Of a DNA stretch of 64,000 nucleotides, positions 1 through 64,000 are shown piece after piece. Source of the DNA: Thermodesulfatator indicus DSM 15286. GTDB taxonomy: Bacteria; Desulfobacterota; Thermodesulfobacteria; Thermodesulfobacteriales; Thermodesulfatatoraceae. The stretch covers positions 859,244 to 923,243 of the forward strand of contig NC_015681.1 of NCBI RefSeq assembly GCF_000217795.1. Direction: 5' to 3'. The notes under the pieces were generated by a model. It saw only the letters and a program-made list of their open reading frames with translations, made no database searches and was not told where the DNA came from. Position 1 is the stretch's first letter, and every line of letters begins with the position of its first letter. Made by a program: the position numbers and the translations under genes.

Positions 1-45
1 AACAAGACAAATAATTAGTATCAAAAAATTGTTCGCCAAGAAGTT

Positions 46-75
46 TTGCAAAATTTTTATATAAATTACTATAAA
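46..75 (+). promoter_or_regulatory. Candidate promoter of the broken hydrogenase gene
   Basis: TTGCAA at 46-51 and TATAAA at 70-75 are separated by 18 bases in an A+T-rich tract, about 33 bases before the start codon at 109. An AGGAG ribosome binding site lies at 99-103. Seen by eye only. The downstream gene is broken, so this may be a relic. Confidence 0.4.
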
Positions 76-108
76 ATAGCAAACCTTAGAAAGAACTTAG
101 GAGCAAAT

Positions 109-1126
109 ATGAATTACGTAAACAATGTAACTTTAATAGTAAGTGAATTATTGAAACGCGTAACAACTCTTTTTTTAAAAATGAATCAATTAAAGATATG
201 ACCGTATCCCTTTAGAAATTGCCTCCAAGAACTCTAAAAGTATTCGTTATTGTGTTTATAGAGATCGTGCAGAGCTTAAATATAGAATAATGGCCATACT
301 TGGATTTGGCATAGAAGATGAAAAAGATGAATTAACCCCACTATCCGATTATGCAGAAAAGGCTTTACTTAGAGAAAAGCCAACAGCTCCAGTTCTTATG
401 GTTAACGATGTTATATGTAATAGTTGTAGTAAAAGCACCTATTTTGTAACCAATGCATGCCATGGATGTGAAGCGCGTCCCTGTTTAATCAACTGTAAAA
501 AGAATGCTATTAATAGTAAGAGGTAGAGCAGAGATTGATCCAGAAAAATGTGTTAATTGTGGACTTTGTGCAAAAGTTTGTCCTTACCATGCTATCATTT
601 ACGTACCTGCTCCTTGTGAAGATGCTTGTCCCGTAGGTGCAATTAGAAAAGAAGAAGATGGCAAACAGAAAATTGACTATGAAAAATGTATTTACTGTGC
701 AAGATGTCTGCAGGCTTGCCCTTTTGGAGCAATTTTAGAAAAATCTCAACTTATAGAAGTCATTCGTTCTCTAAAATCACCCTCTCAAAAAACTGTAGCT
801 CTAATAGCACCAGCTATTGCAGGCCAATTTTCGGCAGATTTTGAACAGATTGTTTCTGCTCTCCGGAAGCTAGGATTTGATTATATTGTAGAAGTAGCCG
901 CCGGTGCAGATATTTATGCAAAAAAAGAAGCCAAAGAATTTATTGAACGAATGGAAAAAGCTGATAAGCTCATGACTTCTTCTTGCTGTCCTTCACATTT
1001 AGAACTCGTAAAAAAGCATATTCCAGAACTTTCTCCTTATGTTTCCAGCACAAGGACACCTATGCACTACGCAGCTGAACTAGCTCGTGCTCAATATCCT
1101 GAGGCTAAAATTGTATTCGTAGGTCT
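109..1126 (+). pseudogene. [FeFe]-hydrogenase (group B-like) pseudogene, frameshifted and truncated
   Basis: The reading starts at ATG 109 (AGGAG at 99-103) in one frame and hits TGA at 199-201. Matching sequence resumes in a second frame from about 200, through ATG 290 to a stop at 526, and in a third frame from about 515 onward. Joined together, the product has the N-terminus of a monomeric group B [FeFe] hydrogenase, a four-cysteine segment (CNSC, CHGC, CLINC), two ferredoxin 4Fe-4S motifs (CVNCGLCAKVCP, CIYCARCLQACP) and the first H-cluster motif TSSCCPSH. The protein stops being hydrogenase-like just after VFVG, where the second H-cluster motif (normally PC..K) should begin; a 135-bp repeat starts there. 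The missing part includes the remaining H-cluster cysteines, so no active enzyme can be made. Two frameshifts plus a truncation argue for a genuine pseudogene rather than one sequencing error. Confidence 0.85.
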
Positions 1127-1261
1127 TTGCGAGCGAAGCGAAGCAATCCCTGAGACTGCTTCGACCTCTAACGAGGCCTCGCAGTGACAGCGAAGGTTAC
1201 TTTGCTTTAGCGATTATGTCAGCGGCAATACTTTGTCGTGTAAAAAACACTCGGATTAATA
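1127..1261. repeat. 135-bp interspersed repeat, copy A
   Basis: This copy matches 55413-55547 over the full 135 bases with three differences by eye. The left half is the palindromic REP-like unit found throughout the window (GCGAGCGAAGCGAAGCAAT, then a reverse-complement-like half ending CTCGCAGTGAC). The right half (TTACTTTGCTTTAGCG onward to GGATTAATA) occurs only in these two copies. It lies directly against the broken end of the hydrogenase gene. Confidence 0.85.
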
Positions 1262-1276
1262 TTAATCTTATCCAAA

Positions 1277-1317
1277 AAACAAAAAAGGCCTGGCTGAGGG
1301 TTACTCAACCAGGCCTT
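1277..1317 (-). terminator. Terminator of the rRNA operon
   Basis: AAGGCCTGG at 1285-1293 pairs with CCAGGCCTT at 1309-1317. On the minus strand the hairpin is followed by a T-run (the A-run at 1281-1286). It lies 20 bases past the 3' end of 5S rRNA. Confidence 0.9.
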
Positions 1318-1336
1318 CTATCTATCTAAAATTTAA

Positions 1337-1454
1337 CCCGGGCGCCGACCTACTCTCCCACCGGGGTAACCCAGCAGTACCATCGGCCCTGGAGGGCTTA
1401 ACGACCGTGTTCGGAATGGGAACGGGTGTGGCCCCTCCGGTATGGGCACCCGGG
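1337..1454 (-). rRNA. rrf: 5S ribosomal RNA
   Basis: The reverse complement has the 5S pattern. The terminal helix forms from CCCGGG at both ends (1337-1342 and 1449-1454), and the conserved GAACacGGaAGUUAA-type core is recognisable in the complement of 1395-1420. It is about 118 nt long and last in the 16S-Ile-Ala-23S-5S operon. A GATCTTTT boxA-like sequence (complement of 1479-1488) lies between 23S and 5S. Exact ends are estimated from the helix. Confidence 0.9.
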
Positions 1455-1512
1455 AATTTTCTCCTTCTCTTACCTTCTAAAAGATCAAAATAACCAAAAA
1501 AACAAAAATTGC

Positions 1513-1552
1513 TGACAAGTGATATAGGGTACCGCTCCGGTATCCACGAGCC
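1513..1552 (-). other. 23S rRNA processing stem, 3' arm
   Basis: This segment, just beyond the 23S 3' end, is nearly complementary in the transcript to 4662-4699 just before the 23S 5' end (shared blocks GGTATCCACGAGCC and TGACAAGTGA). Such a long helix bracketing 23S is the usual RNase III processing stem. Pairing was judged by eye. Confidence 0.8.
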
Positions 1553-1583
1553 ACCCACAGTATTAACTATCTAAGCCAATACT

Positions 1584-4610
<3,027 letters not shown>

Positions 4611-4661
4611 TAAACTCTTCTTTATAAAAATTCCACAAAAAATACTCGTATCCTTGCTCTC

Positions 4662-4699
4662 GGCTCGTGGATACCGGGCGATACCCTATTCACTTGTCA
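4662..4699 (-). other. 23S rRNA processing stem, 5' arm
   Basis: In the transcript this is the complement of the 3' arm at 1513-1552. A GATCTTTG sequence (complement of 4698-4706) directly precedes the arm and resembles boxA. It lies between tRNA-Ala and 23S. Confidence 0.8.
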
Positions 4700-4781
4700 A
4701 AGATCTGTGCCTACTAAGTGGCTTTGCTGAACTACCCCCCCTACCTTCTCCAACAGGGCAGCTCCCCAAAACCACCTACTC

Positions 4782-4857
4782 TGGTGGAGGTGAACGGACT
4801 CGAACCGTTGACCCCCGGCTTGCAAAGCCGGTGCTCTCCCAACTGAGCTACACCCCC
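4782..4857 (-). tRNA. tRNA-Ala (UGC anticodon)
   Basis: The reverse complement begins GGGGGTGTAGCTCAG and ends with an encoded CCA. The anticodon loop TTTGCAA holds TGC, and the T-loop is TTCGAGT. The 76-nt cloverleaf is complete. Its place between 16S and 23S, paired with tRNA-Ile, is the classical rRNA spacer arrangement. Confidence 0.95.
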
Positions 4858-4868
4858 ATATATCTATA

Positions 4869-4947
4869 TGGTGGGCCTAGGTGGACTCGAACCACCGACC
4901 TCACGCTTATCAGGCGTGCGCTCTGACCTAAACTGAGCTATAGGCCC
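4869..4947 (-). tRNA. tRNA-Ile (GAU anticodon)
   Basis: The reverse complement begins GGGCCTATAGCTCAG and ends with CCA. The anticodon stem-loop is CACGC-CTGATAA-GCGTG (anticodon GAT), and the T-arm is GGTGG-TTCGAGT-CCACC. The D-loop (AGTTTAGGTCA) is 11 nt, slightly long, giving 79 nt in all. It sits 11 bases upstream of tRNA-Ala in the operon. Confidence 0.95.
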
Positions 4948-5032
4948 AACCCTATTAGGCCTATCTACCCTTCACCTTCCACCTTCTATCTCTCTCTTTA
5001 AAAGAACAAATCAGCCTCTCAGCCAATCCCTC

Positions 5033-5063
5033 AAAACTGAATAGCGGCTAGCGGACAAGCACC
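5033..5063 (-). other. 16S rRNA processing stem, 3' arm
   Basis: The plus text AAAACTGAATAGCGG and following bases are complementary in the transcript to 6778-6807 upstream of 16S. The two arms bracket 16S and form the RNase III-type processing helix, about 28 pairs with one or two irregularities. Confidence 0.85.
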
Positions 5064-5141
5064 TGTCTCTTTACCTACTCTCCATAACTCTTCCAAAACT
5101 AGAAAAGCTAGTTACTTGAGTCCGTACACTCAGACTCCTTA

Positions 5142-6712
<1,571 letters not shown>

Positions 6713-6777
6713 GTTAAATCAATAACGCAAAGGCTCTTTGGCTCCCTTAAAACTCAAAAGCCGACAAGCCTCTCAAA

Positions 6778-6807
6778 GGCGCTTGCCCGCTACCGCTATT
6801 CAGTTTT
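6778..6807 (-). other. 16S rRNA processing stem, 5' arm
   Basis: Complementary in the transcript to 5033-5063. It lies directly after the boxA-like TGATCTTTG (complement of 6808-6816), so leader order is promoter, boxA, processing arm, 16S. Confidence 0.85.
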
Positions 6808-6866
6808 CAAAGATCAGCCTCAATCAGGCAAACCTAAATTTAAACACACATAAAACCACCTGTCAA
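6808..6866 (-). promoter_or_regulatory. rRNA promoter P3 with boxA-like site
   Basis: On the minus strand TTGACA (complement of 6861-6866), 17 bases, then TTAAAT (complement of 6838-6843). About 15-25 bases after the expected start is TGATCTTTG (complement of 6808-6816), close to the boxA antitermination consensus TGCTCTTTA. It is the promoter nearest 16S. Confidence 0.6.
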
Positions 6867-6897
6867 GCTCACCCCGACAAGTGGCTTAACTCATACT

Positions 6898-6955
6898 CAA
6901 AGATCAAATATCCTCAGCAACTCTATATGTTATACATCTGACATATCTCTGTCAA
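6898..6955 (-). promoter_or_regulatory. rRNA promoter P2 with boxA-like site
   Basis: TTGACA (complement of 6950-6955) is followed by TAACAT at 17 bases, or TATAAC at 15 bases. A TGATCTTTG boxA-like site follows (complement of 6898-6906). It has the same promoter-then-boxA arrangement as P1 and P3. Confidence 0.55.
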
Positions 6956-6990
6956 GATCTCGTAACTTCCTTCCTCGCTTTCCTCGCTTC

Positions 6991-7051
6991 CAAAGATCAA
7001 CGCTCTCTCTCAAAGGCCCTGCTAATTTAACCACCTAACTAAAACTGTCAA
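6991..7051 (-). promoter_or_regulatory. rRNA promoter P1 with boxA-like site
   Basis: TTGACA (complement of 7046-7051), 16 bases, TAAATT (complement of 7024-7029), then TGATCTTTG (complement of 6991-6999). It is the most distal of three repeated promoter/boxA units, roughly 90-100 bases apart. Confidence 0.5.
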
Positions 7052-7190
7052 TACCTAATCTGAAAAAATTTTAAACCACCTATATTCCAGCTTGAGGCCC
7101 TAACTCCTAGTTAAAAAAGAAGAAAGGCCACCAATCCTGGCAATAAATAGTTTTAAGCAAATTATCCTTTCACCTAGGAGGTAACTTGCT

Positions 7191-7418
7191 ATGGGAGAAG
7201 GTGATCTTTGCGATATCGACCTCCTCAAAGAAGGCTTTGCCCAAAAACTCTGGCTGGCCTCCAATAGGTTCCTGATAGCTGAAGAAGTTTCAGAATACTT
7301 ATGTCTCTTTGATGAAGACTCTATTGCTTCTCTTTCTAAAATAGCAGCAAAGTTTATTTCTCCCGTTATAAAACATGAAATTTCTCGTGAAAGACTCGCA
7401 AATAATTGCCGATTTTAA
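7191..7418 (+). CDS. Small hypothetical protein, 75 aa
   Basis: The ATG is preceded by a strong TAGGAGGTAAC ribosome binding site (about 7175-7185), which supports translation. The product is acidic in its first half and predicted mostly helical, with no signal peptide, membrane segment or metal motif that I can see. I do not recognise the family. It stands alone between the rRNA promoters (divergent) and cydB (convergent). A hairpin terminator begins at the stop codon. Function unknown. Confidence 0.65.
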   Translation: MGEGDLCDIDLLKEGFAQKLWLASNRFLIAEEVSEYLCLFDEDSIASLSKIAAKFISPVIKHEISRERLANNCRF

Positions 7419-7445
7419 AAGGGAAGCCATTTAAGGCTTCCCTTT
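7418..7445. terminator. Bidirectional terminator between the 75-aa gene and cydB
   Basis: AAAGGGAAGCC at 7418-7428 and GGCTTCCCTTT at 7435-7445 form an 11-bp perfect stem with a six-base loop. Short T-runs flank it on either strand, so it can serve both converging genes. Confidence 0.8.
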
Positions 7446-7449
7446 ATGT

Positions 7450-8487
7450 CTAATAGGCTTCGTCAGTTTTTAGAAACTCTGGCTTTATTTTGTCACTAAA
7501 GAGTTTATAAGTCCAGATTTGATAGGCAATCACCAAGGGAACAAATATAAAAGCTACTACCGTCATAACTTTTAAGGTCAACGGACTTGAAGATGAGTTA
7601 TAAATTGTAAGGCTCCAAGCGGGATTAAGGCTAGAAGGAATAAGGCGAGGAAAAAGCCCAGCAATACCAAAGGCTACGGTAAAAACAATAGCTGCTGACG
7701 AGGCAAACCAAGCATACCAATAAGCAGCCCTAGAAAGGAAAGCTGGTATGGCAAAATAGGCTATTAAAGCTGCTGCAGGAATTATTAACAACCATTTATG
7801 AATAACATAGTTAGTCCACAAGTCGGTGGTCAGGCCAGAGACCGCTAAAAATACTAAGACCAAAATTATTTCTAGAATCCAGAAACGCTCGGCTATCTTT
7901 TTGGCTCTTTTCTGTAATTCACCGTTACTTTTGACCGTTAGCCAGATAGCCCCATGAACAATAAACATAACTACAAAAAGGGCTCCGCCAATAAGGCCAT
8001 AAGGGTTTAAAAGAGTCAGTGTATTGCCGTGCATAATACCTTGAGCATCAATGGGCAAGCCTTTAAAGAAGTTGGCAAAGGCTACTCCAAAAAGAAGAGA
8101 GGGCAAAAAGCTACCAAGAACCAGACAGACATCCCATATTGTGCGCCAAATGGGGCTGTCTTCTTTACCTCTGAATTCAAAGGTCACCCCTCTAAAAATT
8201 AGGGCAAAAAGAATTAATAGAAGAGGAGTATAAAGCGCACTAAACATTACAGCGTAAGTAGTAGGAAAAGCGGCAAAAGTAGCACCACCAGCAGTGACCA
8301 GCCAGACTTCATTGCCATCCCAAACAGGTCCTACGGCGTTGTACATAATACGTCTTTCAGTTTCATTTTTGGCAGCAAAGGGTAAAAGCATACCTATGCC
8401 GAAATCAAAACCGTCAAGCATAAAATAAACAGCCCAAAGGACTCCCCATAAAATAAACCAGATTATCTGAAAAATATTTTGTTCCAT
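7450..8487 (-). CDS. cydB: Cytochrome bd ubiquinol/menaquinol oxidase subunit II
   Basis: The product (345 aa) is the integral-membrane partner of CydA in the bd-type quinol oxidase, which reduces oxygen to water without pumping protons. The N-terminal motif WGVLWAVYFMLDGFDFGIGM is diagnostic of CydB, as is GPVWDGNEVWLVTAGGATFAAFP near residues 50-70. Eight to nine hydrophobic segments are visible. A GGAGG site precedes the ATG, 17 bases after the end of cydA, so the two genes form an operon. In a strict anaerobe the likely job is oxygen removal at low oxygen. Heme for the complex may come from the siroheme route encoded elsewhere in the window. Confidence 0.95.
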   Translation of the reverse strand: MEQNIFQIIWFILWGVLWAVYFMLDGFDFGIGMLLPFAAKNETERRIMYNAVGPVWDGNEVWLVTAGGATFAAFPTTYAVMFSALYTPLLLILFALIFRGVTFEFRGKEDSPIWRTIWDVCLVLGSFLPSLLFGVAFANFFKGLPIDAQGIMHGNTLTLLNPYGLIGGALFVVMFIVHGAIWLTVKSNGELQKRAKKIAERFWILEIILVLVFLAVSGLTTDLWTNYVIHKWLLIIPAAALIAYFAIPAFLSRAAYWYAWFASSAAIVFTVAFGIAGLFPRLIPSSLNPAWSLTIYNSSSSPLTLKVMTVVAFIFVPLVIAYQIWTYKLFSDKIKPEFLKTDEAY

Positions 8488-8504
8488 TCTCCATCCCTCC
8501 TTTC

Positions 8505-9857
8505 TTAGGTAGTAATCGGCTCTGCCGAAGTAATTTCAATTACTTTGGTTTCTTTAGCTTTAGGACCGCGTCTGGCAAACTTGAAAATAAGATAGAAGCC
8601 TATCAAACCCAAAAAGGTATAAACCAGAGTGAAGGCTATTAATGAAATGGCTACCTGAACAGGAGCTACAGGAGAAACAGCCTCTGTGGTCTTCATGAGT
8701 CCATAAACTATCCAGGGCTGACGGCCTACCTCCGCTACTATCCAGCCTAGTTCACAACCTAAGTAAGGCAGGGGAATTATCCAGGGAAGGATTCGCAAGA
8801 GCTTTCTGTCTGTCTCAGGATTGAGGCGCTTAACAAAAGCCCAGATACTCATGAAAAGGAAAAGTAATCCAAGCCCTATCATGGCCCTGAACGACCAAAA
8901 AGTCAAAGCCACAGGGGGCCTTTCTTCTTTAGGCCATTCTTTAAGACCTTTTACTTCGGCGTTTAAGTCATGGTAAGAGATGAAACTTAAAAATTTAGGT
9001 ATAGGGAGAAGTTCTATTTTGTTGCGCTCATTAGCTTCATCAGGGATCACTAAAAGATAAAGAGGAGCTCCGCGCTGAGTTTCCCAGATAGATTCCATAG
9101 CCGCCAACTTAGTTGGCTGGGTATGGGCTACGTGGCTTCCGTGGATATCACCATTTATGACTAAAAATATAGAAAAAACTAAAGTCCAGATAGCTGCTAC
9201 ACGAAAACTTTTTTTGAAAAAGGTAACTTCATTTTTACGGATCAAGTGCCAGGCCGAAATCCCCAGTACAAAAAAACCGGCCAAAACATAGGCTGCAGCT
9301 GTTGTATGAAAAAATTCGAGCCAACCAAAGGGGTTGGTTATAACGGCCCAAAAACTTTCAAGCTCAGCTCGATTGTTGCGTAGAACATAGCCTACTGGGT
9401 GCTGCATCCAGCCGTTAGCCAGAAGTATCCACAGGGCAGAAATATTACCAGCAATGGCTACCAACCAGATACAAATAGCGTGAAGCTTGGGAGACAAACG
9501 ATTCCAGCCAAAATGCCAGACAGCTATAAAAGTAGACTCCAGAAAAAAGGCCAGAGTAGCTTCAATGGCTAAAAGAGAACCAAAAATGTCTCCCACGTAC
9601 ATGGAGTAGCGCGACCAGTTCGTCCCGAACTGGAATTCAAGGGTAATACCAGTAACTACACCTACGGCAAAATTAATCAGAAAAAGCTTCCCCCAGAACT
9701 TGGCAGCACGTTTGTAGTCCTCATCGCCGGTTTTAACATAGAGGGTTTCATAAATAGCCACCAAAAGAGAAAGCCCCAAAGTTAAAGGAACAAAAAGAAA
9801 ATGAAACAAAGTGGCCACAGCAAATTGTAGCCGTGACAGTAAAACTACATCAAACAT
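8505..9857 (-). CDS. cydA: Cytochrome bd quinol oxidase subunit I
   Basis: The product (450 aa) is the heme-bearing subunit of the bd oxidase. His19 (in RLQFAVATLFHFLFVPLT) matches the high-spin heme ligand, and the His near 184 (FFHTTAAAYV) matches the heme b558 axial ligand. The Q-loop quinol-oxidation motif GDIHGSHVAHTQPTKLAAME starts near residue 235, and GWIVAEVGRQPW is present. The Q-loop after this motif is short, as in the non-E. coli (short Q-loop) class. The start codon follows an AGGAGG site at 9861-9868. The Rrf2-type regulator lies just upstream on the same strand, separated by a REP-like repeat. Confidence 0.96.
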   Translation of the reverse strand: MFDVVLLSRLQFAVATLFHFLFVPLTLGLSLLVAIYETLYVKTGDEDYKRAAKFWGKLFLINFAVGVVTGITLEFQFGTNWSRYSMYVGDIFGSLLAIEATLAFFLESTFIAVWHFGWNRLSPKLHAICIWLVAIAGNISALWILLANGWMQHPVGYVLRNNRAELESFWAVITNPFGWLEFFHTTAAAYVLAGFFVLGISAWHLIRKNEVTFFKKSFRVAAIWTLVFSIFLVINGDIHGSHVAHTQPTKLAAMESIWETQRGAPLYLLVIPDEANERNKIELLPIPKFLSFISYHDLNAEVKGLKEWPKEERPPVALTFWSFRAMIGLGLLFLFMSIWAFVKRLNPETDRKLLRILPWIIPLPYLGCELGWIVAEVGRQPWIVYGLMKTTEAVSPVAPVQVAISLIAFTLVYTFLGLIGFYLIFKFARRGPKAKETKVIEITSAEPITT

Positions 9858-9897
9858 TTTCCCACCTCCTGAGTTGTTTTATTGCAAGCCTCTTTTT

Positions 9898-9982
9898 GTT
9901 ATTGCGAGCGAAGCAATCTCCATCCCGCGCGCTAGCGAAAAAACCTGAGATCATCGCGGCAACTGAGTCGCCTCGCCATGAC
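9898..9982. repeat. REP/MITE-like repeat between rrf2-type gene and cydA
   Basis: ATTGCGAGCGAAGCAATCTCCATCCCG begins the unit and GCCTCGCCATGACG ends it, giving a degenerate inverted arrangement. It belongs to the window-wide family. It lies between the regulator's stop codon and cydA, so it would be transcribed with either gene. Confidence 0.7.
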
Positions 9983-10004
9983 GCTTGTAATGCCTCATTA
10001 GTGG

Positions 10005-10406
10005 CTATAAACTAAACTTTAAGTTGGCTATGGGGATGCCTTTTAACAGTTTTCTTAAACCATCCCGAGCTGCCTCCCACACCAAATGCACCTTACAGTT
10101 TTTACTTAGATGGCAAGCTTCGGGCTTGCCTACGCATACATTTAGACAAATTTCTCCTTCAAGGGCTTCCACTACCTCTAGCAAAGAAAGTTCACTGGGA
10201 TCCCGGCGCAGTAGATACCCACCGGCCCGCCCTTGCTTTATCTCTATGATGCCTGCTTTGGCTAAATTCTGAGCAATCTTTGCCAAAAACTCACCAGGGA
10301 TGTCCATTTCGCGGGCAATTTCTGTGCGAGGAATAATTCTCTTAGGGTTTTCAGCTAAATAAACTACTAAACGAACTCCATAATCTGTGGCTCGGCTGAT
10401 ACGCAT
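10005..10406 (-). CDS. Rrf2-family transcriptional regulator, probable Fe-S sensor
   Basis: The 133-aa product has the Rrf2 winged-helix N-terminus (MRISRATDYGVRLVVYLAE) and the wing GRAGGYLL. Cysteines at 87, 91, 98 and 104 could ligate an iron-sulfur cluster, as in IscR/NsrR relatives. The start is fixed by AGGAGGTGTT directly before the ATG. It lies upstream of cydAB and divergent from the PurN-like operon. Its own promoter lies within a 9-bp inverted repeat (10429-10472), suggesting autoregulation. Control of cydAB is an inference from position. Members of this family sense Fe-S status, nitric oxide or redox change; which signal applies here cannot be told. Confidence 0.85.
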   Translation of the reverse strand: MRISRATDYGVRLVVYLAENPKRIIPRTEIAREMDIPGEFLAKIAQNLAKAGIIEIKQGRAGGYLLRRDPSELSLLEVVEALEGEICLNVCVGKPEACHLSKNCKVHLVWEAARDGLRKLLKGIPIANLKFSL

Positions 10407-10428
10407 AACACCTCCTAAACAAGTTAAA

Positions 10429-10472
10429 TTGGGTCTTAATTATCTTAGTTTCTTAATTTTGACAAGACCCAA
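10429..10472. promoter_or_regulatory. Inverted repeat in the divergent control region, candidate Rrf2 operator
   Basis: TTGGGTCTT (10429-10437) and AAGACCCAA (10464-10472) are exact inverted copies 26 bases apart. Between them lie a minus-strand TTGTCA (complement of 10460-10465) and GATAAT (complement of 10439-10444) that could drive the regulator gene. The two arms could be separate half-sites or one operator with wide spacing. Confidence 0.5.
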
Positions 10473-10485
10473 AATTTAGCCCTTG

Positions 10486-10514
10486 TTGACCTTTACTGTT
10501 TCACTATCTATGAT
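10486..10514 (+). promoter_or_regulatory. Promoter of the PurN-like/CobD-like/ComB operon
   Basis: TTGACC at 10486-10491, 17 bases, then TATGAT at 10509-10514. The start codon at 10533 follows an AAAGGAGGG site. The promoter lies just outside the inverted repeat thought to bind the Rrf2 regulator. Confidence 0.65.
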
Positions 10515-10532
10515 TCGGTAAAGGAGGGAAAA

Positions 10533-11354
10533 ATGTTTAAACTGGGTTGGTTTACTACAGGAAGAGACAAAGCGGCCAGAGACCTTTTAAGTGTGGTTCA
10601 ACAAAAAATAGACGAAGGCTTTATTCCAGGAAAGATTGTTTATGTGTTTCTCTCTCGAGAGCCCGGAGAAAGCCAAGAAAGTGATGCCTTTTTAAGGCTT
10701 TGCGAAGATTTAGGGCTTAAAGTTTATTGTCTTTCAGCCAAACATTTTAAGCCCTCTCTTCGTCAGCAAAATCGCAAGGCCTGGCGCATATCTTATCACC
10801 AAAAAGTTTACGAACTGATTAAAAAAGATCCTGTAGATTTGGTAGTTCTGGCCGGTTATATGTGGGTGGTCTCTGCTGAACTTTGTCAAAAACTCCCCAT
10901 GATAAATTTACATCCAGCACTTCCTGGTGGCCCTCAGGGGACCTGGCAGGAGGTGATATGGAAGCTTCTTGCAGAAAGAGCCGAAGAAACTGGAGCTATG
11001 ATGCATTTGGTAACCCCTGAGCTTGACCGAGGGCCTGCGGTGACCTTTTACCGTTTTAACATCAAAGGCGAAAAATTCGCTCCCCTATGGGAGGCATTTG
11101 AAAAAAAACTAGCGGAAAAGGGTTTAGCAAAAATTATAAAAGAAGAAGGAGAACAAGAACCTCTCTTTGCTCTAATTCGTGAAGAAGGGGTTAAAAGAGA
11201 GTTGCCATTAATTGTCTATACCATAAAGGCCTTTGCCGACAGTGAAATAAGGCTAGTAAATCACCAATTGGTTGACCGGGAAGGGAAAAGACTCTTAGAA
11301 CCTTTTGACCTCACCTCACGCATAGAAAAATATTTGACCACTGGAGAATGGTAA
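10533..11354 (+). CDS. Formyltransferase-family protein (PurN-like fold)
   Basis: The 273-aa product contains the formyl-transferase core: NLHPALPGG (residues 125-133) and the loop GAMMHLVTPELDRGP (154-168). Asn125, His127 and Asp165 line up with the catalytic Asn106, His108 and Asp144 of E. coli GAR transformylase. The N-terminus (MFKLGWFTTGRDKAARDLL) is compatible with a phosphate-binding Rossmann strand but differs from PurN. A C-terminal extension of about 80 residues is not part of PurN, so the substrate need not be glycinamide ribotide. It is first in an operon with a CobD-like aminotransferase (start abuts this stop) and ComB. True function unknown. Confidence 0.75.
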   Translation: MFKLGWFTTGRDKAARDLLSVVQQKIDEGFIPGKIVYVFLSREPGESQESDAFLRLCEDLGLKVYCLSAKHFKPSLRQQNRKAWRISYHQKVYELIKKDPVDLVVLAGYMWVVSAELCQKLPMINLHPALPGGPQGTWQEVIWKLLAERAEETGAMMHLVTPELDRGPAVTFYRFNIKGEKFAPLWEAFEKKLAEKGLAKIIKEEGEQEPLFALIREEGVKRELPLIVYTIKAFADSEIRLVNHQLVDREGKRLLEPFDLTSRIEKYLTTGEW

Positions 11355-12422
11355 ATGCTTCGTGGTCACGGAGGCGAAGTTTATTATCTTGCCAAGCATC
11401 TTGGAATCTCTCCAGAAGACATTAGCGACCACAGTAGCAATGTCTCTCCCTTGCCCCCTCCCCAAGGGCTTTACGAACACTTAAAAAAACATTTACCAGA
11501 AATTGAACGTTTACCCGAAGCAGATAGCGAGTCTTTGCGAGAAGCCATGGGGATACACTTTGGTCTTGAGCCCGAATTGATTATCCCCGCAAGTGGCACC
11601 AGTGAATGGATATTTAATATTCCTAAACTCCTTAAACCAAAAAAGGTTATCATTTTAGGCCCTACATACAGTGACTATGCTGATGCTGCAAAGTTAGCAG
11701 GTCTTGATAAAAAATTTGTACTGGCTAGAGAAGAGGAAAACTTTAGGCCTCCTTTAGAAGAACTTGAAAAAATCATTGGCCCAAAAGATTTAGTTTTTAT
11801 ATGTAATCCCAACAATCCTACTGGCACTCTAGTACCCCAAGAGGCCCTTAAAAGGCTGGTTTTAAAATACCCTGAAACTTTTTTCGTTATTGATGAATCT
11901 TACATTGACTTTGTAGCTGACGAATCTTCCCTGGTTCCTTATATTAAAAATTTGCCAAATTGTCTTATTTTGCGTTCCTTTTCTAAGATATATCGCATTC
12001 CCGGCTTAAGACTTGGTTTTTTAGTAATAAGCCCCCCATTAAAAGATGTTTTTTGGCAGGCCCTTCTCCCCTGGGCTGTTAATAGACTGGCTCAAGTGGC
12101 AGGAGTTTGGCTAATTGGCCAAAAAAACTATGTTAAACAAGTAAAACTTTTTATCGTCCAGGAAAAGAAAAATTTTTTGAAGACCTTAAACGACATGAAT
12201 TTACCGATAAAAGTTTACGAAAGTTCTTTGCATTTCTTTTTATTAAAATTAATGAAGCATAATTCCCAAAAAGTTTGGCATTCATTGCTGAAAAAATATT
12301 ATATTTTGATACGTAATGCCTCTAACTTTTATGGTCTTAAGGGGCCTTTTTTGCGTTTGGCCTTAAGAGAGACTGAAAAAAACCAAAAGCTACTCCTAGC
12401 TTTAAGGGATGTGCTTAAATGA
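11355..12422 (+). CDS. Threonine-phosphate decarboxylase/histidinol-phosphate aminotransferase-like PLP enzyme
   Basis: This 355-aa fold-type I PLP enzyme has the N-terminal HGGEVYYLAKHLGISPEDI typical of CobD, the cobalamin-pathway enzyme that makes aminopropanol phosphate from threonine phosphate. NPNNPTG (151-157), Asp180 (VIDESYIDF) and the Schiff-base Lys211 (SFSKIYRIPGLRLG) are all intact. The start codon follows the stop of the previous gene without a gap, and the 3' end overlaps comB by 4 bases. CobD and histidinol-phosphate aminotransferase cannot be separated by motif alone. The N-terminus favours CobD, while the neighbours suggest a possible other amino-phosphate substrate. Confidence 0.75.
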   Translation: MLRGHGGEVYYLAKHLGISPEDISDHSSNVSPLPPPQGLYEHLKKHLPEIERLPEADSESLREAMGIHFGLEPELIIPASGTSEWIFNIPKLLKPKKVIILGPTYSDYADAAKLAGLDKKFVLAREEENFRPPLEELEKIIGPKDLVFICNPNNPTGTLVPQEALKRLVLKYPETFFVIDESYIDFVADESSLVPYIKNLPNCLILRSFSKIYRIPGLRLGFLVISPPLKDVFWQALLPWAVNRLAQVAGVWLIGQKNYVKQVKLFIVQEKKNFLKTLNDMNLPIKVYESSLHFFLLKLMKHNSQKVWHSLLKKYYILIRNASNFYGLKGPFLRLALRETEKNQKLLLALRDVLK

Positions 12423-13105
12423 AAAGGATAAAAGTTTTGCCCGTTCCTAAACCAATTGAAACAGAAGGTTTGATTGTGCTGGTAGATATTTTACGAGCTA
12501 CTTCAACTATAGTAACAGCTCTGAGTTGCGGAGCTTTAAGGGTAAAGCCTGTAGCTTCTATAGAAGAAGCCTTGCTTTACAGCAAGCAAGACTATTTACT
12601 AGCGGGAGAAAGGGAGTGTGTACCTCCAGAGGGTTTTCAGGCGGGGAATAGCCCCATTGAAGCCCAAAATTTTGCTCAGGCAAAAGTGGTATTAACCACT
12701 ACAAACGGGACCAAAGCCCTAAGCTTTGTAAAACGAGCAAAAGCTATTTGTGCCGGGGCTTTTTTGAATTTGGCAGCGGTAAGCAAGTTTGCCGAAAGAT
12801 TTGAAGAGGTAACGGTGTTATGTGCTGGCACTAATGGAGACTTGTCTCTAGAAGACTTTCTGTGGGCTGGTAAATTTTTAGGCTATCTTTTTAATTATGA
12901 AAGAGAAAATGACGCAGCTATTGTTGCTTTTGAATATGCCAGAGAGATATCAGACATATTAAAAGAAATTATCAAATCTCCACATGCTCGTCGGTTAGAA
13001 AAATTCGGATTTTATAAAGACATAGAGTTTTGTGCCAGACTAAATATTTACAATACCGTACCTATCTTAACCTCTGAAGGTTTTGTGGGCATTGAAGTAA
13101 CATAG
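12419..13105 (+). CDS. comB: 2-phosphosulfolactate phosphatase-family protein
   Basis: The 228-aa product has the ComB signatures VDILRATSTIVTAL (residues 22-35), AGERECVPPEGFQAGNSP, and TTTNGTKAL. ComB is a magnesium-dependent phosphatase releasing sulfolactate in archaeal coenzyme M synthesis; many bacteria without coenzyme M also have it. Its start overlaps the previous stop (ATGA), so it is translationally coupled to the PLP enzyme. After its TAG stop the same frame stays open for 37 codons to TGA 13217, ending inside a REP-like repeat. That tail is probably degenerate sequence. Confidence 0.85.
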   Translation: MKRIKVLPVPKPIETEGLIVLVDILRATSTIVTALSCGALRVKPVASIEEALLYSKQDYLLAGERECVPPEGFQAGNSPIEAQNFAQAKVVLTTTNGTKALSFVKRAKAICAGAFLNLAAVSKFAERFEEVTVLCAGTNGDLSLEDFLWAGKFLGYLFNYERENDAAIVAFEYAREISDILKEIIKSPHARRLEKFGFYKDIEFCARLNIYNTVPILTSEGFVGIEVT

Positions 13106-13187
13106 ACCGTTGAAGAGCAAGGCATTGAGGCAAAGATTCCCATTGTGTTACTAGAAAAAGACAAAACAGGTGACAATTTAGGGTTTG

Positions 13188-13262
13188 TCATTGCGAGCGA
13201 AGCGAAGCAATCTCATTGACGGGACTGCTTCGTCGCCTAACGATCTCCTCTCAGTAACAGAA
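13188..13262. repeat. REP/MITE-like repeat between comB and nadE
   Basis: TCATTGCGAGCGAAGCGAAG opens the unit and the second half reads GGGACTGCTTCGTCGCC, then a degraded end. It is one of the window-wide family. The rest of the 13106-13363 gap holds the in-frame tail after comB and no gene that I can see. Confidence 0.75.
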
Positions 13263-13363
13263 AATAACTACTACGCCGCAGGCAAATGTGCTGCCTCTCG
13301 TGACATTTATTAAAAAATATTCCTTTTAATATAAAAAGTGGAAATCTTGGTAGGGAAAAGACA

Positions 13364-13392
13364 TTGACGCCCGTTTAAACAGCACGTAGTTT
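13364..13392 (+). promoter_or_regulatory. Candidate promoter of nadE
   Basis: TTGACG at 13364-13369, 17 bases, TAGTTT at 13387-13392. The start codon at 13401 lies only 8 bases past the -10 box and has no Shine-Dalgarno, so the message may be leaderless or nearly so. Confidence 0.45.
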
Positions 13393-13400
13393 TAAATCTT

Positions 13401-15041
13401 ATGAAAATTGCTTTAGCCCAGATAAATCCCACAATAGGCGCTTTTTGGCAAAACTCCCAAAAAATTTTGGCTTTTACAGAAAAGGCCCAAAAAAAAGGGG
13501 CTGAACTTGTAATTTTCCCGGAACTAAGCCTTTGCGGTTATCCTCCAAGAGATTTATTGACACGCAAAGATTTCAGAAAAGCGGTAGAAGACACTTTAAT
13601 TTATCTCAAAAAAAATTTGCCCAAAGATATTACCGTTGTACTAGGTGCCCCCAGGTCTAAAGATGGGGCTAAAAATTTACCTGTAGAAAACCAGGCCATC
13701 GTGATAACTAATGGAGAAGAAGTTGTTTCTTACGGCAAAAACCTGTTACCTCCTTACGATATTTTTGATGAACCTCGTTATTTTAAACCTTCTTATCAAA
13801 CTGCTTGCTTTTTGCTGAAGGGAATAAGTATTGGACTTAGCATCTGTGAAGATATTTGGCCGTTACCAGGATTTCTTGATTTCGATTACGCCTTTGACCC
13901 CCTTGAAGGCCTTGCCGGACGTATCGAAATCCTTATCACCATAACTGCTAGCCCTTATTTTGTTGGTAAAGTAGATATCCGCAAGAAACTGCTGGCCTCT
14001 CAAGCCAAGCGCCTGGGAGCCTATATTTTTTATGTCAACCAGGTGGGAGCCCATGACCATTTACTTTTTGATGGCCAAAGCCTAATAGTCTCGCCTGAAG
14101 GCAAAATTGTTGGTGAAGCCAAAGATTTCGAAGAAGACCTCATACTTTTTGACTTTTCTGCTAAAAAAGCAATAAAACATCCTATCTCTGAGTCTAAAAC
14201 GGCCAGCCTTCTTAAATCTTTAGTTTTTGGAGTGAGAGAGTACTTTCGAAAGACCGGGTTTAAAGGAGCCCTTATAGGCCTTTCAGGCGGTATAGATTCT
14301 TCAGTAACAGCGGTTATTGCCACAAAGGCCCTGGGGCCCGAAAATGTAATAGGTGTACTTATGCCTTCTCCCTATACCAGTCAGGAAAGTAACGAAGATG
14401 CTAAAAAATTAGCCGCCAATCTTGGCATCAAGACTTTGACTATCCCTATTTCACAAACCTTTGAAACTCTTCGACAGGAAATAGCCAAATCACTTGGCCG
14501 TAAAACAAAAGGTCTTACGCAAGAAAATCTGCAGGCCAGAATAAGGGGCAACATTCTCATGGCCCTGGCCAATGAGTTTAATTACTTGGTTTTAAATACG
14601 GGCAATAAGAGCGAATTGGCCGTAGGGTACTGCACTCTCTATGGAGATACTTGTGGGGCTCTTTCAGTTCTAGGTGACGTGCTAAAAAACGACGTATATG
14701 CCCTGGCTCGCGAAGTAAATCGGGAAAAAGAAATAATTCCAGCACGAGTGCTTAAAAAACCACCATCAGCCGAGTTGCGGCCAGATCAGAAAGACGAAGA
14801 CGATCTCCCCCCCTATCGAATTCTTGATCCCATTATCAAAGGTTTTGTCGAGGAGGGGAAGAGTGTTCGCGAACTGATTTCTCAAGGTTACCCAAAAAAA
14901 ATAGTAAAAGAAGTTTTAAAGCGCTTGCGTATTGAAGAATATAAGCGCTGGCAACTCCCGCCTACATTAAAAGTAAGCCCCAGGGCTTTTGGCTATGGCT
15001 GGCGTTACCCTATAACGCATAAGTTCTTTTTTGAAGAGTAA
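13401..15041 (+). CDS. nadE: Glutamine-dependent NAD+ synthetase
   Basis: The two-domain 546-aa enzyme amidates nicotinic acid adenine dinucleotide to NAD+, using ammonia from glutamine. The N-terminal nitrilase-like amidase domain (1 to about 260) shows FPELSLCGYPPRDLL (catalytic Glu) and LSICEDIW (nucleophilic Cys). The C-terminal synthetase domain has the ATP pyrophosphatase loop LIGLSGGIDSSVTAVIA (near 290-306) and GNKSELAVGYCTLYGD. Length is normal for the glutamine-dependent type. It is monocistronic, with a convergent protease gene whose stop abuts its own. Confidence 0.95.
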   Translation: MKIALAQINPTIGAFWQNSQKILAFTEKAQKKGAELVIFPELSLCGYPPRDLLTRKDFRKAVEDTLIYLKKNLPKDITVVLGAPRSKDGAKNLPVENQAIVITNGEEVVSYGKNLLPPYDIFDEPRYFKPSYQTACFLLKGISIGLSICEDIWPLPGFLDFDYAFDPLEGLAGRIEILITITASPYFVGKVDIRKKLLASQAKRLGAYIFYVNQVGAHDHLLFDGQSLIVSPEGKIVGEAKDFEEDLILFDFSAKKAIKHPISESKTASLLKSLVFGVREYFRKTGFKGALIGLSGGIDSSVTAVIATKALGPENVIGVLMPSPYTSQESNEDAKKLAANLGIKTLTIPISQTFETLRQEIAKSLGRKTKGLTQENLQARIRGNILMALANEFNYLVLNTGNKSELAVGYCTLYGDTCGALSVLGDVLKNDVYALAREVNREKEIIPARVLKKPPSAELRPDQKDEDDLPPYRILDPIIKGFVEEGKSVRELISQGYPKKIVKEVLKRLRIEEYKRWQLPPTLKVSPRAFGYGWRYPITHKFFFEE

Positions 15042-15692
15042 TTACCAGAATATCCATTTCCCCGTGATCAACACATAAAGCCCCAGGCCGAGGTTGGTTA
15101 TTGCGTGAGAAAGGATGGGTACCCATATATTTTTGCTATAACAAAGAAGGCCGCCGTATATTACACCTGCTAAAAATCCCGGGAGAACTCTAAAATGCTC
15201 AAGAGCAAAAAGGGTAGCCGCTGTCCAAAAAGAAAAATGGGTGTAAGCACCTAGCGGTACTTTATAAAAATCCTTGTCTATCAAATAGCGCATTAGAAAA
15301 GAACGCCAGAAAAGCTCTTCAAGCACAGGGACCATTATAGCGGCCCCAATAAGCCTTATCCCTATAAATGTCCAGGAAATCCAGAGTGAAGAGGTTTCGG
15401 CAAAAGGAGAAATCGCTTTGGGAGTACCTATAGTAGGGAATATTCCTTCTCCTCCAACCCAGCAAACCAAAACAAAAACACCGCTTATTAAAGCCAAAAG
15501 GATTTCTCTACTATTAATGCGTGAGTAAAGCTCAACAAAATTTTTACGCCAATAAAAAAGCAAAAAACCAACGGAAAAAGTCTTCAAAATATAGAGGTAA
15601 AAATAGTATTTAGAAGGTAAATAAGAGCCTACAAAAGTTAAGACTAAAAATAATGCAAATGGTAAAATATAATATATTGTTTTAGGCATCAT
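15042..15692 (-). CDS. CPBP/CAAX-type intramembrane protease, exosortase-associated type
   Basis: The 216-aa integral-membrane protein has about seven hydrophobic segments. It carries the CPBP motifs EELFWRSFLMR (two glutamates and arginine, near 124-134), a single His in FALEHFR, and a C-terminal HAITN. Its closest family, from memory, is the CAAX protease-related proteins that accompany exosortase/PEP-CTERM systems. A PEP-CTERM protein at 24375-25139 supports that reading. No exosortase gene is in the window. The tail-to-tail neighbour is nadE. Two adjacent Met codons (15692 and 15689) are possible starts. Confidence 0.7.
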   Translation of the reverse strand: MMPKTIYYILPFALFLVLTFVGSYLPSKYYFYLYILKTFSVGFLLFYWRKNFVELYSRINSREILLALISGVFVLVCWVGGEGIFPTIGTPKAISPFAETSSLWISWTFIGIRLIGAAIMVPVLEELFWRSFLMRYLIDKDFYKVPLGAYTHFSFWTAATLFALEHFRVLPGFLAGVIYGGLLCYSKNIWVPILSHAITNLGLGLYVLITGKWIFW

Positions 15693-15714
15693 GCTATGTT
15701 AATCGGAAAAAATC

Positions 15715-16248
15715 ATGGTTAGCAATAAAAATTTTACAGGATACGTCCAAGTTTATACAGGAAACGGCAAAGGGAAGACTACCGCCGCCCTAGGTTTGGC
15801 TTTAAGGGCCCTTGGGGCTGGATTCAGGGTCTTTTTGGGACAGTTTATAAAGAGCAGTGAGTACAACGAAATAAAAGCTCTAAGAAAATTTGAACCGGCC
15901 GTTGAAATAGCCCAATTTGGGCGAGGTTGCTTTATCAAAGGTAAGCCTTCTCCTGAGGATTACCAGCTGGCTCAAGAAGGTTTTACCTTTTGCCAGGAAA
16001 AAATTCTTTCTGGCCAGTTTAACCTGGTGATACTGGATGAACTTAATCTTGTTTTACATTTTGGGCTATTAGATTTAGCTAAAGTGCTGGAGTTGCTTAA
16101 AGTCCGGCCCAGACATACAGAAATTGTAATTACAGGACGTTATGCCCCACCTGAGCTTATTGAAGCAGCAGACCTGGTCACGGAAATGAGGGAAATTAAA
16201 CATTATTTTCGTCAGGGAGTAGCAGCCCGCGAAGGTATAGAAAAATAG
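15715..16248 (+). CDS. cobO: Cob(I)alamin/cobyrinic acid a,c-diamide adenosyltransferase
   Basis: The 177-aa product is a CobA/CobO/BtuR-type ATP:corrinoid adenosyltransferase. The P-loop GNGKGKTTAALGLALRA (residues 17-33) has the family's reversed form. FLGQFIKSSEYNE, VILDELN and ITGRYAPPELIEAADLVTEM follow in the correct order. It attaches adenosyl to corrinoids, in synthesis or salvage. It is divergent from the CAAX protease gene by 22 bases and has no clear Shine-Dalgarno. With the CobD-like enzyme at 11355 it suggests cobalamin metabolism, though no other cob genes are seen. Confidence 0.9.
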   Translation: MVSNKNFTGYVQVYTGNGKGKTTAALGLALRALGAGFRVFLGQFIKSSEYNEIKALRKFEPAVEIAQFGRGCFIKGKPSPEDYQLAQEGFTFCQEKILSGQFNLVILDELNLVLHFGLLDLAKVLELLKVRPRHTEIVITGRYAPPELIEAADLVTEMREIKHYFRQGVAAREGIEK

Positions 16249-16301
16249 CAATCTACTAAAAGCATTGAACAATTTTCCTAAGGCTAATATAGTGTAAAGG
16301 C

Positions 16302-18995
<2,694 letters not shown>

Positions 18996-19225
18996 TTTTA
19001 GTTGGTTGTCGCTGCTACGTTTTCCTGAGTAATTACAAACAATAGTTAAAAGATGGCTGATGGCACAAGAGGCTGCGTCAGCAGCTAAAGTGAAGCTCCG
19101 GTGGCGCCGTGGCTATTAGCCCTATGTTTTTTGAATTTTGCAAATGTATCACTGGACTCAAAAGGCCAACAATCCCTTACAAAAACTATTTGGACACTTC
19201 GCCACTTCGTAGCTCGCTATAACGT
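18996..19225. repeat. Intergenic gap with REP-like fragments
   Basis: No gene is visible. Fragments of the repeat family remain: AGATGGCTGATGGC at 19051-19064 (also near 60575), AAGAGGCTGCGTCAGCAGC near 19068-19086 (compare 36464-36482), TTTTGCAAATG near 19137, and CACTTCGCCACTTCGTAGCTCGC near 19195-19217 (compare 26454-26475). Confidence 0.5.
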
Positions 19226-20566
19226 TTAGTTTAAAAGCAATATCTCTATCGCTTCCTGTAAATTAGAAACAGGCAATTGCTTTAAGTGGATTTGATTAGA
19301 AATGCTGCTCAAATTCTCACGCGGAGCACAAACCGTATCAAAACCTAGTTTTTCGCCTTCTTTCAGACGGACTTCAGGGTAAGAAACCTGCCTTACTTCA
19401 CCGGTAAGCCCTATTTCTCCAAAAAGAAAAAGCCCTTGGGGTAAAGGCCTATCCAGACGGCTCGAAGCTAACGCCATAGCCACTGCCAGATCTACTCCTG
19501 GTTCAGTGAGTTTAAGCCCTCCTACCACGTTGAGATAAATATCCTGGTCGTAAAAACTGAGTCCGGCCTTTTTCTCAAGGATAGCGGCGATCATGGCCAA
19601 TCGCTGAGGGTCAAAACCTACGCTGGTGCGCCTGGGCGTGGCCAGGTAGCTACGGGATACAAGGGCCTGGACTTCTACCAAAATAGGCCGTGTGCCTTCT
19701 AGGGTGGCACAAATCACACTTCCTGGAACATCAAGAGTTTCTCTAGTTAAAAATATAGCCGAAGGATTGCTAATAGGCTTTAAGCCAGAGCTAGTCATTT
19801 CAAAAACGCCGATCTCGTTGGTAGAACCAAAGCGATTCTTTACGGCTCTTAAAATGCGAAAATGAGCGGTGCGTTCCCCTTCAAAATAAAGCACTGTATC
19901 TACCAGATGTTCTAGAACCCGCGGGCCAGCAAGCATGCCTTCTTTAGTCACATGGCCCACCAGGATTACGGCCACGTTTTTGTTTTTAGCGAACTCAAGC
20001 AATTTGTTGGTGCACTCTCGCACCTGGCTGACACTTCCCGGAGCAGACGAAACCTCGGGCCAGAAGACCGTCTGAATGGAATCCACGGCTAGAAGCACAG
20101 GAGACTCCTCTTCCACTGAAGAAAGAGCTGCGGCTAGATCTGTTTCTGGTAGGAGCAAAATATCTTCCTTAATGACTCCCAATCTTTCCGCTCTTAGCTT
20201 TATTTGCTGAGGAGACTCTTCTCCTGAAAGATAAACCACTTTGTAACCGTCGCTGGCCAGGTTTTTTAAAACCTGGAGAAGGAGAGTTGATTTGCCGATG
20301 CCCGGATCTCCACCAAGAAGAATCAAGGAGCCAGGAACAATTCCTCCTCCAAGTACCTGGTCAAGCTCAGAAAGCCCGGTAGCCAGACGTTTTTCCTTTA
20401 AGCTTTCTACTTCGTTTATCTTTAAAAGGTTGGCCTTGCGGGAAGTTTTTTTACTGATAATAGAAGAAGTTTCTTCTACCAGAGTACCCCAGCTCCCACA
20501 ACCCGGACAGCGCCCCAGCCACTTGAGACTCTTATAACCACATTCCTGACAATAAAATTTGGCCAT
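19226..20566 (-). CDS. radA: DNA repair protein RadA
   Basis: The 446-aa RecA-like ATPase helps branch migration in recombinational repair. It has the N-terminal C4 zinc finger CQECGYKSLKWLGRCPGCG (residues 6-24), Walker A GGDPGIGKSTLL, the RadA-specific KNRFGSTNEIGVFEM and a C-terminal Lon-protease-like domain (from about 270). Length is typical. It stands alone, divergent from the CsoR/CstR-type gene. Confidence 0.97.
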   Translation of the reverse strand: MAKFYCQECGYKSLKWLGRCPGCGSWGTLVEETSSIISKKTSRKANLLKINEVESLKEKRLATGLSELDQVLGGGIVPGSLILLGGDPGIGKSTLLLQVLKNLASDGYKVVYLSGEESPQQIKLRAERLGVIKEDILLLPETDLAAALSSVEEESPVLLAVDSIQTVFWPEVSSAPGSVSQVRECTNKLLEFAKNKNVAVILVGHVTKEGMLAGPRVLEHLVDTVLYFEGERTAHFRILRAVKNRFGSTNEIGVFEMTSSGLKPISNPSAIFLTRETLDVPGSVICATLEGTRPILVEVQALVSRSYLATPRRTSVGFDPQRLAMIAAILEKKAGLSFYDQDIYLNVVGGLKLTEPGVDLAVAMALASSRLDRPLPQGLFLFGEIGLTGEVRQVSYPEVRLKEGEKLGFDTVCAPRENLSSISNQIHLKQLPVSNLQEAIEILLLN

Positions 20567-20658
20567 TGAAGGTATTTTATTCTATACCCTTACAAAATTC
20601 TAGACGGTAAGGGACAGGCAAAACACTTACCAAATTAAAACTATTTATATTTTTATAC

Positions 20659-20687
20659 TTGACACTATACCCTATGGGGTATAGCTT
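20659..20687 (+). promoter_or_regulatory. CsoR/CstR-type operator inside the promoter
   Basis: TTGACA at 20659-20664 is followed by the palindrome CTATACCC-TATG-GGGTATAG (20665-20684), which fills the spacer up to a weak -10 (TAGCTT, 20682-20687). The palindrome has the ACCC...GGGT form seen in operators of CsoR-family repressors. A bound repressor would block polymerase directly. Confidence 0.8.
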
Positions 20688-20694
20688 AATAACT

Positions 20695-20976
20695 ATGAAA
20701 ACTAAAGATTCTAAAAAGCAGCTGATAAATCGTCTGAAACGAGCTCAGGGGCAACTTAAGGCCCTTGTGGAGATGATTGAAACAGACGCTCCTTGTGAAA
20801 AAACCGTGGTGCAGTTTAAGGCAGCCAAAGCGGCTTTTGATAGTGCTTACGCTTTGTTTCTAGAGTTAGCCCTTGAAAAATGCCTGGCCCAAAAAGACCA
20901 GGAGACACTGAAGTTAATTCTAAAACATTTATGTCAAATAAGAGTGGAGGGAACAAATGAAGAAAAGAAAGATTAA
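20695..20976 (+). CDS. CsoR-family repressor, probable persulfide sensor (CstR-like)
   Basis: The small all-helical repressor (94 aa) has the DUF156 core (KKQLINRLKRAQGQLKALVEMIE). I start it at ATG 20695, because upstream in-frame starts would lie inside the operator and -35 box. Copper-sensing CsoR uses Cys-His-Cys. Here the equivalents are Cys34, Ala59 and Cys63: the histidine is missing and the two cysteines kept, as in CstR sensors of persulfide. The palindrome at 20665-20684 is its likely target. It overlaps the next gene, a membrane 4Fe-4S protein, by 20 bases, so that protein is probably under its control. Sulfide/persulfide sensing is inferred from the missing His and needs testing. 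Confidence 0.8.
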   Translation: MKTKDSKKQLINRLKRAQGQLKALVEMIETDAPCEKTVVQFKAAKAAFDSAYALFLELALEKCLAQKDQETLKLILKHLCQIRVEGTNEEKKD

Positions 20977-21682
20977 CCCTATCTCTCTTAAACGAGCCAA
21001 AATCCAGTGGGCTTTACTACCCATTTTTTTGATAGCCGCAAGCCTTGGCTGGAAGTATCACTGGTTAGGTTTTGTTGTGCCGGTAGCTATGATCGTGGGT
21101 ATGGTTGGTGGCCTCTTGAGGGGCCGTTACGTCTGCGGGAATCTTTGCCCACGAGGAGCTTTTCTTGACCGCTTATTGGCCAAAATAAGCCCTAAAAGAG
21201 AAATACCTTCTTTTTTCCGTAGCTCTTATTTAAGAGCCTTTATGTTTGCCTTCTTGATAGGCATGCTCACTTTCCAAATATCGCGAGACCCAGGGAATAT
21301 TATGCACTGGGGTTTTAGCTTCTGGCTGATATGTTTTGTAACCAGCATACTTGCCATTATTTTGGGAATCTTTTTTCATCATCGTACCTGGTGCGCGTTT
21401 TGCCCTATAGGCTCCTTTGGAGCGCTATTCGGAGGGCATAAAAGGGCACTCGCTATTGAAAGGGAAAAATGCGTAAATTGTCTCCTTTGTGAAAAGGTCT
21501 GCCCTATGACCCTGAAAATAGCCAGCAAAAACTCAAACGACCTTATCTGTAATCGTGACTGTATTCAGTGCCAGGAATGCGTGGGCCACTGCCCTAAGAA
21601 GATACTAAGTCTGGTTAAAAATCCTCAGGGAAAAGAAAGTTGCGCAGAAGAATCACTCCCTCAGGCAGCTCTTCAGAGGTAA
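20957..21682 (+). CDS. NapH/YccM-like membrane 4Fe-4S protein
   Basis: The 241-aa product has four to five transmembrane segments, two cytoplasmic-side CxxxCP motifs ([10 protein letters not shown], residues about 55-64; CAFCPIGSF, about 152-160) and two C-terminal ferredoxin motifs ([24 protein letters not shown]). This is the architecture of NapH/NosR/YccM electron-transfer proteins, which pass electrons between the quinone pool and soluble or periplasmic partners. It is the second gene of the CstR-like operon, so a role in sulfur or thiol redox chemistry is a reasonable guess. Its last 68 bases overlap the convergent trpG. Confidence 0.85.
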
Positions 21683-22280
21683 AATCCCAATCTTTGGGAG
21701 GGCGTCTCAGGCGCTTCCAGGCATAAAGAGAAGTCCCAATGGACTCAGGATGAAACTGGACGCCCTCTATGGGAAATTCCCGATGACGCACACCCATGAT
21801 TTCTCCCTCTTCATCACGGGCCGTAACATAGAGCTCCTCAGGAAGACTTTCTTCTTCTATTACCAAAGAATGGTAGCGCATAGCCTCAAAGGGCTGAGGA
21901 AGATTTATAAAAATGCCTTTCTCGTCATGTTCAATTCGTGAGGTTTTACCGTGCATAAGGCGTTTGGCCCGAACTATACGTCCACCAAAGGCCGCACCAA
22001 TACACTGATGCCCCAGGCAAACACCAAGAACTGGTACTTCACCTGCTAGTTCTTTAATCAAAGATACAGAGATGCCTGCTTCAGCTGGGGTGCACGGACC
22101 GGGAGAAATAACCACATGGGTGGGAGATTGCTCTTTTATGGCCTCAACGGTAGTTTCATCGTTACGAAAGACTTTGATTTCACTTCCGGGTGCCAGTTTT
22201 TCACACATAATTCCCAGAAGTTGAACCAGGTTATAAGTAAAAGAATCGTAATTATCAATAACCACCAGACGTATGGCCAT
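21615..22280 (-). CDS. trpG: Anthranilate/aminodeoxychorismate synthase glutamine amidotransferase
   Basis: The 221-aa class I glutamine amidotransferase supplies ammonia to TrpE. Its motifs are [14 protein letters not shown] (8-21), ISPGPCTP, the catalytic GVCLGHQ with Cys88, and FHPESIGT. It overlaps trpE by one base. A C-terminal tail of about 25 residues beyond the usual end (after HPESIGT) runs into the overlap with the membrane 4Fe-4S gene. It could also serve para-aminobenzoate synthesis, as TrpG and PabA cannot be told apart by motif. Confidence 0.93.
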
Positions 22281-23764
22281 TAAAGTCCCTCCTGGGCTAA
22301 TTCAATAGCCTTTATCATGCCACGGGCTTTATTAAGGGTTTCCTGGTATTCTCGTTCAGGGTCTGAATCCGCCACAATTCCGGCACCGGCCTGAAGATAT
22401 AACTTGGTGCCCTTCTGAAAAAGGGTCCTTATGGTGATACAAAAATCCATGTTTCCGGAAAAACCAAAATAACCAACAGCTCCAGCGTAAGGGCCACGTT
22501 TAGCGTGCTCAAGCTCTTCAATGATTTCCATGGCTCTGATTTTAGGAGCCCCTGAAACCGTACCCGCCGGAAAGGCGGCTTTTAACACGTCAAACATGTC
22601 TTTATCAGGTAAAAGTTCGCCGCGCACACCTGAAACTAAATGCATCACGTGTGAATAACGTTCAATCACCATAAGTTCGTAAACATCGACACTTCCGTAA
22701 GCCGATACCCGGCCAACGTCATTTCGACCAAGGTCCACCAGCATAAGATGTTCAGCCCGTTCTTTCTGGTCGTGGAGGAGGTCTTCGGCCAGGGCCTGAT
22801 CTTCAGTTTCTGTACGGCCGCGAGGCCTGGTGCCGGCGATGGGGCGCACTTCTACTTGGCCTTCTTCCAAACGCACTAAAATTTCTGGAGACGAACCAAT
22901 AAGGGTTTCGTCTCCTAAACGCAAGAAGAAAAGATAGGGAGAGGGGTTTATTTTGCGTAAGGCTCGATAGAGGTCAAAAGGGCGTATATGGTTGGTGCCC
23001 GAAAAACGCTGGGAAAGAACAACTTGAATTACATCACCGGCCTGTATGTATTCCTTGGCCCGTTTTACCATTTCGTGAAAACGCTCGCGGGTGATTTCGG
23101 GTTTAAGTTTGGTTTCCTGGTCAGAAGTGGCCCGGGGAGGATAAACCAACGGGCCCCTTATACGGCGCACCATAGCCTCTATTTCAGCTAAAGCCCTCTC
23201 ATAGGAAGCTTCTGGAGGAATTCCTTCGGTAATACGGGCGTTATACACCACGAAAAGAGAATGTTTTAAGCGATCATAAACCAAAAGGATTTCGGGAAAC
23301 ATTAAATGAATATCAGAAAAACCGGTGGTTTCCGGTAAGGTGTCAGGAAGCTTTTCAATAAAACGAACGATATCATAGGAAAGAAATCCCACCGCCCCGC
23401 CAAAGAACCTGGGAAGCTCAGGCAAAGTGGCTGCCTTGAAACGAGACATAATTTTTTTCAACTCGTCTAAAGGATCAGCCACTTGGAAACGCCTTTCACC
23501 ATGGCGGTCGTAAAGAGAAACGGTGGTCCCTCGCGAGCGAAAAACTAAAAACGGGTTTATACCGATAAAACTAAAACGGGCCCACTTTTCTCCCCCTTCT
23601 ATACTTTCTAGAAGAAAACCGTAGTGCCCTACCAACACTTTATAAAAAAGGGAGATAGGGGTTTCCATGTCCACCAGGACTTCCTGGTAAACGGGGATAA
23701 GATTATGGGCCTCGGCCAGCTTCAAAAACGTAGCTTTGTCTGGTGCAGGTTTTCCTAAAATCAT
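22280..23764 (-). CDS. trpE: Anthranilate synthase component I
   Basis: The 494-aa product is a chorismate-utilising enzyme. The N-terminal domain includes the PISLFYKVL region that binds tryptophan in TrpE (feedback control). The catalytic domain has [38 protein letters not shown], the [16 protein letters not shown] block and [15 protein letters not shown]. It pairs with trpG to make anthranilate from chorismate. There is no Shine-Dalgarno: the ATG at 23764 lies where a good promoter (23771-23799) would start transcription. No attenuator-like leader is visible. Confidence 0.95.
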
Positions 23765-23770
23765 GCTTCG

Positions 23771-23799
23771 CTTTTAGCCTCAGCTAAGGTGAATGTCAA
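23771..23799 (-). promoter_or_regulatory. Promoter of trpEG
   Basis: TTGACA (complement of 23794-23799), 17 bases, TAAAAG (complement of 23771-23776). The expected start, about 7 bases downstream, coincides with the A of the trpE start codon, pointing to a leaderless message. Confidence 0.6.
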
Positions 23800-23807
23800 G
23801 TTTATCA

Positions 23808-23836
23808 TAGACAGGTCTTAATGGAAGCATTATAAA
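23808..23836 (+). promoter_or_regulatory. Promoter of pgsA
   Basis: TAGACA (23808-23813), 17 bases, TATAAA (23831-23836). The start codon at 23844 lies 8 bases past the -10 box, so the pgsA message may also be leaderless. It is divergent from the trpE promoter. Confidence 0.6.
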
Positions 23837-23843
23837 AGCAGGC

Positions 23844-24362
23844 ATGATTAACATTCCGAATTTAGTAACAATTCTCCGCCTATGTCTGGTGCCAGTGGTA
23901 ATAAGCTATCTATTGGCCGGAGACCACCAAAAAGCCCTTATCTTTTTTTTAATCGCCGGCTTAAGTGACGTCCTTGACGGGTTTTTAGCCCGTCGTCTCA
24001 ACCAGAAAACCCTCTTAGGTGCCATTCTTGACCCCATTGCCGACAAAACTCTCGTTGATTCTATCTATCTTTTAGGAGCTTATCTCGAGCTTTTGCCCAA
24101 ATGGCTAGCTGTTATAGTAGTTGGGCGAGATTTTTTGATCCTTCTGGGCTTTTTGTGTTTGGTGGCCATAACTAAAAAAATAGAAGTGCGCCCTACATAC
24201 TTGAGTAAGGCTACCACTGCTATTCAAGTGATTACGGTGGTGGCTACCTTAGCCAAAATCCCAAATCTAAATATTTTGTTCTACTTAACAGGGGTTTTTA
24301 CGGTTTTATCAGGGCTACATTATTTGTGGTTGGGCGTTCAGGCCAAGAAAAGAGGGGCATGA
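23844..24362 (+). CDS. pgsA: CDP-diacylglycerol-glycerol-3-phosphate 3-phosphatidyltransferase
   Basis: The 172-aa membrane enzyme makes phosphatidylglycerol phosphate. It carries the CDP-alcohol phosphatidyltransferase motif as SDVLDGFLARRLNQ, then GAILDPIADK (DG..AR........G...D...D, residues about 41-67), and about five membrane segments. MINIPNLVTILRL is the classic PgsA N-terminus and supports this start despite the lack of a ribosome binding site. The 3' end runs into a bidirectional terminator. Confidence 0.9.
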   Translation: MINIPNLVTILRLCLVPVVISYLLAGDHQKALIFFLIAGLSDVLDGFLARRLNQKTLLGAILDPIADKTLVDSIYLLGAYLELLPKWLAVIVVGRDFLILLGFLCLVAITKKIEVRPTYLSKATTAIQVITVVATLAKIPNLNILFYLTGVFTVLSGLHYLWLGVQAKKRGA

Positions 24363-24376
24363 AGCCCCCTCTTTTT
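24349..24376. terminator. Bidirectional terminator between pgsA and the PEP-CTERM gene
   Basis: AAAGAGGGG (24349-24357) pairs with CCCCTCTTT (24366-24374), with a small interior loop, followed by a T-run on the plus strand and preceded by A residues that give Ts on the minus strand. It overlaps the last codons of pgsA. Confidence 0.8.
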
Positions 24377-25139
24377 AAGCTTTTCTTTGTTTTCTGATGA
24401 AAATAGCAGTCAGAAAAAGCCCGACTCCGAGAAGCATGTAAGTGGCTGGCTCAGGGGTGTGAGCTACCACTTCGCCATAATCATTGCCGCACTCCATGGT
24501 CCAGTGAATTTTTGCTATATGATCAGAAGACCAGTCAATTAGGTCTAACGGAATGGCTACCTCTATAAAAAAACGGGAAAAGCTATGGTCTGGGTCATCA
24601 CTATAGGCTAAAGAGCCTCCCCCAATATACGAACCGTTTTCCATACGGAACGGATTAGATACGCCGTGACTGGAATAATAGACATCCCGCCAGGAATCTA
24701 CCTCATATACGCCGCCGAGATTTAAACCGCGGTTTTCTGAACCGTCAACATAATTAGAGACCACTACCGCATAATCCCAGGTGCCGTCGTTTCCAATATC
24801 AAGGGAAATGTCTCCGGCGTCCCACTCCGTACCCACTTGAGGAAAACCCGTGGCTATGGCGATATAAAGATTTTCCGCATCAAAAGTGGCTAAAATAGCT
24901 TCAACATCGTATTTTTGCCCGCCATAACCTGGTTCAAGGTAGCCGTTATTTCCTACCCAGTCTTCCTGAAAAACAAAAACACCAGGTATATTCGGGTCCC
25001 AATCGTTACTATTTTCTCCGAAGCTAGACGTATTAAGCCCCCAGTCGCTTAAATCGCCATCTACGGTTATAGTTATGGCCCAGGCTCCTGAGACCAACCA
25101 TAAAAAGGATAAGGCCAGCAACCAAATTTTGAGTTTCAT
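24375..25139 (-). CDS. PEP-CTERM sorting domain-containing exported protein
   Basis: The 254-aa product has a signal peptide (MKLKIWLLALSFLWLVSGAWA) and an acidic, aromatic-rich beta-type body starting ITITVDGDLSDWG. That start suggests a CBM9-like/DOMON-like surface domain. The C-terminal sorting signal is PEPATYMLLGVGLFLTAIFI followed by RKQRK: PEP motif, membrane helix and basic tail. Exosortase cleaves such proteins at the PEP site and passes them to the envelope or biofilm matrix. SD GGGAGG precedes the ATG. The exact ligand of the domain is unknown. Confidence 0.88.
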   Translation of the reverse strand: MKLKIWLLALSFLWLVSGAWAITITVDGDLSDWGLNTSSFGENSNDWDPNIPGVFVFQEDWVGNNGYLEPGYGGQKYDVEAILATFDAENLYIAIATGFPQVGTEWDAGDISLDIGNDGTWDYAVVVSNYVDGSENRGLNLGGVYEVDSWRDVYYSSHGVSNPFRMENGSYIGGGSLAYSDDPDHSFSRFFIEVAIPLDLIDWSSDHIAKIHWTMECGNDYGEVVAHTPEPATYMLLGVGLFLTAIFIRKQRKA

Positions 25140-25291
25140 TTTTTCCTCCCTGCTTCAGATTTTAATTTTTATTAAGCAAAGAGCGTGCCAGACATAGAAT
25201 CGTTGTTTTTCAATAGTTTTAGGGAAGTTAGCTTAGCGAATTGACCAGAAAAGTGGAAAAATCTTTCCACTAGATAGGGAAAAATTTTTCA

Positions 25292-26272
25292 CTACCAGAA
25301 GAGTTTAAGACGAGTTTTCTTGAGTTCCTTGATTGTTTCAAGGGGGAGATAAGAAGAAATTTTAAGCTCATTAGCTTTATTTTCAACGAAATTTAAAGCC
25401 TCTTCAGGACTTTGGGCATGTACCATGGTGTAAAGATTGTAAGGCCATTCAGGGTAACTTTTTCTCTCATAACAGTGGGTAATTTTTTTCTCTTTCGCTA
25501 AAGCCTTCCCTACCTTTTCTAGCTGATCCTCTGGAACTTCCCAGGCTACCATGATATTTCCCCTAACTCCGGCCCTGGTATGGCGTACAAGACCGGCAAA
25601 ACGTCTTATAATACCCTTATTAAGACTATCTTTAATCCAAGATAGAACTTCTCCTTCATCGAGTCCGATTTTCCTGGCTATTTCTTGAAAAGGCCTTGAT
25701 ACTCGCGGAAGATCTTCTTGGGTTAACTTGACCAAAGAAATGGTTTTCTCGTCGGGAACGAGAAAATTTTTCATATCTGTATCTGAAAAAGAAAAATCTA
25801 TATTATTGTCTTCAGTATGATTTTCATTGAGATCGTAAACCACGGCGATATGAAAAATACGCTTAATAGGCAAAATAAGAAACCGAGAAACACCAGCCTT
25901 TTTAATTAATTCAGCCAAAGTTTCCTCAAAGGGTTCATTGGGAGGGACAGCGATAGTAAACCACATATTATAAAAATGATTACGCAGATAATTATGACTT
26001 ACGCCGGGAAAGGCATTGATTACATCTGCTGCCTGGCTAAATTTCTCTTCAGGAACAGCAGCCGCCACCAAGCTTGTTTGATAACCCAGGGCGTGCGGAT
26101 TAAAAATAGCGCCTATCTGGCGCAATATACCCGCCTTTTTTAGCTTATTTAAGCGAGTTATTACTTCTTCTTCAGAAATTGAAAGCTTTCTGGCTAAGCT
26201 TTGATAGGGCGCACTCTCTAAAGGAAAACGTTTTTGTATCTCCGTAAGTAGAATTTTATCTTTTTGATCCAT
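25292..26272 (-). CDS. ahbAB: Fused siroheme decarboxylase (AhbA-AhbB)
   Basis: The 326-aa protein holds two AsnC/Lrp-like halves (about 1-150 and 170-326), each with a winged-helix and a ligand-binding domain. The first half shows HNYLRNHFYNMWFTIAV and the second THCYERKSYPEWPYNLYTM. These are the heme-pocket signatures of AhbA/AhbB (and NirD/L-type) siroheme decarboxylases. The pair removes two acetate carboxyls from siroheme to give didecarboxysiroheme on the sulfate-reducer heme route. Usually two genes; here one fused chain. Other pathway members in the window are hemC and cobA-hemD. It could instead be a Lrp-type regulator, but the pocket motifs argue against that. Confidence 0.85.
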   Translation of the reverse strand: MDQKDKILLTEIQKRFPLESAPYQSLARKLSISEEEVITRLNKLKKAGILRQIGAIFNPHALGYQTSLVAAAVPEEKFSQAADVINAFPGVSHNYLRNHFYNMWFTIAVPPNEPFEETLAELIKKAGVSRFLILPIKRIFHIAVVYDLNENHTEDNNIDFSFSDTDMKNFLVPDEKTISLVKLTQEDLPRVSRPFQEIARKIGLDEGEVLSWIKDSLNKGIIRRFAGLVRHTRAGVRGNIMVAWEVPEDQLEKVGKALAKEKKITHCYERKSYPEWPYNLYTMVHAQSPEEALNFVENKANELKISSYLPLETIKELKKTRLKLFW

Positions 26273-26359
26273 GAAGATATAGTGCCTAAAACTTAAATAA
26301 AAGTAAAGTTTATGTTTCTTGAGATTTTTGCATGCAAATTTTAGAAAATATAGAATAGA

Positions 26360-26660
26360 TGGCCACGGCGCCAGTGCCTCGCGGGAGAGTTACTTTGGCT
26401 GCTAGCATTTGACGGCAGGGATCCCTTCGCTAGTGCTCGGAACAGGGATTGCTTCGCCACTTCGTGGCTCGCAATGAGACTTTTTCCGTGTCACGGCGAG
26501 GAGCCAGCTTTCATTCCGTCACTGCGAGCGTAGCGAAGTAGTCTCTTGCGCTACTAGCCCTCTACCAGCAGCCATCAGCCATTGGCCATCGGCCAACTAC
26601 CATGTAGTCACTGCGAGCCCGCAAAGGCGAAGCAGTCTCTTAAGTAAACCATTTGCAAAG
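26360..26660. repeat. Cluster of REP/MITE-like repeats upstream of the efflux operon
   Basis: At least three units lie in the 594-base gap 26273-26866: GATTGCTTCGCCACTTCGTGG to CTCGCAATGAG (26448-26480), CGTCACTGCGAGCGTAGCGAAG (from 26516) and AGTCACTGCGAGCCCGCAAAGG (from 26604). The last is followed by TTTGCAAAGGTCTC (26651-26664), the same box that borders repeats near the IS110 element. The text between carries CAGCCATCAGCCATTGGCC, the reverse-complement form of a motif near 60580. No gene is visible here. Confidence 0.75.
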
Positions 26661-26771
26661 GTCTCGTTTATCAAGATTCCTGTTCAAGCAAGTTTTGGAT
26701 AAAAAACATTCGAATTTTAAAATAACCTCAACAGAAGATTTTTCAGAAAGGCCTAAAAGATATATATAAAG

Positions 26772-26840
26772 TTTAACAAAAATAAACAAAAATAAAATTT
26801 ATATTTGATATTTTTGTAATATTTTTAGACTTTTGTTAAA
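26772..26840. promoter_or_regulatory. Inverted repeat upstream of the efflux operon, possible operator
   Basis: TTTAACAAAA (26772-26781) and TTTTGTTAAA (26831-26840) are exact inverted copies in a very A+T-rich tract that must contain the operon promoter. No regulator gene is adjacent. The pairing could be chance in A+T-rich DNA. Confidence 0.3.
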
Positions 26841-26866
26841 GGTTTTTTGGACTATATTGAACAAAC

Positions 26867-28003
26867 ATGAACACTTCTAAGCGAAAGAATCTCAGTTACA
26901 TAATTCTTATAGTCCTTTTAGTAGGCTTGTTGGTCTGGCTGGCTCTCTTTCTTCACCATCGTATGCGTTACGCCATTTCTAACGCTGTCTTCGTAGAAAC
27001 AGATAAACTCGTTTACTCAAGCTTTTCCCAAGTGGCAGGGAAAATCATCAAGGTCTCCAAAGATGAAGGAGAAACAGTTAAAAAAGGCGATGTTTTGGCC
27101 ATTCTTGATGACTCTCCCTACCAAAAAATTTATGCACGTTTATTAGCCGAAAAAGCTTCCGCAGAAAAAGAAAAAGAGGCCCTTAAAATCGCCATCACCC
27201 GCCTTAAACAACACCTTGCCCTCAAAGAATCTCAAGTACAACAGAAAATTTATCAACTCAAAGAAGAACGAAAGGCCGCTTTGGCTCAGGTAGAGGCACT
27301 CTCCTCTCAAATTGCTCAGCTCCAAAGAGACCAAAAAAGATTTGCCACCCTTGTGGCTAAAAACCTCGCTCCCAAACGCAAGCTTGAAGAAATAGAAACC
27401 AATCTCAAACAGCTTTCTCGCCAGCAAAAAGCCCTGGCCTTTAAAGCCGAAGCCCTTAAATACGGTCTTGTGGCTGCTAAAAAAGAACTAGCCATGGTCG
27501 AAAACCAGAAAAAGACCATCAAAGAACAAAAAGAGCGCTTAAAGGCCCTTGAAGACAAAATCAAAGCCCTTTCTGCTTCTGTAGCCGCAGCTAAACTTAA
27601 TTTAAAATATACCAAACTGGTATCCCCTATAGACGGCATAGTGGCCAAAAGGTTTCACGTGGCCGGAGATGTAGTAGGCCCGGGGCAGCCTGTTTATGCC
27701 CTCGTTGATCCTAAAAATCTCTATATTCTCGTCCTTCTTGAAGAAACCAAGCTTAAAGGAGTAGAAGTTGGTTGTCCGGTAAATATCAAAATAGACGCCT
27801 TTCCCGATGAAAAATTCAAGGGTGAAGTGGCTGAAATCCTTCCTGCCACCGCGGCTAAGTTTGCTTTAGTGCCAAGAGACGTATCAGCTGGGGAGTTTAC
27901 TAAAGTGGCCCAAAGAGTACCAATCAAAATACGCATAACGGAAGGCCCGGTAAAAATTTTACGGGTAGGCCTTGGGGGCGAAGTAGAGATCAAAAGGAAA
28001 TGA
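26867..28003 (+). CDS. emrA: HlyD/EmrA-type membrane fusion protein
   Basis: The 378-aa periplasmic adaptor begins with one N-terminal membrane anchor (IILIVLLVGLLVWLALFL, 12-29). A biotinyl-lipoyl half-motif (FSQVAGKIIKVSKDEGETVKKGDVLAILDD) comes next. A very long Ala/Lys/Glu-rich coiled coil (about 90-240) leads to the second lipoyl half and a beta-barrel (VSPIDGIVAKRFHVAGDVV). The coiled coil is the hairpin that contacts TolC. The stop overlaps the MFS gene by 4 bases. Substrate unknown; EmrA relatives export hydrophobic toxins, drugs or siderophores. Confidence 0.9.
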   Translation: MNTSKRKNLSYIILIVLLVGLLVWLALFLHHRMRYAISNAVFVETDKLVYSSFSQVAGKIIKVSKDEGETVKKGDVLAILDDSPYQKIYARLLAEKASAEKEKEALKIAITRLKQHLALKESQVQQKIYQLKEERKAALAQVEALSSQIAQLQRDQKRFATLVAKNLAPKRKLEEIETNLKQLSRQQKALAFKAEALKYGLVAAKKELAMVENQKKTIKEQKERLKALEDKIKALSASVAAAKLNLKYTKLVSPIDGIVAKRFHVAGDVVGPGQPVYALVDPKNLYILVLLEETKLKGVEVGCPVNIKIDAFPDEKFKGEVAEILPATAAKFALVPRDVSAGEFTKVAQRVPIKIRITEGPVKILRVGLGGEVEIKRK

Positions 28004-29547
28004 CACCCTCTTACAAAGAAATCACCCCTGCTGAAAGAGTGCTTATTACCATTATCGTAATGGTAGGTGCCTTTATCGCCATTCTTGACACCACCATTGT
28101 AGATATAGTGGTCCCTAAAATGATGGCTCCGTTATCTACCGACCTCTACGGTATTCAGTGGGTTATCACCTCTTATATGACCGCGGCGGCGGTTGGCCTC
28201 TTATTAGTGGCTTCTCTGGGTAAATCTTACGGCTTTTCCAAAATTTTTACTGTAGGAGTGGCCATTTTTACTATTTCAAGTGCCGCTTGTGGTGGCGCCA
28301 CCTCTTTAGCCGAGATGATAGTCTTTCGTTCCCTTCAAGGAATAGGTGAAGCCTTTATCATGGGGTCAGCCCAAACTATTCTTTTTTCAGCCTATCCACC
28401 TGAACGCCACGGCCTAGCTATGGGTATTTTTTCTTTAGGAGTAAGTTTTGCTCCTGCCCTTGGTCCTACCGCAGGCGGATTCCTTACGGAACATTTTTCC
28501 TGGCGCTATGTTTTTTTAATAAATGTTCCGATAGGAACTCTAAATTTTATAGCCGCTCTTTTCTTTTTGCGTGAGTTAGTACCTTATACTAAAAAGCTAG
28601 TCTTTAATTTTAGAAGTTATATTTTATTAGCAACAGCTTCTATTTCTCTCTTGATCATGCTTTCTAAAGGTCAGCAATATGGCTGGTTTCAATCTACTTT
28701 TATAGGAGTTCTTGCCTTTGTCTCGGCTATATCTTTATGTCTTTATTTTCTATCTGAAATAAAAAGTAAAACACCTCTTATAGACTTTTCTATTTATAAA
28801 ATACCAGAATTTGGCTTGACTATGGGCTTCCATTTCTTTGTTTTGGGATTTGCTATGTATCAAATTTTTTATCTTTTACCTCTTTATTATGAAAGGCTAA
28901 AGGGACTCCCCACTTTTGATACCGGGCTTCATATGTTAGCTTTTGCCGGCTTTATAGGTATATTTTCCATTATTTCAGGAATATTAAGTGACAAGATTTC
29001 CCCGGTAAAAATACTTTTTGTTAGCTTTGTCTTATTATGTATTTGTAGTTTGTTTCTTTTACCCAAGCTTAACTATTGGCTCCCAGCTAAAGAAGCAGCT
29101 ATTCTTACCATACCTTTTGGTATAGCCATGGGTACTTTTTTTGCACCCATGGCTGCTTTAGCTCTTAGACCTTTGGGAGACAAAGCAGGTCTTGGGGTTG
29201 CCCAAATGAACTACCAACGTTTTATTGCGGGTTCTTTTGGCACTGCTATAGCCACTAATACTCTTGAAAAAAGGGCCTCTTTCCATTTTCAAGAGGCAGA
29301 TAGTTTACAAAATTTCAACTATGCACATATGTTTTTAGAAAAAATTACTCATAAACTCAGTGCAATTTTCCCTGAACCTTTAGCCACCTTAAAAGCGAAG
29401 GTCTTGATTTATAAATGGCAAGAGCTTATGGCCTATTCCCTCGCCTTTCAAGATACTTTTAGATACACGTTTTATTATGCTGCTCTAGGTGGTCTTTTTC
29501 TTCTAGCCCTAGCCTATCAGCAAAAGTTTTATAGGAGGCCAGCGTGA
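28000..29547 (+). CDS. emrB: EmrB/QacA-family (DHA2) MFS efflux transporter
   Basis: The 515-aa protein has about 14 transmembrane segments. It carries motif D1 (AILDTTIVDIVVPKM, near residues 24-38) and the drug-antiporter motif C region (SLGVSFAPALGPTAGGFL). It forms the inner-membrane pump of a tripartite proton-driven export system with the flanking EmrA and TolC homologues. It overlaps both neighbours by 4 bases, so the three are tightly coupled. Substrate is not evident. Confidence 0.92.
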   Translation: MTPSYKEITPAERVLITIIVMVGAFIAILDTTIVDIVVPKMMAPLSTDLYGIQWVITSYMTAAAVGLLLVASLGKSYGFSKIFTVGVAIFTISSAACGGATSLAEMIVFRSLQGIGEAFIMGSAQTILFSAYPPERHGLAMGIFSLGVSFAPALGPTAGGFLTEHFSWRYVFLINVPIGTLNFIAALFFLRELVPYTKKLVFNFRSYILLATASISLLIMLSKGQQYGWFQSTFIGVLAFVSAISLCLYFLSEIKSKTPLIDFSIYKIPEFGLTMGFHFFVLGFAMYQIFYLLPLYYERLKGLPTFDTGLHMLAFAGFIGIFSIISGILSDKISPVKILFVSFVLLCICSLFLLPKLNYWLPAKEAAILTIPFGIAMGTFFAPMAALALRPLGDKAGLGVAQMNYQRFIAGSFGTAIATNTLEKRASFHFQEADSLQNFNYAHMFLEKITHKLSAIFPEPLATLKAKVLIYKWQELMAYSLAFQDTFRYTFYYAALGGLFLLALAYQQKFYRRPA

Positions 29548-30848
29548 AAAAACTTTTAGTGGTTATAGTGGGCCTTTTTTGTCTAATTAATACTTCTTGG
29601 GCTTCTGAAGAACTTACCTTAAAAGACTGTTTGAAACAGGCCCTTTCAGAGAACCCTCAACTTTCTTCTATCAAAGTACGCGTTAAAGCTGCCGAGGAAT
29701 TGGCTCAGGCGGCTAGAAAAGAAAAGTGGCCCACCCTTTCAGCACGTTATCACTTCCTTCACATGAGAGACCAGCAAAAAGTAGTTATCCTGGGGATGGA
29801 CATCCCTCTTTCTGCTCATGAGAAGTCAGAATTTGATCTTTTATGGAACTTTCCCGTATTTCACGGTTTTTCTTTAAGAGTTAAAGAACGCTTGAAAGAA
29901 CTTGATGCTGATCTTGCCTCTGTAGCCTACGAGCGAGCCCTTTTAACCCTTAGTTTTCAAGTTAAAAAGGCCTATTATGATCTCCTTAAAGCTGAACGGG
30001 GCCTAAAAGAAGCCCAAAAGTCTGTAGAAAGATTGAAGGCCCATTTAAAGACTGCTAAAGCCTTTTACGAACAAGGTCTTATTGCCAAACACCAAGTGTT
30101 AGAGGCCGAAGTAGCAGTAGCTCAAGCGGAGCATACGCAAATAGTAGCCCAAAACTTAGTAGAAATTGCTAAAGGCCGCCTGAATATCTTGCTAAACCGC
30201 AAAGTAACAGCGCCTATAGAAATTCAGGATAACCTAGATAAGGTACCTCTTGTTGAAAAATATAAAAAATATGTTGAGGAAGCCCTTAAAAAACGACCCG
30301 AAATAAAAGCAGCCAAAATTGCTATTGATAAAGCAAAAGAAAACGTAAGACTTGCCAAATCAGCCTATTATCCGTGGGTGGATGTACAGGGAATCTACCA
30401 AAAACAGGGGACGGATCTCCTGGCCACGAGAAATCCTTATGGAGACAGGGAAAACATATTCTTTGGCGTTGAAGTCAAGTGGCTACTTTGGGATTGGGGG
30501 AAACGAAAAAGAGAAGTTTCTGCAGCACGAGCCCAAGTTTATTCAGAAGAAGCGGCTATGAAAGATATTGAAAATCAAATCTCTTTAGAAGTACGGGCCG
30601 CCTATCTTGACTTTGAAGCCGCTAAAAAACGTCTAAAAGTAGCTGAAGAGGCCCTAAAAAGCGCTGAAGAAAACTATCGTCTAAACAAAGCCCGTTTTAA
30701 AGAAGGACTTGGCACTACTACCGATGTCCTTGATGCGGAGGCCTTTCTTACCAGTGCTCAGGTGAGGCGTATTCAGGCCCTGGCCGATTTAAAAATAGCT
30801 TACGCCAAACTTCTATACGCCACGGGCTTAATTGAAAGCAAAAATTAG
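29544..30848 (+). CDS. TolC-family outer-membrane efflux protein
   Basis: The 434-aa product has a signal peptide (MKKLLVVIVGLFCLINTSWA) and two OEP repeats with long amphipathic helices (about 40-210 and 245-425), repeating the LKDCLKQALSENPQL-type start. It forms the outer-membrane channel for the EmrAB-like pump upstream, with a 4-base overlap. The downstream amrA gene runs toward it with only 10 bases between stop codons, and I see no strong terminator there. Confidence 0.9.
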   Translation: MKKLLVVIVGLFCLINTSWASEELTLKDCLKQALSENPQLSSIKVRVKAAEELAQAARKEKWPTLSARYHFLHMRDQQKVVILGMDIPLSAHEKSEFDLLWNFPVFHGFSLRVKERLKELDADLASVAYERALLTLSFQVKKAYYDLLKAERGLKEAQKSVERLKAHLKTAKAFYEQGLIAKHQVLEAEVAVAQAEHTQIVAQNLVEIAKGRLNILLNRKVTAPIEIQDNLDKVPLVEKYKKYVEEALKKRPEIKAAKIAIDKAKENVRLAKSAYYPWVDVQGIYQKQGTDLLATRNPYGDRENIFFGVEVKWLLWDWGKRKREVSAARAQVYSEEAAMKDIENQISLEVRAAYLDFEAAKKRLKVAEEALKSAEENYRLNKARFKEGLGTTTDVLDAEAFLTSAQVRRIQALADLKIAYAKLLYATGLIESKN

Positions 30849-30858
30849 GTTGAGCAAT

Positions 30859-31449
30859 TTAATGTACGCCGTATACAGGGCCAAGGCCGAGTTCTTTTTC
30901 GCTAAAGATTTCAGCAGTAAAAAGATATATTTCTGTTTCAGGGTCTTGCCAGCAACCTGGAGGAAGGCCTGCTTTAAGACAGGTATGGTCTAGAAAGGTC
31001 TCTCTATCCCAACCGTATTCTACAGCTACCTGAGGAAGCAAAACACCTCGATTTATACCCCTTATTATGTAAATACCGTGTTTACCTACTTCAATTTCAT
31101 CTATACTTGTCGCCCTCCACATAGGAGAAAGCACAGAAATTTCTATATCAATTTCAGAAAGTTCCTCTAAAGTTACAGGAGGAAAACGCGGATCATTAAA
31201 AGCTGCCGAGCGTGCCATTTCAAAAACAGTTTTATATAGAGGACCTTCAGGATGAAAAGTACCAATACAACCCCTTAACTGGCCATGCTTATGCAAAGTC
31301 ACAAAGGCCCCATAAGGCTCCAAAAGTTTCGGAGGAATTTCTCGAGGGAGACGGGGAGGGCGCCCCTCAAGGGCGCTCGTAATACTCTCCCTAGCTATAT
31401 AAAGCAAAAGTGCCTTTTCTGCTTCGTTAAGCCCTACTACTTTGGCCAT
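30859..31449 (-). CDS. amrA: AMMECR1-domain protein (AmmeMemoRadiSam system A)
   Basis: The 196-aa AMMECR1-domain protein has the hallmark LRGCIGTF (about 59-66). Members usually lie near MEMO-domain and radical SAM genes (the AmmeMemoRadiSam trio), but neither is here. Its biochemical role is not established. It starts one base after the stop of the dsbC-like gene, so the two are co-transcribed, perhaps by chance of gene packing. Confidence 0.88.
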   Translation of the reverse strand: MAKVVGLNEAEKALLLYIARESITSALEGRPPRLPREIPPKLLEPYGAFVTLHKHGQLRGCIGTFHPEGPLYKTVFEMARSAAFNDPRFPPVTLEELSEIDIEISVLSPMWRATSIDEIEVGKHGIYIIRGINRGVLLPQVAVEYGWDRETFLDHTCLKAGLPPGCWQDPETEIYLFTAEIFSEKELGLGPVYGVH

Positions 31450-31450
31450 T

Positions 31451-32179
31451 CTATTTCACCATTTCTATAATTTGTTTTTCTTCCAAAACCCCTGCGTGTA
31501 TCTTTCCGTTAGGAAAAATATAAGTCGGAGTTCCTCTGATGCCTAGTCTTGGTAAAATTTTTAAGGCCTCTTTTACTTTTTCCTCTCCCTCTTTACATTG
31601 AGTTCCCTGGTAGCCCTTCATTAATTCTTTGGGCCCCTTTTTATCACAAATAATAGCAACAGCTTTTTCCTTGGCATGAGGGTGCAAGGCTTCTAAAGGC
31701 ATAAATATTACATTTACTTTTATCTTTCCTTGCTCCGCTAATGGAAAAATTATCTTCTCAGCTCTTTTACAGTGAGGGCAGTCAGGATCAGTTATGAAAA
31801 ACACTTCTGGTCCTTTACCTACAGAAAAAGCCACTAGTTTTTTTAATTCTTTCAGTTTTTCAGGCGAAAGACGATTAAGTTCTGTCAATCTTTCCTGAGT
31901 TAAGTCTTTGCGAGCAAGAATATCTATAATACGTCCTAAAACCAGATAACGGCCACTCTCATCAAGATAAACAGGAGTTTTCCGGCCATTGGCCTCTACT
32001 ACTACTTCGCAAAGGCCTTTTATTGGCGTCGATTTTACACTAATAACTTTGGGCTTCTCACCACCAAAAAGAGGAGCAAGCATCTGAGCTGCTCTTTCTC
32101 TTTTAGGACAGGCCGCCCAGCTAGTACCAAATCCAATCCAGACAACAAAAAACAAAACCACTAAAAAAAATTTTTTCAT
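31451..32179 (-). CDS. DsbC/DsbG-like periplasmic thiol-disulfide isomerase
   Basis: The 242-aa exported protein has signal peptide KKFFLVVLFFVVWIGFGTSW and cleavage after about residue 22. The N-terminal dimerisation-like domain is followed by a thioredoxin fold with CPHC (134-137) in FFITDPDCPHCKRAE, and the cis-Pro loop RGTPTYIF. A further Cys pair near 190-205 resembles DsbC. I start it at 32179 because GGAGG (32182-32186 complement) would overlap a farther upstream start. It probably repairs or oxidises disulfides in periplasmic proteins, including c-type cytochromes. Confidence 0.85.
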   Translation of the reverse strand: MKKFFLVVLFFVVWIGFGTSWAACPKRERAAQMLAPLFGGEKPKVISVKSTPIKGLCEVVVEANGRKTPVYLDESGRYLVLGRIIDILARKDLTQERLTELNRLSPEKLKELKKLVAFSVGKGPEVFFITDPDCPHCKRAEKIIFPLAEQGKIKVNVIFMPLEALHPHAKEKAVAIICDKKGPKELMKGYQGTQCKEGEEKVKEALKILPRLGIRGTPTYIFPNGKIHAGVLEEKQIIEMVK

Positions 32180-32307
32180 TTTTACCTCCATAAAATAATT
32201 TTATTCTTATTTTTCGGCCTTACTATCTTGAAGATTTAACATTAATAAGGCATTATCACAGCAGCTTTTATTAAAATTTAACAAATTTTATAAGGAGGTT
32301 CCTTGAA

Positions 32308-33465
32308 ATGAACCTTTTAGACAAAAAAGTCCTTCTCGCTCCAGGGCCTGTACCTGTTCCCCCTCAAGCCTTGCTGGCTATGGCTAAACCGGTTATCCAT
32401 CATCGCCTTCCAGAATTTTCTGCAATTCTAAATAAGATAAGAGAAGATTTAAAGTACCTTTTTCAAACTACTAAAGATGTCTTGTTTTTTGCCTCTTCTG
32501 GAACCGGAGCCATGGAAGCCTGTGTGGCTAATCTTTTCAAGCCAAAGGAAAAAGTCATTGTAGTTAGAGGGGGGAAATTCGGAGAACGCTGGGGTGAGCT
32601 TGCTGAGACTTATGGCCTAAATCCAATCTATATTGACGTTACCTGGGGAGAAGCCGTCTCGCTAGAAACAGTTAAGAAAACTTTAGAAGAAAACCCTGAT
32701 GCTCGAGGCCTTTTAATTCAGGCCCACGAGACTTCTACTGGTGTTAAACATCCCGTGGCTGAAATCGCTGCTTTAACTCGAAATACCGAAGTACTTCTGG
32801 TAGTTGACGCTATCTCTGCCCTTGGAGTTTATCCCCTTCCTTTTGATGAATTAGGCATTGATGCTATGGTAGCAGGCTCACAAAAAAGCCTCGCCCTTCC
32901 TCCAGGGCTTTCGTTTGTAGCCTTGTCTGATAAAGCGTGGCAGCGTGTAGAAGAAAATAATGAATCTCCCCGGTATTATTTTGACTTTCGCAAAGAGAAA
33001 AAAGCACTGGCTAAAGAAACCACTGCTTTTACTCCAGCAGTTTCGTTGCTCTACGGTTTATCTGAAATTCTTAACCGCATAAAAGAAGTTGGGCTTCCGA
33101 GTCTTTTTGCCCATTACAAACGCCTTTCTGAAGCCTGTCGAGCCGGGGTAAAGGCCCTGGGGCTAGAGCTTTTTGCCAAAACTCCATGTGAAGCGCTTAC
33201 CATTATTAAAGTGCCTGAAGGAGTCGATGGGCTTAAGCTCATGAAGCTTATGCGCGAAAAATATCAGGTAACCATGGCCGGAGGGCAAGCTAAACTCAAA
33301 GGTAAAGTGGTGCGTATTGCTCACTTGGGATATCAAGGACCTCTTGATGTTATAGTTGCCCTCGCTACTTTTGAAATGGCCCTTACAGAGCTTGGCTATA
33401 AAATTCCTTTAGGGGCCGGCGTAGCTGCAGCCCAAAAATATTTTCTGGAAACAGAGGAGGAATAA
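32308..33465 (+). CDS. Class V aminotransferase (serine-pyruvate/alanine-glyoxylate type)
   Basis: The 385-aa PLP enzyme has an N-terminal LLAPGPVPVPPQALLAMAKP, the glycine loop SSGTGAMEA, VVDAISALG, and the Schiff-base Lys193 in GSQKSLALPPG. The ATG follows AAGGAGG. The close link to serA (two bases apart) suggests it transaminates phosphohydroxypyruvate or hydroxypyruvate in serine synthesis, replacing a standard SerC, which I do not see in the window. Alternatives are alanine-glyoxylate or serine-glyoxylate aminotransferase. Confidence 0.85.
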   Translation: MNLLDKKVLLAPGPVPVPPQALLAMAKPVIHHRLPEFSAILNKIREDLKYLFQTTKDVLFFASSGTGAMEACVANLFKPKEKVIVVRGGKFGERWGELAETYGLNPIYIDVTWGEAVSLETVKKTLEENPDARGLLIQAHETSTGVKHPVAEIAALTRNTEVLLVVDAISALGVYPLPFDELGIDAMVAGSQKSLALPPGLSFVALSDKAWQRVEENNESPRYYFDFRKEKKALAKETTAFTPAVSLLYGLSEILNRIKEVGLPSLFAHYKRLSEACRAGVKALGLELFAKTPCEALTIIKVPEGVDGLKLMKLMREKYQVTMAGGQAKLKGKVVRIAHLGYQGPLDVIVALATFEMALTELGYKIPLGAGVAAAQKYFLETEEE

Positions 33466-33467
33466 AC

Positions 33468-35054
33468 ATGAAGGTGTTGGTTAGTGATCCCATTGCTGAA
33501 GATGGCATAAAAATCTTAAAAGAAGCAGGTTTAGAAGTTATTATCAAAACAGGTCTCTCCAAAGAGGAATTAATTGAAGAACTCAAAAAAGGTATTGAAG
33601 CCATCATTATAAGAAGTGCCACCAAAGTAACTGCCGATGTTATAGAGGCCGCCCCAAACCTTAAAGTCATTGCCCGGGCAGGCACCGGTCTTGACAATGT
33701 CGATATAGACGCCGCTAATCGTAAAGGAATCGTAGTGATGAATTGCCCAGGAGGGAACACTGTTTCAGCCGCAGAGCACACTATCGCTATGTTAATGGCT
33801 CTAGCTCGCAATATCCCTCAGGCCACTGCTTCCATGAAAGCCGGCAAATGGGAAAAAAAGAAGTTTATGGGCCGAGAAGTAAACGGCAAAACCTTAGGTG
33901 TCATAGGAGTGGGACGCATTGGCTCTATAGTAGCTGACCGAGCCAAAGGATTAAAAATGCGAGTGATTGCCTATGACCCTTTTGTCAACCCTGAACAAGC
34001 CGCCAAAATAGGCATCGAGGTAGTAAGTCTTGATGAGCTTCTAGCCCAAGCTGATTTCATAACTATTCACGTTCCCTTGACTAAAGAAACAAAGGGTTTC
34101 ATCAGTAAAGAAAAGTTTGAAAAGATGAAAGACGGCGTAATGCTTATACATTGCGCCAGAGGCGGTATCGTAAATGAAGCCGATCTCTATGAAGCCATGG
34201 TCTCTGGCAAGGTTGCAGGAGCAGCCCTTGACGTCTTTGAACAAGAACCGCCGCCACCAGATTATCCGCTTTTCAAGCTTGAAAACTTCATTTGCACCCC
34301 TCATTTAGGGGCCTCAACCCTTGAGGCTCAAAAGAATGTAGCCTTGGCCGTAGCCTCTCAAGTAGTAGATTACTTGATACACGGAGTAGTAAGAAATGCC
34401 GTGAATATGCCTTCCGTTTCAGCAGAACTCCTACCTACTTTAAAGCCCTATTTAAAACTTGCTGAAAAACTTGGTATTATCCAGGCCCAGCTAGCAGAAG
34501 GGCCTATTCAAGAAGTTCATATTGAGTATCAGGGAGATGTAGCCAATCTCGATACCAAACCTTTAACTGTAGCTTTATTAAAAGGGCTTCTTACCCCTGC
34601 CTTAAGGGAAGACGTAAACTACGTAAATGCTCCTATCAGGGCTAAAGAGAGAGGCATAAAAGTTACAGAAAGCAAAGTAAATACCGCCGAAGATTTTCTT
34701 AACCGCATCAAAGTGATAGTGAAATATCCTAAGGGTGAAAATCTAGTAGCGGGTACCATCTTTGGTAAAAAAGAGCCACGCATTGTCCAGATTAACGACT
34801 TCCGTCTAGATGCTATCCCTGAAGGGCATATGCTTTATTTAATGAATGAAGACAGACCTGGTGTTATTGGCCAGATAGGCATAACTATTGGCGAACATGG
34901 TTTAAATATTTCTAGAATGCACGTAGGGCAAGACCCTGCCCAACAGGCCAACATAATTCTTCTCTGTGTTGATAAACCTGTCCCCCAAGACTTATTGGAA
35001 AAACTCAAAACTCTCCCACCAGTAAAATTGGTAAAACCCCTTGAGCTTTCTTAG
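33468..35054 (+). CDS. serA: D-3-phosphoglycerate dehydrogenase
   Basis: The 528-aa enzyme is the first step of serine synthesis. The Rossmann motif GVIGVGRIGSIVADRA (about 144-159) binds NAD. The catalytic Arg-Glu-His are in CARGGIVNE, EQEPP and CTPHLGAST. After the dehydrogenase core come an intervening domain (about 320-450) and a C-terminal ACT domain (MLYLMNEDRPGVIGQIG), the usual site of serine feedback. It is coupled to the class V aminotransferase and followed by a strong terminator. Confidence 0.96.
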   Translation: MKVLVSDPIAEDGIKILKEAGLEVIIKTGLSKEELIEELKKGIEAIIIRSATKVTADVIEAAPNLKVIARAGTGLDNVDIDAANRKGIVVMNCPGGNTVSAAEHTIAMLMALARNIPQATASMKAGKWEKKKFMGREVNGKTLGVIGVGRIGSIVADRAKGLKMRVIAYDPFVNPEQAAKIGIEVVSLDELLAQADFITIHVPLTKETKGFISKEKFEKMKDGVMLIHCARGGIVNEADLYEAMVSGKVAGAALDVFEQEPPPPDYPLFKLENFICTPHLGASTLEAQKNVALAVASQVVDYLIHGVVRNAVNMPSVSAELLPTLKPYLKLAEKLGIIQAQLAEGPIQEVHIEYQGDVANLDTKPLTVALLKGLLTPALREDVNYVNAPIRAKERGIKVTESKVNTAEDFLNRIKVIVKYPKGENLVAGTIFGKKEPRIVQINDFRLDAIPEGHMLYLMNEDRPGVIGQIGITIGEHGLNISRMHVGQDPAQQANIILLCVDKPVPQDLLEKLKTLPPVKLVKPLELS

Positions 35055-35061
35055 ATATATA

Positions 35062-35096
35062 TTTAGAGGGCGCTGACAAGCGCCCTCTAAATCTTA
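35062..35096 (+). terminator. Terminator after serA
   Basis: TTTAGAGGGCGC (35062-35073) pairs with GCGCCCTCTAAA (35080-35091) around a six-base loop, followed by a T-rich stretch. Confidence 0.9.
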
Positions 35097-35146
35097 CTTT
35101 TTATTTTATCAATTCGTATTGACAAAAAATTTTTTACATATTTTAA

Positions 35147-35210
35147 AAGAGACCTTTGCAAAATATCTTATTTAAGAGACTGCTTCGCCCATACGGGCTC
35201 GCAGTGACAC
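35147..35210 (+). repeat. Composite repeat left of the IS110 element
   Basis: GAGACCTTTGCAAAATATC (35150 onward) is followed by AAGAGACTGCTTCGCCC and GGGCTCGCAGTGAC. The same order occurs in the inverted copy right of the element (36461-36535) and near 26604-26664, so this is a composite family member with a GAGACCTTTGCAAA box. Confidence 0.7.
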
Positions 35211-35266
35211 CTGAGAGAGTCATTGTATGGTTTTAAGTAAAGGGCAAAAGCATTAAAGTAAAAAAA

Positions 35267-35434
35267 GTTGGTAGGGAGGGACAGGCTGTTGAGTCATGGA
35301 ACGTTTGCTTTTTAGCAAACTGTTCGATCGCAAGATTAGCCGTCCTTCCCTGTGTTTGAACAGTATCCGGGACGTTTCCAATTACGGAAACTGTCCGTAT
35401 ACAAGGCTAAACCTGGAAGGACCTCCCTACCAAC
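35267..35434 (+). ncRNA. Putative IS110 bridge RNA
   Basis: A 13-bp perfect stem closes the region: GTTGGTAGGGAGG (35267-35279) with CCTCCCTACCAAC (35422-35434). Inside are two hairpins of the same build. Hairpin 1 is GAAC-GTTTGC, loop TTTTTA, GCAAAC-(T)-GTTC (35299-35325). Hairpin 2 is GGAC-GTTTCC, loop AATTAC, GGAAAC-(T)-GTCC (35370-35396). Blocks TTAGCC/GGCTAA (35336-35341, 35405-35410) and GTCCTTCC/GGAAGGAC (35342-35349, 35415-35422) can pair in alternative ways. Upstream position and two loops match the target- and donor-binding layout known for IS110 bridge RNAs. Transcription is not shown. Confidence 0.7.
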
Positions 35435-35474
35435 AATCTTTATTTTATCTCAAAGAAAGGAGAATTGAAGACCT

Positions 35475-36443
35475 ATGAAAAATTTATCTTTTCTTGGGGT
35501 GGATGTGGCCAAGGATACATTGGTTATTTTTGATGGCCAGAAGGTTTACGAGTTTCAAAATGAAAGGGGTTTAAAGAAATTTAAGAGGAAGTTTTTTAAG
35601 AAGAAAGAAGACAGGAAGAAAAGGGTGGTGATATACGAGCCCACAGGGCCATATTCGGCATTTCTGGAGGAGTTCTGTGCTACGAATATGATAAAAGTAG
35701 TATCCCTTAACCCCAGAAAAGTCCCCCGTTTAAGAGAAGTATTAGGTCATAGAGCAAAAACAGATAATCTTGATGCGAAACTGTTATACGAATATCACAA
35801 GATAGTTAGCGAAGAAGAGATCAAAGAAATAGAATATAACGAAAATTTAGAGAAATTATCTTTATTGTTAAGTGAGTATCAATTACTTCAAAATATAGAA
35901 AACAAGTTATCTAATTTTCTAGAGTATTTAGATAGAGTACCAGTAGATAGTAAAGAAAGCAAAAAATACATACAGAAAAACTTAGAAGAAACAAGGCAGA
36001 GGCTTCAGAAGATAAAGAAAGAGATGGAGGAATTAGTAAATAAAGATGACGACATAAACAGAGGGGTTAGAGAGATAGAGAAAGTTAAAGGTATAGGGAA
36101 GATGATAGCGACATATTGTTACATCTTTTTTCGGAAGAGGCGGATAAGAAACCGGCGGGAGGTAGTAGCTCTAGCAGGATTGGACCCGGAAGTAAAGGAA
36201 TCTGGTAAGAGGAAGCTGGTAACCAGGATAAGCAAGAAAGGGGATAATAGGTTAAGGAGTTTGCTTTTTATGGGGGCGCTTAGTGCCATAAGATGTAAAG
36301 AAGGGGGACTAAAAGAGTATTACGAAAGTTTGATAAAGAGAGGAAAACCGAAGAAAGTGGCCATAATAGCCTGTGCCAGAAAATTATTGATATTTGCTTT
36401 CTATAATTACAAAAAATGGCAAATGGAAGCTCAAAGTGCTTGA
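35475..36443 (+). CDS. IS110-family transposase (DEDD, bridge-RNA type)
   Basis: The 322-aa recombinase has a RuvC-like N-terminal domain (SFLGVDVAKDTLVIFDG; YEPTGPYSAFLEEF; HRAKTDNLDAKLLYEYHK), giving the DEDD acidic set, then a helical coiled-coil linker (about 120-200). The C-terminal Tnp-2 domain has LAGLDPEVKESGKRK and RISKKGDNRLRSLLF, whose Ser is the expected nucleophile. No stops or frameshifts are present, so it may be active. AAGGAG precedes the ATG at 35475. Length is near the IS110 norm (about 320-400). Confidence 0.9.
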   Translation: MKNLSFLGVDVAKDTLVIFDGQKVYEFQNERGLKKFKRKFFKKKEDRKKRVVIYEPTGPYSAFLEEFCATNMIKVVSLNPRKVPRLREVLGHRAKTDNLDAKLLYEYHKIVSEEEIKEIEYNENLEKLSLLLSEYQLLQNIENKLSNFLEYLDRVPVDSKESKKYIQKNLEETRQRLQKIKKEMEELVNKDDDINRGVREIEKVKGIGKMIATYCYIFFRKRRIRNRREVVALAGLDPEVKESGKRKLVTRISKKGDNRLRSLLFMGALSAIRCKEGGLKEYYESLIKRGKPKKVAIIACARKLLIFAFYNYKKWQMEAQSA

Positions 36444-36666
36444 CAAAAACCACAGTATCTTGCGAGGCTGCGTCCAGCAGCCGAAGCAATCAATCTATAT
36501 TTTCCTTAATTTTGCAAAGATCTCTTTTTTGTCAAACTTATGTAGCAACATTCCTGGATTCTAGCTTTAGCCAGAAGTAAATGGAACTTCAAATTATTTT
36601 TAAAGCAAACTTGGTTTTTAACGATTAGTTAGTTATAAAAAAGCAAAACCCCTAAAGGAGATCTCT
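36444..36666. repeat. Gap after the IS110 element with inverted composite repeat
   Basis: The complement of 36461-36535 reads GAGATCTTTGCAAAATTAAGG and then GATTGCTTCGGCTGC...CTCGCAAG, the inverted counterpart of the copy at 35147-35210. The remainder to 36666 is A+T-rich and presumably carries the promoter of the TPR gene, with CTAAAGGAGATCT as ribosome binding site. No gene is visible. Confidence 0.6.
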
Positions 36667-38937
36667 ATGGTGGGTAGATGGCGTATTTTAGTAGTGTTTT
36701 TGTTGGTGGTGGCTTTTCTTGGCTGCAGTTCCTCCGAAGAAAAGATTGCCAAACACATGGAAAAGGGCATTGCTTTCGCCAAAGAAGGAAAACTTCGCGA
36801 AGCAGCCATAGAATTTCAAAATGTGCTTCAAATTGACCCTAAACACCCAAAGGCCAATTACGAACTAGCAGAAATTTACTTAAAAACAGGAAACCTCAGG
36901 CAGGCCCTTTCTCAATATCGCAAGGCCGTTGACGTTGATCCGGAAAACCTTGAGGCCCGAATCAAGCTTTCTTCTCTTCTTATAGCCGCAGGGGAATTAG
37001 AAGAAGCGGAAAAACACCTACAATATGTCCTTCAAAAAGAGCCCGAGAATATAAAGGCTTTAAATCTTTTGGCTACTCTGCGTTTACGACAGAAAGACTA
37101 TAAAAACGCCGAGAAATTAGCAGAACAAGTGCTGGCTAAAGATCCGGGAAACATAGAAGCTCTAGTAATTATTTCGCGTGTCTATAATGCCAAAGGTGAA
37201 AAAGCTAAAGCACTGGCTAAGTTAAAAGAGGCTATAGCTAAGTCCCCTGACAATGTTTTTCTTTATGAGCTTTTGTTACGCCAGTATCTTGAAAACGGAA
37301 AAGTTAAGGAAGCCGAAACTTTGCTTAAAGAACTTACCGCCAAGTTTCCAAAGCAAACGCGTTTCGTAAGAGAGCTCGTTTCCCTTTACGTGGCTCAGGG
37401 CAAGTTCAAAGACGCTGAAAACTTTCTGCTAACCTGGAATGAAAAACATCCAAACGAAGTCTTTGGCCGTTTAATGTTGATAGACCTTTACCGTCAACTT
37501 GGCCAGATTGACAAGGCCATTCAACTTGCCGAAGAAAGCCTTAAAAAATGGCCAGACTCTTTAGACCTGAAGGCTCAGCTGGCCTATCTCTTAGTCCAGA
37601 AAAATAAGCTTGATGAAGCCCAAAAACTGGTTGACGAAGTTCTCGCCAAAAATCCTAACCATCCGATAGCCCATCTGGTACGCGGAAAAATTCGTCTAGC
37701 CAAAGGCCTTTTAGCCGAAGCCCTAGAAGACTTTGAAATTACCGTTAAAGGTAGGCCGCGCCTGGCTGAAGCCTACCATTTCATTGGTGTAGTTAACCTG
37801 CTTCAAGGAAAGCCGGCTGAAGCCAGAAAGGCCCTTGAAAAAGCCATTGAGTTAAATCCCCTTGCCTGGAAAACTCGTTTGATCTACGCTCGTTTGCTTC
37901 TCGCCCAGGGAGAGCCTGATAAAGCGCGTGAAGAAGCGGTAAAAGTCCTTCGTCTCATGCCCCGAAACAAAGAAGCCGGGCTCTTATTGGCTGCTTCTTA
38001 TATGGCTGAAAAGAAATTTGCCGAAGCTGAAAAAATCTATAAACGTATGATTCAAATATTTCCGAAAGATCCAACAGTACACTTTGCTTATGCTACCTGC
38101 CTTTACGCTCAGAAAAAAATAAAAGAAGCAGTGGCTCAGGACTTAAAGACCTTAGAGCTCGCCCCTAACCACTTACCAGCTCTTACTCGCCTGGTACGAT
38201 ATTATCTTGCCCAGAAAGAACCTGATAAGGCCTTGGCCCTTATTGACAAACACATGGCCAATTTTAAAAACAAGGCTCCTCTTTACTTTTTAAAAGCCCA
38301 GGTTTATCTGGTTAAAAAAGACCTGAAAACGGCTGAAGAGCAACTTAAACTGGCTCTTAAAGAGAATGACAAGTTCCTCCCCGCTTATAACCTTCTCATT
38401 GCTCTTTACGCCAAGGAAGGAAAACTTGACCAGGCTTTAACCGAGACGGAAAAGGCCCTTGAGAAATCTCCACAAAACGTGAGACTCTTGATGATCAAAG
38501 GGGCTATTTTGTTGGCTCAGAACAAAAATGACGAGGCCGAAAAAGTTTACCGCCAGATCATTGAAATAAAACCCGATTACTTCCCAGCGCTTAATAACCT
38601 GGCCTGGATGCTTGCGGAAAAAGGTGAACTTGAAGAGGCCTTCATTTTTGCCCAAAGGGCTAGAGAACTTGCCCCTGAAAACCCATATATCCTTGATACC
38701 TTTGGTTGGGTACTTTATAAGCGAGGCTCTTACGATCTAGCTATTTCTACCTTTAAAGATATTCTTGAGAAGAACCCAGACTTTTTGCCCACAAGATTTC
38801 ATCTCGCCAAAGCCCTTATCGCCAAAGGAGAAAAGAAAGCGGCTTTGGAAGAGCTCGAAAAGATAGTAAAATCTCCTCTTAATTTCCCTGAAAAAGAGGA
38901 GGCTAAAAGACTTCTTGAAGAACTCAAAAAATCTTAG
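36667..38937 (+). CDS. TPR-repeat lipoprotein (PEP-CTERM system-type)
   Basis: The 756-aa lipoprotein has a short signal with lipobox FLGC (Cys20), followed by about 20 tandem TPR units of about 34 residues from residue 30 to the end (typical A..LK...DP.N..A). It resembles the PEP-CTERM-system TPR lipoprotein family (PrsT), which accompanies exosortase and exopolysaccharide genes, but those genes are not adjacent. The strand continues into rlmN with 23 bases of overlap. Likely a periplasmic scaffold for envelope polysaccharide or surface-protein assembly; a general TPR protein is also possible. Confidence 0.8.
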   Translation: MVGRWRILVVFLLVVAFLGCSSSEEKIAKHMEKGIAFAKEGKLREAAIEFQNVLQIDPKHPKANYELAEIYLKTGNLRQALSQYRKAVDVDPENLEARIKLSSLLIAAGELEEAEKHLQYVLQKEPENIKALNLLATLRLRQKDYKNAEKLAEQVLAKDPGNIEALVIISRVYNAKGEKAKALAKLKEAIAKSPDNVFLYELLLRQYLENGKVKEAETLLKELTAKFPKQTRFVRELVSLYVAQGKFKDAENFLLTWNEKHPNEVFGRLMLIDLYRQLGQIDKAIQLAEESLKKWPDSLDLKAQLAYLLVQKNKLDEAQKLVDEVLAKNPNHPIAHLVRGKIRLAKGLLAEALEDFEITVKGRPRLAEAYHFIGVVNLLQGKPAEARKALEKAIELNPLAWKTRLIYARLLLAQGEPDKAREEAVKVLRLMPRNKEAGLLLAASYMAEKKFAEAEKIYKRMIQIFPKDPTVHFAYATCLYAQKKIKEAVAQDLKTLELAPNHLPALTRLVRYYLAQKEPDKALALIDKHMANFKNKAPLYFLKAQVYLVKKDLKTAEEQLKLALKENDKFLPAYNLLIALYAKEGKLDQALTETEKALEKSPQNVRLLMIKGAILLAQNKNDEAEKVYRQIIEIKPDYFPALNNLAWMLAEKGELEEAFIFAQRARELAPENPYILDTFGWVLYKRGSYDLAISTFKDILEKNPDFLPTRFHLAKALIAKGEKKAALEELEKIVKSPLNFPEKEEAKRLLEELKKS

Positions 38938-39964
38938 AGACTACACTTGCCAAGAACTTGAGGCCCTCTTCAAAGAAAGAGGGCTTCAAGCCTACCGGGG
39001 ACGGCAGGTTTTTAAGTGGTTAGCCCAACCTGGAATCTACTCTTTTGCCCAGATGACAGATCTTCCCAAAGCCCTTCGTGAAGAGCTGTCTAAAGAGTTT
39101 TGTCTTTTTCTCCCGGAAATTTACAAAGAAGAAGTCTCTTCAGACGGGACTCGTAAACTTGCTTTGCGTCTTAAAGATGATGAACTTATTGAATGCGTTA
39201 TCATTCCCGAGGAAGACCACTATACCCTTTGCGTATCCTCCCAGGTGGGCTGTGCCATGGGGTGTGCCTTTTGTCTCACAGCCAAAATGGGTTTTAGGCG
39301 CAATCTTTCCCCTCACGAAATTACGGCCCAGGTGTTGAGGGCCAAAGAAGTGCTTATACGCGAAGGGCTTATTAAAGAAAAGCCTTTGCGAAATATCGTC
39401 TTCATGGGTATGGGAGAGCCGCTTGCTAATTACGAAAATATTCTTAGGGCCCTAAAAATTCTGCTAGACGAGAAGGGGTTTAATTTTTCGCGCCGCCGCG
39501 TTACGGTTTCCACCGTGGGCCTGATTCCCCAGATGGAAAAACTCGGGAAAGACATAACCGCTAAACTTGCTATTTCCCTGCACGCCGCAGATGAAGATAA
39601 AAGGACTCAACTTATGCCTATCAACAAGCGCTATCCTTTGAAAGAACTGATACCTGCCTGTCGCCGATACCCCTTACCTAAAGGCTGGCGTATTACCTTT
39701 GAGTATCTTATGCTTAAAGGGGTGAACGATTCTTCTCACGACGCCCACAAACTGGCCAAACTCTTAAAAGGCGTGCCAGCTAAAATCAACCTGATTCCTT
39801 TTAACGAACATCCGGCCTTGCCTTTTAAGTGCTCAGATGAGGAAACTATATTCCGCTTTCAGGGAATTCTCCTTTCTTACGGTTATGTAGCCACTATTCG
39901 CAAAAGTAAGGGGCGAGATATTTCAGCGGCCTGTGGGCAACTGGCTACGAGGCTTGCCGCATGA
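38915..39964 (+). CDS. rlmN: 23S rRNA (adenine2503-C2)-/tRNA (adenine37-C2)-methyltransferase
   Basis: The 349-aa radical SAM enzyme has the cluster motif CAMGCAFC (Cys113, 117, 120) in [29 protein letters not shown] (SAM-binding region) and the C-terminal catalytic ACGQL. The start is TTG at 38915, with AGGAGG 11 bases upstream, inside the end of the TPR gene. It methylates A2503 of 23S rRNA, and in many bacteria A37 of tRNAs. It overlaps trmFO by 4 bases. Confidence 0.95.
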
Positions 39965-41346
39965 GAGAACCTCATCGTGTTACGATAATCGGCGGAGGGC
40001 TTGCTGGTTCAGAAGCTGCCTGGCAACTGGCCTGCCGAGAGGTCCCGGTAAAACTTTACGAAATGCGCCCTAAAAAACTGACTCCGGCACACAAAACAGG
40101 AAAGCTTGCAGAACTCGTATGTTCAAATTCTTTGCGTTCAAAAGAGATAACCAGTGCCGTGGGGCTATTAAAAGAAGAGTTAAGGCGACTTCTTTCTCTG
40201 ATTATGGAAGCGGCTTTGGCCAGCGAAGTTCCCGCCGGCAAAGCCCTGGCCGTTGACCGAGAGCTTTTTGCCTCCTACGTAACCGAAAAGATAGCCACCC
40301 ATCCGTTAATAGAAGTGATTAACGAAGAAGTTATCTCTATTCCGAGTGAGGGAATAGTTATCGTGGCCACGGGGCCGCTTACTTCTGAGGCCTTAGCTGA
40401 AGACTTAAAGCGCTACACAGGCGAAGAATTCTTTCATTTTTACGATGCCATAGCCCCTATTATTTATGCCGAGTCCATCAACTGGGATAAAGTATTTAAG
40501 GCTGATCGCTATAGTGAAGGCGAAGGGGCTTATATCAACTGCCCTATGACCAAAGAGGAATACGAAAGGTTTATAGACGCCTTGCTGGCTGCAGAAAAAG
40601 TCCCTTTTAAAGATTTTGAAAAGCCGAAATATTTTGAAGGCTGTCTCCCCATTGAAGTTATGGCGGAAAGAGGAAGAGAAACTCTGCGTTTTGGCCCTAT
40701 GAAGCCTGTGGGTTTGAAAGACCCGCGCACAGGCAAAGAGCCTTATGCCGTAGTGCAACTCAGGGCAGAAAACAAAGAAGGGACTTTGTATAACCTGGTG
40801 GGTTTTCAAACTAAATTAAAATACAAAGAACAAGAAAGGGTCTTTCGGATGATACCCGGGCTTGAACAGGCCGAGTTTGCCCGGTTTGGCTCGGTACATC
40901 GCAATAGCTTTGTATGTGCGCCTAAGGTGCTTACCAAGACTTTACAGTTAAAAAAAGAACCTCGTATTTTTCTGGCAGGCCAGTTAAGCGGAGTAGAAGG
41001 TTACGTGGAATCAACGGCTATGGGTCTTCTTGCCGGGCTTAACGCCGGGCGTCTAGCCAAAGAGATGAAACTCGTTGTCCCGCCGCGCACTACCGCTCAC
41101 GGGGCTCTCGTCCATTATATCACCGAGGCGGATCCTAAACATTTCCAGCCCATGAATATCAATTGGGGGCTCTTCCCACCACTTGATTTGCCCGGCAAAG
41201 TTCGCAAAAAAATGCCCAAGAGGGAAAGATATAAACTAATGGCTGAACGGGCCTTTAAAGATCTGGCCCAATGGCTAGAAAAAGAAAAAATTTTAGCTGA
41301 TCTAAAATTTTTACAGGAGAAGGCCGATGAATTGTCCCGCCTGTAA
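39961..41346 (+). CDS. trmFO: Methylenetetrahydrofolate-tRNA (uracil54-C5)-methyltransferase
   Basis: The 461-aa flavoprotein transfers a methylene from folate to make ribothymidine 54 in tRNA. The FAD-binding [14 protein letters not shown] (12-25), [27 protein letters not shown] and [20 protein letters not shown] are family signatures. It is coupled to rlmN on its 5' side and overlaps the zinc-ribbon gene by 20 bases on its 3' side, so the three are one operon centred on RNA modification. Confidence 0.95.
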
Positions 41347-41569
41347 CGGTAACATCCCCGAAGGGGTTTATTTTTGCCCATATTGTGGCAAAGCCGTGCA
41401 AATCAACAAGCAAAAATTCTGGCTTATGGCCGGCCTTGCGGGTGTTTTTGCCGGAGCCGCTATAGCCTTAGTCTATCAATTATTTAAAGAGCGGGAACTC
41501 TGGTTAAGTCAAACCCCCTCTCAGAACAAATCTTCTGTTGAAGAAGACGACGAACTTATGGATTTTTAA
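41327..41569 (+). CDS. Small zinc-ribbon membrane protein, 80 aa
   Basis: The product begins [24 protein letters not shown], a double CxxC zinc ribbon, followed by one transmembrane segment ([20 protein letters not shown]) and an acidic tail. It overlaps the end of trmFO. It resembles the many short zinc_ribbon membrane proteins of unknown role; the ribbon probably faces the cytoplasm. Its function is unknown. Confidence 0.75.
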
Positions 41570-41654
41570 GAAAGGTCAAACCCTTGCCGCTTTTCATAAA
41601 ACTTTGTAGTTTTAATACAAAATTTTGAAAAAAATTTGACATAGGGAGATTTTT

Positions 41655-42986
41655 ATGAAGGTAAACGTGGAAGACATCACTTCAGTGCAGAAAAAACTCA
41701 AAGTGGAATTGCCGCCAGAGGTAGTGGCCAAAGAGATTGACCGAGCCTGCCGGAAGCTCAGTAAAGAGGTTTCGGTAAAGGGTTTTCGTAAAGGGAAGGT
41801 TCCCAAGGCCGTAGTGAAACGCCTTTTTAAAGAACACATTGAAGAGCGCGTGGTAGAAAATCTAATCCAGGAAAGCCTTCCCAAGGCCATTGAAGAATCA
41901 AAGCTAGCCCCCATTGTAAGGCCTTTAATTGAATCTTATGACCAGTTAGACGAAAAAACCGGTTTTTCTTACACCGCCGTAGTAGATATAAGGCCTGAGA
42001 TCGATATAAAACCTGAAGATTATAAAGGATTAGAGATAGAAGCACTTCCTACCGAAGTAACTGAAGAAGAGCTTGAAAATCACCTGAAAGCCATTCAGAT
42101 GACTTTTGCTGACCTAAAACCAGCTGAAGAAGGCCACGAGATACAATTAAACGATATAGCCATTCTCTCTTTCAAAGCCTACATCAACGGCGAACCGGTG
42201 CCAGGGCATGAAGCCGAAGCCCTTTATGTTGACGTTGGTACTGGAGAATTTAACGAGACTATAGAACAGGCCCTCATTGGCAAAAAGGCCGGAGATACAG
42301 TAGAAATAGATGTAACATACCCTGAAGACGCTTTAAACGCCCAGCTAGCAGGGCAGACTGTCCATTATAAAGTCCAGATACGAGAAGTTTATGTGAGAGA
42401 TTTAAAGCCCCTGGACGACGAGTTTATCCAGAAAATGAATCTGGGCTTTGAATCTGTTGAGCAACTACGCGAAAGAATCAAGGCTCGCCTCGAAGAAGAA
42501 AAAAAGAAAAAGGCCGAAGAATTTTTAAGAGAACAGGTGCTTCAAAAGCTGCGGGAAAAGATTCAGTTTGAAGTACCTGAACGTTACGTAGAATACAAAC
42601 TTGCTCGCCTGATTGAACAAATGCAGCAAAACCTTGAAGAAAAAGGCCACACTTTTGAGTCCGCAGGTATTTCTGTGCCCAAACTCAAGGAACGGTTGCG
42701 CCCCATGGCTGAGCAGCAGGCCCGTGAAGATCTCATTTTAGAAAAAATTGCAGAGATCGAAAATATAAGTGTAAGCGGTGAAGAACTTGAGGAAAAAGCC
42801 AAAATGCTTGCTGAAGCCACTAAGGCCAGCCTTGAAGAAGCAAGAGCTATTCTGGCTACTTCTATGGTGCCACGCATCATAGCTGACAAGACTTTGCAAT
42901 TTTTGGTGTCTCAGGCTAAAATTAAAGAAAATCAATCAAATTCTGCTTCCGAAGAACCAAAGGACGCCGAGGAAAGAGAGGGTTAA
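41655..42986 (+). CDS. tig: Trigger factor
   Basis: The 443-aa ribosome-associated chaperone has the ribosome-binding loop [11 protein letters not shown] (about 41-51), a peptidyl-prolyl isomerase domain (about 150-240, diverged FKBP type) and a C-terminal helical arm (about 250-430). An AGGGAG site precedes the ATG. The 72 bases upstream (41583-41654) are A+T-rich and hold the cluster promoter, with no clear single best match. It is first in the tig-clpP-clpX-lon cluster, a standard arrangement for folding and degradation of new or damaged proteins. Confidence 0.95.
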
Positions 42987-42988
42987 CC

Positions 42989-43597
42989 ATGTACGTACCT
43001 ATAGTTATTGAACAGACTGCTCGTGGCGAACGAGCTTATGATATTTACTCGCGCCTCCTGCGGGAAAGAATTGTCTTTATCGGAGCTCCCATTGATGATC
43101 ACTTGGCCAACCTGGTGATTGCTCAGCTCCTTTTTCTGGAAGCTGAAGATCCCGATAGAGACATCACTTTATATATAAACTCGCCTGGTGGCATAGTGAC
43201 CTCTGGCCTAGCTATTTACGACACTATGCAATATATAAAGCCTGATATCTGCACCCTTTGCTTAGGGCAAGCGGCTAGCATGGCTGCTGTACTTCTAGCT
43301 GGTGGCACTAAAGGTAAACGCTATGCCCTTCCGCACTCGCGTATCATGCTACATCAACCCATAGGAAGCTTTCAGGGCCAGGCTACCGATGTTGACATTC
43401 AGGCGCGAGAAATTCTTCGTTTGCGAGCCATGTTAAACGAAATACTGGCTAACCACACTGGCCAGCCTATAGAACAAATCCAAAAAGATACCGAACGCGA
43501 TTTTTATATGTCTAGTGAAGAGGCGCAAAAATATGGAGTTATTGATAAAATATTAACCAAGCGCCCTTCAATGAAGGAGGAAAAGGACAATGCCTAA
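42989..43597 (+). CDS. clpP: ATP-dependent Clp protease proteolytic subunit
   Basis: The 202-aa serine peptidase has Ser97 (GQAASMAA), His122 ([11 protein letters not shown]) and Asp171 (DFYMS) as a complete triad. Its tetradecameric barrel is fed by the ClpX made from the next gene. The ATG lies two bases after the tig stop and the 3' end overlaps clpX by 8 bases. Confidence 0.97.
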
Positions 43598-44837
43598 GAA
43601 GAAAAACAAAGGCGATTTACATTGCTCCTTTTGCGGAAAAAGCCAGCATGAAGTCCGCAAACTGATTGCTGGCCCGGCTGTTTATATCTGTGATGAATGC
43701 ATTGAGCTTTGCAATGACATAATCGCCGAAGATTCTGACGGCGAAGAGTTTGAAAAAGAGTCGCCGTCTATCCCTAAGCCTTCAGAGATTAAGGCTTTTC
43801 TTGACCAGTACGTAGTCGGTCAGGAAAAGGCCAAAAAGATTCTTTCGGTGGCGGTTCATAACCACTACAAGCGTATAGAAAGTCGAGTGAGCTTAAACGG
43901 CGTAGAACTTCAGAAAAGCAATATCATGTTGATAGGGCCAACGGGTAGCGGAAAAACTCTTCTCGCTCAAACGCTGGCCAAGTTTTTAAACGTGCCTTTT
44001 ACCATTGCTGACGCCACCACCCTTACCGAAGCCGGCTATGTAGGTGAAGACGTAGAAAACATTATCCTTAATCTGCTTCAAGCCGCTGATTATGACGTAG
44101 AACTTGCCCAGCGGGGCATTGTTTATATTGACGAGATAGACAAAATTGCCAAAAAGACTGATAGCCCGTCTATTACCCGTGACGTTTCGGGAGAGGGAGT
44201 TCAGCAAGCCCTTTTAAAGATACTTGAAGGCACTGTGGCCAATGTGCCTCCAAAAGGCGGCCGCAAACACCCACAACAGGAATTTATCAAGGTTGATACA
44301 ACTAATATCCTGTTCATTTGTGGTGGTGCTTTTGTGGGGCTTGAGAGAATTATTAAAGAGCGTCTTGGCCAACGTTCCATTGGATTCGGGGCTGATATAA
44401 AGAGTGCTAAAGATATGAGTATTGGGGAGATTCTTGCGCACGTGGAACCTGAAGATCTCATCAAATTTGGTATGATTCCTGAGTTCGTTGGTCGTGTACC
44501 CATTGTAGCCACACTTGATGAACTTACCGAAAAAGAACTTATTAAGATTCTTACCGAGCCCAAGAACGCTCTTACCAAACAATATCAAAAACTATTTGAA
44601 ATGGACGGCGTAAGCCTTAGATTTACAGAAGGGGCTCTTAGGGCCATTGCCAAGGAGGCCATAAGGCGCAAATGTGGCGCCCGAGGCTTAAGAGCCATTA
44701 TGGAAGAAGCTATGTTTGAAATAATGTATGAGTTGCCTTCTATGGAAGGCGTTAAAGAAGTAGTGGTAACAGAAGAAGTTATCACCAGAAAAGACAAACC
44801 AATAATAATTTACGAATCACAGGCCCAGCAGGCCTAA
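43590..44837 (+). CDS. clpX: ATP-dependent Clp protease ATP-binding subunit ClpX
   Basis: The 415-aa AAA+ unfoldase has the N-terminal C4 zinc-binding domain ([18 protein letters not shown] and CDECIELC, residues about 11-42), Walker [18 protein letters not shown] (about 111-127), Walker [10 protein letters not shown], and sensor elements. The loops that bind ClpP and substrate lie in GYVGEDVE and [13 protein letters not shown]. It delivers tagged proteins to ClpP and is coupled to it by overlap. Confidence 0.97.
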
Positions 44838-44845
44838 GAGGTGTT

Positions 44846-47260
44846 ATGGATACGAAACAAGAACAACAAGCAATAACCCTGCCGTTACTACCTTTAAGAG
44901 ACATCGTTCTTTACCCTGGACGTTTGGTGCCTTTGTTTATAGGGCGGGAAAAGAGCATCATGGCCATTGAGCACGCCATGGCCGGCACCAAGGAAATTTT
45001 CCTTTCCGCCCAGAAAGACGCCCAGCTTGACGAACCTGAAGAAAAAGACATTTATCGAGTAGGTACCATCGGCACGATAATTCAGATTCTCCGTTTGCCA
45101 GACGGCACGGTAAAGGCCCTTATTGAGGGTAAACAGCGGGCTAAGATCAACCGCTTTTTGCCAGGGCATTCCTTTTTCATGGTGGAAGTGGAGCCGAAAA
45201 GCGAGGTTATTGAAGCTGGCCCAGAAGTTGAAGCCTTGATAAGGCTTTGCCACGAGGCCTTTGAAGAATACACCAAAGTGAATAAGAAGATTCCTCCAGA
45301 AGTTGTTTCGTCAATTTTGGGGCTCAAAGATCCTTCAAGGTTAGCAGACCATATCGCCGCGGTTTTAAACCTTAAGCTAGCCCAGAAGCAGAGGCTTCTT
45401 GAAATAACTAACGTTAAAAAACGGCTGGAAATGGTGCTCGGTTATCTCCGGGGGGAGATGGAAGTTATTCGCCTTGAGCAGCGCATCAAAGAGCGCGTCA
45501 AGAAACAGATGGAGAAGACCCAGCGCGATTACTATCTGAACGAACAGATGCGCGCTATCCAAAAAGAAATGGGCGAGCGAGAAGACGGCCGTGGAGACCT
45601 GGCTGAGCTTGAAAAGCGCATTAAACGGAAGCGCTTGCCTAAAGAAGTGGCGGCTAAAGTGCGCCAGGAGTTCAAGAAGCTCCAGATGATGTCGCCTATG
45701 TCAGCGGAAGCCACTGTAGTGCGCAACTATATTGACTGGCTGATTAGCCTTCCGTGGTATGAGCGCACTAAAGACAAAATAGACATAGAAGAAGCCGAAA
45801 AAATCCTTGACGCTGACCACTACGGCCTTGAGAAACCCAAACAGCGCATTCTGGAACACTTAGCCGTGCAAAAGCTGGTTAAAAAAATTAAAGGGCCGAT
45901 TCTTTGCCTGGTGGGCCCGCCAGGGGTGGGAAAAACTTCACTGGCCAAGTCGGTAGCGCGGGCCATGGGGCGCAACTTTGTGCGCATATCGCTTGGTGGC
46001 GTGCGCGACGAGGCTGAGATCCGCGGGCACCGTCGCACTTATATCGGAGCTCTTCCTGGCAAAATAATCCAGGGCATGAAAAAGGCCGGCACAGTAAATC
46101 CTGTATTTTGCCTTGACGAGGTTGACAAGATCGGCACTGACTTTCGTGGTGACCCAGCCGCGGCCCTCTTAGAGGTGCTTGACCCAGAGCAGAATTTTGC
46201 CTTTCAAGATCACTACTTAGAAGTGGGCTACGACCTTTCAAACGTGCTTTTTATTACCACAGCCAATGCCCTTCATACTATTCCTACGCCTCTTCTTGAC
46301 CGTATGGAAATAATTGAAATCCCAGGCTACACCGAAGAGGAAAAGCTAGAAATTGCCAAAGGCTATTTAATTCCCAGGCAGCTTGAAGCCCACGGACTGT
46401 CACCTGAAATGGTCACTTTTTCTGATCGGGCCATTTTAGAAATAATCAGGCGTTACACCAAAGAAGCCGGGGTTAGAAATCTTGAACGCGAGATAGCGGC
46501 TATCTGTCGTAAGATTGCCAAAGAAGTAGCCAAAGACCCCAAGGCCTTTAAACCTACCAAAGTCTTAGTTAGCAAAGTTCACAAGTATCTTGGTGTTCCT
46601 CGTTATCGCTACGGCATGGCCGAAGAGAAAAACGAAGTGGGTATGGCCACTGGCCTTGCCTGGACAGAGACTGGCGGCGCCCTTCTCCAGATAGAAGCGG
46701 TGATTATGCCTGGTAAGGGTAAACTTCTCATTACCGGAAAGCTTGGTGACGTGATGCAGGAGTCTGTCCAGGCGGCTATGAGCTACGTGCGTTCAAGGGC
46801 GCATCAACTTGGGCTTCCGCCGGATTTTTATCAGCGAATTGATATTCACGTGCACGTGCCCGAAGGAGCCATCCCTAAAGATGGGCCAAGTGCTGGCATA
46901 ACCATTGCCACGGCCATTGTCTCGGCCCTTTTAAAGATACCGGTTAAGAGAACAGTGGCTATGACCGGTGAAATCACTTTAAGAGGAAGGGTTTTACCCA
47001 TAGGTGGCCTTAAAGAAAAACTTTTGGCGGCCCGCCGCGGGCATATTGAAACAGTGATTATCCCGCAAGAAAATGAAAAAGACTTAAAAGAAATTCCGGC
47101 CAAGGTGCGAAAGGATTTAGACATCGTGCTGGTAGAACACATGGACGATGTCTTAAAGATAGCCCTTGACCTTAAAGAACCTGACAAATTATTTAGAGAC
47201 GTACCACCTTATACTTTGTTTGGCGATACCAAAGAAGGCAGCGAGATAAGAACGCATTAG
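44846..47260 (+). CDS. lon: ATP-dependent protease La (Lon)
   Basis: The 804-aa protein contains a LAN substrate domain (about 10-205), the AAA+ module with Walker [12 protein letters not shown] (near 355) and Walker [11 protein letters not shown], and the C-terminal Ser-Lys protease domain ([13 protein letters not shown], Ser near 681; Lys near 724 in [15 protein letters not shown]). It degrades misfolded and regulatory proteins. It completes the tig-clpPX-lon cluster, 8 bases after clpX. Confidence 0.96.
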
Positions 47261-47262
47261 CC

Positions 47263-47291
47263 TTGACAGGTAGGAGTGGGCTTGTTAATTT
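47263..47291 (+). promoter_or_regulatory. Promoter of the tRNA-Val/tRNA-Asp pair
   Basis: TTGACA (47263-47268), 17 bases, TAATTT (47286-47291). The expected start lies just before tRNA-Val at 47304. Confidence 0.65.
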
Positions 47292-47303
47292 TACCCCTGG
47301 TTG

Positions 47304-47378
47304 GGGCGGATAGCTCAGCGGGAGAGCATCGGCCTTACAAGCCGGGGGTCACAGGTTCAAATCCTGTTCCGCCCACCA
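47304..47378 (+). tRNA. tRNA-Val (UAC anticodon)
   Basis: GGGCGGA...TCCGCCC acceptor stem, anticodon loop CTTACAA, T-loop TTCAAAT, encoded CCA. It is 75 nt and complete. Confidence 0.95.
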
Positions 47379-47391
47379 TAATGAGAATTGC

Positions 47392-47469
47392 GGGGCTGTA
47401 GTTCAGTACGGTTAGAACGCCGGCCTGTCACGCCGGAGGTCGCGGGTTCAAGTCCCGTCAGCCCCGCCA
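47392..47469 (+). tRNA. tRNA-Asp (GUC anticodon)
   Basis: GGGGCTG...CAGCCCC acceptor stem, anticodon loop CTGTCAC, T-loop TTCAAGT, encoded CCA. The 13-base spacing from tRNA-Val indicates one transcript. Confidence 0.95.
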
Positions 47470-47481
47470 GCTTATCATCTT

Positions 47482-48252
47482 ATGGACCTACCATTTATCC
47501 TCAAAAAAATAATCGGTAATCTTTTGCTGCCCTCAGGGCTTTCTTTTGTCTTTTTATTATTGGCTTTTTTAGCTGCTTTTTCCCGTTACCGTAAAAGCCA
47601 GGTGAAAATTTTTCTTGCCTTGGGTTTTATTATTCTCTACTTGTCTTCTACAGTTTTGCCTTATTTTTTATTGCATCCTCTTGAATCTCGTTATGCCAAG
47701 CCCAAAGAAGCCGTTTTAAAGGAAGCTCAAGCCATTGTTTTGCTTCCTTCTTACGTATCTGACCGTCCGAATTTAGCTCTACTAGACCGCATTGGGGGAG
47801 AAACGGCCAAAAGACTTTTAGCGGCAGTATTGTTGGCCAAAAAATATCCGGAAAAACCACTTATTATCGTGGGGGCTGGGAGTCAGGGCCTGGATATGGG
47901 CAAGGGAGCCAGTTACCTGGCAGAAATTGCCGGGGGCTTGGGAGTCAAAAATGTAGAAGTTTACGATAAGGCCAATGATACGGCCTCAAGCGCTCGGGTG
48001 CTAAAAGAACGCCTTAGCGGCCAGAAATTCATTTTAGTAACCGCTGCTTACCACATGCCTAGGTCAGTTTATCTTTTTGAAAGAGAAGGGCTTAAGCCCA
48101 TTCCGTATCCGGCTTATTCAATCTCCAGAGAGGAAAGGTCTTTTGGTATTACTGATTTCTGGCCCAGGCCTATAAATCTTTTTTACAGTGACCTTGCCGT
48201 CCACGAATACCTGGGGCTTGCATTTTATAAACTTTTAGAGCACATTCCTTAA
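47482..48252 (+). CDS. YdcF/SanA/ElyC-family membrane protein
   Basis: The 256-aa product has two N-terminal membrane segments and a DUF218 domain (AIVLLPSYVS, GGETAKRLLAAVLLAKKYPEKP, VYDKANDTASSARVLKE, VTAAYHMPRSVYLFER). The family includes ElyC and SanA, implicated in envelope and peptidoglycan integrity; biochemical function is not known. It runs straight into gmhA (3 bases), so it heads a compact operon through FmdB. An envelope role fits with the LPS-core sugar gene next to it. Confidence 0.8.
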   Translation: MDLPFILKKIIGNLLLPSGLSFVFLLLAFLAAFSRYRKSQVKIFLALGFIILYLSSTVLPYFLLHPLESRYAKPKEAVLKEAQAIVLLPSYVSDRPNLALLDRIGGETAKRLLAAVLLAKKYPEKPLIIVGAGSQGLDMGKGASYLAEIAGGLGVKNVEVYDKANDTASSARVLKERLSGQKFILVTAAYHMPRSVYLFEREGLKPIPYPAYSISREERSFGITDFWPRPINLFYSDLAVHEYLGLAFYKLLEHIP

Positions 48253-48255
48253 ACT

Positions 48256-48837
48256 ATGAATAACTGGACTGGTCGGGCGCAAAAAATTTTAGAGGATTCT
48301 TTATCAGTCAAAAGGCTATTCTGGGATAAACAGCGGGAGAACATTTTAAAATCCGCTGAAGCCATTTTAAATTCCTTAAAAAACGGAGGAAAACTCCTTA
48401 TTTTTGGAAACGGCGGCAGCGCGGCCGACGCCCAACACATGGCCGCTGAGTTTATCAACCGCTTCAGACTTGAAAGAGAACCTCTTCCGGCCATTGCCCT
48501 CACCACCGATACTTCTATTCTTACGGCGGTGGCTAATGATTACGATTTTTCCGACGTATTTGAAAAGCAGATCAAGGCCCTAGGGCAACCTGGAGATGTA
48601 GCTCTTGGCATTAGCACCAGCGGAAATTCAAAAAATGTATTGCGGGGCCTTAAGGCCGCCAGAGAACAAGGGCTTTTAACCATTGGGCTAACTGGCGGGA
48701 CGGGTGGTAATATGGCCAGTTTTGCTGATATTTTAGTGGTAGTGCCGTCCAGAGAGACCCCTCGTATTCAAGAAGCCCATATTTTTTACATCCATCTTGT
48801 TTGCGAACTGGTAGAGGAGGCCATCTTTGCCAGTTAA
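48256..48837 (+). CDS. gmhA: Sedoheptulose-7-phosphate isomerase
   Basis: The 193-aa SIS-domain enzyme makes D-glycero-heptose 7-phosphate for lipopolysaccharide core (GmhA/DiaA family). GNGGSAADAQHMAAEFINRF (about 51-70), TDTSILTAVANDYDF and GISTSGNSKNVL match GmhA. It overlaps the next gene by 11 bases. The related DiaA replication factor is less likely given the typical GmhA metal-binding residues. Confidence 0.88.
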   Translation: MNNWTGRAQKILEDSLSVKRLFWDKQRENILKSAEAILNSLKNGGKLLIFGNGGSAADAQHMAAEFINRFRLEREPLPAIALTTDTSILTAVANDYDFSDVFEKQIKALGQPGDVALGISTSGNSKNVLRGLKAAREQGLLTIGLTGGTGGNMASFADILVVVPSRETPRIQEAHIFYIHLVCELVEEAIFAS

Positions 48838-49771
48838 GCCCCTTGATTTTTCAGGTCTTAAAACTTACAGCCTTTTTGAACGGCCAAGCAAGGTTTCCGT
48901 GGAAGACCTGGCAAGGCCTCTTTCGCCGGGCTTAAGTTTTAAAGAGTTTCTCGCCTGCCTGCCCAAAGAACTAGCCGCAAAGGACTTGCTGGCGGTAGCT
49001 CGTGCCATGGCTCACGCCATTAAAAACAAGCGGCCGGTTATCTGGGGTTTTGGGGCCCATGTCATCAAAGTTGGCCTCACGCCCATTATTATTGACCTTA
49101 TGCGGCGGGGGTTTATCTCCGCGGTCATGGTAAACGGAGCCTGCATGGTCCATGACTCAGAACTGGCCATGGCTGGCATCACTTCTGAAGACGTAGCCCA
49201 GGCCTTAAAAGACGGAAGTTTTGGGGCTGCTAAAGAAACCGGTGAGCTGGTAAACCGAGCGGCCAAAGAAGGGTGTAAGCAGGGCCTGGGTCTGGCTCTG
49301 GGCAAACTTTTGGCTGAGGGCGATTATCCTTATAAAGACCTAAGCCTTTTTGCTTCGGCCTATAAACTCGGAGTGCCGGTAACCGTACACGTGGCCATAG
49401 GCACGGACATCGTGCACATGCATCCCACGGCAGACGGCGCCGCTATTGGTGAAGCCTCTTTTTATGACTTTAAAGTCTTTTGCCGCCTGGTGGCGGACCT
49501 TGAAGGCGGCGTGTTTTTTCTGGCCGGTTCGGCGGTATTATTGCCAGAGGTCTTTTTAAAGGCTTTAACTGTGGTGAGAAACCTTGGCTACAAAGTAGAA
49601 AAATTCACCACGGTGAATTTTGATTTTATAAGACATTATCGCCCCCTTACCAATGTGGTTAACCGACCTACCATGACCGGTGGGAAGGGCTATCATATAA
49701 CGGGGCACCATGAAATCTTAATTCCGCTTCTTGCGGGAGCTTTGCTTGAGGAGTTAAGCCATGAAGCTTAA
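48827..49771 (+). CDS. Conserved protein, possibly deoxyhypusine-synthase superfamily
   Basis: The 314-aa protein has WGFGAHVIKVGLTPIIIDLM, VMVNGACMVHDSELAMAGIT and a late GGKGYHITGHHEI block. The pattern (NAD-type glycine-rich region, then 'no membrane segment, one conserved His/Asp set') recalls the deoxyhypusine/homospermidine synthase fold, but the match is by general pattern only. It is tightly packed between gmhA and a cyclophilin-like gene, overlapping both by 11 bases. Treat as unknown; the fold could be tested by structure prediction. Confidence 0.4.
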   Translation: MPVKPLDFSGLKTYSLFERPSKVSVEDLARPLSPGLSFKEFLACLPKELAAKDLLAVARAMAHAIKNKRPVIWGFGAHVIKVGLTPIIIDLMRRGFISAVMVNGACMVHDSELAMAGITSEDVAQALKDGSFGAAKETGELVNRAAKEGCKQGLGLALGKLLAEGDYPYKDLSLFASAYKLGVPVTVHVAIGTDIVHMHPTADGAAIGEASFYDFKVFCRLVADLEGGVFFLAGSAVLLPEVFLKALTVVRNLGYKVEKFTTVNFDFIRHYRPLTNVVNRPTMTGGKGYHITGHHEILIPLLAGALLEELSHEA

Positions 49772-50129
49772 ACTTATTTTTGACGAAATCGTAGCCGAAA
49801 TTGAACTTGCCGATACGCCGTGTGCCAAAGCCATTTTTGAAGCGGCTCCTTTTACCTCCCGAGTTAATCTCTGGGGCGAGGAAATTTATTTTGCTACACC
49901 GGTGGCCTTTGGCCTTGACGAAACGGCCAAAGAGGTGGTGGAGCTTGGTGATGTTGGCTACTGGCCAGATGGCAAGGCCCTTTGCCTATTTTTCGGGAAA
50001 ACGCCTATAAGTACGCCTTCGGAAATTAGGCCTGCCAGTGCCGTAAATATTGTGGGGAAAATCTTAAGCCCTCTTGAGGACTTGAAACGCGTGCCTGAAG
50101 GATTAGAAGTTAAAGTAGAAAAAGCTTAG
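49761..50129 (+). CDS. Cyclophilin-like fold protein (TM1367 type)
   Basis: The 122-aa product has the short cyclophilin-like beta barrel (FTSRVNLWGEEIYFATPV; LGDVGYWPDGKALCLFFGKTPIS; NIVGKIL). The family (Pfam Cyclophil_like) is structurally related to cyclophilin but lacks classical isomerase residues, and its role is unknown. It overlaps the preceding gene by 11 bases and is followed by the FmdB-like gene. Confidence 0.75.
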   Translation: MKLKLIFDEIVAEIELADTPCAKAIFEAAPFTSRVNLWGEEIYFATPVAFGLDETAKEVVELGDVGYWPDGKALCLFFGKTPISTPSEIRPASAVNIVGKILSPLEDLKRVPEGLEVKVEKA

Positions 50130-50142
50130 GAGGTGTAGGCCC

Positions 50143-50370
50143 ATGCCCATATACGAATTTACTTGCTCTGAGTGTGGAGAGACCTTTGAAGAACTAGTCC
50201 TTGGTGGAAGTTACGATGGGATCAAGTGCCCTAAGTGCGGCAGCGAAAAAGTAGAAAAAATAATGTCTGCCTGTGCCTTTAAGTGTGGAGCTAACTTTGT
50301 AAGTGCTTCAGGGAGCAGTGCTTGCAGTAGTTGTACGGCCACCAGCTGTAGCAGTTGCAGCGGGAAATAA
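50143..50370 (+). CDS. FmdB-family zinc ribbon protein
   Basis: The 75-aa product has MPIYEFTCSECGETFEELV, a CPKCGS pair and a Cys/Ser-rich tail (CSSCTATSCSSCSG). This matches FmdB-type regulators of formamidase/amidase operons, though most have no demonstrated target. GGAGG precedes the ATG. It ends the gmhA-led operon. Its Cys-rich tail is longer than in many relatives. Confidence 0.85.
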   Translation: MPIYEFTCSECGETFEELVLGGSYDGIKCPKCGSEKVEKIMSACAFKCGANFVSASGSSACSSCTATSCSSCSGK

Positions 50371-50373
50371 TTT

Positions 50374-51264
50374 ATGCACTACGATATTGCCTCTAAGGTT
50401 ATTCTTTCTCGCTGCAAAGAGCCTTTTCTTTCTTTTTTCTGCGGTTTACCAGTAAAAAAAGCTTTTTTAATTGAAGAACGCCCACAAGAGACTACCTCTT
50501 TAAGGCGGGCTGACTTTGTTTTAAAAACAGTTCTAGAAGATAATGAAGAACTTTTAGTGTTAGTGGAATTTTTTTCTTCTTGGAAGGCCTGGTATCCTTT
50601 GCGTACTCTTGAGTGCCGTTGCCGTCATCTTCTTGAAGAAAATATCCCCGTTAAAACTTTTTGTTTTTTGTTTACTCCTTCAGCTGGTGCCAAAAATTAC
50701 TATAGAGATGAAGAAGTCAATTACCAGTTCAATCTAATTAAACTTTACGAAATAGACGCAGAAATGGTGGTAGAAAAGGGCCCAGAATGTTTATTAGCCT
50801 TTGTGCCTATTTTAAAAAACGGGGAAAAATTTATTGATGAAGCTGAAAAGAAAATTTACCAGTCAGAAACTTCCAGGGAAACTAGGGCGGACCTTTTAAC
50901 GGGAATGGCCATTTTAGGAGGCTTAATTTCTCCTGAAATTCCGTTAAAATTGGTCCAGAGGAGGCGTGATCTAATGATAGAAAGTGCTGCTTACGAAATA
51001 ATTAAAAAAGAAGGTTTTGAAGAGGGATTAAAAGAAGGTCTCCAACAGGGTATTCAGCAAGGTATTCAGCAAGGTATTCAGCAAGGATTAAAAGAAGTTC
51101 TTCTAGATGTGCTTGAAGAAAGGTTCGGAATTTTACCCGTGTCTGTTATCTCTCAAATTAACGCTATATCCAGTGCAGAATTATTAAAAAGCCTTAGCCG
51201 AGCGGCTGTTAGAGCAAAAAGCCTGGAAGAATTTAAAGACTTATTAAAACGCGTAAACGAGTAA
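50374..51264 (+). CDS. Rpn/transposase_31-like protein with a short tandem repeat
   Basis: The 296-aa product starts 3 bases after the fmdB-like stop. Its RRADFVLKTV...LLVLVEFFSSWK (PD-(D/E)xK-like D, E, no clear K) resembles the Rpn (recombination-promoting nuclease) family. The C-terminal half contains four imperfect copies of a 4-residue QQGI unit (residues about 224-239) before a helical tail. These are encoded by 12-bp DNA repeats (51043-51090). Such heptad-like repeats are common near the end of Rpn-type proteins. Function is uncertain: recombination or genome mobility. Confidence 0.6.
   Translation: MHYDIASKVILSRCKEPFLSFFCGLPVKKAFLIEERPQETTSLRRADFVLKTVLEDNEELLVLVEFFSSWKAWYPLRTLECRCRHLLEENIPVKTFCFLFTPSAGAKNYYRDEEVNYQFNLIKLYEIDAEMVVEKGPECLLAFVPILKNGEKFIDEAEKKIYQSETSRETRADLLTGMAILGGLISPEIPLKLVQRRRDLMIESAAYEIIKKEGFEEGLKEGLQQGIQQGIQQGIQQGLKEVLLDVLEERFGILPVSVISQINAISSAELLKSLSRAAVRAKSLEEFKDLLKRVNE
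51043..51090 (+). repeat. Four 12-bp tandem repeats inside the Rpn-like gene
   Basis: Copies of CAGCAAGGTATT (51055-51066, 51067-51078), flanked by one variant each side (51043-51054, 51079-51090). Each adds four residues, so copy-number change stays in frame. Confidence 0.85.
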
Positions 51265-51317
51265 ATTTAGTTTTTAGTCGTCAGAAAGTTAAGTCACGAT
51301 TTAAAAGGAGTAGTTCT

Positions 51318-52247
51318 TTGAGAAAGCACATTAAGGTAGGCACTAGAGGTTCAAAGCTTGCCCTGGCCCAAACAAATTGGGTCATCGGCCAGATAAAAGA
51401 ACGCTACCCCGAGATTCAGGTAGAAACCGTCATCATCAAAACCAAAGGCGATAAGATTTTAGATGTTCCCCTGGCCAAAGTTGGCGGCAAAGGGCTTTTT
51501 GTCAAAGAAATAGAAGACGCCCTTTTGCGAGAAGAGATAGACCTTGCGGTCCACAGTATGAAAGATGTTCCTACCGAGCTGCCAGAAGGCCTTGAAATCG
51601 CTATAATCCCTGAGCGCGAAAGCCCGTATGATGTCGTAATTTCACAGGGTGGGGAATCCATTGATGACTTGCCTAGTGGCGCCACGGTTGGCACCAGTAG
51701 TTTGCGCCGGAGTGCCCAGCTTAAGGCTTACCGGCCTGACTTAAAGATTGAAAATTTACGGGGAAACCTTGATACCCGCTTGCGCAAGCTAAACGAAGGT
51801 CTTTACCACGCCATTATTGTAGCCCAGGCCGGTCTCATAAGGCTTGGCCTAAAAGAAGAAAGAGCCAAACCCATTTCGCCTGAAATAATGCTTCCTGCCA
51901 TTGGCCAGGGGGCTCTCGCTATTGAAGTTCGTGAATCTGACCATGACCTGAAAGAAGGTCTTTCCTTTTTGCATCACGAAGAAACGGCTATTTGTGTAGC
52001 AGCAGAGCGGGCCTTTTTGGCCACCCTTGAAGGAGGTTGTCAGGTGCCGCTGGCGGCCTTTGCCAGGCTTTCAGGAGATAACTTAACCGTTGAAGGTTTA
52101 ATAGCTGATCCTTCTGGCGAAACTATTCTCAAAGAGGAACTTAAAGGCCCCAAAGAAGAAGCCCAGGCACTTGGGCGAAAGCTTGCGGAAATTCTTCTTG
52201 GCCGAGGCGGCCGAAAAATTCTTGACGAAGTTTACGGGAGAGCATAA
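51318..52247 (+). CDS. hemC: Porphobilinogen deaminase (hydroxymethylbilane synthase)
   Basis: The 309-aa enzyme polymerises four porphobilinogens into hydroxymethylbilane. Signature residues include KVGTRGSKLALAQTNWVI, AVHSMKDVPTE (catalytic Asp), GTSSLRRSAQL and EGGCQVPLAAFA with the Cys that holds the dipyrromethane cofactor. Start is TTG at 51318, with AAAAGGAG upstream (51304-51310). The TAA overlaps the ATG of cobA-hemD by one base. Together they give the uroporphyrinogen III and precorrin-2 steps of the tetrapyrrole pathway. Confidence 0.96.
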   Translation: MRKHIKVGTRGSKLALAQTNWVIGQIKERYPEIQVETVIIKTKGDKILDVPLAKVGGKGLFVKEIEDALLREEIDLAVHSMKDVPTELPEGLEIAIIPERESPYDVVISQGGESIDDLPSGATVGTSSLRRSAQLKAYRPDLKIENLRGNLDTRLRKLNEGLYHAIIVAQAGLIRLGLKEERAKPISPEIMLPAIGQGALAIEVRESDHDLKEGLSFLHHEETAICVAAERAFLATLEGGCQVPLAAFARLSGDNLTVEGLIADPSGETILKEELKGPKEEAQALGRKLAEILLGRGGRKILDEVYGRA

Positions 52248-53755
52248 TGCCAGGGAAGGTTTATCTCATAGGTGCAGGTCCAGGAGACCCAGGGCTTATT
52301 ACAGAGAAAGGAAGGCGGGTCATCGCCAAGGCTGATGTCATTGTTTACGACTACCTAGCTAATCCCAGGTTTTTGGCTCTAACCAGAGAGGACGCCGAAA
52401 AAATCTACGTTGGTAAAAAAGGCGGTGATCATACCCTTTCGCAAGAAGGTATAAACCAGTTGCTAGTAGAAAAGGCCAAAGAAGGGAAGACCGTAGCTCG
52501 CCTTAAAGGGGGAGACCCTTTTCTCTTTGGCCGTGGTGGCGAAGAAGCTGAAGTTTTGGTGGAACACGGCATCCCCTTTGAAATAGTGCCAGGGGTTACT
52601 TCCGCCATTGCCGCTCCGGCTTACGCCGGTATCCCGGTAACTCACCGGGAGCATACTTCTACTTTTACCATGGTCACCGGCCACGAAGACCCAACTAAAG
52701 AAGACTCAGCTATTGACTGGGAGGCCCTGGCCCGCATTGGCACTATAGCCTTTCTTATGGGCATGAAAAACCTGCCTCGTATTTGTGAAAACTTGCTTCG
52801 CCACGGCAAACCCGAAGACACGCCGGTGGCGGTGGTGCGCTGGGGTACTACCCCACGGCAAAAGGTGGTTGTTGGAAACCTCGGAAACATTGTGGCTAAA
52901 GTGGAGGAGGCAAAGCTTGGCCCACCGTCCATAATCCTGGTAGGCGAAGTGGTAAAGCTTCGCGAAAAACTTAACTGGTTTGAAACTAAGCCCCTTTTTG
53001 GCAAGCGCATAGTGGTTACCCGCACAAGGGCCCAGGCCAGCCAGCTCGTGGAGAGCCTTGAAGAATGCGGGGCCGAGTGTCTAGAAATTCCTACTATAAA
53101 AATTGTCCCGCCAGACTCTTTTGAACCGCTTGAGCAGGCTATTGAACAAATAGAAACTTACGACTGGTTGATTTTTACTTCTGTTAACGGCGTGCAGGTC
53201 TTTTTTGAAAGGCTCTTTGCCAGAGGGAAAGACGCCCGTGCCCTAGCCAACACCAAAGTGGCGGCTATTGGCGTGGCTACAGCCGAGCTTATCAAAAAAT
53301 ACGGCCTGCTGGTGGATCTCCTGCCCCAAGAATTTCGGGCTGAAGGGCTTTTAGAGGCCCTCTTAAAAGAAGAGCTTGCCGGGAAAAAAGTCTTGATCCC
53401 AAGGGCCCTTGAGGCAAGAGAGATACTACCTGAAAAATTACGCGAGGCAGGCGCTGAGGTTGAAGTAGTCCCTGCTTATCAGACGATTCTTCCTGAAGAA
53501 GAAGCCACCCGATTGAAGAAAGAGCTTGAGCAGGGGGTGGATGTTATAACTTTTACCAGTTCTTCCACGGCTAAAAACTTGCTAAAAATGCTGGGAGACG
53601 AAGCCAGAAGTTTGCTTTCAGAGGTAGTGCTAGCCTCAATCGGGCCTATTACCACCGAAACCCTAAAGAAGGCCGGTTTTACTCCCCAGGTGGAGGCCAA
53701 AGAATACACTATTCCCGGACTGGTTAAGGCAATTCTAGAATATTTCAGAGCCTGA
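52247..53755 (+). CDS. cobA-hemD: Fused uroporphyrinogen-III C-methyltransferase/uroporphyrinogen-III synthase
   Basis: The 502-aa protein has an N-terminal SUMT domain (about 1-245): VYLIGAGPGDPGLITEKG, VARLKGGDPFLFGRGGEEAE and VPGVTSAIAAPAYAGIPVTHR. The C-terminal HemD domain (about 250-500) has GKRIVVTRTRAQ, ITFTSSSTAKNL and PGLVKAI. It cyclises hydroxymethylbilane and methylates the product twice to precorrin-2, feeding siroheme, cobalamin and (through AhbAB) heme. Fusions of this type are common in Clostridia and sulfate reducers. It follows hemC with a one-base overlap. Confidence 0.95.
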   Translation: MPGKVYLIGAGPGDPGLITEKGRRVIAKADVIVYDYLANPRFLALTREDAEKIYVGKKGGDHTLSQEGINQLLVEKAKEGKTVARLKGGDPFLFGRGGEEAEVLVEHGIPFEIVPGVTSAIAAPAYAGIPVTHREHTSTFTMVTGHEDPTKEDSAIDWEALARIGTIAFLMGMKNLPRICENLLRHGKPEDTPVAVVRWGTTPRQKVVVGNLGNIVAKVEEAKLGPPSIILVGEVVKLREKLNWFETKPLFGKRIVVTRTRAQASQLVESLEECGAECLEIPTIKIVPPDSFEPLEQAIEQIETYDWLIFTSVNGVQVFFERLFARGKDARALANTKVAAIGVATAELIKKYGLLVDLLPQEFRAEGLLEALLKEELAGKKVLIPRALEAREILPEKLREAGAEVEVVPAYQTILPEEEATRLKKELEQGVDVITFTSSSTAKNLLKMLGDEARSLLSEVVLASIGPITTETLKKAGFTPQVEAKEYTIPGLVKAILEYFRA

Positions 53756-53934
53756 TTTATTTCTTCTCCCTTTTATAGCATCTATTTTGTTAACCGCCTT
53801 GATCCGATGGTAATCATCAAATTGCCACTTGAACATTTTTGAGAGGAAAGGTCACAAATGAAATATGGATATGTTTTTATACGGATAGGACGTCATAGTT
53901 TTAAACATCAAATACTTGCACCATTTTTTATCTC
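53756..53934. other. Gap between cobA-hemD and the split permease
   Basis: No convincing gene or repeat seen in this stretch. Short overlapping open frames are chance. A terminator is not clear. Confidence 0.5.
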
Positions 53935-54471
53935 TTATGACACGCCGTTTCTATTGTTGCTCCATTCAATCAACCGCTCGATTGACGTTGCCATGATTAC
54001 GGTAAATATAATAGTTAAAATCAGTCTCAATGCCGTAAATTTAGGTCCTAAAAATTGGAGTTCTACTATTTCTTGAGGAAGCTTTATACACGCCCATGCG
54101 TTAAGAAAAATAATGACGTTAGAAATGCGTGCGCCTTTTTTAATTAAAGCCGCAGCCATTGGGAAAGCCACATAAAGAGGGCCTGTCGGCAGAGCGCCAA
54201 AGAGCAAGGCCAGAAAAAAACCTTTTATTCCCGAAGTTCTTCCCAAATATTTTACAACCATGTCTTTTGACACCCACAGCGTAAAAAGACCCATTAATAT
54301 CATCACGGCAGGTAATATCCAAATCATTTCAACAAAGAATTCCCATGATGTTGTAAAAACCATATCTCGTCTATCAGGGAAAATTGATAGCAAGATTATC
54401 GCGATACTCAAAGTGATACCTAGAAGAATCACATCTCGGATCGCTCCTTTTAGCGCCTTATCTTTTTTCAT
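53935..54471 (-). CDS. Permease half, second component (DUF318/ArsP-like)
   Basis: The 178-aa membrane protein has about four to five segments. The motif LLFGALPTGPLYVAFPMAAALIKKGA resembles the repeated G-P-x-P-P-A core of ArsP-type permeases (PF03773). It corresponds to one half of the usual 300-350-aa permease. Its start overlaps the stop of the other half (54468) by 4 bases, so the two are translated together and should assemble. Substrate not known; ArsP relatives export organoarsenicals, others may carry metals or thiols. Confidence 0.65.
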   Translation of the reverse strand: MKKDKALKGAIRDVILLGITLSIAIILLSIFPDRRDMVFTTSWEFFVEMIWILPAVMILMGLFTLWVSKDMVVKYLGRTSGIKGFFLALLFGALPTGPLYVAFPMAAALIKKGARISNVIIFLNAWACIKLPQEIVELQFLGPKFTALRLILTIIFTVIMATSIERLIEWSNNRNGVS

Positions 54472-54950
54472 AATAGTGCCCCTATTATAAGAGCAATAAT
54501 AATTGCGAAGATGAAACTTATGCCATTTCTCAGCAGGGCAATTTTCTTTCCCAGTTCTTTTATCTCCAGAGGCAGAGTAACTATTCCAACCATTGTCAAC
54601 GTTGTTATGAAAGCGGCAACGGCAGTAACTGATGCCCCACCCTTCAGAAGTGACGCTGCCAAAGGAAAGGAGATAAGTGCTGGAATATACAGGATCGTCC
54701 CTAAAAAGGCACTGAAAATTAATCCGCCAAAACCAGCTTGCTCGCCGATAACGTCAGAAATCTTGGCCGGGGGCACAAAGCCTAAAAGCAGACCTATGAC
54801 GATGATGATAATAAAAACCATTGGAAGAATGCGGAAGAAAGATTTTACCGCTACTATCAGTGATTGCTTCGTTTTTTCCTTATTCCTTATTAAAGAAACA
54901 AATAAACAAGCAAAAGCGAATATATTTATCAAAAAGGCTGTTTTATTCAT
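54468..54950 (-). CDS. Permease half, first component (DUF318/ArsP-like)
   Basis: The 160-aa membrane protein has the related motif FSAFLGTILYIPALISFPLAASLLKGGAS (in parts: GTILYIPALISFPLAASLL). It is the upstream half of the split permease, first read on the minus strand. The two halves share the same G-x-P-FP core, as in an internally duplicated permease cut into two genes. No regulator is adjacent. Confidence 0.65.
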   Translation of the reverse strand: MNKTAFLINIFAFACLFVSLIRNKEKTKQSLIVAVKSFFRILPMVFIIIIVIGLLLGFVPPAKISDVIGEQAGFGGLIFSAFLGTILYIPALISFPLAASLLKGGASVTAVAAFITTLTMVGIVTLPLEIKELGKKIALLRNGISFIFAIIIALIIGALL

Positions 54951-55118
54951 TAGTTAGCATCTCACAGCATTTTAGATTAACCCGCCCAACATTCCTTTTT
55001 GACCTGCGGCTATGGATTTGAAAAATTTCTTATTCCCCACCTCCAAATTAGGAGGTGCGTTACCATATCATCTATTACCTGTCAATGAATTACTCAAAAT
55101 TAGCCGTATAAAGTAAAT

Positions 55119-55382
55119 AAATTTGACATAATAACACTAGAAGATTTAGCATTACTATAAATAACTCCTGGCAAAACTTTACTGACTATTTTAAACGAAT
55201 TTCCTATTCCTGAACTTTTTCAACTAAAGCCCTTTTACATCTCCTGGGTAAAAAGAACCCTTGCCTGAAATAAGAATACCCGGAAAGTGGCTTATATCTC
55301 AGAAGACAACAAAAAGCGCTTTATAAAATTTCTTGAAACTCTTATGAACTCTGGCAAGTGGCCCAGGCTGAATAGGCTATAA
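55119..55382 (+). pseudogene. Degraded coding remnant, unknown
   Basis: One frame keeps a protein-like run of about 85 codons (LLTILNEFPIPELFQLKPFY, then FIKFLETLMNSGKWPRLNRL) interrupted by TAA 55158 and TGA 55266, ending at TAA 55380. There is no start with a ribosome binding site. The 135-bp repeat begins just after it. Family not recognised. Confidence 0.4.
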
Positions 55383-55412
55383 AAATTTACAACTACTGCG
55401 ACAATTGAGTTA

Positions 55413-55547
55413 TTGCGAGCGAAGCGAAGCAATCCCTGAGACTGCTTCGACCTCTAACGAGGCCTCGCAGTGACAGCGAAGCTTACTTTGCTTTAGCGAT
55501 TATGTCAGCAGCGATACTTTGTCGTGTAAAAAACACTCGGATTAATA
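55413..55547. repeat. 135-bp interspersed repeat, copy B
   Basis: Matches copy A (1127-1261) over 135 bases with three differences. It lies in the gap 54951-55776, which otherwise holds the remnant above, a short inverted repeat CACCTCC/GGAGGTG (55037-55056), and AT-rich sequence. No intact gene. Confidence 0.85.
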
Positions 55548-55797
55548 GCTCTCTGGATAAACCTTGATTTCCGCTTAAGCCAGAATTAAGCTTGGCTTAA
55601 AATGGCTACCATCTTTTTCACCTAATGGGTGAGACGGGCGAAGACACAAAACAATCTAAACATACTGGTAATAGAGGGATAGCCCCAACCCTTCTCCCTC
55701 TGGGAGAGGAGAGTTTTAGAGGAAAAATCTATTAAAAAATGGGGGGTTTGGGATATGTCCCCAGGGCCTACCCAAAATGTCTAAGTGGGGAATAACA

Positions 55798-56922
55798 ATG
55801 AAACAGATTATTTATCTCGATTACAACGCTACCGCACCGGTTCTTCCTGAAGTAAGAGAAGTTGTCGATTTTTATTTAGTCGAGGCCTTCGGTAACCCAT
55901 CTTGCAGCCATAAAGTCGGGCAGGTAGCCAAGAAAGGCCTCGAAGAAGCGCGAAAAAACGTTGCATCTTTAATTGAAGCTAACCCACAAGAAATAATTTT
56001 TTTATCAGGGGGCACAGAAGCTAATAATCTCGCCATTTTGGGAATGACCCTGGCTCAAGAAAAAAAGAAACACGTAATTACCTCTCAGATTGAACATCCC
56101 TCGGTGCTAAACCCCATGATAAAGCTTTTAGAAATGGGTTTCGATGTAAGTTTCCTCCCGGTAGATAGTCAGGGCTATGTTGACCCAGACGAGCTTAAAA
56201 AAGCCCTTCGGCCGGATACGTTTCTCGTGTCAATTATGCTTGTTAATAATGAAGTAGGTACTATCCAGCCTGTAGCTGAAATTGGACATATATGCCGTGA
56301 AAGAGATATAGTTTTTCACACTGATGCGGCCCAGGCTGTAGGGAAACTTCCTGTTTCCGTAAAAGAAATAAATTGTGACTTAATGACTATAGCCGGCCAC
56401 AAGATGTATGCTCCCAAGGGAATTGGAGCTTTATTTATACGAGAAGGCATTTCTTTGAGGCCTCTCATGCACGGGGCTTCTCAGGAAAAGGGATTGAGGC
56501 CAGGCACAGAGCCAGTAGCTCTCGCCTGTGGTTTGGGTAAAGCAGCATCTATAGCTAAAAAGGATTTAATCGCCGAAGGGGCCAGAGAAAAAATATTAAG
56601 AGAAAAGCTATATCAAGGTTTGAAAGACATTTATCCCCGTCTAGTTCTCCATGGAGACCCTGAAAGAACCATTTCTAACACCTTGAGTATATCCTTTCCT
56701 GGGCTTAGCGCTTCTCAAATTCTTGCCAATTTACCGGAAATTTGTGCTTCTACTGGAGCAGCCTGCCATAACAAAGCCCAGGCCATTTCTCACGTATTAA
56801 GCGCTATGGGAGTCTCAAAAGAGGTAGCCTTGGGGACCATGCGTTTAAGCCTTGGCCGCGGCACATCAGATCAAGACATAAGTAGGGCTATTTCCCTTTT
56901 TAAGCGCGTATTAGTGAGTTAA
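55798..56922 (+). CDS. NifS-family cysteine desulfurase/selenocysteine lyase-like enzyme
   Basis: The 374-aa PLP enzyme starts at ATG 55798, preceded by GTGGGGAA. Residues MKQIIYLDYNATAPVLPEVR, GGTEANNLAI, His100 (IEHPSVL), VNNEVGTIQP and the PLP Lys202 (AGHKMYAPKGIGAL) are intact. The catalytic cysteine is Cys323 in STGAACHNK rather than the usual SSGSACTS. The GAACH form recalls animal selenocysteine lyase and some bacterial relatives. It may supply sulfur or selenium. It stands upstream of an MFS gene with no Isc or Suf partner nearby. Confidence 0.85.
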   Translation: MKQIIYLDYNATAPVLPEVREVVDFYLVEAFGNPSCSHKVGQVAKKGLEEARKNVASLIEANPQEIIFLSGGTEANNLAILGMTLAQEKKKHVITSQIEHPSVLNPMIKLLEMGFDVSFLPVDSQGYVDPDELKKALRPDTFLVSIMLVNNEVGTIQPVAEIGHICRERDIVFHTDAAQAVGKLPVSVKEINCDLMTIAGHKMYAPKGIGALFIREGISLRPLMHGASQEKGLRPGTEPVALACGLGKAASIAKKDLIAEGAREKILREKLYQGLKDIYPRLVLHGDPERTISNTLSISFPGLSASQILANLPEICASTGAACHNKAQAISHVLSAMGVSKEVALGTMRLSLGRGTSDQDISRAISLFKRVLVS

Positions 56923-56931
56923 TAGTTCTCC

Positions 56932-58161
56932 ATGCCCATTTTAGGAGAAATAGCCAATAATCTGATTTTGCCCCTGCGCTTACGAAATTTTAGAGTCTTT
57001 TTCATAGGCCAAAGTTTTTCTCTTTTAGGTACCTGGATTTTTGTGACTGCTCAGCGCTGGCTTTTATATGATCTAACTAATTCAGCCTTTTTTCTTGGCA
57101 TATTGGGAGCTATAGGGAGTTTACCAATCCTTCTATTCTCGATACCAGCAGGATACTTAGCTGATCATTTACCTAAAAGAAATCTTCTTTTGCTTTCTCA
57201 AAGTGTAGCTGCTTTGCAGGCAGGTATTCTTACTTTCTTAGTTGTTAGCGGACGGGTCGAAGTTTGGCACATTTTAAGTCTAGCCTTTTTGCTCGGATGC
57301 ACTGTTGCCCTTGAATTCCCGGTAAGGCATTCTTTTATCTTTGACCTGGTGGGTGAAGATTCATTGGTAACAGCTATTTCGTTACACTCCACGGCTTTTA
57401 ACTTGGCAAGATTCCTGGGGCCAGCTATAGCAGGGTTTTTAATGGCTCATTTTGGCCTGTGGACCTGTTTTTTGGCTAACACGCTATCTTACCTGCCGAT
57501 AATTTTTGCCTTGGCTATTATCCCTTTATCTGAAAATCATAAAGGTGTTTCCAAAAAACCCTGGGAGGGATTAAAAGACGGTTTTATTTTTGTATTAAAC
57601 AGTCGCCAAATCAGACGCATCTTACTTCTCATAGCTACCACCAGCATCTTTGTCTTACCTTATGCGGTGCTTCTTCCAGCGGTGGTGCGTGAAAATTTCG
57701 GTGGAGGAGGAAAGGAATTCAGTTTTCTCATGGCCGCCAACGGCCTGGGCACACTTACGGGAGCCATATTCATGGCCGCTTTTGGTAGAAATATTCCTAA
57801 AGATAGATTTATACCCGCCAACATGGCTCTTTTATGCATTTATCTGGGCGGGATGATTCTTTCAAAGAAGTTTTATCTGGCTTGTGTTTTGTTGATAATG
57901 TCTGGCTTTCATATGGTTTGCATGTTTACCTCTGCTAACGCCTTTCTTCAGCTGAATAGCCCGGATGACCTGCGCGGCCGCATTTTAAGTCTTTTTAGCT
58001 TGAGTTTTTTAGGGCTTTTCCCTTTAGGAAGCTTTTGGGCTGGTACTACTGCTCAATATTTTGGGCCTAAATGGACTTTACTGGCAGGGCTAACCATAGC
58101 CCTGGTTTTATCCATCTGGCAAGGACTTATTCCAAGTCTTAAAAAAGCGGAAAACAGATAA
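56932..58161 (+). CDS. MFS transporter (enterobactin exporter EntS/MFS_3-like)
   Basis: The 409-aa protein has about 12 membrane segments. NFRVFFIGQSFSLLGTWIFV and QRWLLYDLTNSAFFLGILG at the N-terminus and the AGYLADHLPKR motif A (near 75-85) match MFS_3/EntS proteins. It lies 9 bases after the cysteine desulfurase-like gene and is read with it. Exported substrate unknown. Confidence 0.85.
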   Translation: MPILGEIANNLILPLRLRNFRVFFIGQSFSLLGTWIFVTAQRWLLYDLTNSAFFLGILGAIGSLPILLFSIPAGYLADHLPKRNLLLLSQSVAALQAGILTFLVVSGRVEVWHILSLAFLLGCTVALEFPVRHSFIFDLVGEDSLVTAISLHSTAFNLARFLGPAIAGFLMAHFGLWTCFLANTLSYLPIIFALAIIPLSENHKGVSKKPWEGLKDGFIFVLNSRQIRRILLLIATTSIFVLPYAVLLPAVVRENFGGGGKEFSFLMAANGLGTLTGAIFMAAFGRNIPKDRFIPANMALLCIYLGGMILSKKFYLACVLLIMSGFHMVCMFTSANAFLQLNSPDDLRGRILSLFSLSFLGLFPLGSFWAGTTAQYFGPKWTLLAGLTIALVLSIWQGLIPSLKKAENR

Positions 58162-58398
58162 AATATCCTGGCCATACCTCAAAAATTTCTTGATAAAAAA
58201 TCAATTTTACGAGAAACTAAAATAGCTCTTTGAAAATTGAATAAGGTAATAGGGGCTGGCATTAGCTTACTTTAAAATATTCCTGTTGTCGTAGCTCCTG
58301 TTTTCTACGTTGCTTTTCGGCCGTTGCGGTTTTGTTCTTTTTGGTCTCTGTGGTCCTTTTATTAATGAGTCATTAAATAGGCGACAAAATACCCGGTT

Positions 58399-58461
58399 AT
58401 TGCGAGCATTTTTCTGGTCATTGCGAGCATTTTTCTGGTCATTGCAAGCATTTTTCTGGTC
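58399..58461. repeat. Three 21-bp tandem repeats next to a REP-like unit
   Basis: Each 21-base unit begins ATTGCGAGCA and ends TTTTTCTGGTC; the third copy has G to A at one position. The unit merges with a REP-like element (58462 onward, ATTGCGAGCGAAGCGAAGC). This suggests local duplication of the REP end. It sits in the gap before the CRISPR leader. Confidence 0.85.
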
Positions 58462-58500
58462 ATTGCGAGCGAAGCGAAGCAATCTCCATCCCACGTGCTA

Positions 58501-58790
58501 GTAAAGGTCTTGCCAGACCGCAAAGTAATATCGGCAAAAGCAACCCCTGGCCTTTCCGGTCAGGGGTACCCTATTTTCACGCAAATTTATAAGTTTGCTA
58601 TTTATCGTTATTTTTGGAAAAGGCTATTTTGAACCCTGACCGGTTCTGGAATCCGTTGGTATTCAAGTGTTTCGGGTGGTTCTTGAGTTAAATAGTAAAG
58701 TTTAAAAAGTGGTTTTTGGCAAATTTTCGCTGAACCTTGACCTGAGCCGTCATCTAACTCTAGCAGATAACGCCATTTTTAAGGCCTGCA
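58501..58790 (+). promoter_or_regulatory. CRISPR leader region
   Basis: This 290-base non-coding stretch borders the intact end of the array. It contains a hairpin CCCCTG/CAGGGG (58544-58567), A+T-rich blocks and TTGACC near 58737. The degenerate repeat at the other end makes this the leader side. No open frame of note. Confidence 0.55.
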
Positions 58791-60526
58791 GTGAGAAAAC
58801 CTTGCCTGATTAAGAAGGCATTACGACTGGTTAGGTAGTCGTGTTCATACACGACTACCCGGTAGTTAGGGTGAGAAAACCTTGCCTGATTAAGAAGGCA
58901 TTACGACAAATAATGTTCATAAAAACAAGATTCACAACATGGTTCATGTGAGAAAACCTTGCCTGATTAAGAAGGCATTACGACTGTGTTTTTTGGCCCA
59001 CAAAACGGCTTTAGCATCTAAATGTGAGAAAACCTTGCCTGATTAAGAAGGCATTACGACTCTGAAGCCAACTGGCTCGACAATATAATATACATTTATG
59101 TGAGAAAACCTTGCCTGATTAAGAAGGCATTACGACATTAACACACTCTTCACAAACTACACCAAAACCTTCAACAGTGAGAAAACCTTGCCTGATTAAG
59201 AAGGCATTACGACTTTATTGTTACTTTTTCATTTTTATTTATTGGTAACCAGTGAGAAAACCTTGCCTGATTAAGAAGGCATTACGACATGAATTTTTTA
59301 TCAATTACATCTGAAAAATCAACTAGTGAGAAAACCTTGCCTGATTAAGAAGGCATTACGACTCAACATCAGCTAAGAAACATCTGACAACAACCTCTTC
59401 ACGTGAGAAAACCTTGCCTGATTAAGAAGGCATTACGACAGGTAATAGAGCTCGTGGTCAACCTTTCGTTCTAAGTAGTCCTGTGAGAAAACCTTGCCTG
59501 ATTAAGAAGGCATTACGACTCGAGGCTGTTTATTTTCGAATTGTCAAGCCACCTTTCCTGTGAGAAAACCTTGCCTGATTAAGAAGGCATTACGACCCTG
59601 GGTATTGAGGGCAATCCAATTGCATCCCGTAATTTGTGAGAAAACCTTGCCTGATTAAGAAGGCATTACGACAGGTAATAGAGCTCGTGGTCAACCTTTC
59701 GTTCTAAGTAGTCCTGTGAGAAAACCTTGCCTGATTAAGAAGGCATTACGACTCGAGGCTGTTTATTTTCGAATTGTCAAGCCACCTTTCCTGTGAGAAA
59801 ACCTTGCCTGATTAAGAAGGCATTACGACCCTGGGTATTGAGGGCAATCCAATTGCATCCCGTAATTTGTGAGAAAACCTTGCCTGATTAAGAAGGCATT
59901 ACGACCTTTGAAAATCCTCGGCCCCGTTGTGATTTTCCCTGAAGACCAGTGAGAAAACCTTGCCTGATTAAGAAGGCATTACGACCCAGCACCTCTTCCT
60001 CATCAAGCTCATCCGTACTAGCGAACCGTGAGAAAACCTTGCCTGATTAAGAAGGCATTACGACGCCTTGTCTATCATGTTTTCGGTGCTGCTGAAGACA
60101 ACAAGTGAGAAAACCTTGCCTGATTAAGAAGGCATTACGACATGTTCCTCTACGATATCATGATCCACAAGAGTTAGTTTGTGAGAAAACCTTGCCTGAT
60201 TAAGAAGGCATTACGACATTGCTTTAAGATATCATATTGTTTATTTATGAATAAAGTGAGAAAACCTTGCCTGATTAAGAAGGCATTACGACCTTGGTTT
60301 ATTTCCCATAAAAATTCAGTATCGTTATTTTTTAACGTGAGAAAACCTTGCCTGATTAAGAAGGCATTACGACATGTTCCTCTACGATATCATGATCCAC
60401 AAGAGTTAGTTTGTGAGAAAACCTTGCCTGATTAAGAAGGCATTACGACGTTGGGGAGTTGTTGTCGTTTAAAATACTTTAAATACCGGGTGAGAAAACC
60501 TTGCCTGATTAAGAAGGCAAAGGGAC
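58791..60526 (+). CRISPR. CRISPR array, 23 repeats of 37 nt and 22 spacers
   Basis: The repeat starts GTGAGAAAACC and ends ATTACGAC, with TGCCT/AGGCA inside able to form a 5-bp stem. Repeats 1-22 appear identical. The 23rd (60490-60526) keeps its first 30 bases but ends AAGGGAC. Spacers are 37-44 nt. Spacers 9-11 (59440-59635) recur as 12-14 (59673-59868), and spacer 18 (60142-60180) recurs as 21 (60374-60412), leaving 18 distinct spacers. The intact end faces left, so transcription is probably rightward. No cas gene lies in the window, so the type cannot be given. Confidence 0.97.
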
Positions 60527-60547
60527 AGGCCCCCTGGCCTGTCCCTT
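60520..60547. repeat. 12-bp palindrome joined to the last CRISPR repeat
   Basis: AAGGGACAGGCC (60520-60531), loop CCCT, GGCCTGTCCCTT (60536-60547) forms a perfect 12-bp stem. Its first bases replace the end of the terminal repeat. There is no following T-run, so a simple terminator is unlikely. Confidence 0.75.
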
Positions 60548-60574
60548 ACAAATTGACGGGCCCGGTAATATGGT

Positions 60575-60685
60575 AGATGGCTGATGGCTAATGGAGAGAG
60601 ACTGCTTCGCTTCGCTCGCAGTGACAGAATGGTTGATGCCTGATGGCCAATGGCGAGAGATTACTTCGCTATGCTCGCAGTGACT
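60575..60685. repeat. Pair of direct REP-like repeats after the CRISPR array
   Basis: Two units in the same orientation (60575-60629, 60632-60685). Each reads GATGGCTGATGGC or a variant, AATGG, then GAGA..ACTTCGC..GCTCGCAGTGAC. They belong to the window-wide family. The rest of the 60548-60713 gap holds no gene. Confidence 0.75.
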
Positions 60686-60713
60686 GGATCTTACAATTCA
60701 ATATCCCCTAACG

Positions 60714-61406
60714 TTAAGTTGTTTCCAGATGTGAAAGTAGTTTATAAGCTCGAGCGGTCTTCTTGAAATAGGCCGCTATTTCGCGAGGGTCATCGAGCAC
60801 CGTGAAAAGATCAAGATCTTCTCTGGAAATCATTCCCTCGTGTAGAAGTCGTTCTTTTATCCAGGTAACTAATCCGTGCCAGTACTTGCTTTCTACCAGT
60901 ACAATGGGCACTGGCCTTATTTTATGTGTTTGCACTAAAGTAATAATTTCAAAAAATTCATCGAGGGTTCCATAACCCCCCGGCATACATAAAAGGCCTA
61001 CAGCATATTTAGCCATCATTACTTTGCGCACAAAAAAGTAGCGAAATTCAATTTTTATATTGGCGTAAGGATTGGCTTCTTGTTCTCGAGGAAGCCTTAT
61101 ATTGAGGCCTACCGAATAAGCACCAGCCTCTGCTGCTCCCTTATTAGCCGCTTCCATTATCCCGGGGCCACCCCCAGTAATTATGGAAAAGCCCTCTTTA
61201 GCCAGCAAACGAGCAATTTCTTCGGCCTTCTGATAATAAGGATGGCCTGGTTTTACCCTGTTTGAACCAAAGACCGTAATAGCAGGATAAACCTTAGGTA
61301 ATTCTTCAAAACCTTCTACAAACTCAGCCATTATCTTAAAAAGCCGCCAGGATTCTTTAGCAGCTAAACCATTTAACACGTATTGTTTGTCATCTAATTC
61401 TCTCAA
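60714..61406 (-). CDS. LOG-family protein (TIGR00730 Rossmann fold)
   Basis: The 230-aa product has ITGGGPGIMEAANKGA and PGGYGTLDEFFEI, the diagnostic LOG ('lysine decarboxylase-like') motifs. Family members hydrolyse nucleoside 5'-monophosphates (cytokinin-type) rather than decarboxylating lysine. It overlaps recO by 4 bases and is read with it. A housekeeping nucleotide-salvage role is most likely. Confidence 0.85.
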   Translation of the reverse strand: MRELDDKQYVLNGLAAKESWRLFKIMAEFVEGFEELPKVYPAITVFGSNRVKPGHPYYQKAEEIARLLAKEGFSIITGGGPGIMEAANKGAAEAGAYSVGLNIRLPREQEANPYANIKIEFRYFFVRKVMMAKYAVGLLCMPGGYGTLDEFFEIITLVQTHKIRPVPIVLVESKYWHGLVTWIKERLLHEGMISREDLDLFTVLDDPREIAAYFKKTARAYKLLSHLETT

Positions 61407-62182
61407 GGCCGACCTCCATGACTGTTAGCTAAACTTTTATTGTTAAACATTTCTTTTAAGACTCGTAAAGAATTAATTTCCTGATTTAAAACCCGCAATA
61501 CAAAATTTTCTATTAACCTTTCCGCCCTTTTAAGGTTTTCGGCACCTGGTTTGATTATCCTTAAACGCATGGGGCTTACATGGGCAATATGATTCAAAAA
61601 AGCCAGCAATTTCAAATCGAGGGCAAAATCCTCTTCAAATGCACAATTTTCACAGACCACCCCGCCCTCTGTAAAAGAAAAAAAGACATCTCTCTTCAAA
61701 GGCTTTTCACAGCGCAGGCAGCTTTCTCCAAGATAAGGGAAAAAACCGCTAGCTTTTAAAAGAGAAAGCTCAAAGCTAATCTTTAAAAGAGGCCAAAAAT
61801 CAAGGCCCTTGTTTAGCACGTAAAGACTTTCCTCAAAAAAAGAAAAAAAAGCTTGGCCAGTTCCGACTTTGAAAAAGCATTCTACCAATTCACTCAAATA
61901 AGCAGCTTTGGCAAAGGTCAGAGGTTCAAAACGCAAGTTTTCAAAGGGATTTAGCAAATCGGCCTGATCTAGAAATGGTGGCAAATTTACCTTGCCACCG
62001 CGCAAATGGGCCTGAATAAGAGAAAAGGGCTCAAGGGTGTTAACAAAACGTTTGAGACTTTTACGCCCTCCTTTAGCTACAGCGGCCAAACGCCCGCGTT
62101 CTGCTGAAAGTAACTCCAGCCGGACATCTTTCTCTCCTAGCGTTTGAGAACTTAAAATGATGGCCTGAACAACGACATTCAA
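61403..62182 (-). CDS. recO: DNA repair protein RecO
   Basis: The 259-aa protein has the OB-fold N-terminus (VVVQAIILSSQTLGEKD; LTE-type region) and a zinc-binding segment (CLRCEKPL, CENC). It promotes RecA loading on SSB-coated DNA with RecR. It is 3 bases from the RodZ-like gene and overlaps the LOG gene, so it is part of the run from mfd. Confidence 0.88.
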   Translation of the reverse strand: MNVVVQAIILSSQTLGEKDVRLELLSAERGRLAAVAKGGRKSLKRFVNTLEPFSLIQAHLRGGKVNLPPFLDQADLLNPFENLRFEPLTFAKAAYLSELVECFFKVGTGQAFFSFFEESLYVLNKGLDFWPLLKISFELSLLKASGFFPYLGESCLRCEKPLKRDVFFSFTEGGVVCENCAFEEDFALDLKLLAFLNHIAHVSPMRLRIIKPGAENLKRAERLIENFVLRVLNQEINSLRVLKEMFNNKSLANSHGGRP

Positions 62183-62185
62183 CGC

Positions 62186-62701
62186 TTATTCAGCTGACCC
62201 TGGAAGCTTAGGTAAAGTTGGTGATGGATTTTTAGGAGTATTTGCTTCGTCTTTTTTTAGAGGAATTTCTTCTATAAGAGGTGCAAGCTGAGAAGCAGAT
62301 TTCTTTTCTTCTTTAAAAAAGAGGAAATAGCCTCCAGTTATAAGTAAAATTACCAGTATCAGAATGGCTATAAGACGCCACGGTATTTCTTTTTGGGATT
62401 CTTTTTCATAGGACATTTCTTGAATTTTTTCAGTCTTATGCCGACGAAACGGGGCATAAGCCTCTTCAAAGCGGATTAAGGCTTCGTTTGGGTCAAGCCC
62501 GATGGTTTCACAGTAGCTTCTTATAAAACCCCTTATGTATATTTCTGCAGGAAGAATTTCCCAGTCTTCAGCCTCAAGAGCTTTTAGGGCTCGCAAACCA
62601 ATCCTTGTTTGTGAAGAAATTTCTTCCAGACTAAAGCCTCTTATTTCCCTCTGGTGTCTAAGGTATTCCCCAAAGCCGTTTTTATTTTGTCCTTCAGACA
62701 T
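62186..62701 (-). CDS. RodZ-like helix-turn-helix membrane protein
   Basis: The 171-aa product has a cro/C1-type helix-turn-helix domain of RodZ style (FGEYLRHQREIRGFSLEEIS, RALKALEAEDWEILPAEIYIRGFIRSYCE). One transmembrane segment (about 112-130) and a short Pro/Glu-rich tail follow. RodZ links the MreB actin-like filament to the membrane. Its periplasmic tail is shorter than in E. coli RodZ. It overlaps the SurA-like gene by one base. Confidence 0.8.
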   Translation of the reverse strand: MSEGQNKNGFGEYLRHQREIRGFSLEEISSQTRIGLRALKALEAEDWEILPAEIYIRGFIRSYCETIGLDPNEALIRFEEAYAPFRRHKTEKIQEMSYEKESQKEIPWRLIAILILVILLITGGYFLFFKEEKKSASQLAPLIEEIPLKKDEANTPKNPSPTLPKLPGSAE

Positions 62702-63618
62702 TAAAGCAATATCCTTATGTAAGCTTGTTCTCTAAGTTCTTTTTGCCAATTTTTGAGCAGTTGGTCAATTTTTTTCTGGCGAATTTTTTCTTCTATCTTT
62801 TGTTTGACTTCGCTTAAAGGTTTAGCCTTTTCTTTTTTAACTTGCAAGAGTTTAAAAATCTGCCAGGTATGGCCAACTTTTACAGGTGGGCTAATTTCAC
62901 CTGGGTGAAGCTTGGCCAAAATATTCCTTACTTCTGGAGCTAACTCTTCTGGACTGAACGTCCCAAGGCTGTGACCGCTATCTGGAATTTGAGAATATTC
63001 GGCGGCCACTTCCGCAAAGTCTTTCCCCTTTTTTAGTTCTTGATAAGCCTTTTTAATCTTGATTTCTGCCTGTGGACCACTAATGACTATAGCAGCTATT
63101 TCGTATTTGGTTATTAGTTTTCCATATTTTTTTTGATACGCCCTTTCTATTTCCTCTGGAGTGACAACTATCTGGCTTACTCGGCTCTGGACCAGCTTTA
63201 TTCGTTTTATCTGTTGTGCTACTTTCTCTCTGTATTTTGCAAGAGTTAACCCCTGCTCGGTCAAGAATCTTTGAAAGGCTTTGTCATCAAAACCATTTTG
63301 GCGCTTAAAATGCTCAATAAACTTGTCTATTTCTTCTGGAGAAACGGTAATTCCTTGACGCTCAATCTCCTGATTTATTAGTTTTTCGTCGATTAATTCT
63401 TGAAGGACTCTTTGGCGAATTTCTTTTTTAATACGCTCTCTTTCAGCAGGGTCTTGTACGCCTTTTAAGTATTCCTGATATAACGGAGCTGCTGCTTCAT
63501 CAAGCTCTGAAAGGGTTATAACCTCATCGTTTACCACGGCTACAATGCGGTCTACTATCTGGGCCTGAACATTTACCGCCCAAAAAATAACCCATATAAA
63601 CAAAATAGCCTTTTTCAT
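62701..63618 (-). CDS. SurA/PpiC-type peptidyl-prolyl isomerase
   Basis: The 305-aa exported protein has an N-terminal signal (KKAILFIWVIFWAVNVQA), a SurA-like N-terminal helical domain (IVDRIVAVVNDEVITLSELDE, about 21-41), and a parvulin domain (about 150-250, YSQIPDSGHSLGTFSPEEL, KVGHTWQIFKLLQVK). It helps fold outer-membrane proteins. It overlaps mfd by 4 bases on its 5' side and continues into the RodZ-like gene. Confidence 0.85.
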   Translation of the reverse strand: MKKAILFIWVIFWAVNVQAQIVDRIVAVVNDEVITLSELDEAAAPLYQEYLKGVQDPAERERIKKEIRQRVLQELIDEKLINQEIERQGITVSPEEIDKFIEHFKRQNGFDDKAFQRFLTEQGLTLAKYREKVAQQIKRIKLVQSRVSQIVVTPEEIERAYQKKYGKLITKYEIAAIVISGPQAEIKIKKAYQELKKGKDFAEVAAEYSQIPDSGHSLGTFSPEELAPEVRNILAKLHPGEISPPVKVGHTWQIFKLLQVKKEKAKPLSEVKQKIEEKIRQKKIDQLLKNWQKELREQAYIRILL

Positions 63619-64000
63619 CTAGCCTCCGCTAAATTTTTCTGCTCTGAGAGAAAGTAAATCTTTTCTGGCAACTTGGCGAGGGCCTTTTTTACCTCCTCGA
63701 GAAAAGAAAGCAATTCTTCGAGCACTTCCGATGTAGCTAGACTCAAAATAAGTTTGTTATCTTTAGTGATGCGTAGCCCAAGACCTCTTTTTCGAGCGAG
63801 CTTACGCCACAACTTTTCGTCTATCTGGGCTGAAGGGTCAAAGTAAAAGATTACCTCTTTGCCACGACGGTCAAGCTTACGTACTTTAAAAGACCTTAAA
63901 ATGGCCTTGAGCAGAGAAAGTTTTATCAGGTTTTCCACTTCTTTGGGCAGGATACCGAAACGGTCCTCTATTTCAAGGGCTAGTTCTTCTATGGCTTCTC
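63615..64000 (-). CDS. mfd: Transcription-repair coupling factor, C-terminal fragment
   Basis: The strand read in from the window edge encodes LEIEDRFGILPKEVENLIKLSLLKAILRSF, the start of the Mfd C-terminal domain (TRCF), followed by 100 residues of that domain. The bulk of the gene (UvrB-like, RID and helicase domains) lies beyond the window edge. Mfd displaces stalled RNA polymerase and recruits UvrA. The 3' end overlaps the SurA-like gene. Confidence 0.85.
   Translation of the reverse strand, partial: EAIEELALEIEDRFGILPKEVENLIKLSLLKAILRSFKVRKLDRRGKEVIFYFDPSAQIDEKLWRKLARKRGLGLRITKDNKLILSLATSEVLEELLSFLEEVKKALAKLPEKIYFLSEQKNLAEAR

Follow-up and report, generated by a model that had tools for sequence, protein, structure and literature searches.

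A probable IS110-group bridge RNA with an outer stem enclosing its target- and donor-binding loops

The structured region in the left end of an IS110-group insertion sequence, found within the 64,000-nucleotide stretch of DNA analysed here (the window), is very probably a bridge RNA. A first-pass annotation of the sequence had proposed this reading, and it is borne out by matches of the two loops to the target and to the donor, by covariation among relatives and by the mapped ends of the element. The bridge RNA itself represents a known kind of RNA-guided DNA recombination. Judged against text descriptions of the IS621 system, the present RNA appears to be set apart by a long outer stem that ties its two loops together; it is plausible that this architecture is a new variant, which may already be in print. 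The features discussed below are collected in Table 1.

Table 1. Features of the IS110 element, its putative bridge RNA and its insertion site (window coordinates).
Feature	Coordinates	Strand	Basis
IS110 element, 1,237 bp	35224..36460	+	ends from 9 copies; crossover place from G004 junctions
Left target flank, ends GAGTCAT	35209..35223	+	host repeat, 120 sites GTCATTGCGAG
Right target flank TGCGAGG...	36461..36475	+	junction comparison, arm-to-target match
-10 box TATGGT, left end; 17 nt from -35 box when ends joined	35226..35231	+	sequence
-35 box TTGACA, right end	36440..36445	+	sequence
Outer stem, 5' strand	35267..35279	+	coordinate check, alignment
Target-loop stem, 5' strand GGCT; partner 35338-35341	35284..35287	+	alignment
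Left target guide GAGTCAT	35291..35297	+	loop-arm match test
Hairpin 1, within target-binding loop	35299..35325	+	coordinate check, alignment
Right target guide TCGCAA	35328..35333	+	loop-arm match test
GAT, handshake-guide place; complementary to donor, not target	35334..35336	+	CAAGAT match to donor
Middle strand GTCCTTCCC; partner 35415-35422 (donor-loop stem) or 35274-35282 (alternative)	35342..35350	+	alignment
Left donor guide ACAGTATC	35360..35367	+	loop-arm match test
Hairpin 2, within donor-binding loop	35370..35396	+	coordinate check, alignment
Right donor guide ATACAAG	35399..35405	+	loop-arm match test
Outer stem, 3' strand	35422..35434	+	coordinate check, alignment
Ribosome-binding-site-like AAAGGAG before gene	35456..35462	+	read from sequence
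IS110 recombinase, 322 aa; D10, E55, D97, D100, S243	35475..36443	+	domain search, alignment

The transposase gene is intact, as had been claimed: its frame is open and carries the domains DEDD_Tnp_IS110 (PF01548) and Transposase_20 (PF02371), together with NF033542. Among PDB chains it matched the recombinases of IS621 (8wt6, E 3.8e-15) and ISCro4 (9t56, E 4.5e-15), and its five active-site residues are all kept, aligning in the order of Table 1 with D11, E60, D102, D105 and S241 of IS621 as numbered in the accessible text on that element (chain numbers differ by two). In keeping with the IS110 group, a RuvC-like DEDD domain is joined to a C-terminal domain with an apparent catalytic-serine position, and the RNA occupies a long left non-coding end (251 nt left of the gene) while the right end is short (17 nt). 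Traits of the IS1111 group were not found in the element: the structure lies upstream and not downstream of the gene, the right end has the length just given, and the 20-bp inverted repeat that was detected is located beyond the element (IS1111-group elements have subterminal inverted repeats of 7-17 bp). The G+C content of the 16S rRNA, 61.8%, is consistent with the thermophilic host that had been supposed.

A transposase search of the 2,322,224-base single-contig genome gave ten matches at nine places, corresponding to eight copies with an open frame and one split over two overlapping frames. Aligning these copies, a check suggested together with the bridge-RNA proposal, yielded both the element ends and empty sites. 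The eight copies in which both ends are present span 1,236-1,238 bp (1,237 bp in five of them), the left flank is GTCAT in eight of the nine, the ninth (L004) being rearranged at its left end, and the right flank is TGCGAG in all nine; the insertion junctions fall at a single host repeat, GTCAT/TGCGAG. The empty site GTCATTGCGAG occurs exactly 120 times in the genome and its reversed control not once, and by eye it belongs to a palindrome-like host repeat, with examples at window positions 13187 and 58459. The TG at 35224-35225 is common to the element and the host site, so that 35226-36462 are equally valid bounds. From the junctions of the window copy and of a related element in another genome (G004), the core has a T common to target and donor, preceded by A in the target and C in the donor; in the G004 junctions the crossover falls behind the T of GTCAT, making AT the target core and CT the donor core.

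Within the left end, the outer stem is perfect over 13 bp and the two hairpins share one build (four pairs, six pairs, a loop of six bases and, on the 3' side, a single T left unpaired, T35321 and T35392), exactly at the positions first reported for them. Two further complementary blocks that had also been pointed out are present (35336-35341 with 35405-35410 and 35342-35349 with 35415-35422); they cross or compete, and the outer stem and the second block both require C35422. An additional pairing of 9 bp, including one G-U, joins 35274-35282 to 35342-35350. The 196-nt region 35255-35450 has a predicted folding energy of -80.3 kcal/mol against a shuffle mean of -47.0 kcal/mol (z -8.1), and none of 200 shuffles folded as well. 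At 70 °C the predicted pairing probability in the window RNA is 0.83 for the donor-loop stem and 0.92 and 0.73 for the two hairpins, with both guide pairs mostly open, and the G004 RNA is similar. Not all stems appear in the single-sequence folds of G003 and of the G002 copies; hairpin 1 reaches a probability of 0.06 at 37 °C in G003 and in the G002 copy L073.

Guide function was assessed from matches of the RNA to DNA. An unanchored test of such matches was weak for the target, for which 96 of 1,897 random sites scored equally well, as did 110 of 2,000 shuffled RNAs, and therefore only the four loop arms were tested; for the donor the unanchored test performed better (eight random sites and seven shuffled RNAs as good). 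Each arm was defined as the 13 nt flanking an inner hairpin on one side, a definition fixed after the matches had been seen by eye. The arms of loop 1 match the target over 7 + 6 nt and those of loop 2 the joined element ends over 8 + 7 nt, and swapping the loop assignment leaves only 3 + 5 and 3 + 3. The sum of 28 was not reached by any of 18,932 random site pairs from the window, for which the maximum was 21. In a scan of all window positions, the matches listed with a target-loop score of at least 13 include at least one unrelated locus (39582-39590, minus strand). The left arms read as the top strand and the right arms as its complement, which is the order and strand seen in IS621. Furthermore, the GAT after the right target guide matches the donor, as expected for a handshake guide of the IS621 type; on our own reading, G35406 would be the only base of the donor loop to fit the target at a handshake-type place.

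Covariation across homologues was assessed in an alignment of 11 rows that was fitted to the proposed structure and in which several rows are near copies, truncated or decayed. These are 11 of 15 matches; the four dropped (E 1.5e-4 to 7e-4) comprise L083 1805-1952 and three that lie opposite to retained RNAs, on the other strand. The outer stem, the donor-loop stem and the two hairpins are 92.8% paired over 335 cells, and sliding the stem partners cuts pairing to 37-52%. The stems covary, with changes on both sides in 17 of 40 pairs: they affect four of 13 pairs in the outer stem, six of ten in hairpin 1, seven of ten in hairpin 2 and none of seven in the donor-loop stem, where five pairs never vary. 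Pairing in the nested GGCT/AGCC stem is 86.4%, and one of its pairs has changed on both sides; G35326 and G35397, each directly following a hairpin, do not vary in five sequences. The outer-stem changes, together with the leaders of four out of four species, which fold at 0.0 to -1.8 kcal/mol and contain no stable 5' stem-loop, agree with the initial view of an unusually long outer stem and a distinct subtype, as far as text descriptions of other bridge RNAs serve for comparison.

A conformational switch or pseudoknot had likewise been put forward. The part of this idea that involves the crossing pair fared poorly, as this pair is 81.3% paired with one double change and its strands also serve nested stems; it stays in consideration as a weak candidate because it would repair a mismatch of the nested stem in G003. 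A different competition, in which the 5' strand pairs with the middle strand, may occur, this alternative helix being as well paired as the stems (93.9% over 11 rows, one double change). If this helix, 35274-35282 with 35342-35350, closed the target loop alone, the same bridge RNA would have an IS621-like working fold and the outer stem would be a second or inactive state. The G002 copy L077 favours such a fold (probability 1.00 for the alternative helix at 37 °C and 0.00 for the outer stem), but L077 is a decayed copy, the window RNA prefers the outer stem (0.97 vs. 0.03 at 37 °C and 0.92 vs. 0.07 at 70 °C), and the double changes in four of the 13 outer-stem pairs would be left unexplained. 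We consider it unlikely that this is the working state.

Another reading, which we rate as rather improbable, takes the full structure as a precursor and a shorter, processed seekRNA of 70-100 nt with the target loop as the active guide. According to the accessible text of PMC11187229, short seekRNAs outnumber the long form in one IS110-type and four IS1111-type elements. However, the donor loop in the present RNA is conserved as well as the target loop, it matches the element ends, and most pairs of its hairpin are doubly changed (seven of ten), which argues for selection acting on the donor loop as RNA. A cis-acting leader of the transposase mRNA, i.e., an attenuator or regulatory fold with no guide role, would account for a structure placed directly before the ribosome-binding site and gene but is very improbable given loop arms that match target and donor in the IS621 pattern, a guide and target that differ together in G004, and an Rfam search at its thresholds that found nothing at the RNA locus (three chance-level matches, E 1.6-7.3).

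Comparison of the preferred bridge-RNA structure with IS621 draws on the portions of two reports available to us (PMC11208160, PMC11208158). As described there, the IS621 bridge RNA is 177 nt long and has a 5' stem-loop followed by target and donor loops joined by a flexible linker, the element inserts into REP repeats, and its promoter is formed where the right and left ends join. At 168 nt, the structure described here is close to this length, which does not support the earlier suggestion of a shorter RNA. Further likenesses to these descriptions are a recombinase with a DEDD and serine active site, an RNA in the long left end with the target loop before the donor loop, a left arm that pairs with the bottom strand and a right arm that pairs with the top strand, a joined-end promoter (by sequence in our case), a dispersed host repeat as the insertion site, similar RNA size, and a base left out on the 3' side of each inner hairpin. 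Going by the numbering, the flipped-out A67 and A150 of IS621 are the probable counterparts of this unpaired base in the two hairpins, and G72 and G155 those of G35326 and G35397. Unlike IS621 as described in these texts, the window RNA has a stem of 13 bp around both loops and no stable 5' stem-loop, its loops are enclosed and directly adjacent with no linker of note, and the element combines target core AT with donor core CT where IS621 has CT in both; the recombinase is also distant (E 3.8e-15). Deletion of the IS621 5' stem-loop lowered RNA binding and slightly reduced activity (PMC11208160, PMC11208158), and we therefore treat the 5' stem-loop as a subtype trait and not as a group trait.

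If the element works as IS621 does, it would excise as a circle, and a sigma70-type promoter created where its ends join would drive transcription of the RNA. Recombinase dimers on both loops would then pair with target and donor, and a cut after the T of the two-base core followed by strand exchange would insert the element. The covarying outer stem could hold both loops in one three-way junction, replacing the 5' stem-loop and linker of IS621. That this junction defines a separate bridge-RNA class is a tentative proposal, possible but on balance doubtful. If it does, the tied RNA would either enforce the use of two RNAs or allow a single RNA to bridge both DNAs in cis with another geometry, and the tie may perhaps be an adaptation to high temperature. 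For IS621, the available text (PMC11208160, PMC11208158) places the facing loop ends about 80 Å apart and suggests two RNA molecules per synapse; with the outer stem, whether a synapse uses one or two bridge RNAs becomes directly testable. The element would offer a compact bridge-RNA system, probably heat-stable, whose guides can be read and whose natural target is known, with 120 exact sites in one genome; natural retargeting between species also seems to have taken place.

The promoter boxes form TTGACA-17-TATGGT only when the right end is joined to the left end, as read from the letters alone, and promoter-like sites in the region are no commoner than in shuffles (5 vs. 3.2, sd 1.9). In the integrated copy the host flank provides a weaker GTGACA-16-TATGGT at window 35204-35231, from which the copy might still be transcribed.

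Relatives of the left end with most of the RNA were found in four other genomes of the genus (G002-G005), with only fragments in G007. The protein search gave relatives in five of 148 related genomes and three of 395 genomes of the phylum, the own genome being counted in both, and the RNA model under stricter filters likewise hit five of 148 and three of 395 sampled genomes, own included, all of one genus. In G004, for which five left and four right ends were available at contig breaks, the left flank is GTCAT in all five cases, and the right flank starts with CGCGAG in three of four and with CCTGAG in the fourth, i.e., with C for T in all four. Its right target guide reads TCGCGA instead of TCGCAA, with G for A, which suits the C of these flanks. 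Abundance of sites does not explain the choice of C, because T sites are the commoner form in G004 (42 vs. 24; 120 vs. 3 in the genome of the window). Guide base and chosen target base appear to differ together over four insertions, which is suggestive but not conclusive. Retargeting between relatives is known in kind, as natural reprogramming is reported for seekRNAs in the accessible text of PMC11187229.

When the left guides of seven elements were compared with their own left flanks, the match was at least as good as in all but 19 other permutations of 5,040, and over five lineages one other of 120 was as good; the window element, G004 and G003 do not discriminate among themselves in this test because their left flank is identical. 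In the table of guides and flanks, no rows were given to L004 (left end rearranged), to L054 as a guide in its own right, to L083 or L086, or to the fragments L055-L057. The anticipated match of loop bases to the flanks of each copy held for the window copy and was poor for the left flanks of G002b (four of seven), G002c (three of seven) and G005 (3.5 of seven), and the predicted right end of the G005 element was found in none of six genomes. In G003, the guide of L052 matches GCCATCCTGA more closely than GTCAT, the left flank that L052 now has, and CGCCATCCTGAACC is found upstream of the left end of L052, a few tens of bases away. Decayed RNA copies occur in G002 (L083, 1501-1632; L086, 1501-1640; L073; L077); L083 retains the target loop and outer stem but has neither donor hairpin nor guides, and in L077 the beginning of the gene is gone.

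More distant systems provide a broader frame. A single-protein query found no relative in the genome-contig or viral-contig collections, and an alignment query of the genome contigs recovered at least two distant partial relatives (L098 and L099). Among 72,556 plasmid records, 1,786 had a match, with the best place below 60% identity in all of them, and the plasmid-borne recombinase relatives show 26-29% identity among the 25 matches listed. The solved IS110-family recombinase of ISCro4 (9t56) aligns with residues 56-309 of the window protein, a distant likeness confined to the PDB protein sequence. As reported in the accessible text on the ISEc21 seekRNA, an IS110-type system (PMC11187229), an upstream non-coding region gives rise to a guide RNA matching both target strands and a promoter forms at the joined ends, as seems to be the case here; the working form reported there is 70-100 nt, vs. 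the 168-nt structure of the window. Six further published structures are named in the source text available to us (ISPpu10, ISAar29, ISHne5, ISCARN28, ISAzs32 and ISPa11). IS1000B of Thermus thermophilus (L100) is an IS110-family element of another thermophile with a recombinase 27.9% identical; one predicted fold from the IS1000B plasmid has a 9-bp helix spanning approximately 200 nt upstream of the gene, which may represent an outer stem like the one described here. Upstream of the gene, all of six distant IS110 elements, those fetched among 25 listed and each folded as a single sequence, gave predicted folds with a helix of at least 6 bp spanning at least 110 nt (four downstream regions were folded too). 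In the Kosakonia and Azospirillum elements this long helix is, by eye, formed between the element end and the right donor guide of the same element. Going by these single-sequence folds, an outer stem may occur outside this genus.

Several minor observations concern the host site. Immediately outside the element, a 20-bp inverted repeat (95%) occupies window 35145-35164 and 36509-36528, and similar ends are also found near L092 and L094; the window copy seems to be nested in a MITE-like host repeat carrying the target site. A second IS110-family transposase has six matches (G000:C1 96418, 242855, 346494, 2321358, 720440 and 964039) with open frames of 143-480 aa, and one of its fragments adjoins L004. 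Seven sites without an insertion sequence (L091-L097; G000:C1 82071, 757252, 1343290, 1796064, 2219546, 2233547 and 2254886) read GTCATTGTATGGTTTYAATTTAAC.CT followed by another GTCATTG, i.e., 12-14 nt of the left end of the element fused to the host repeat; they are perhaps scars of aborted or excised insertions that spread later with the host repeat.
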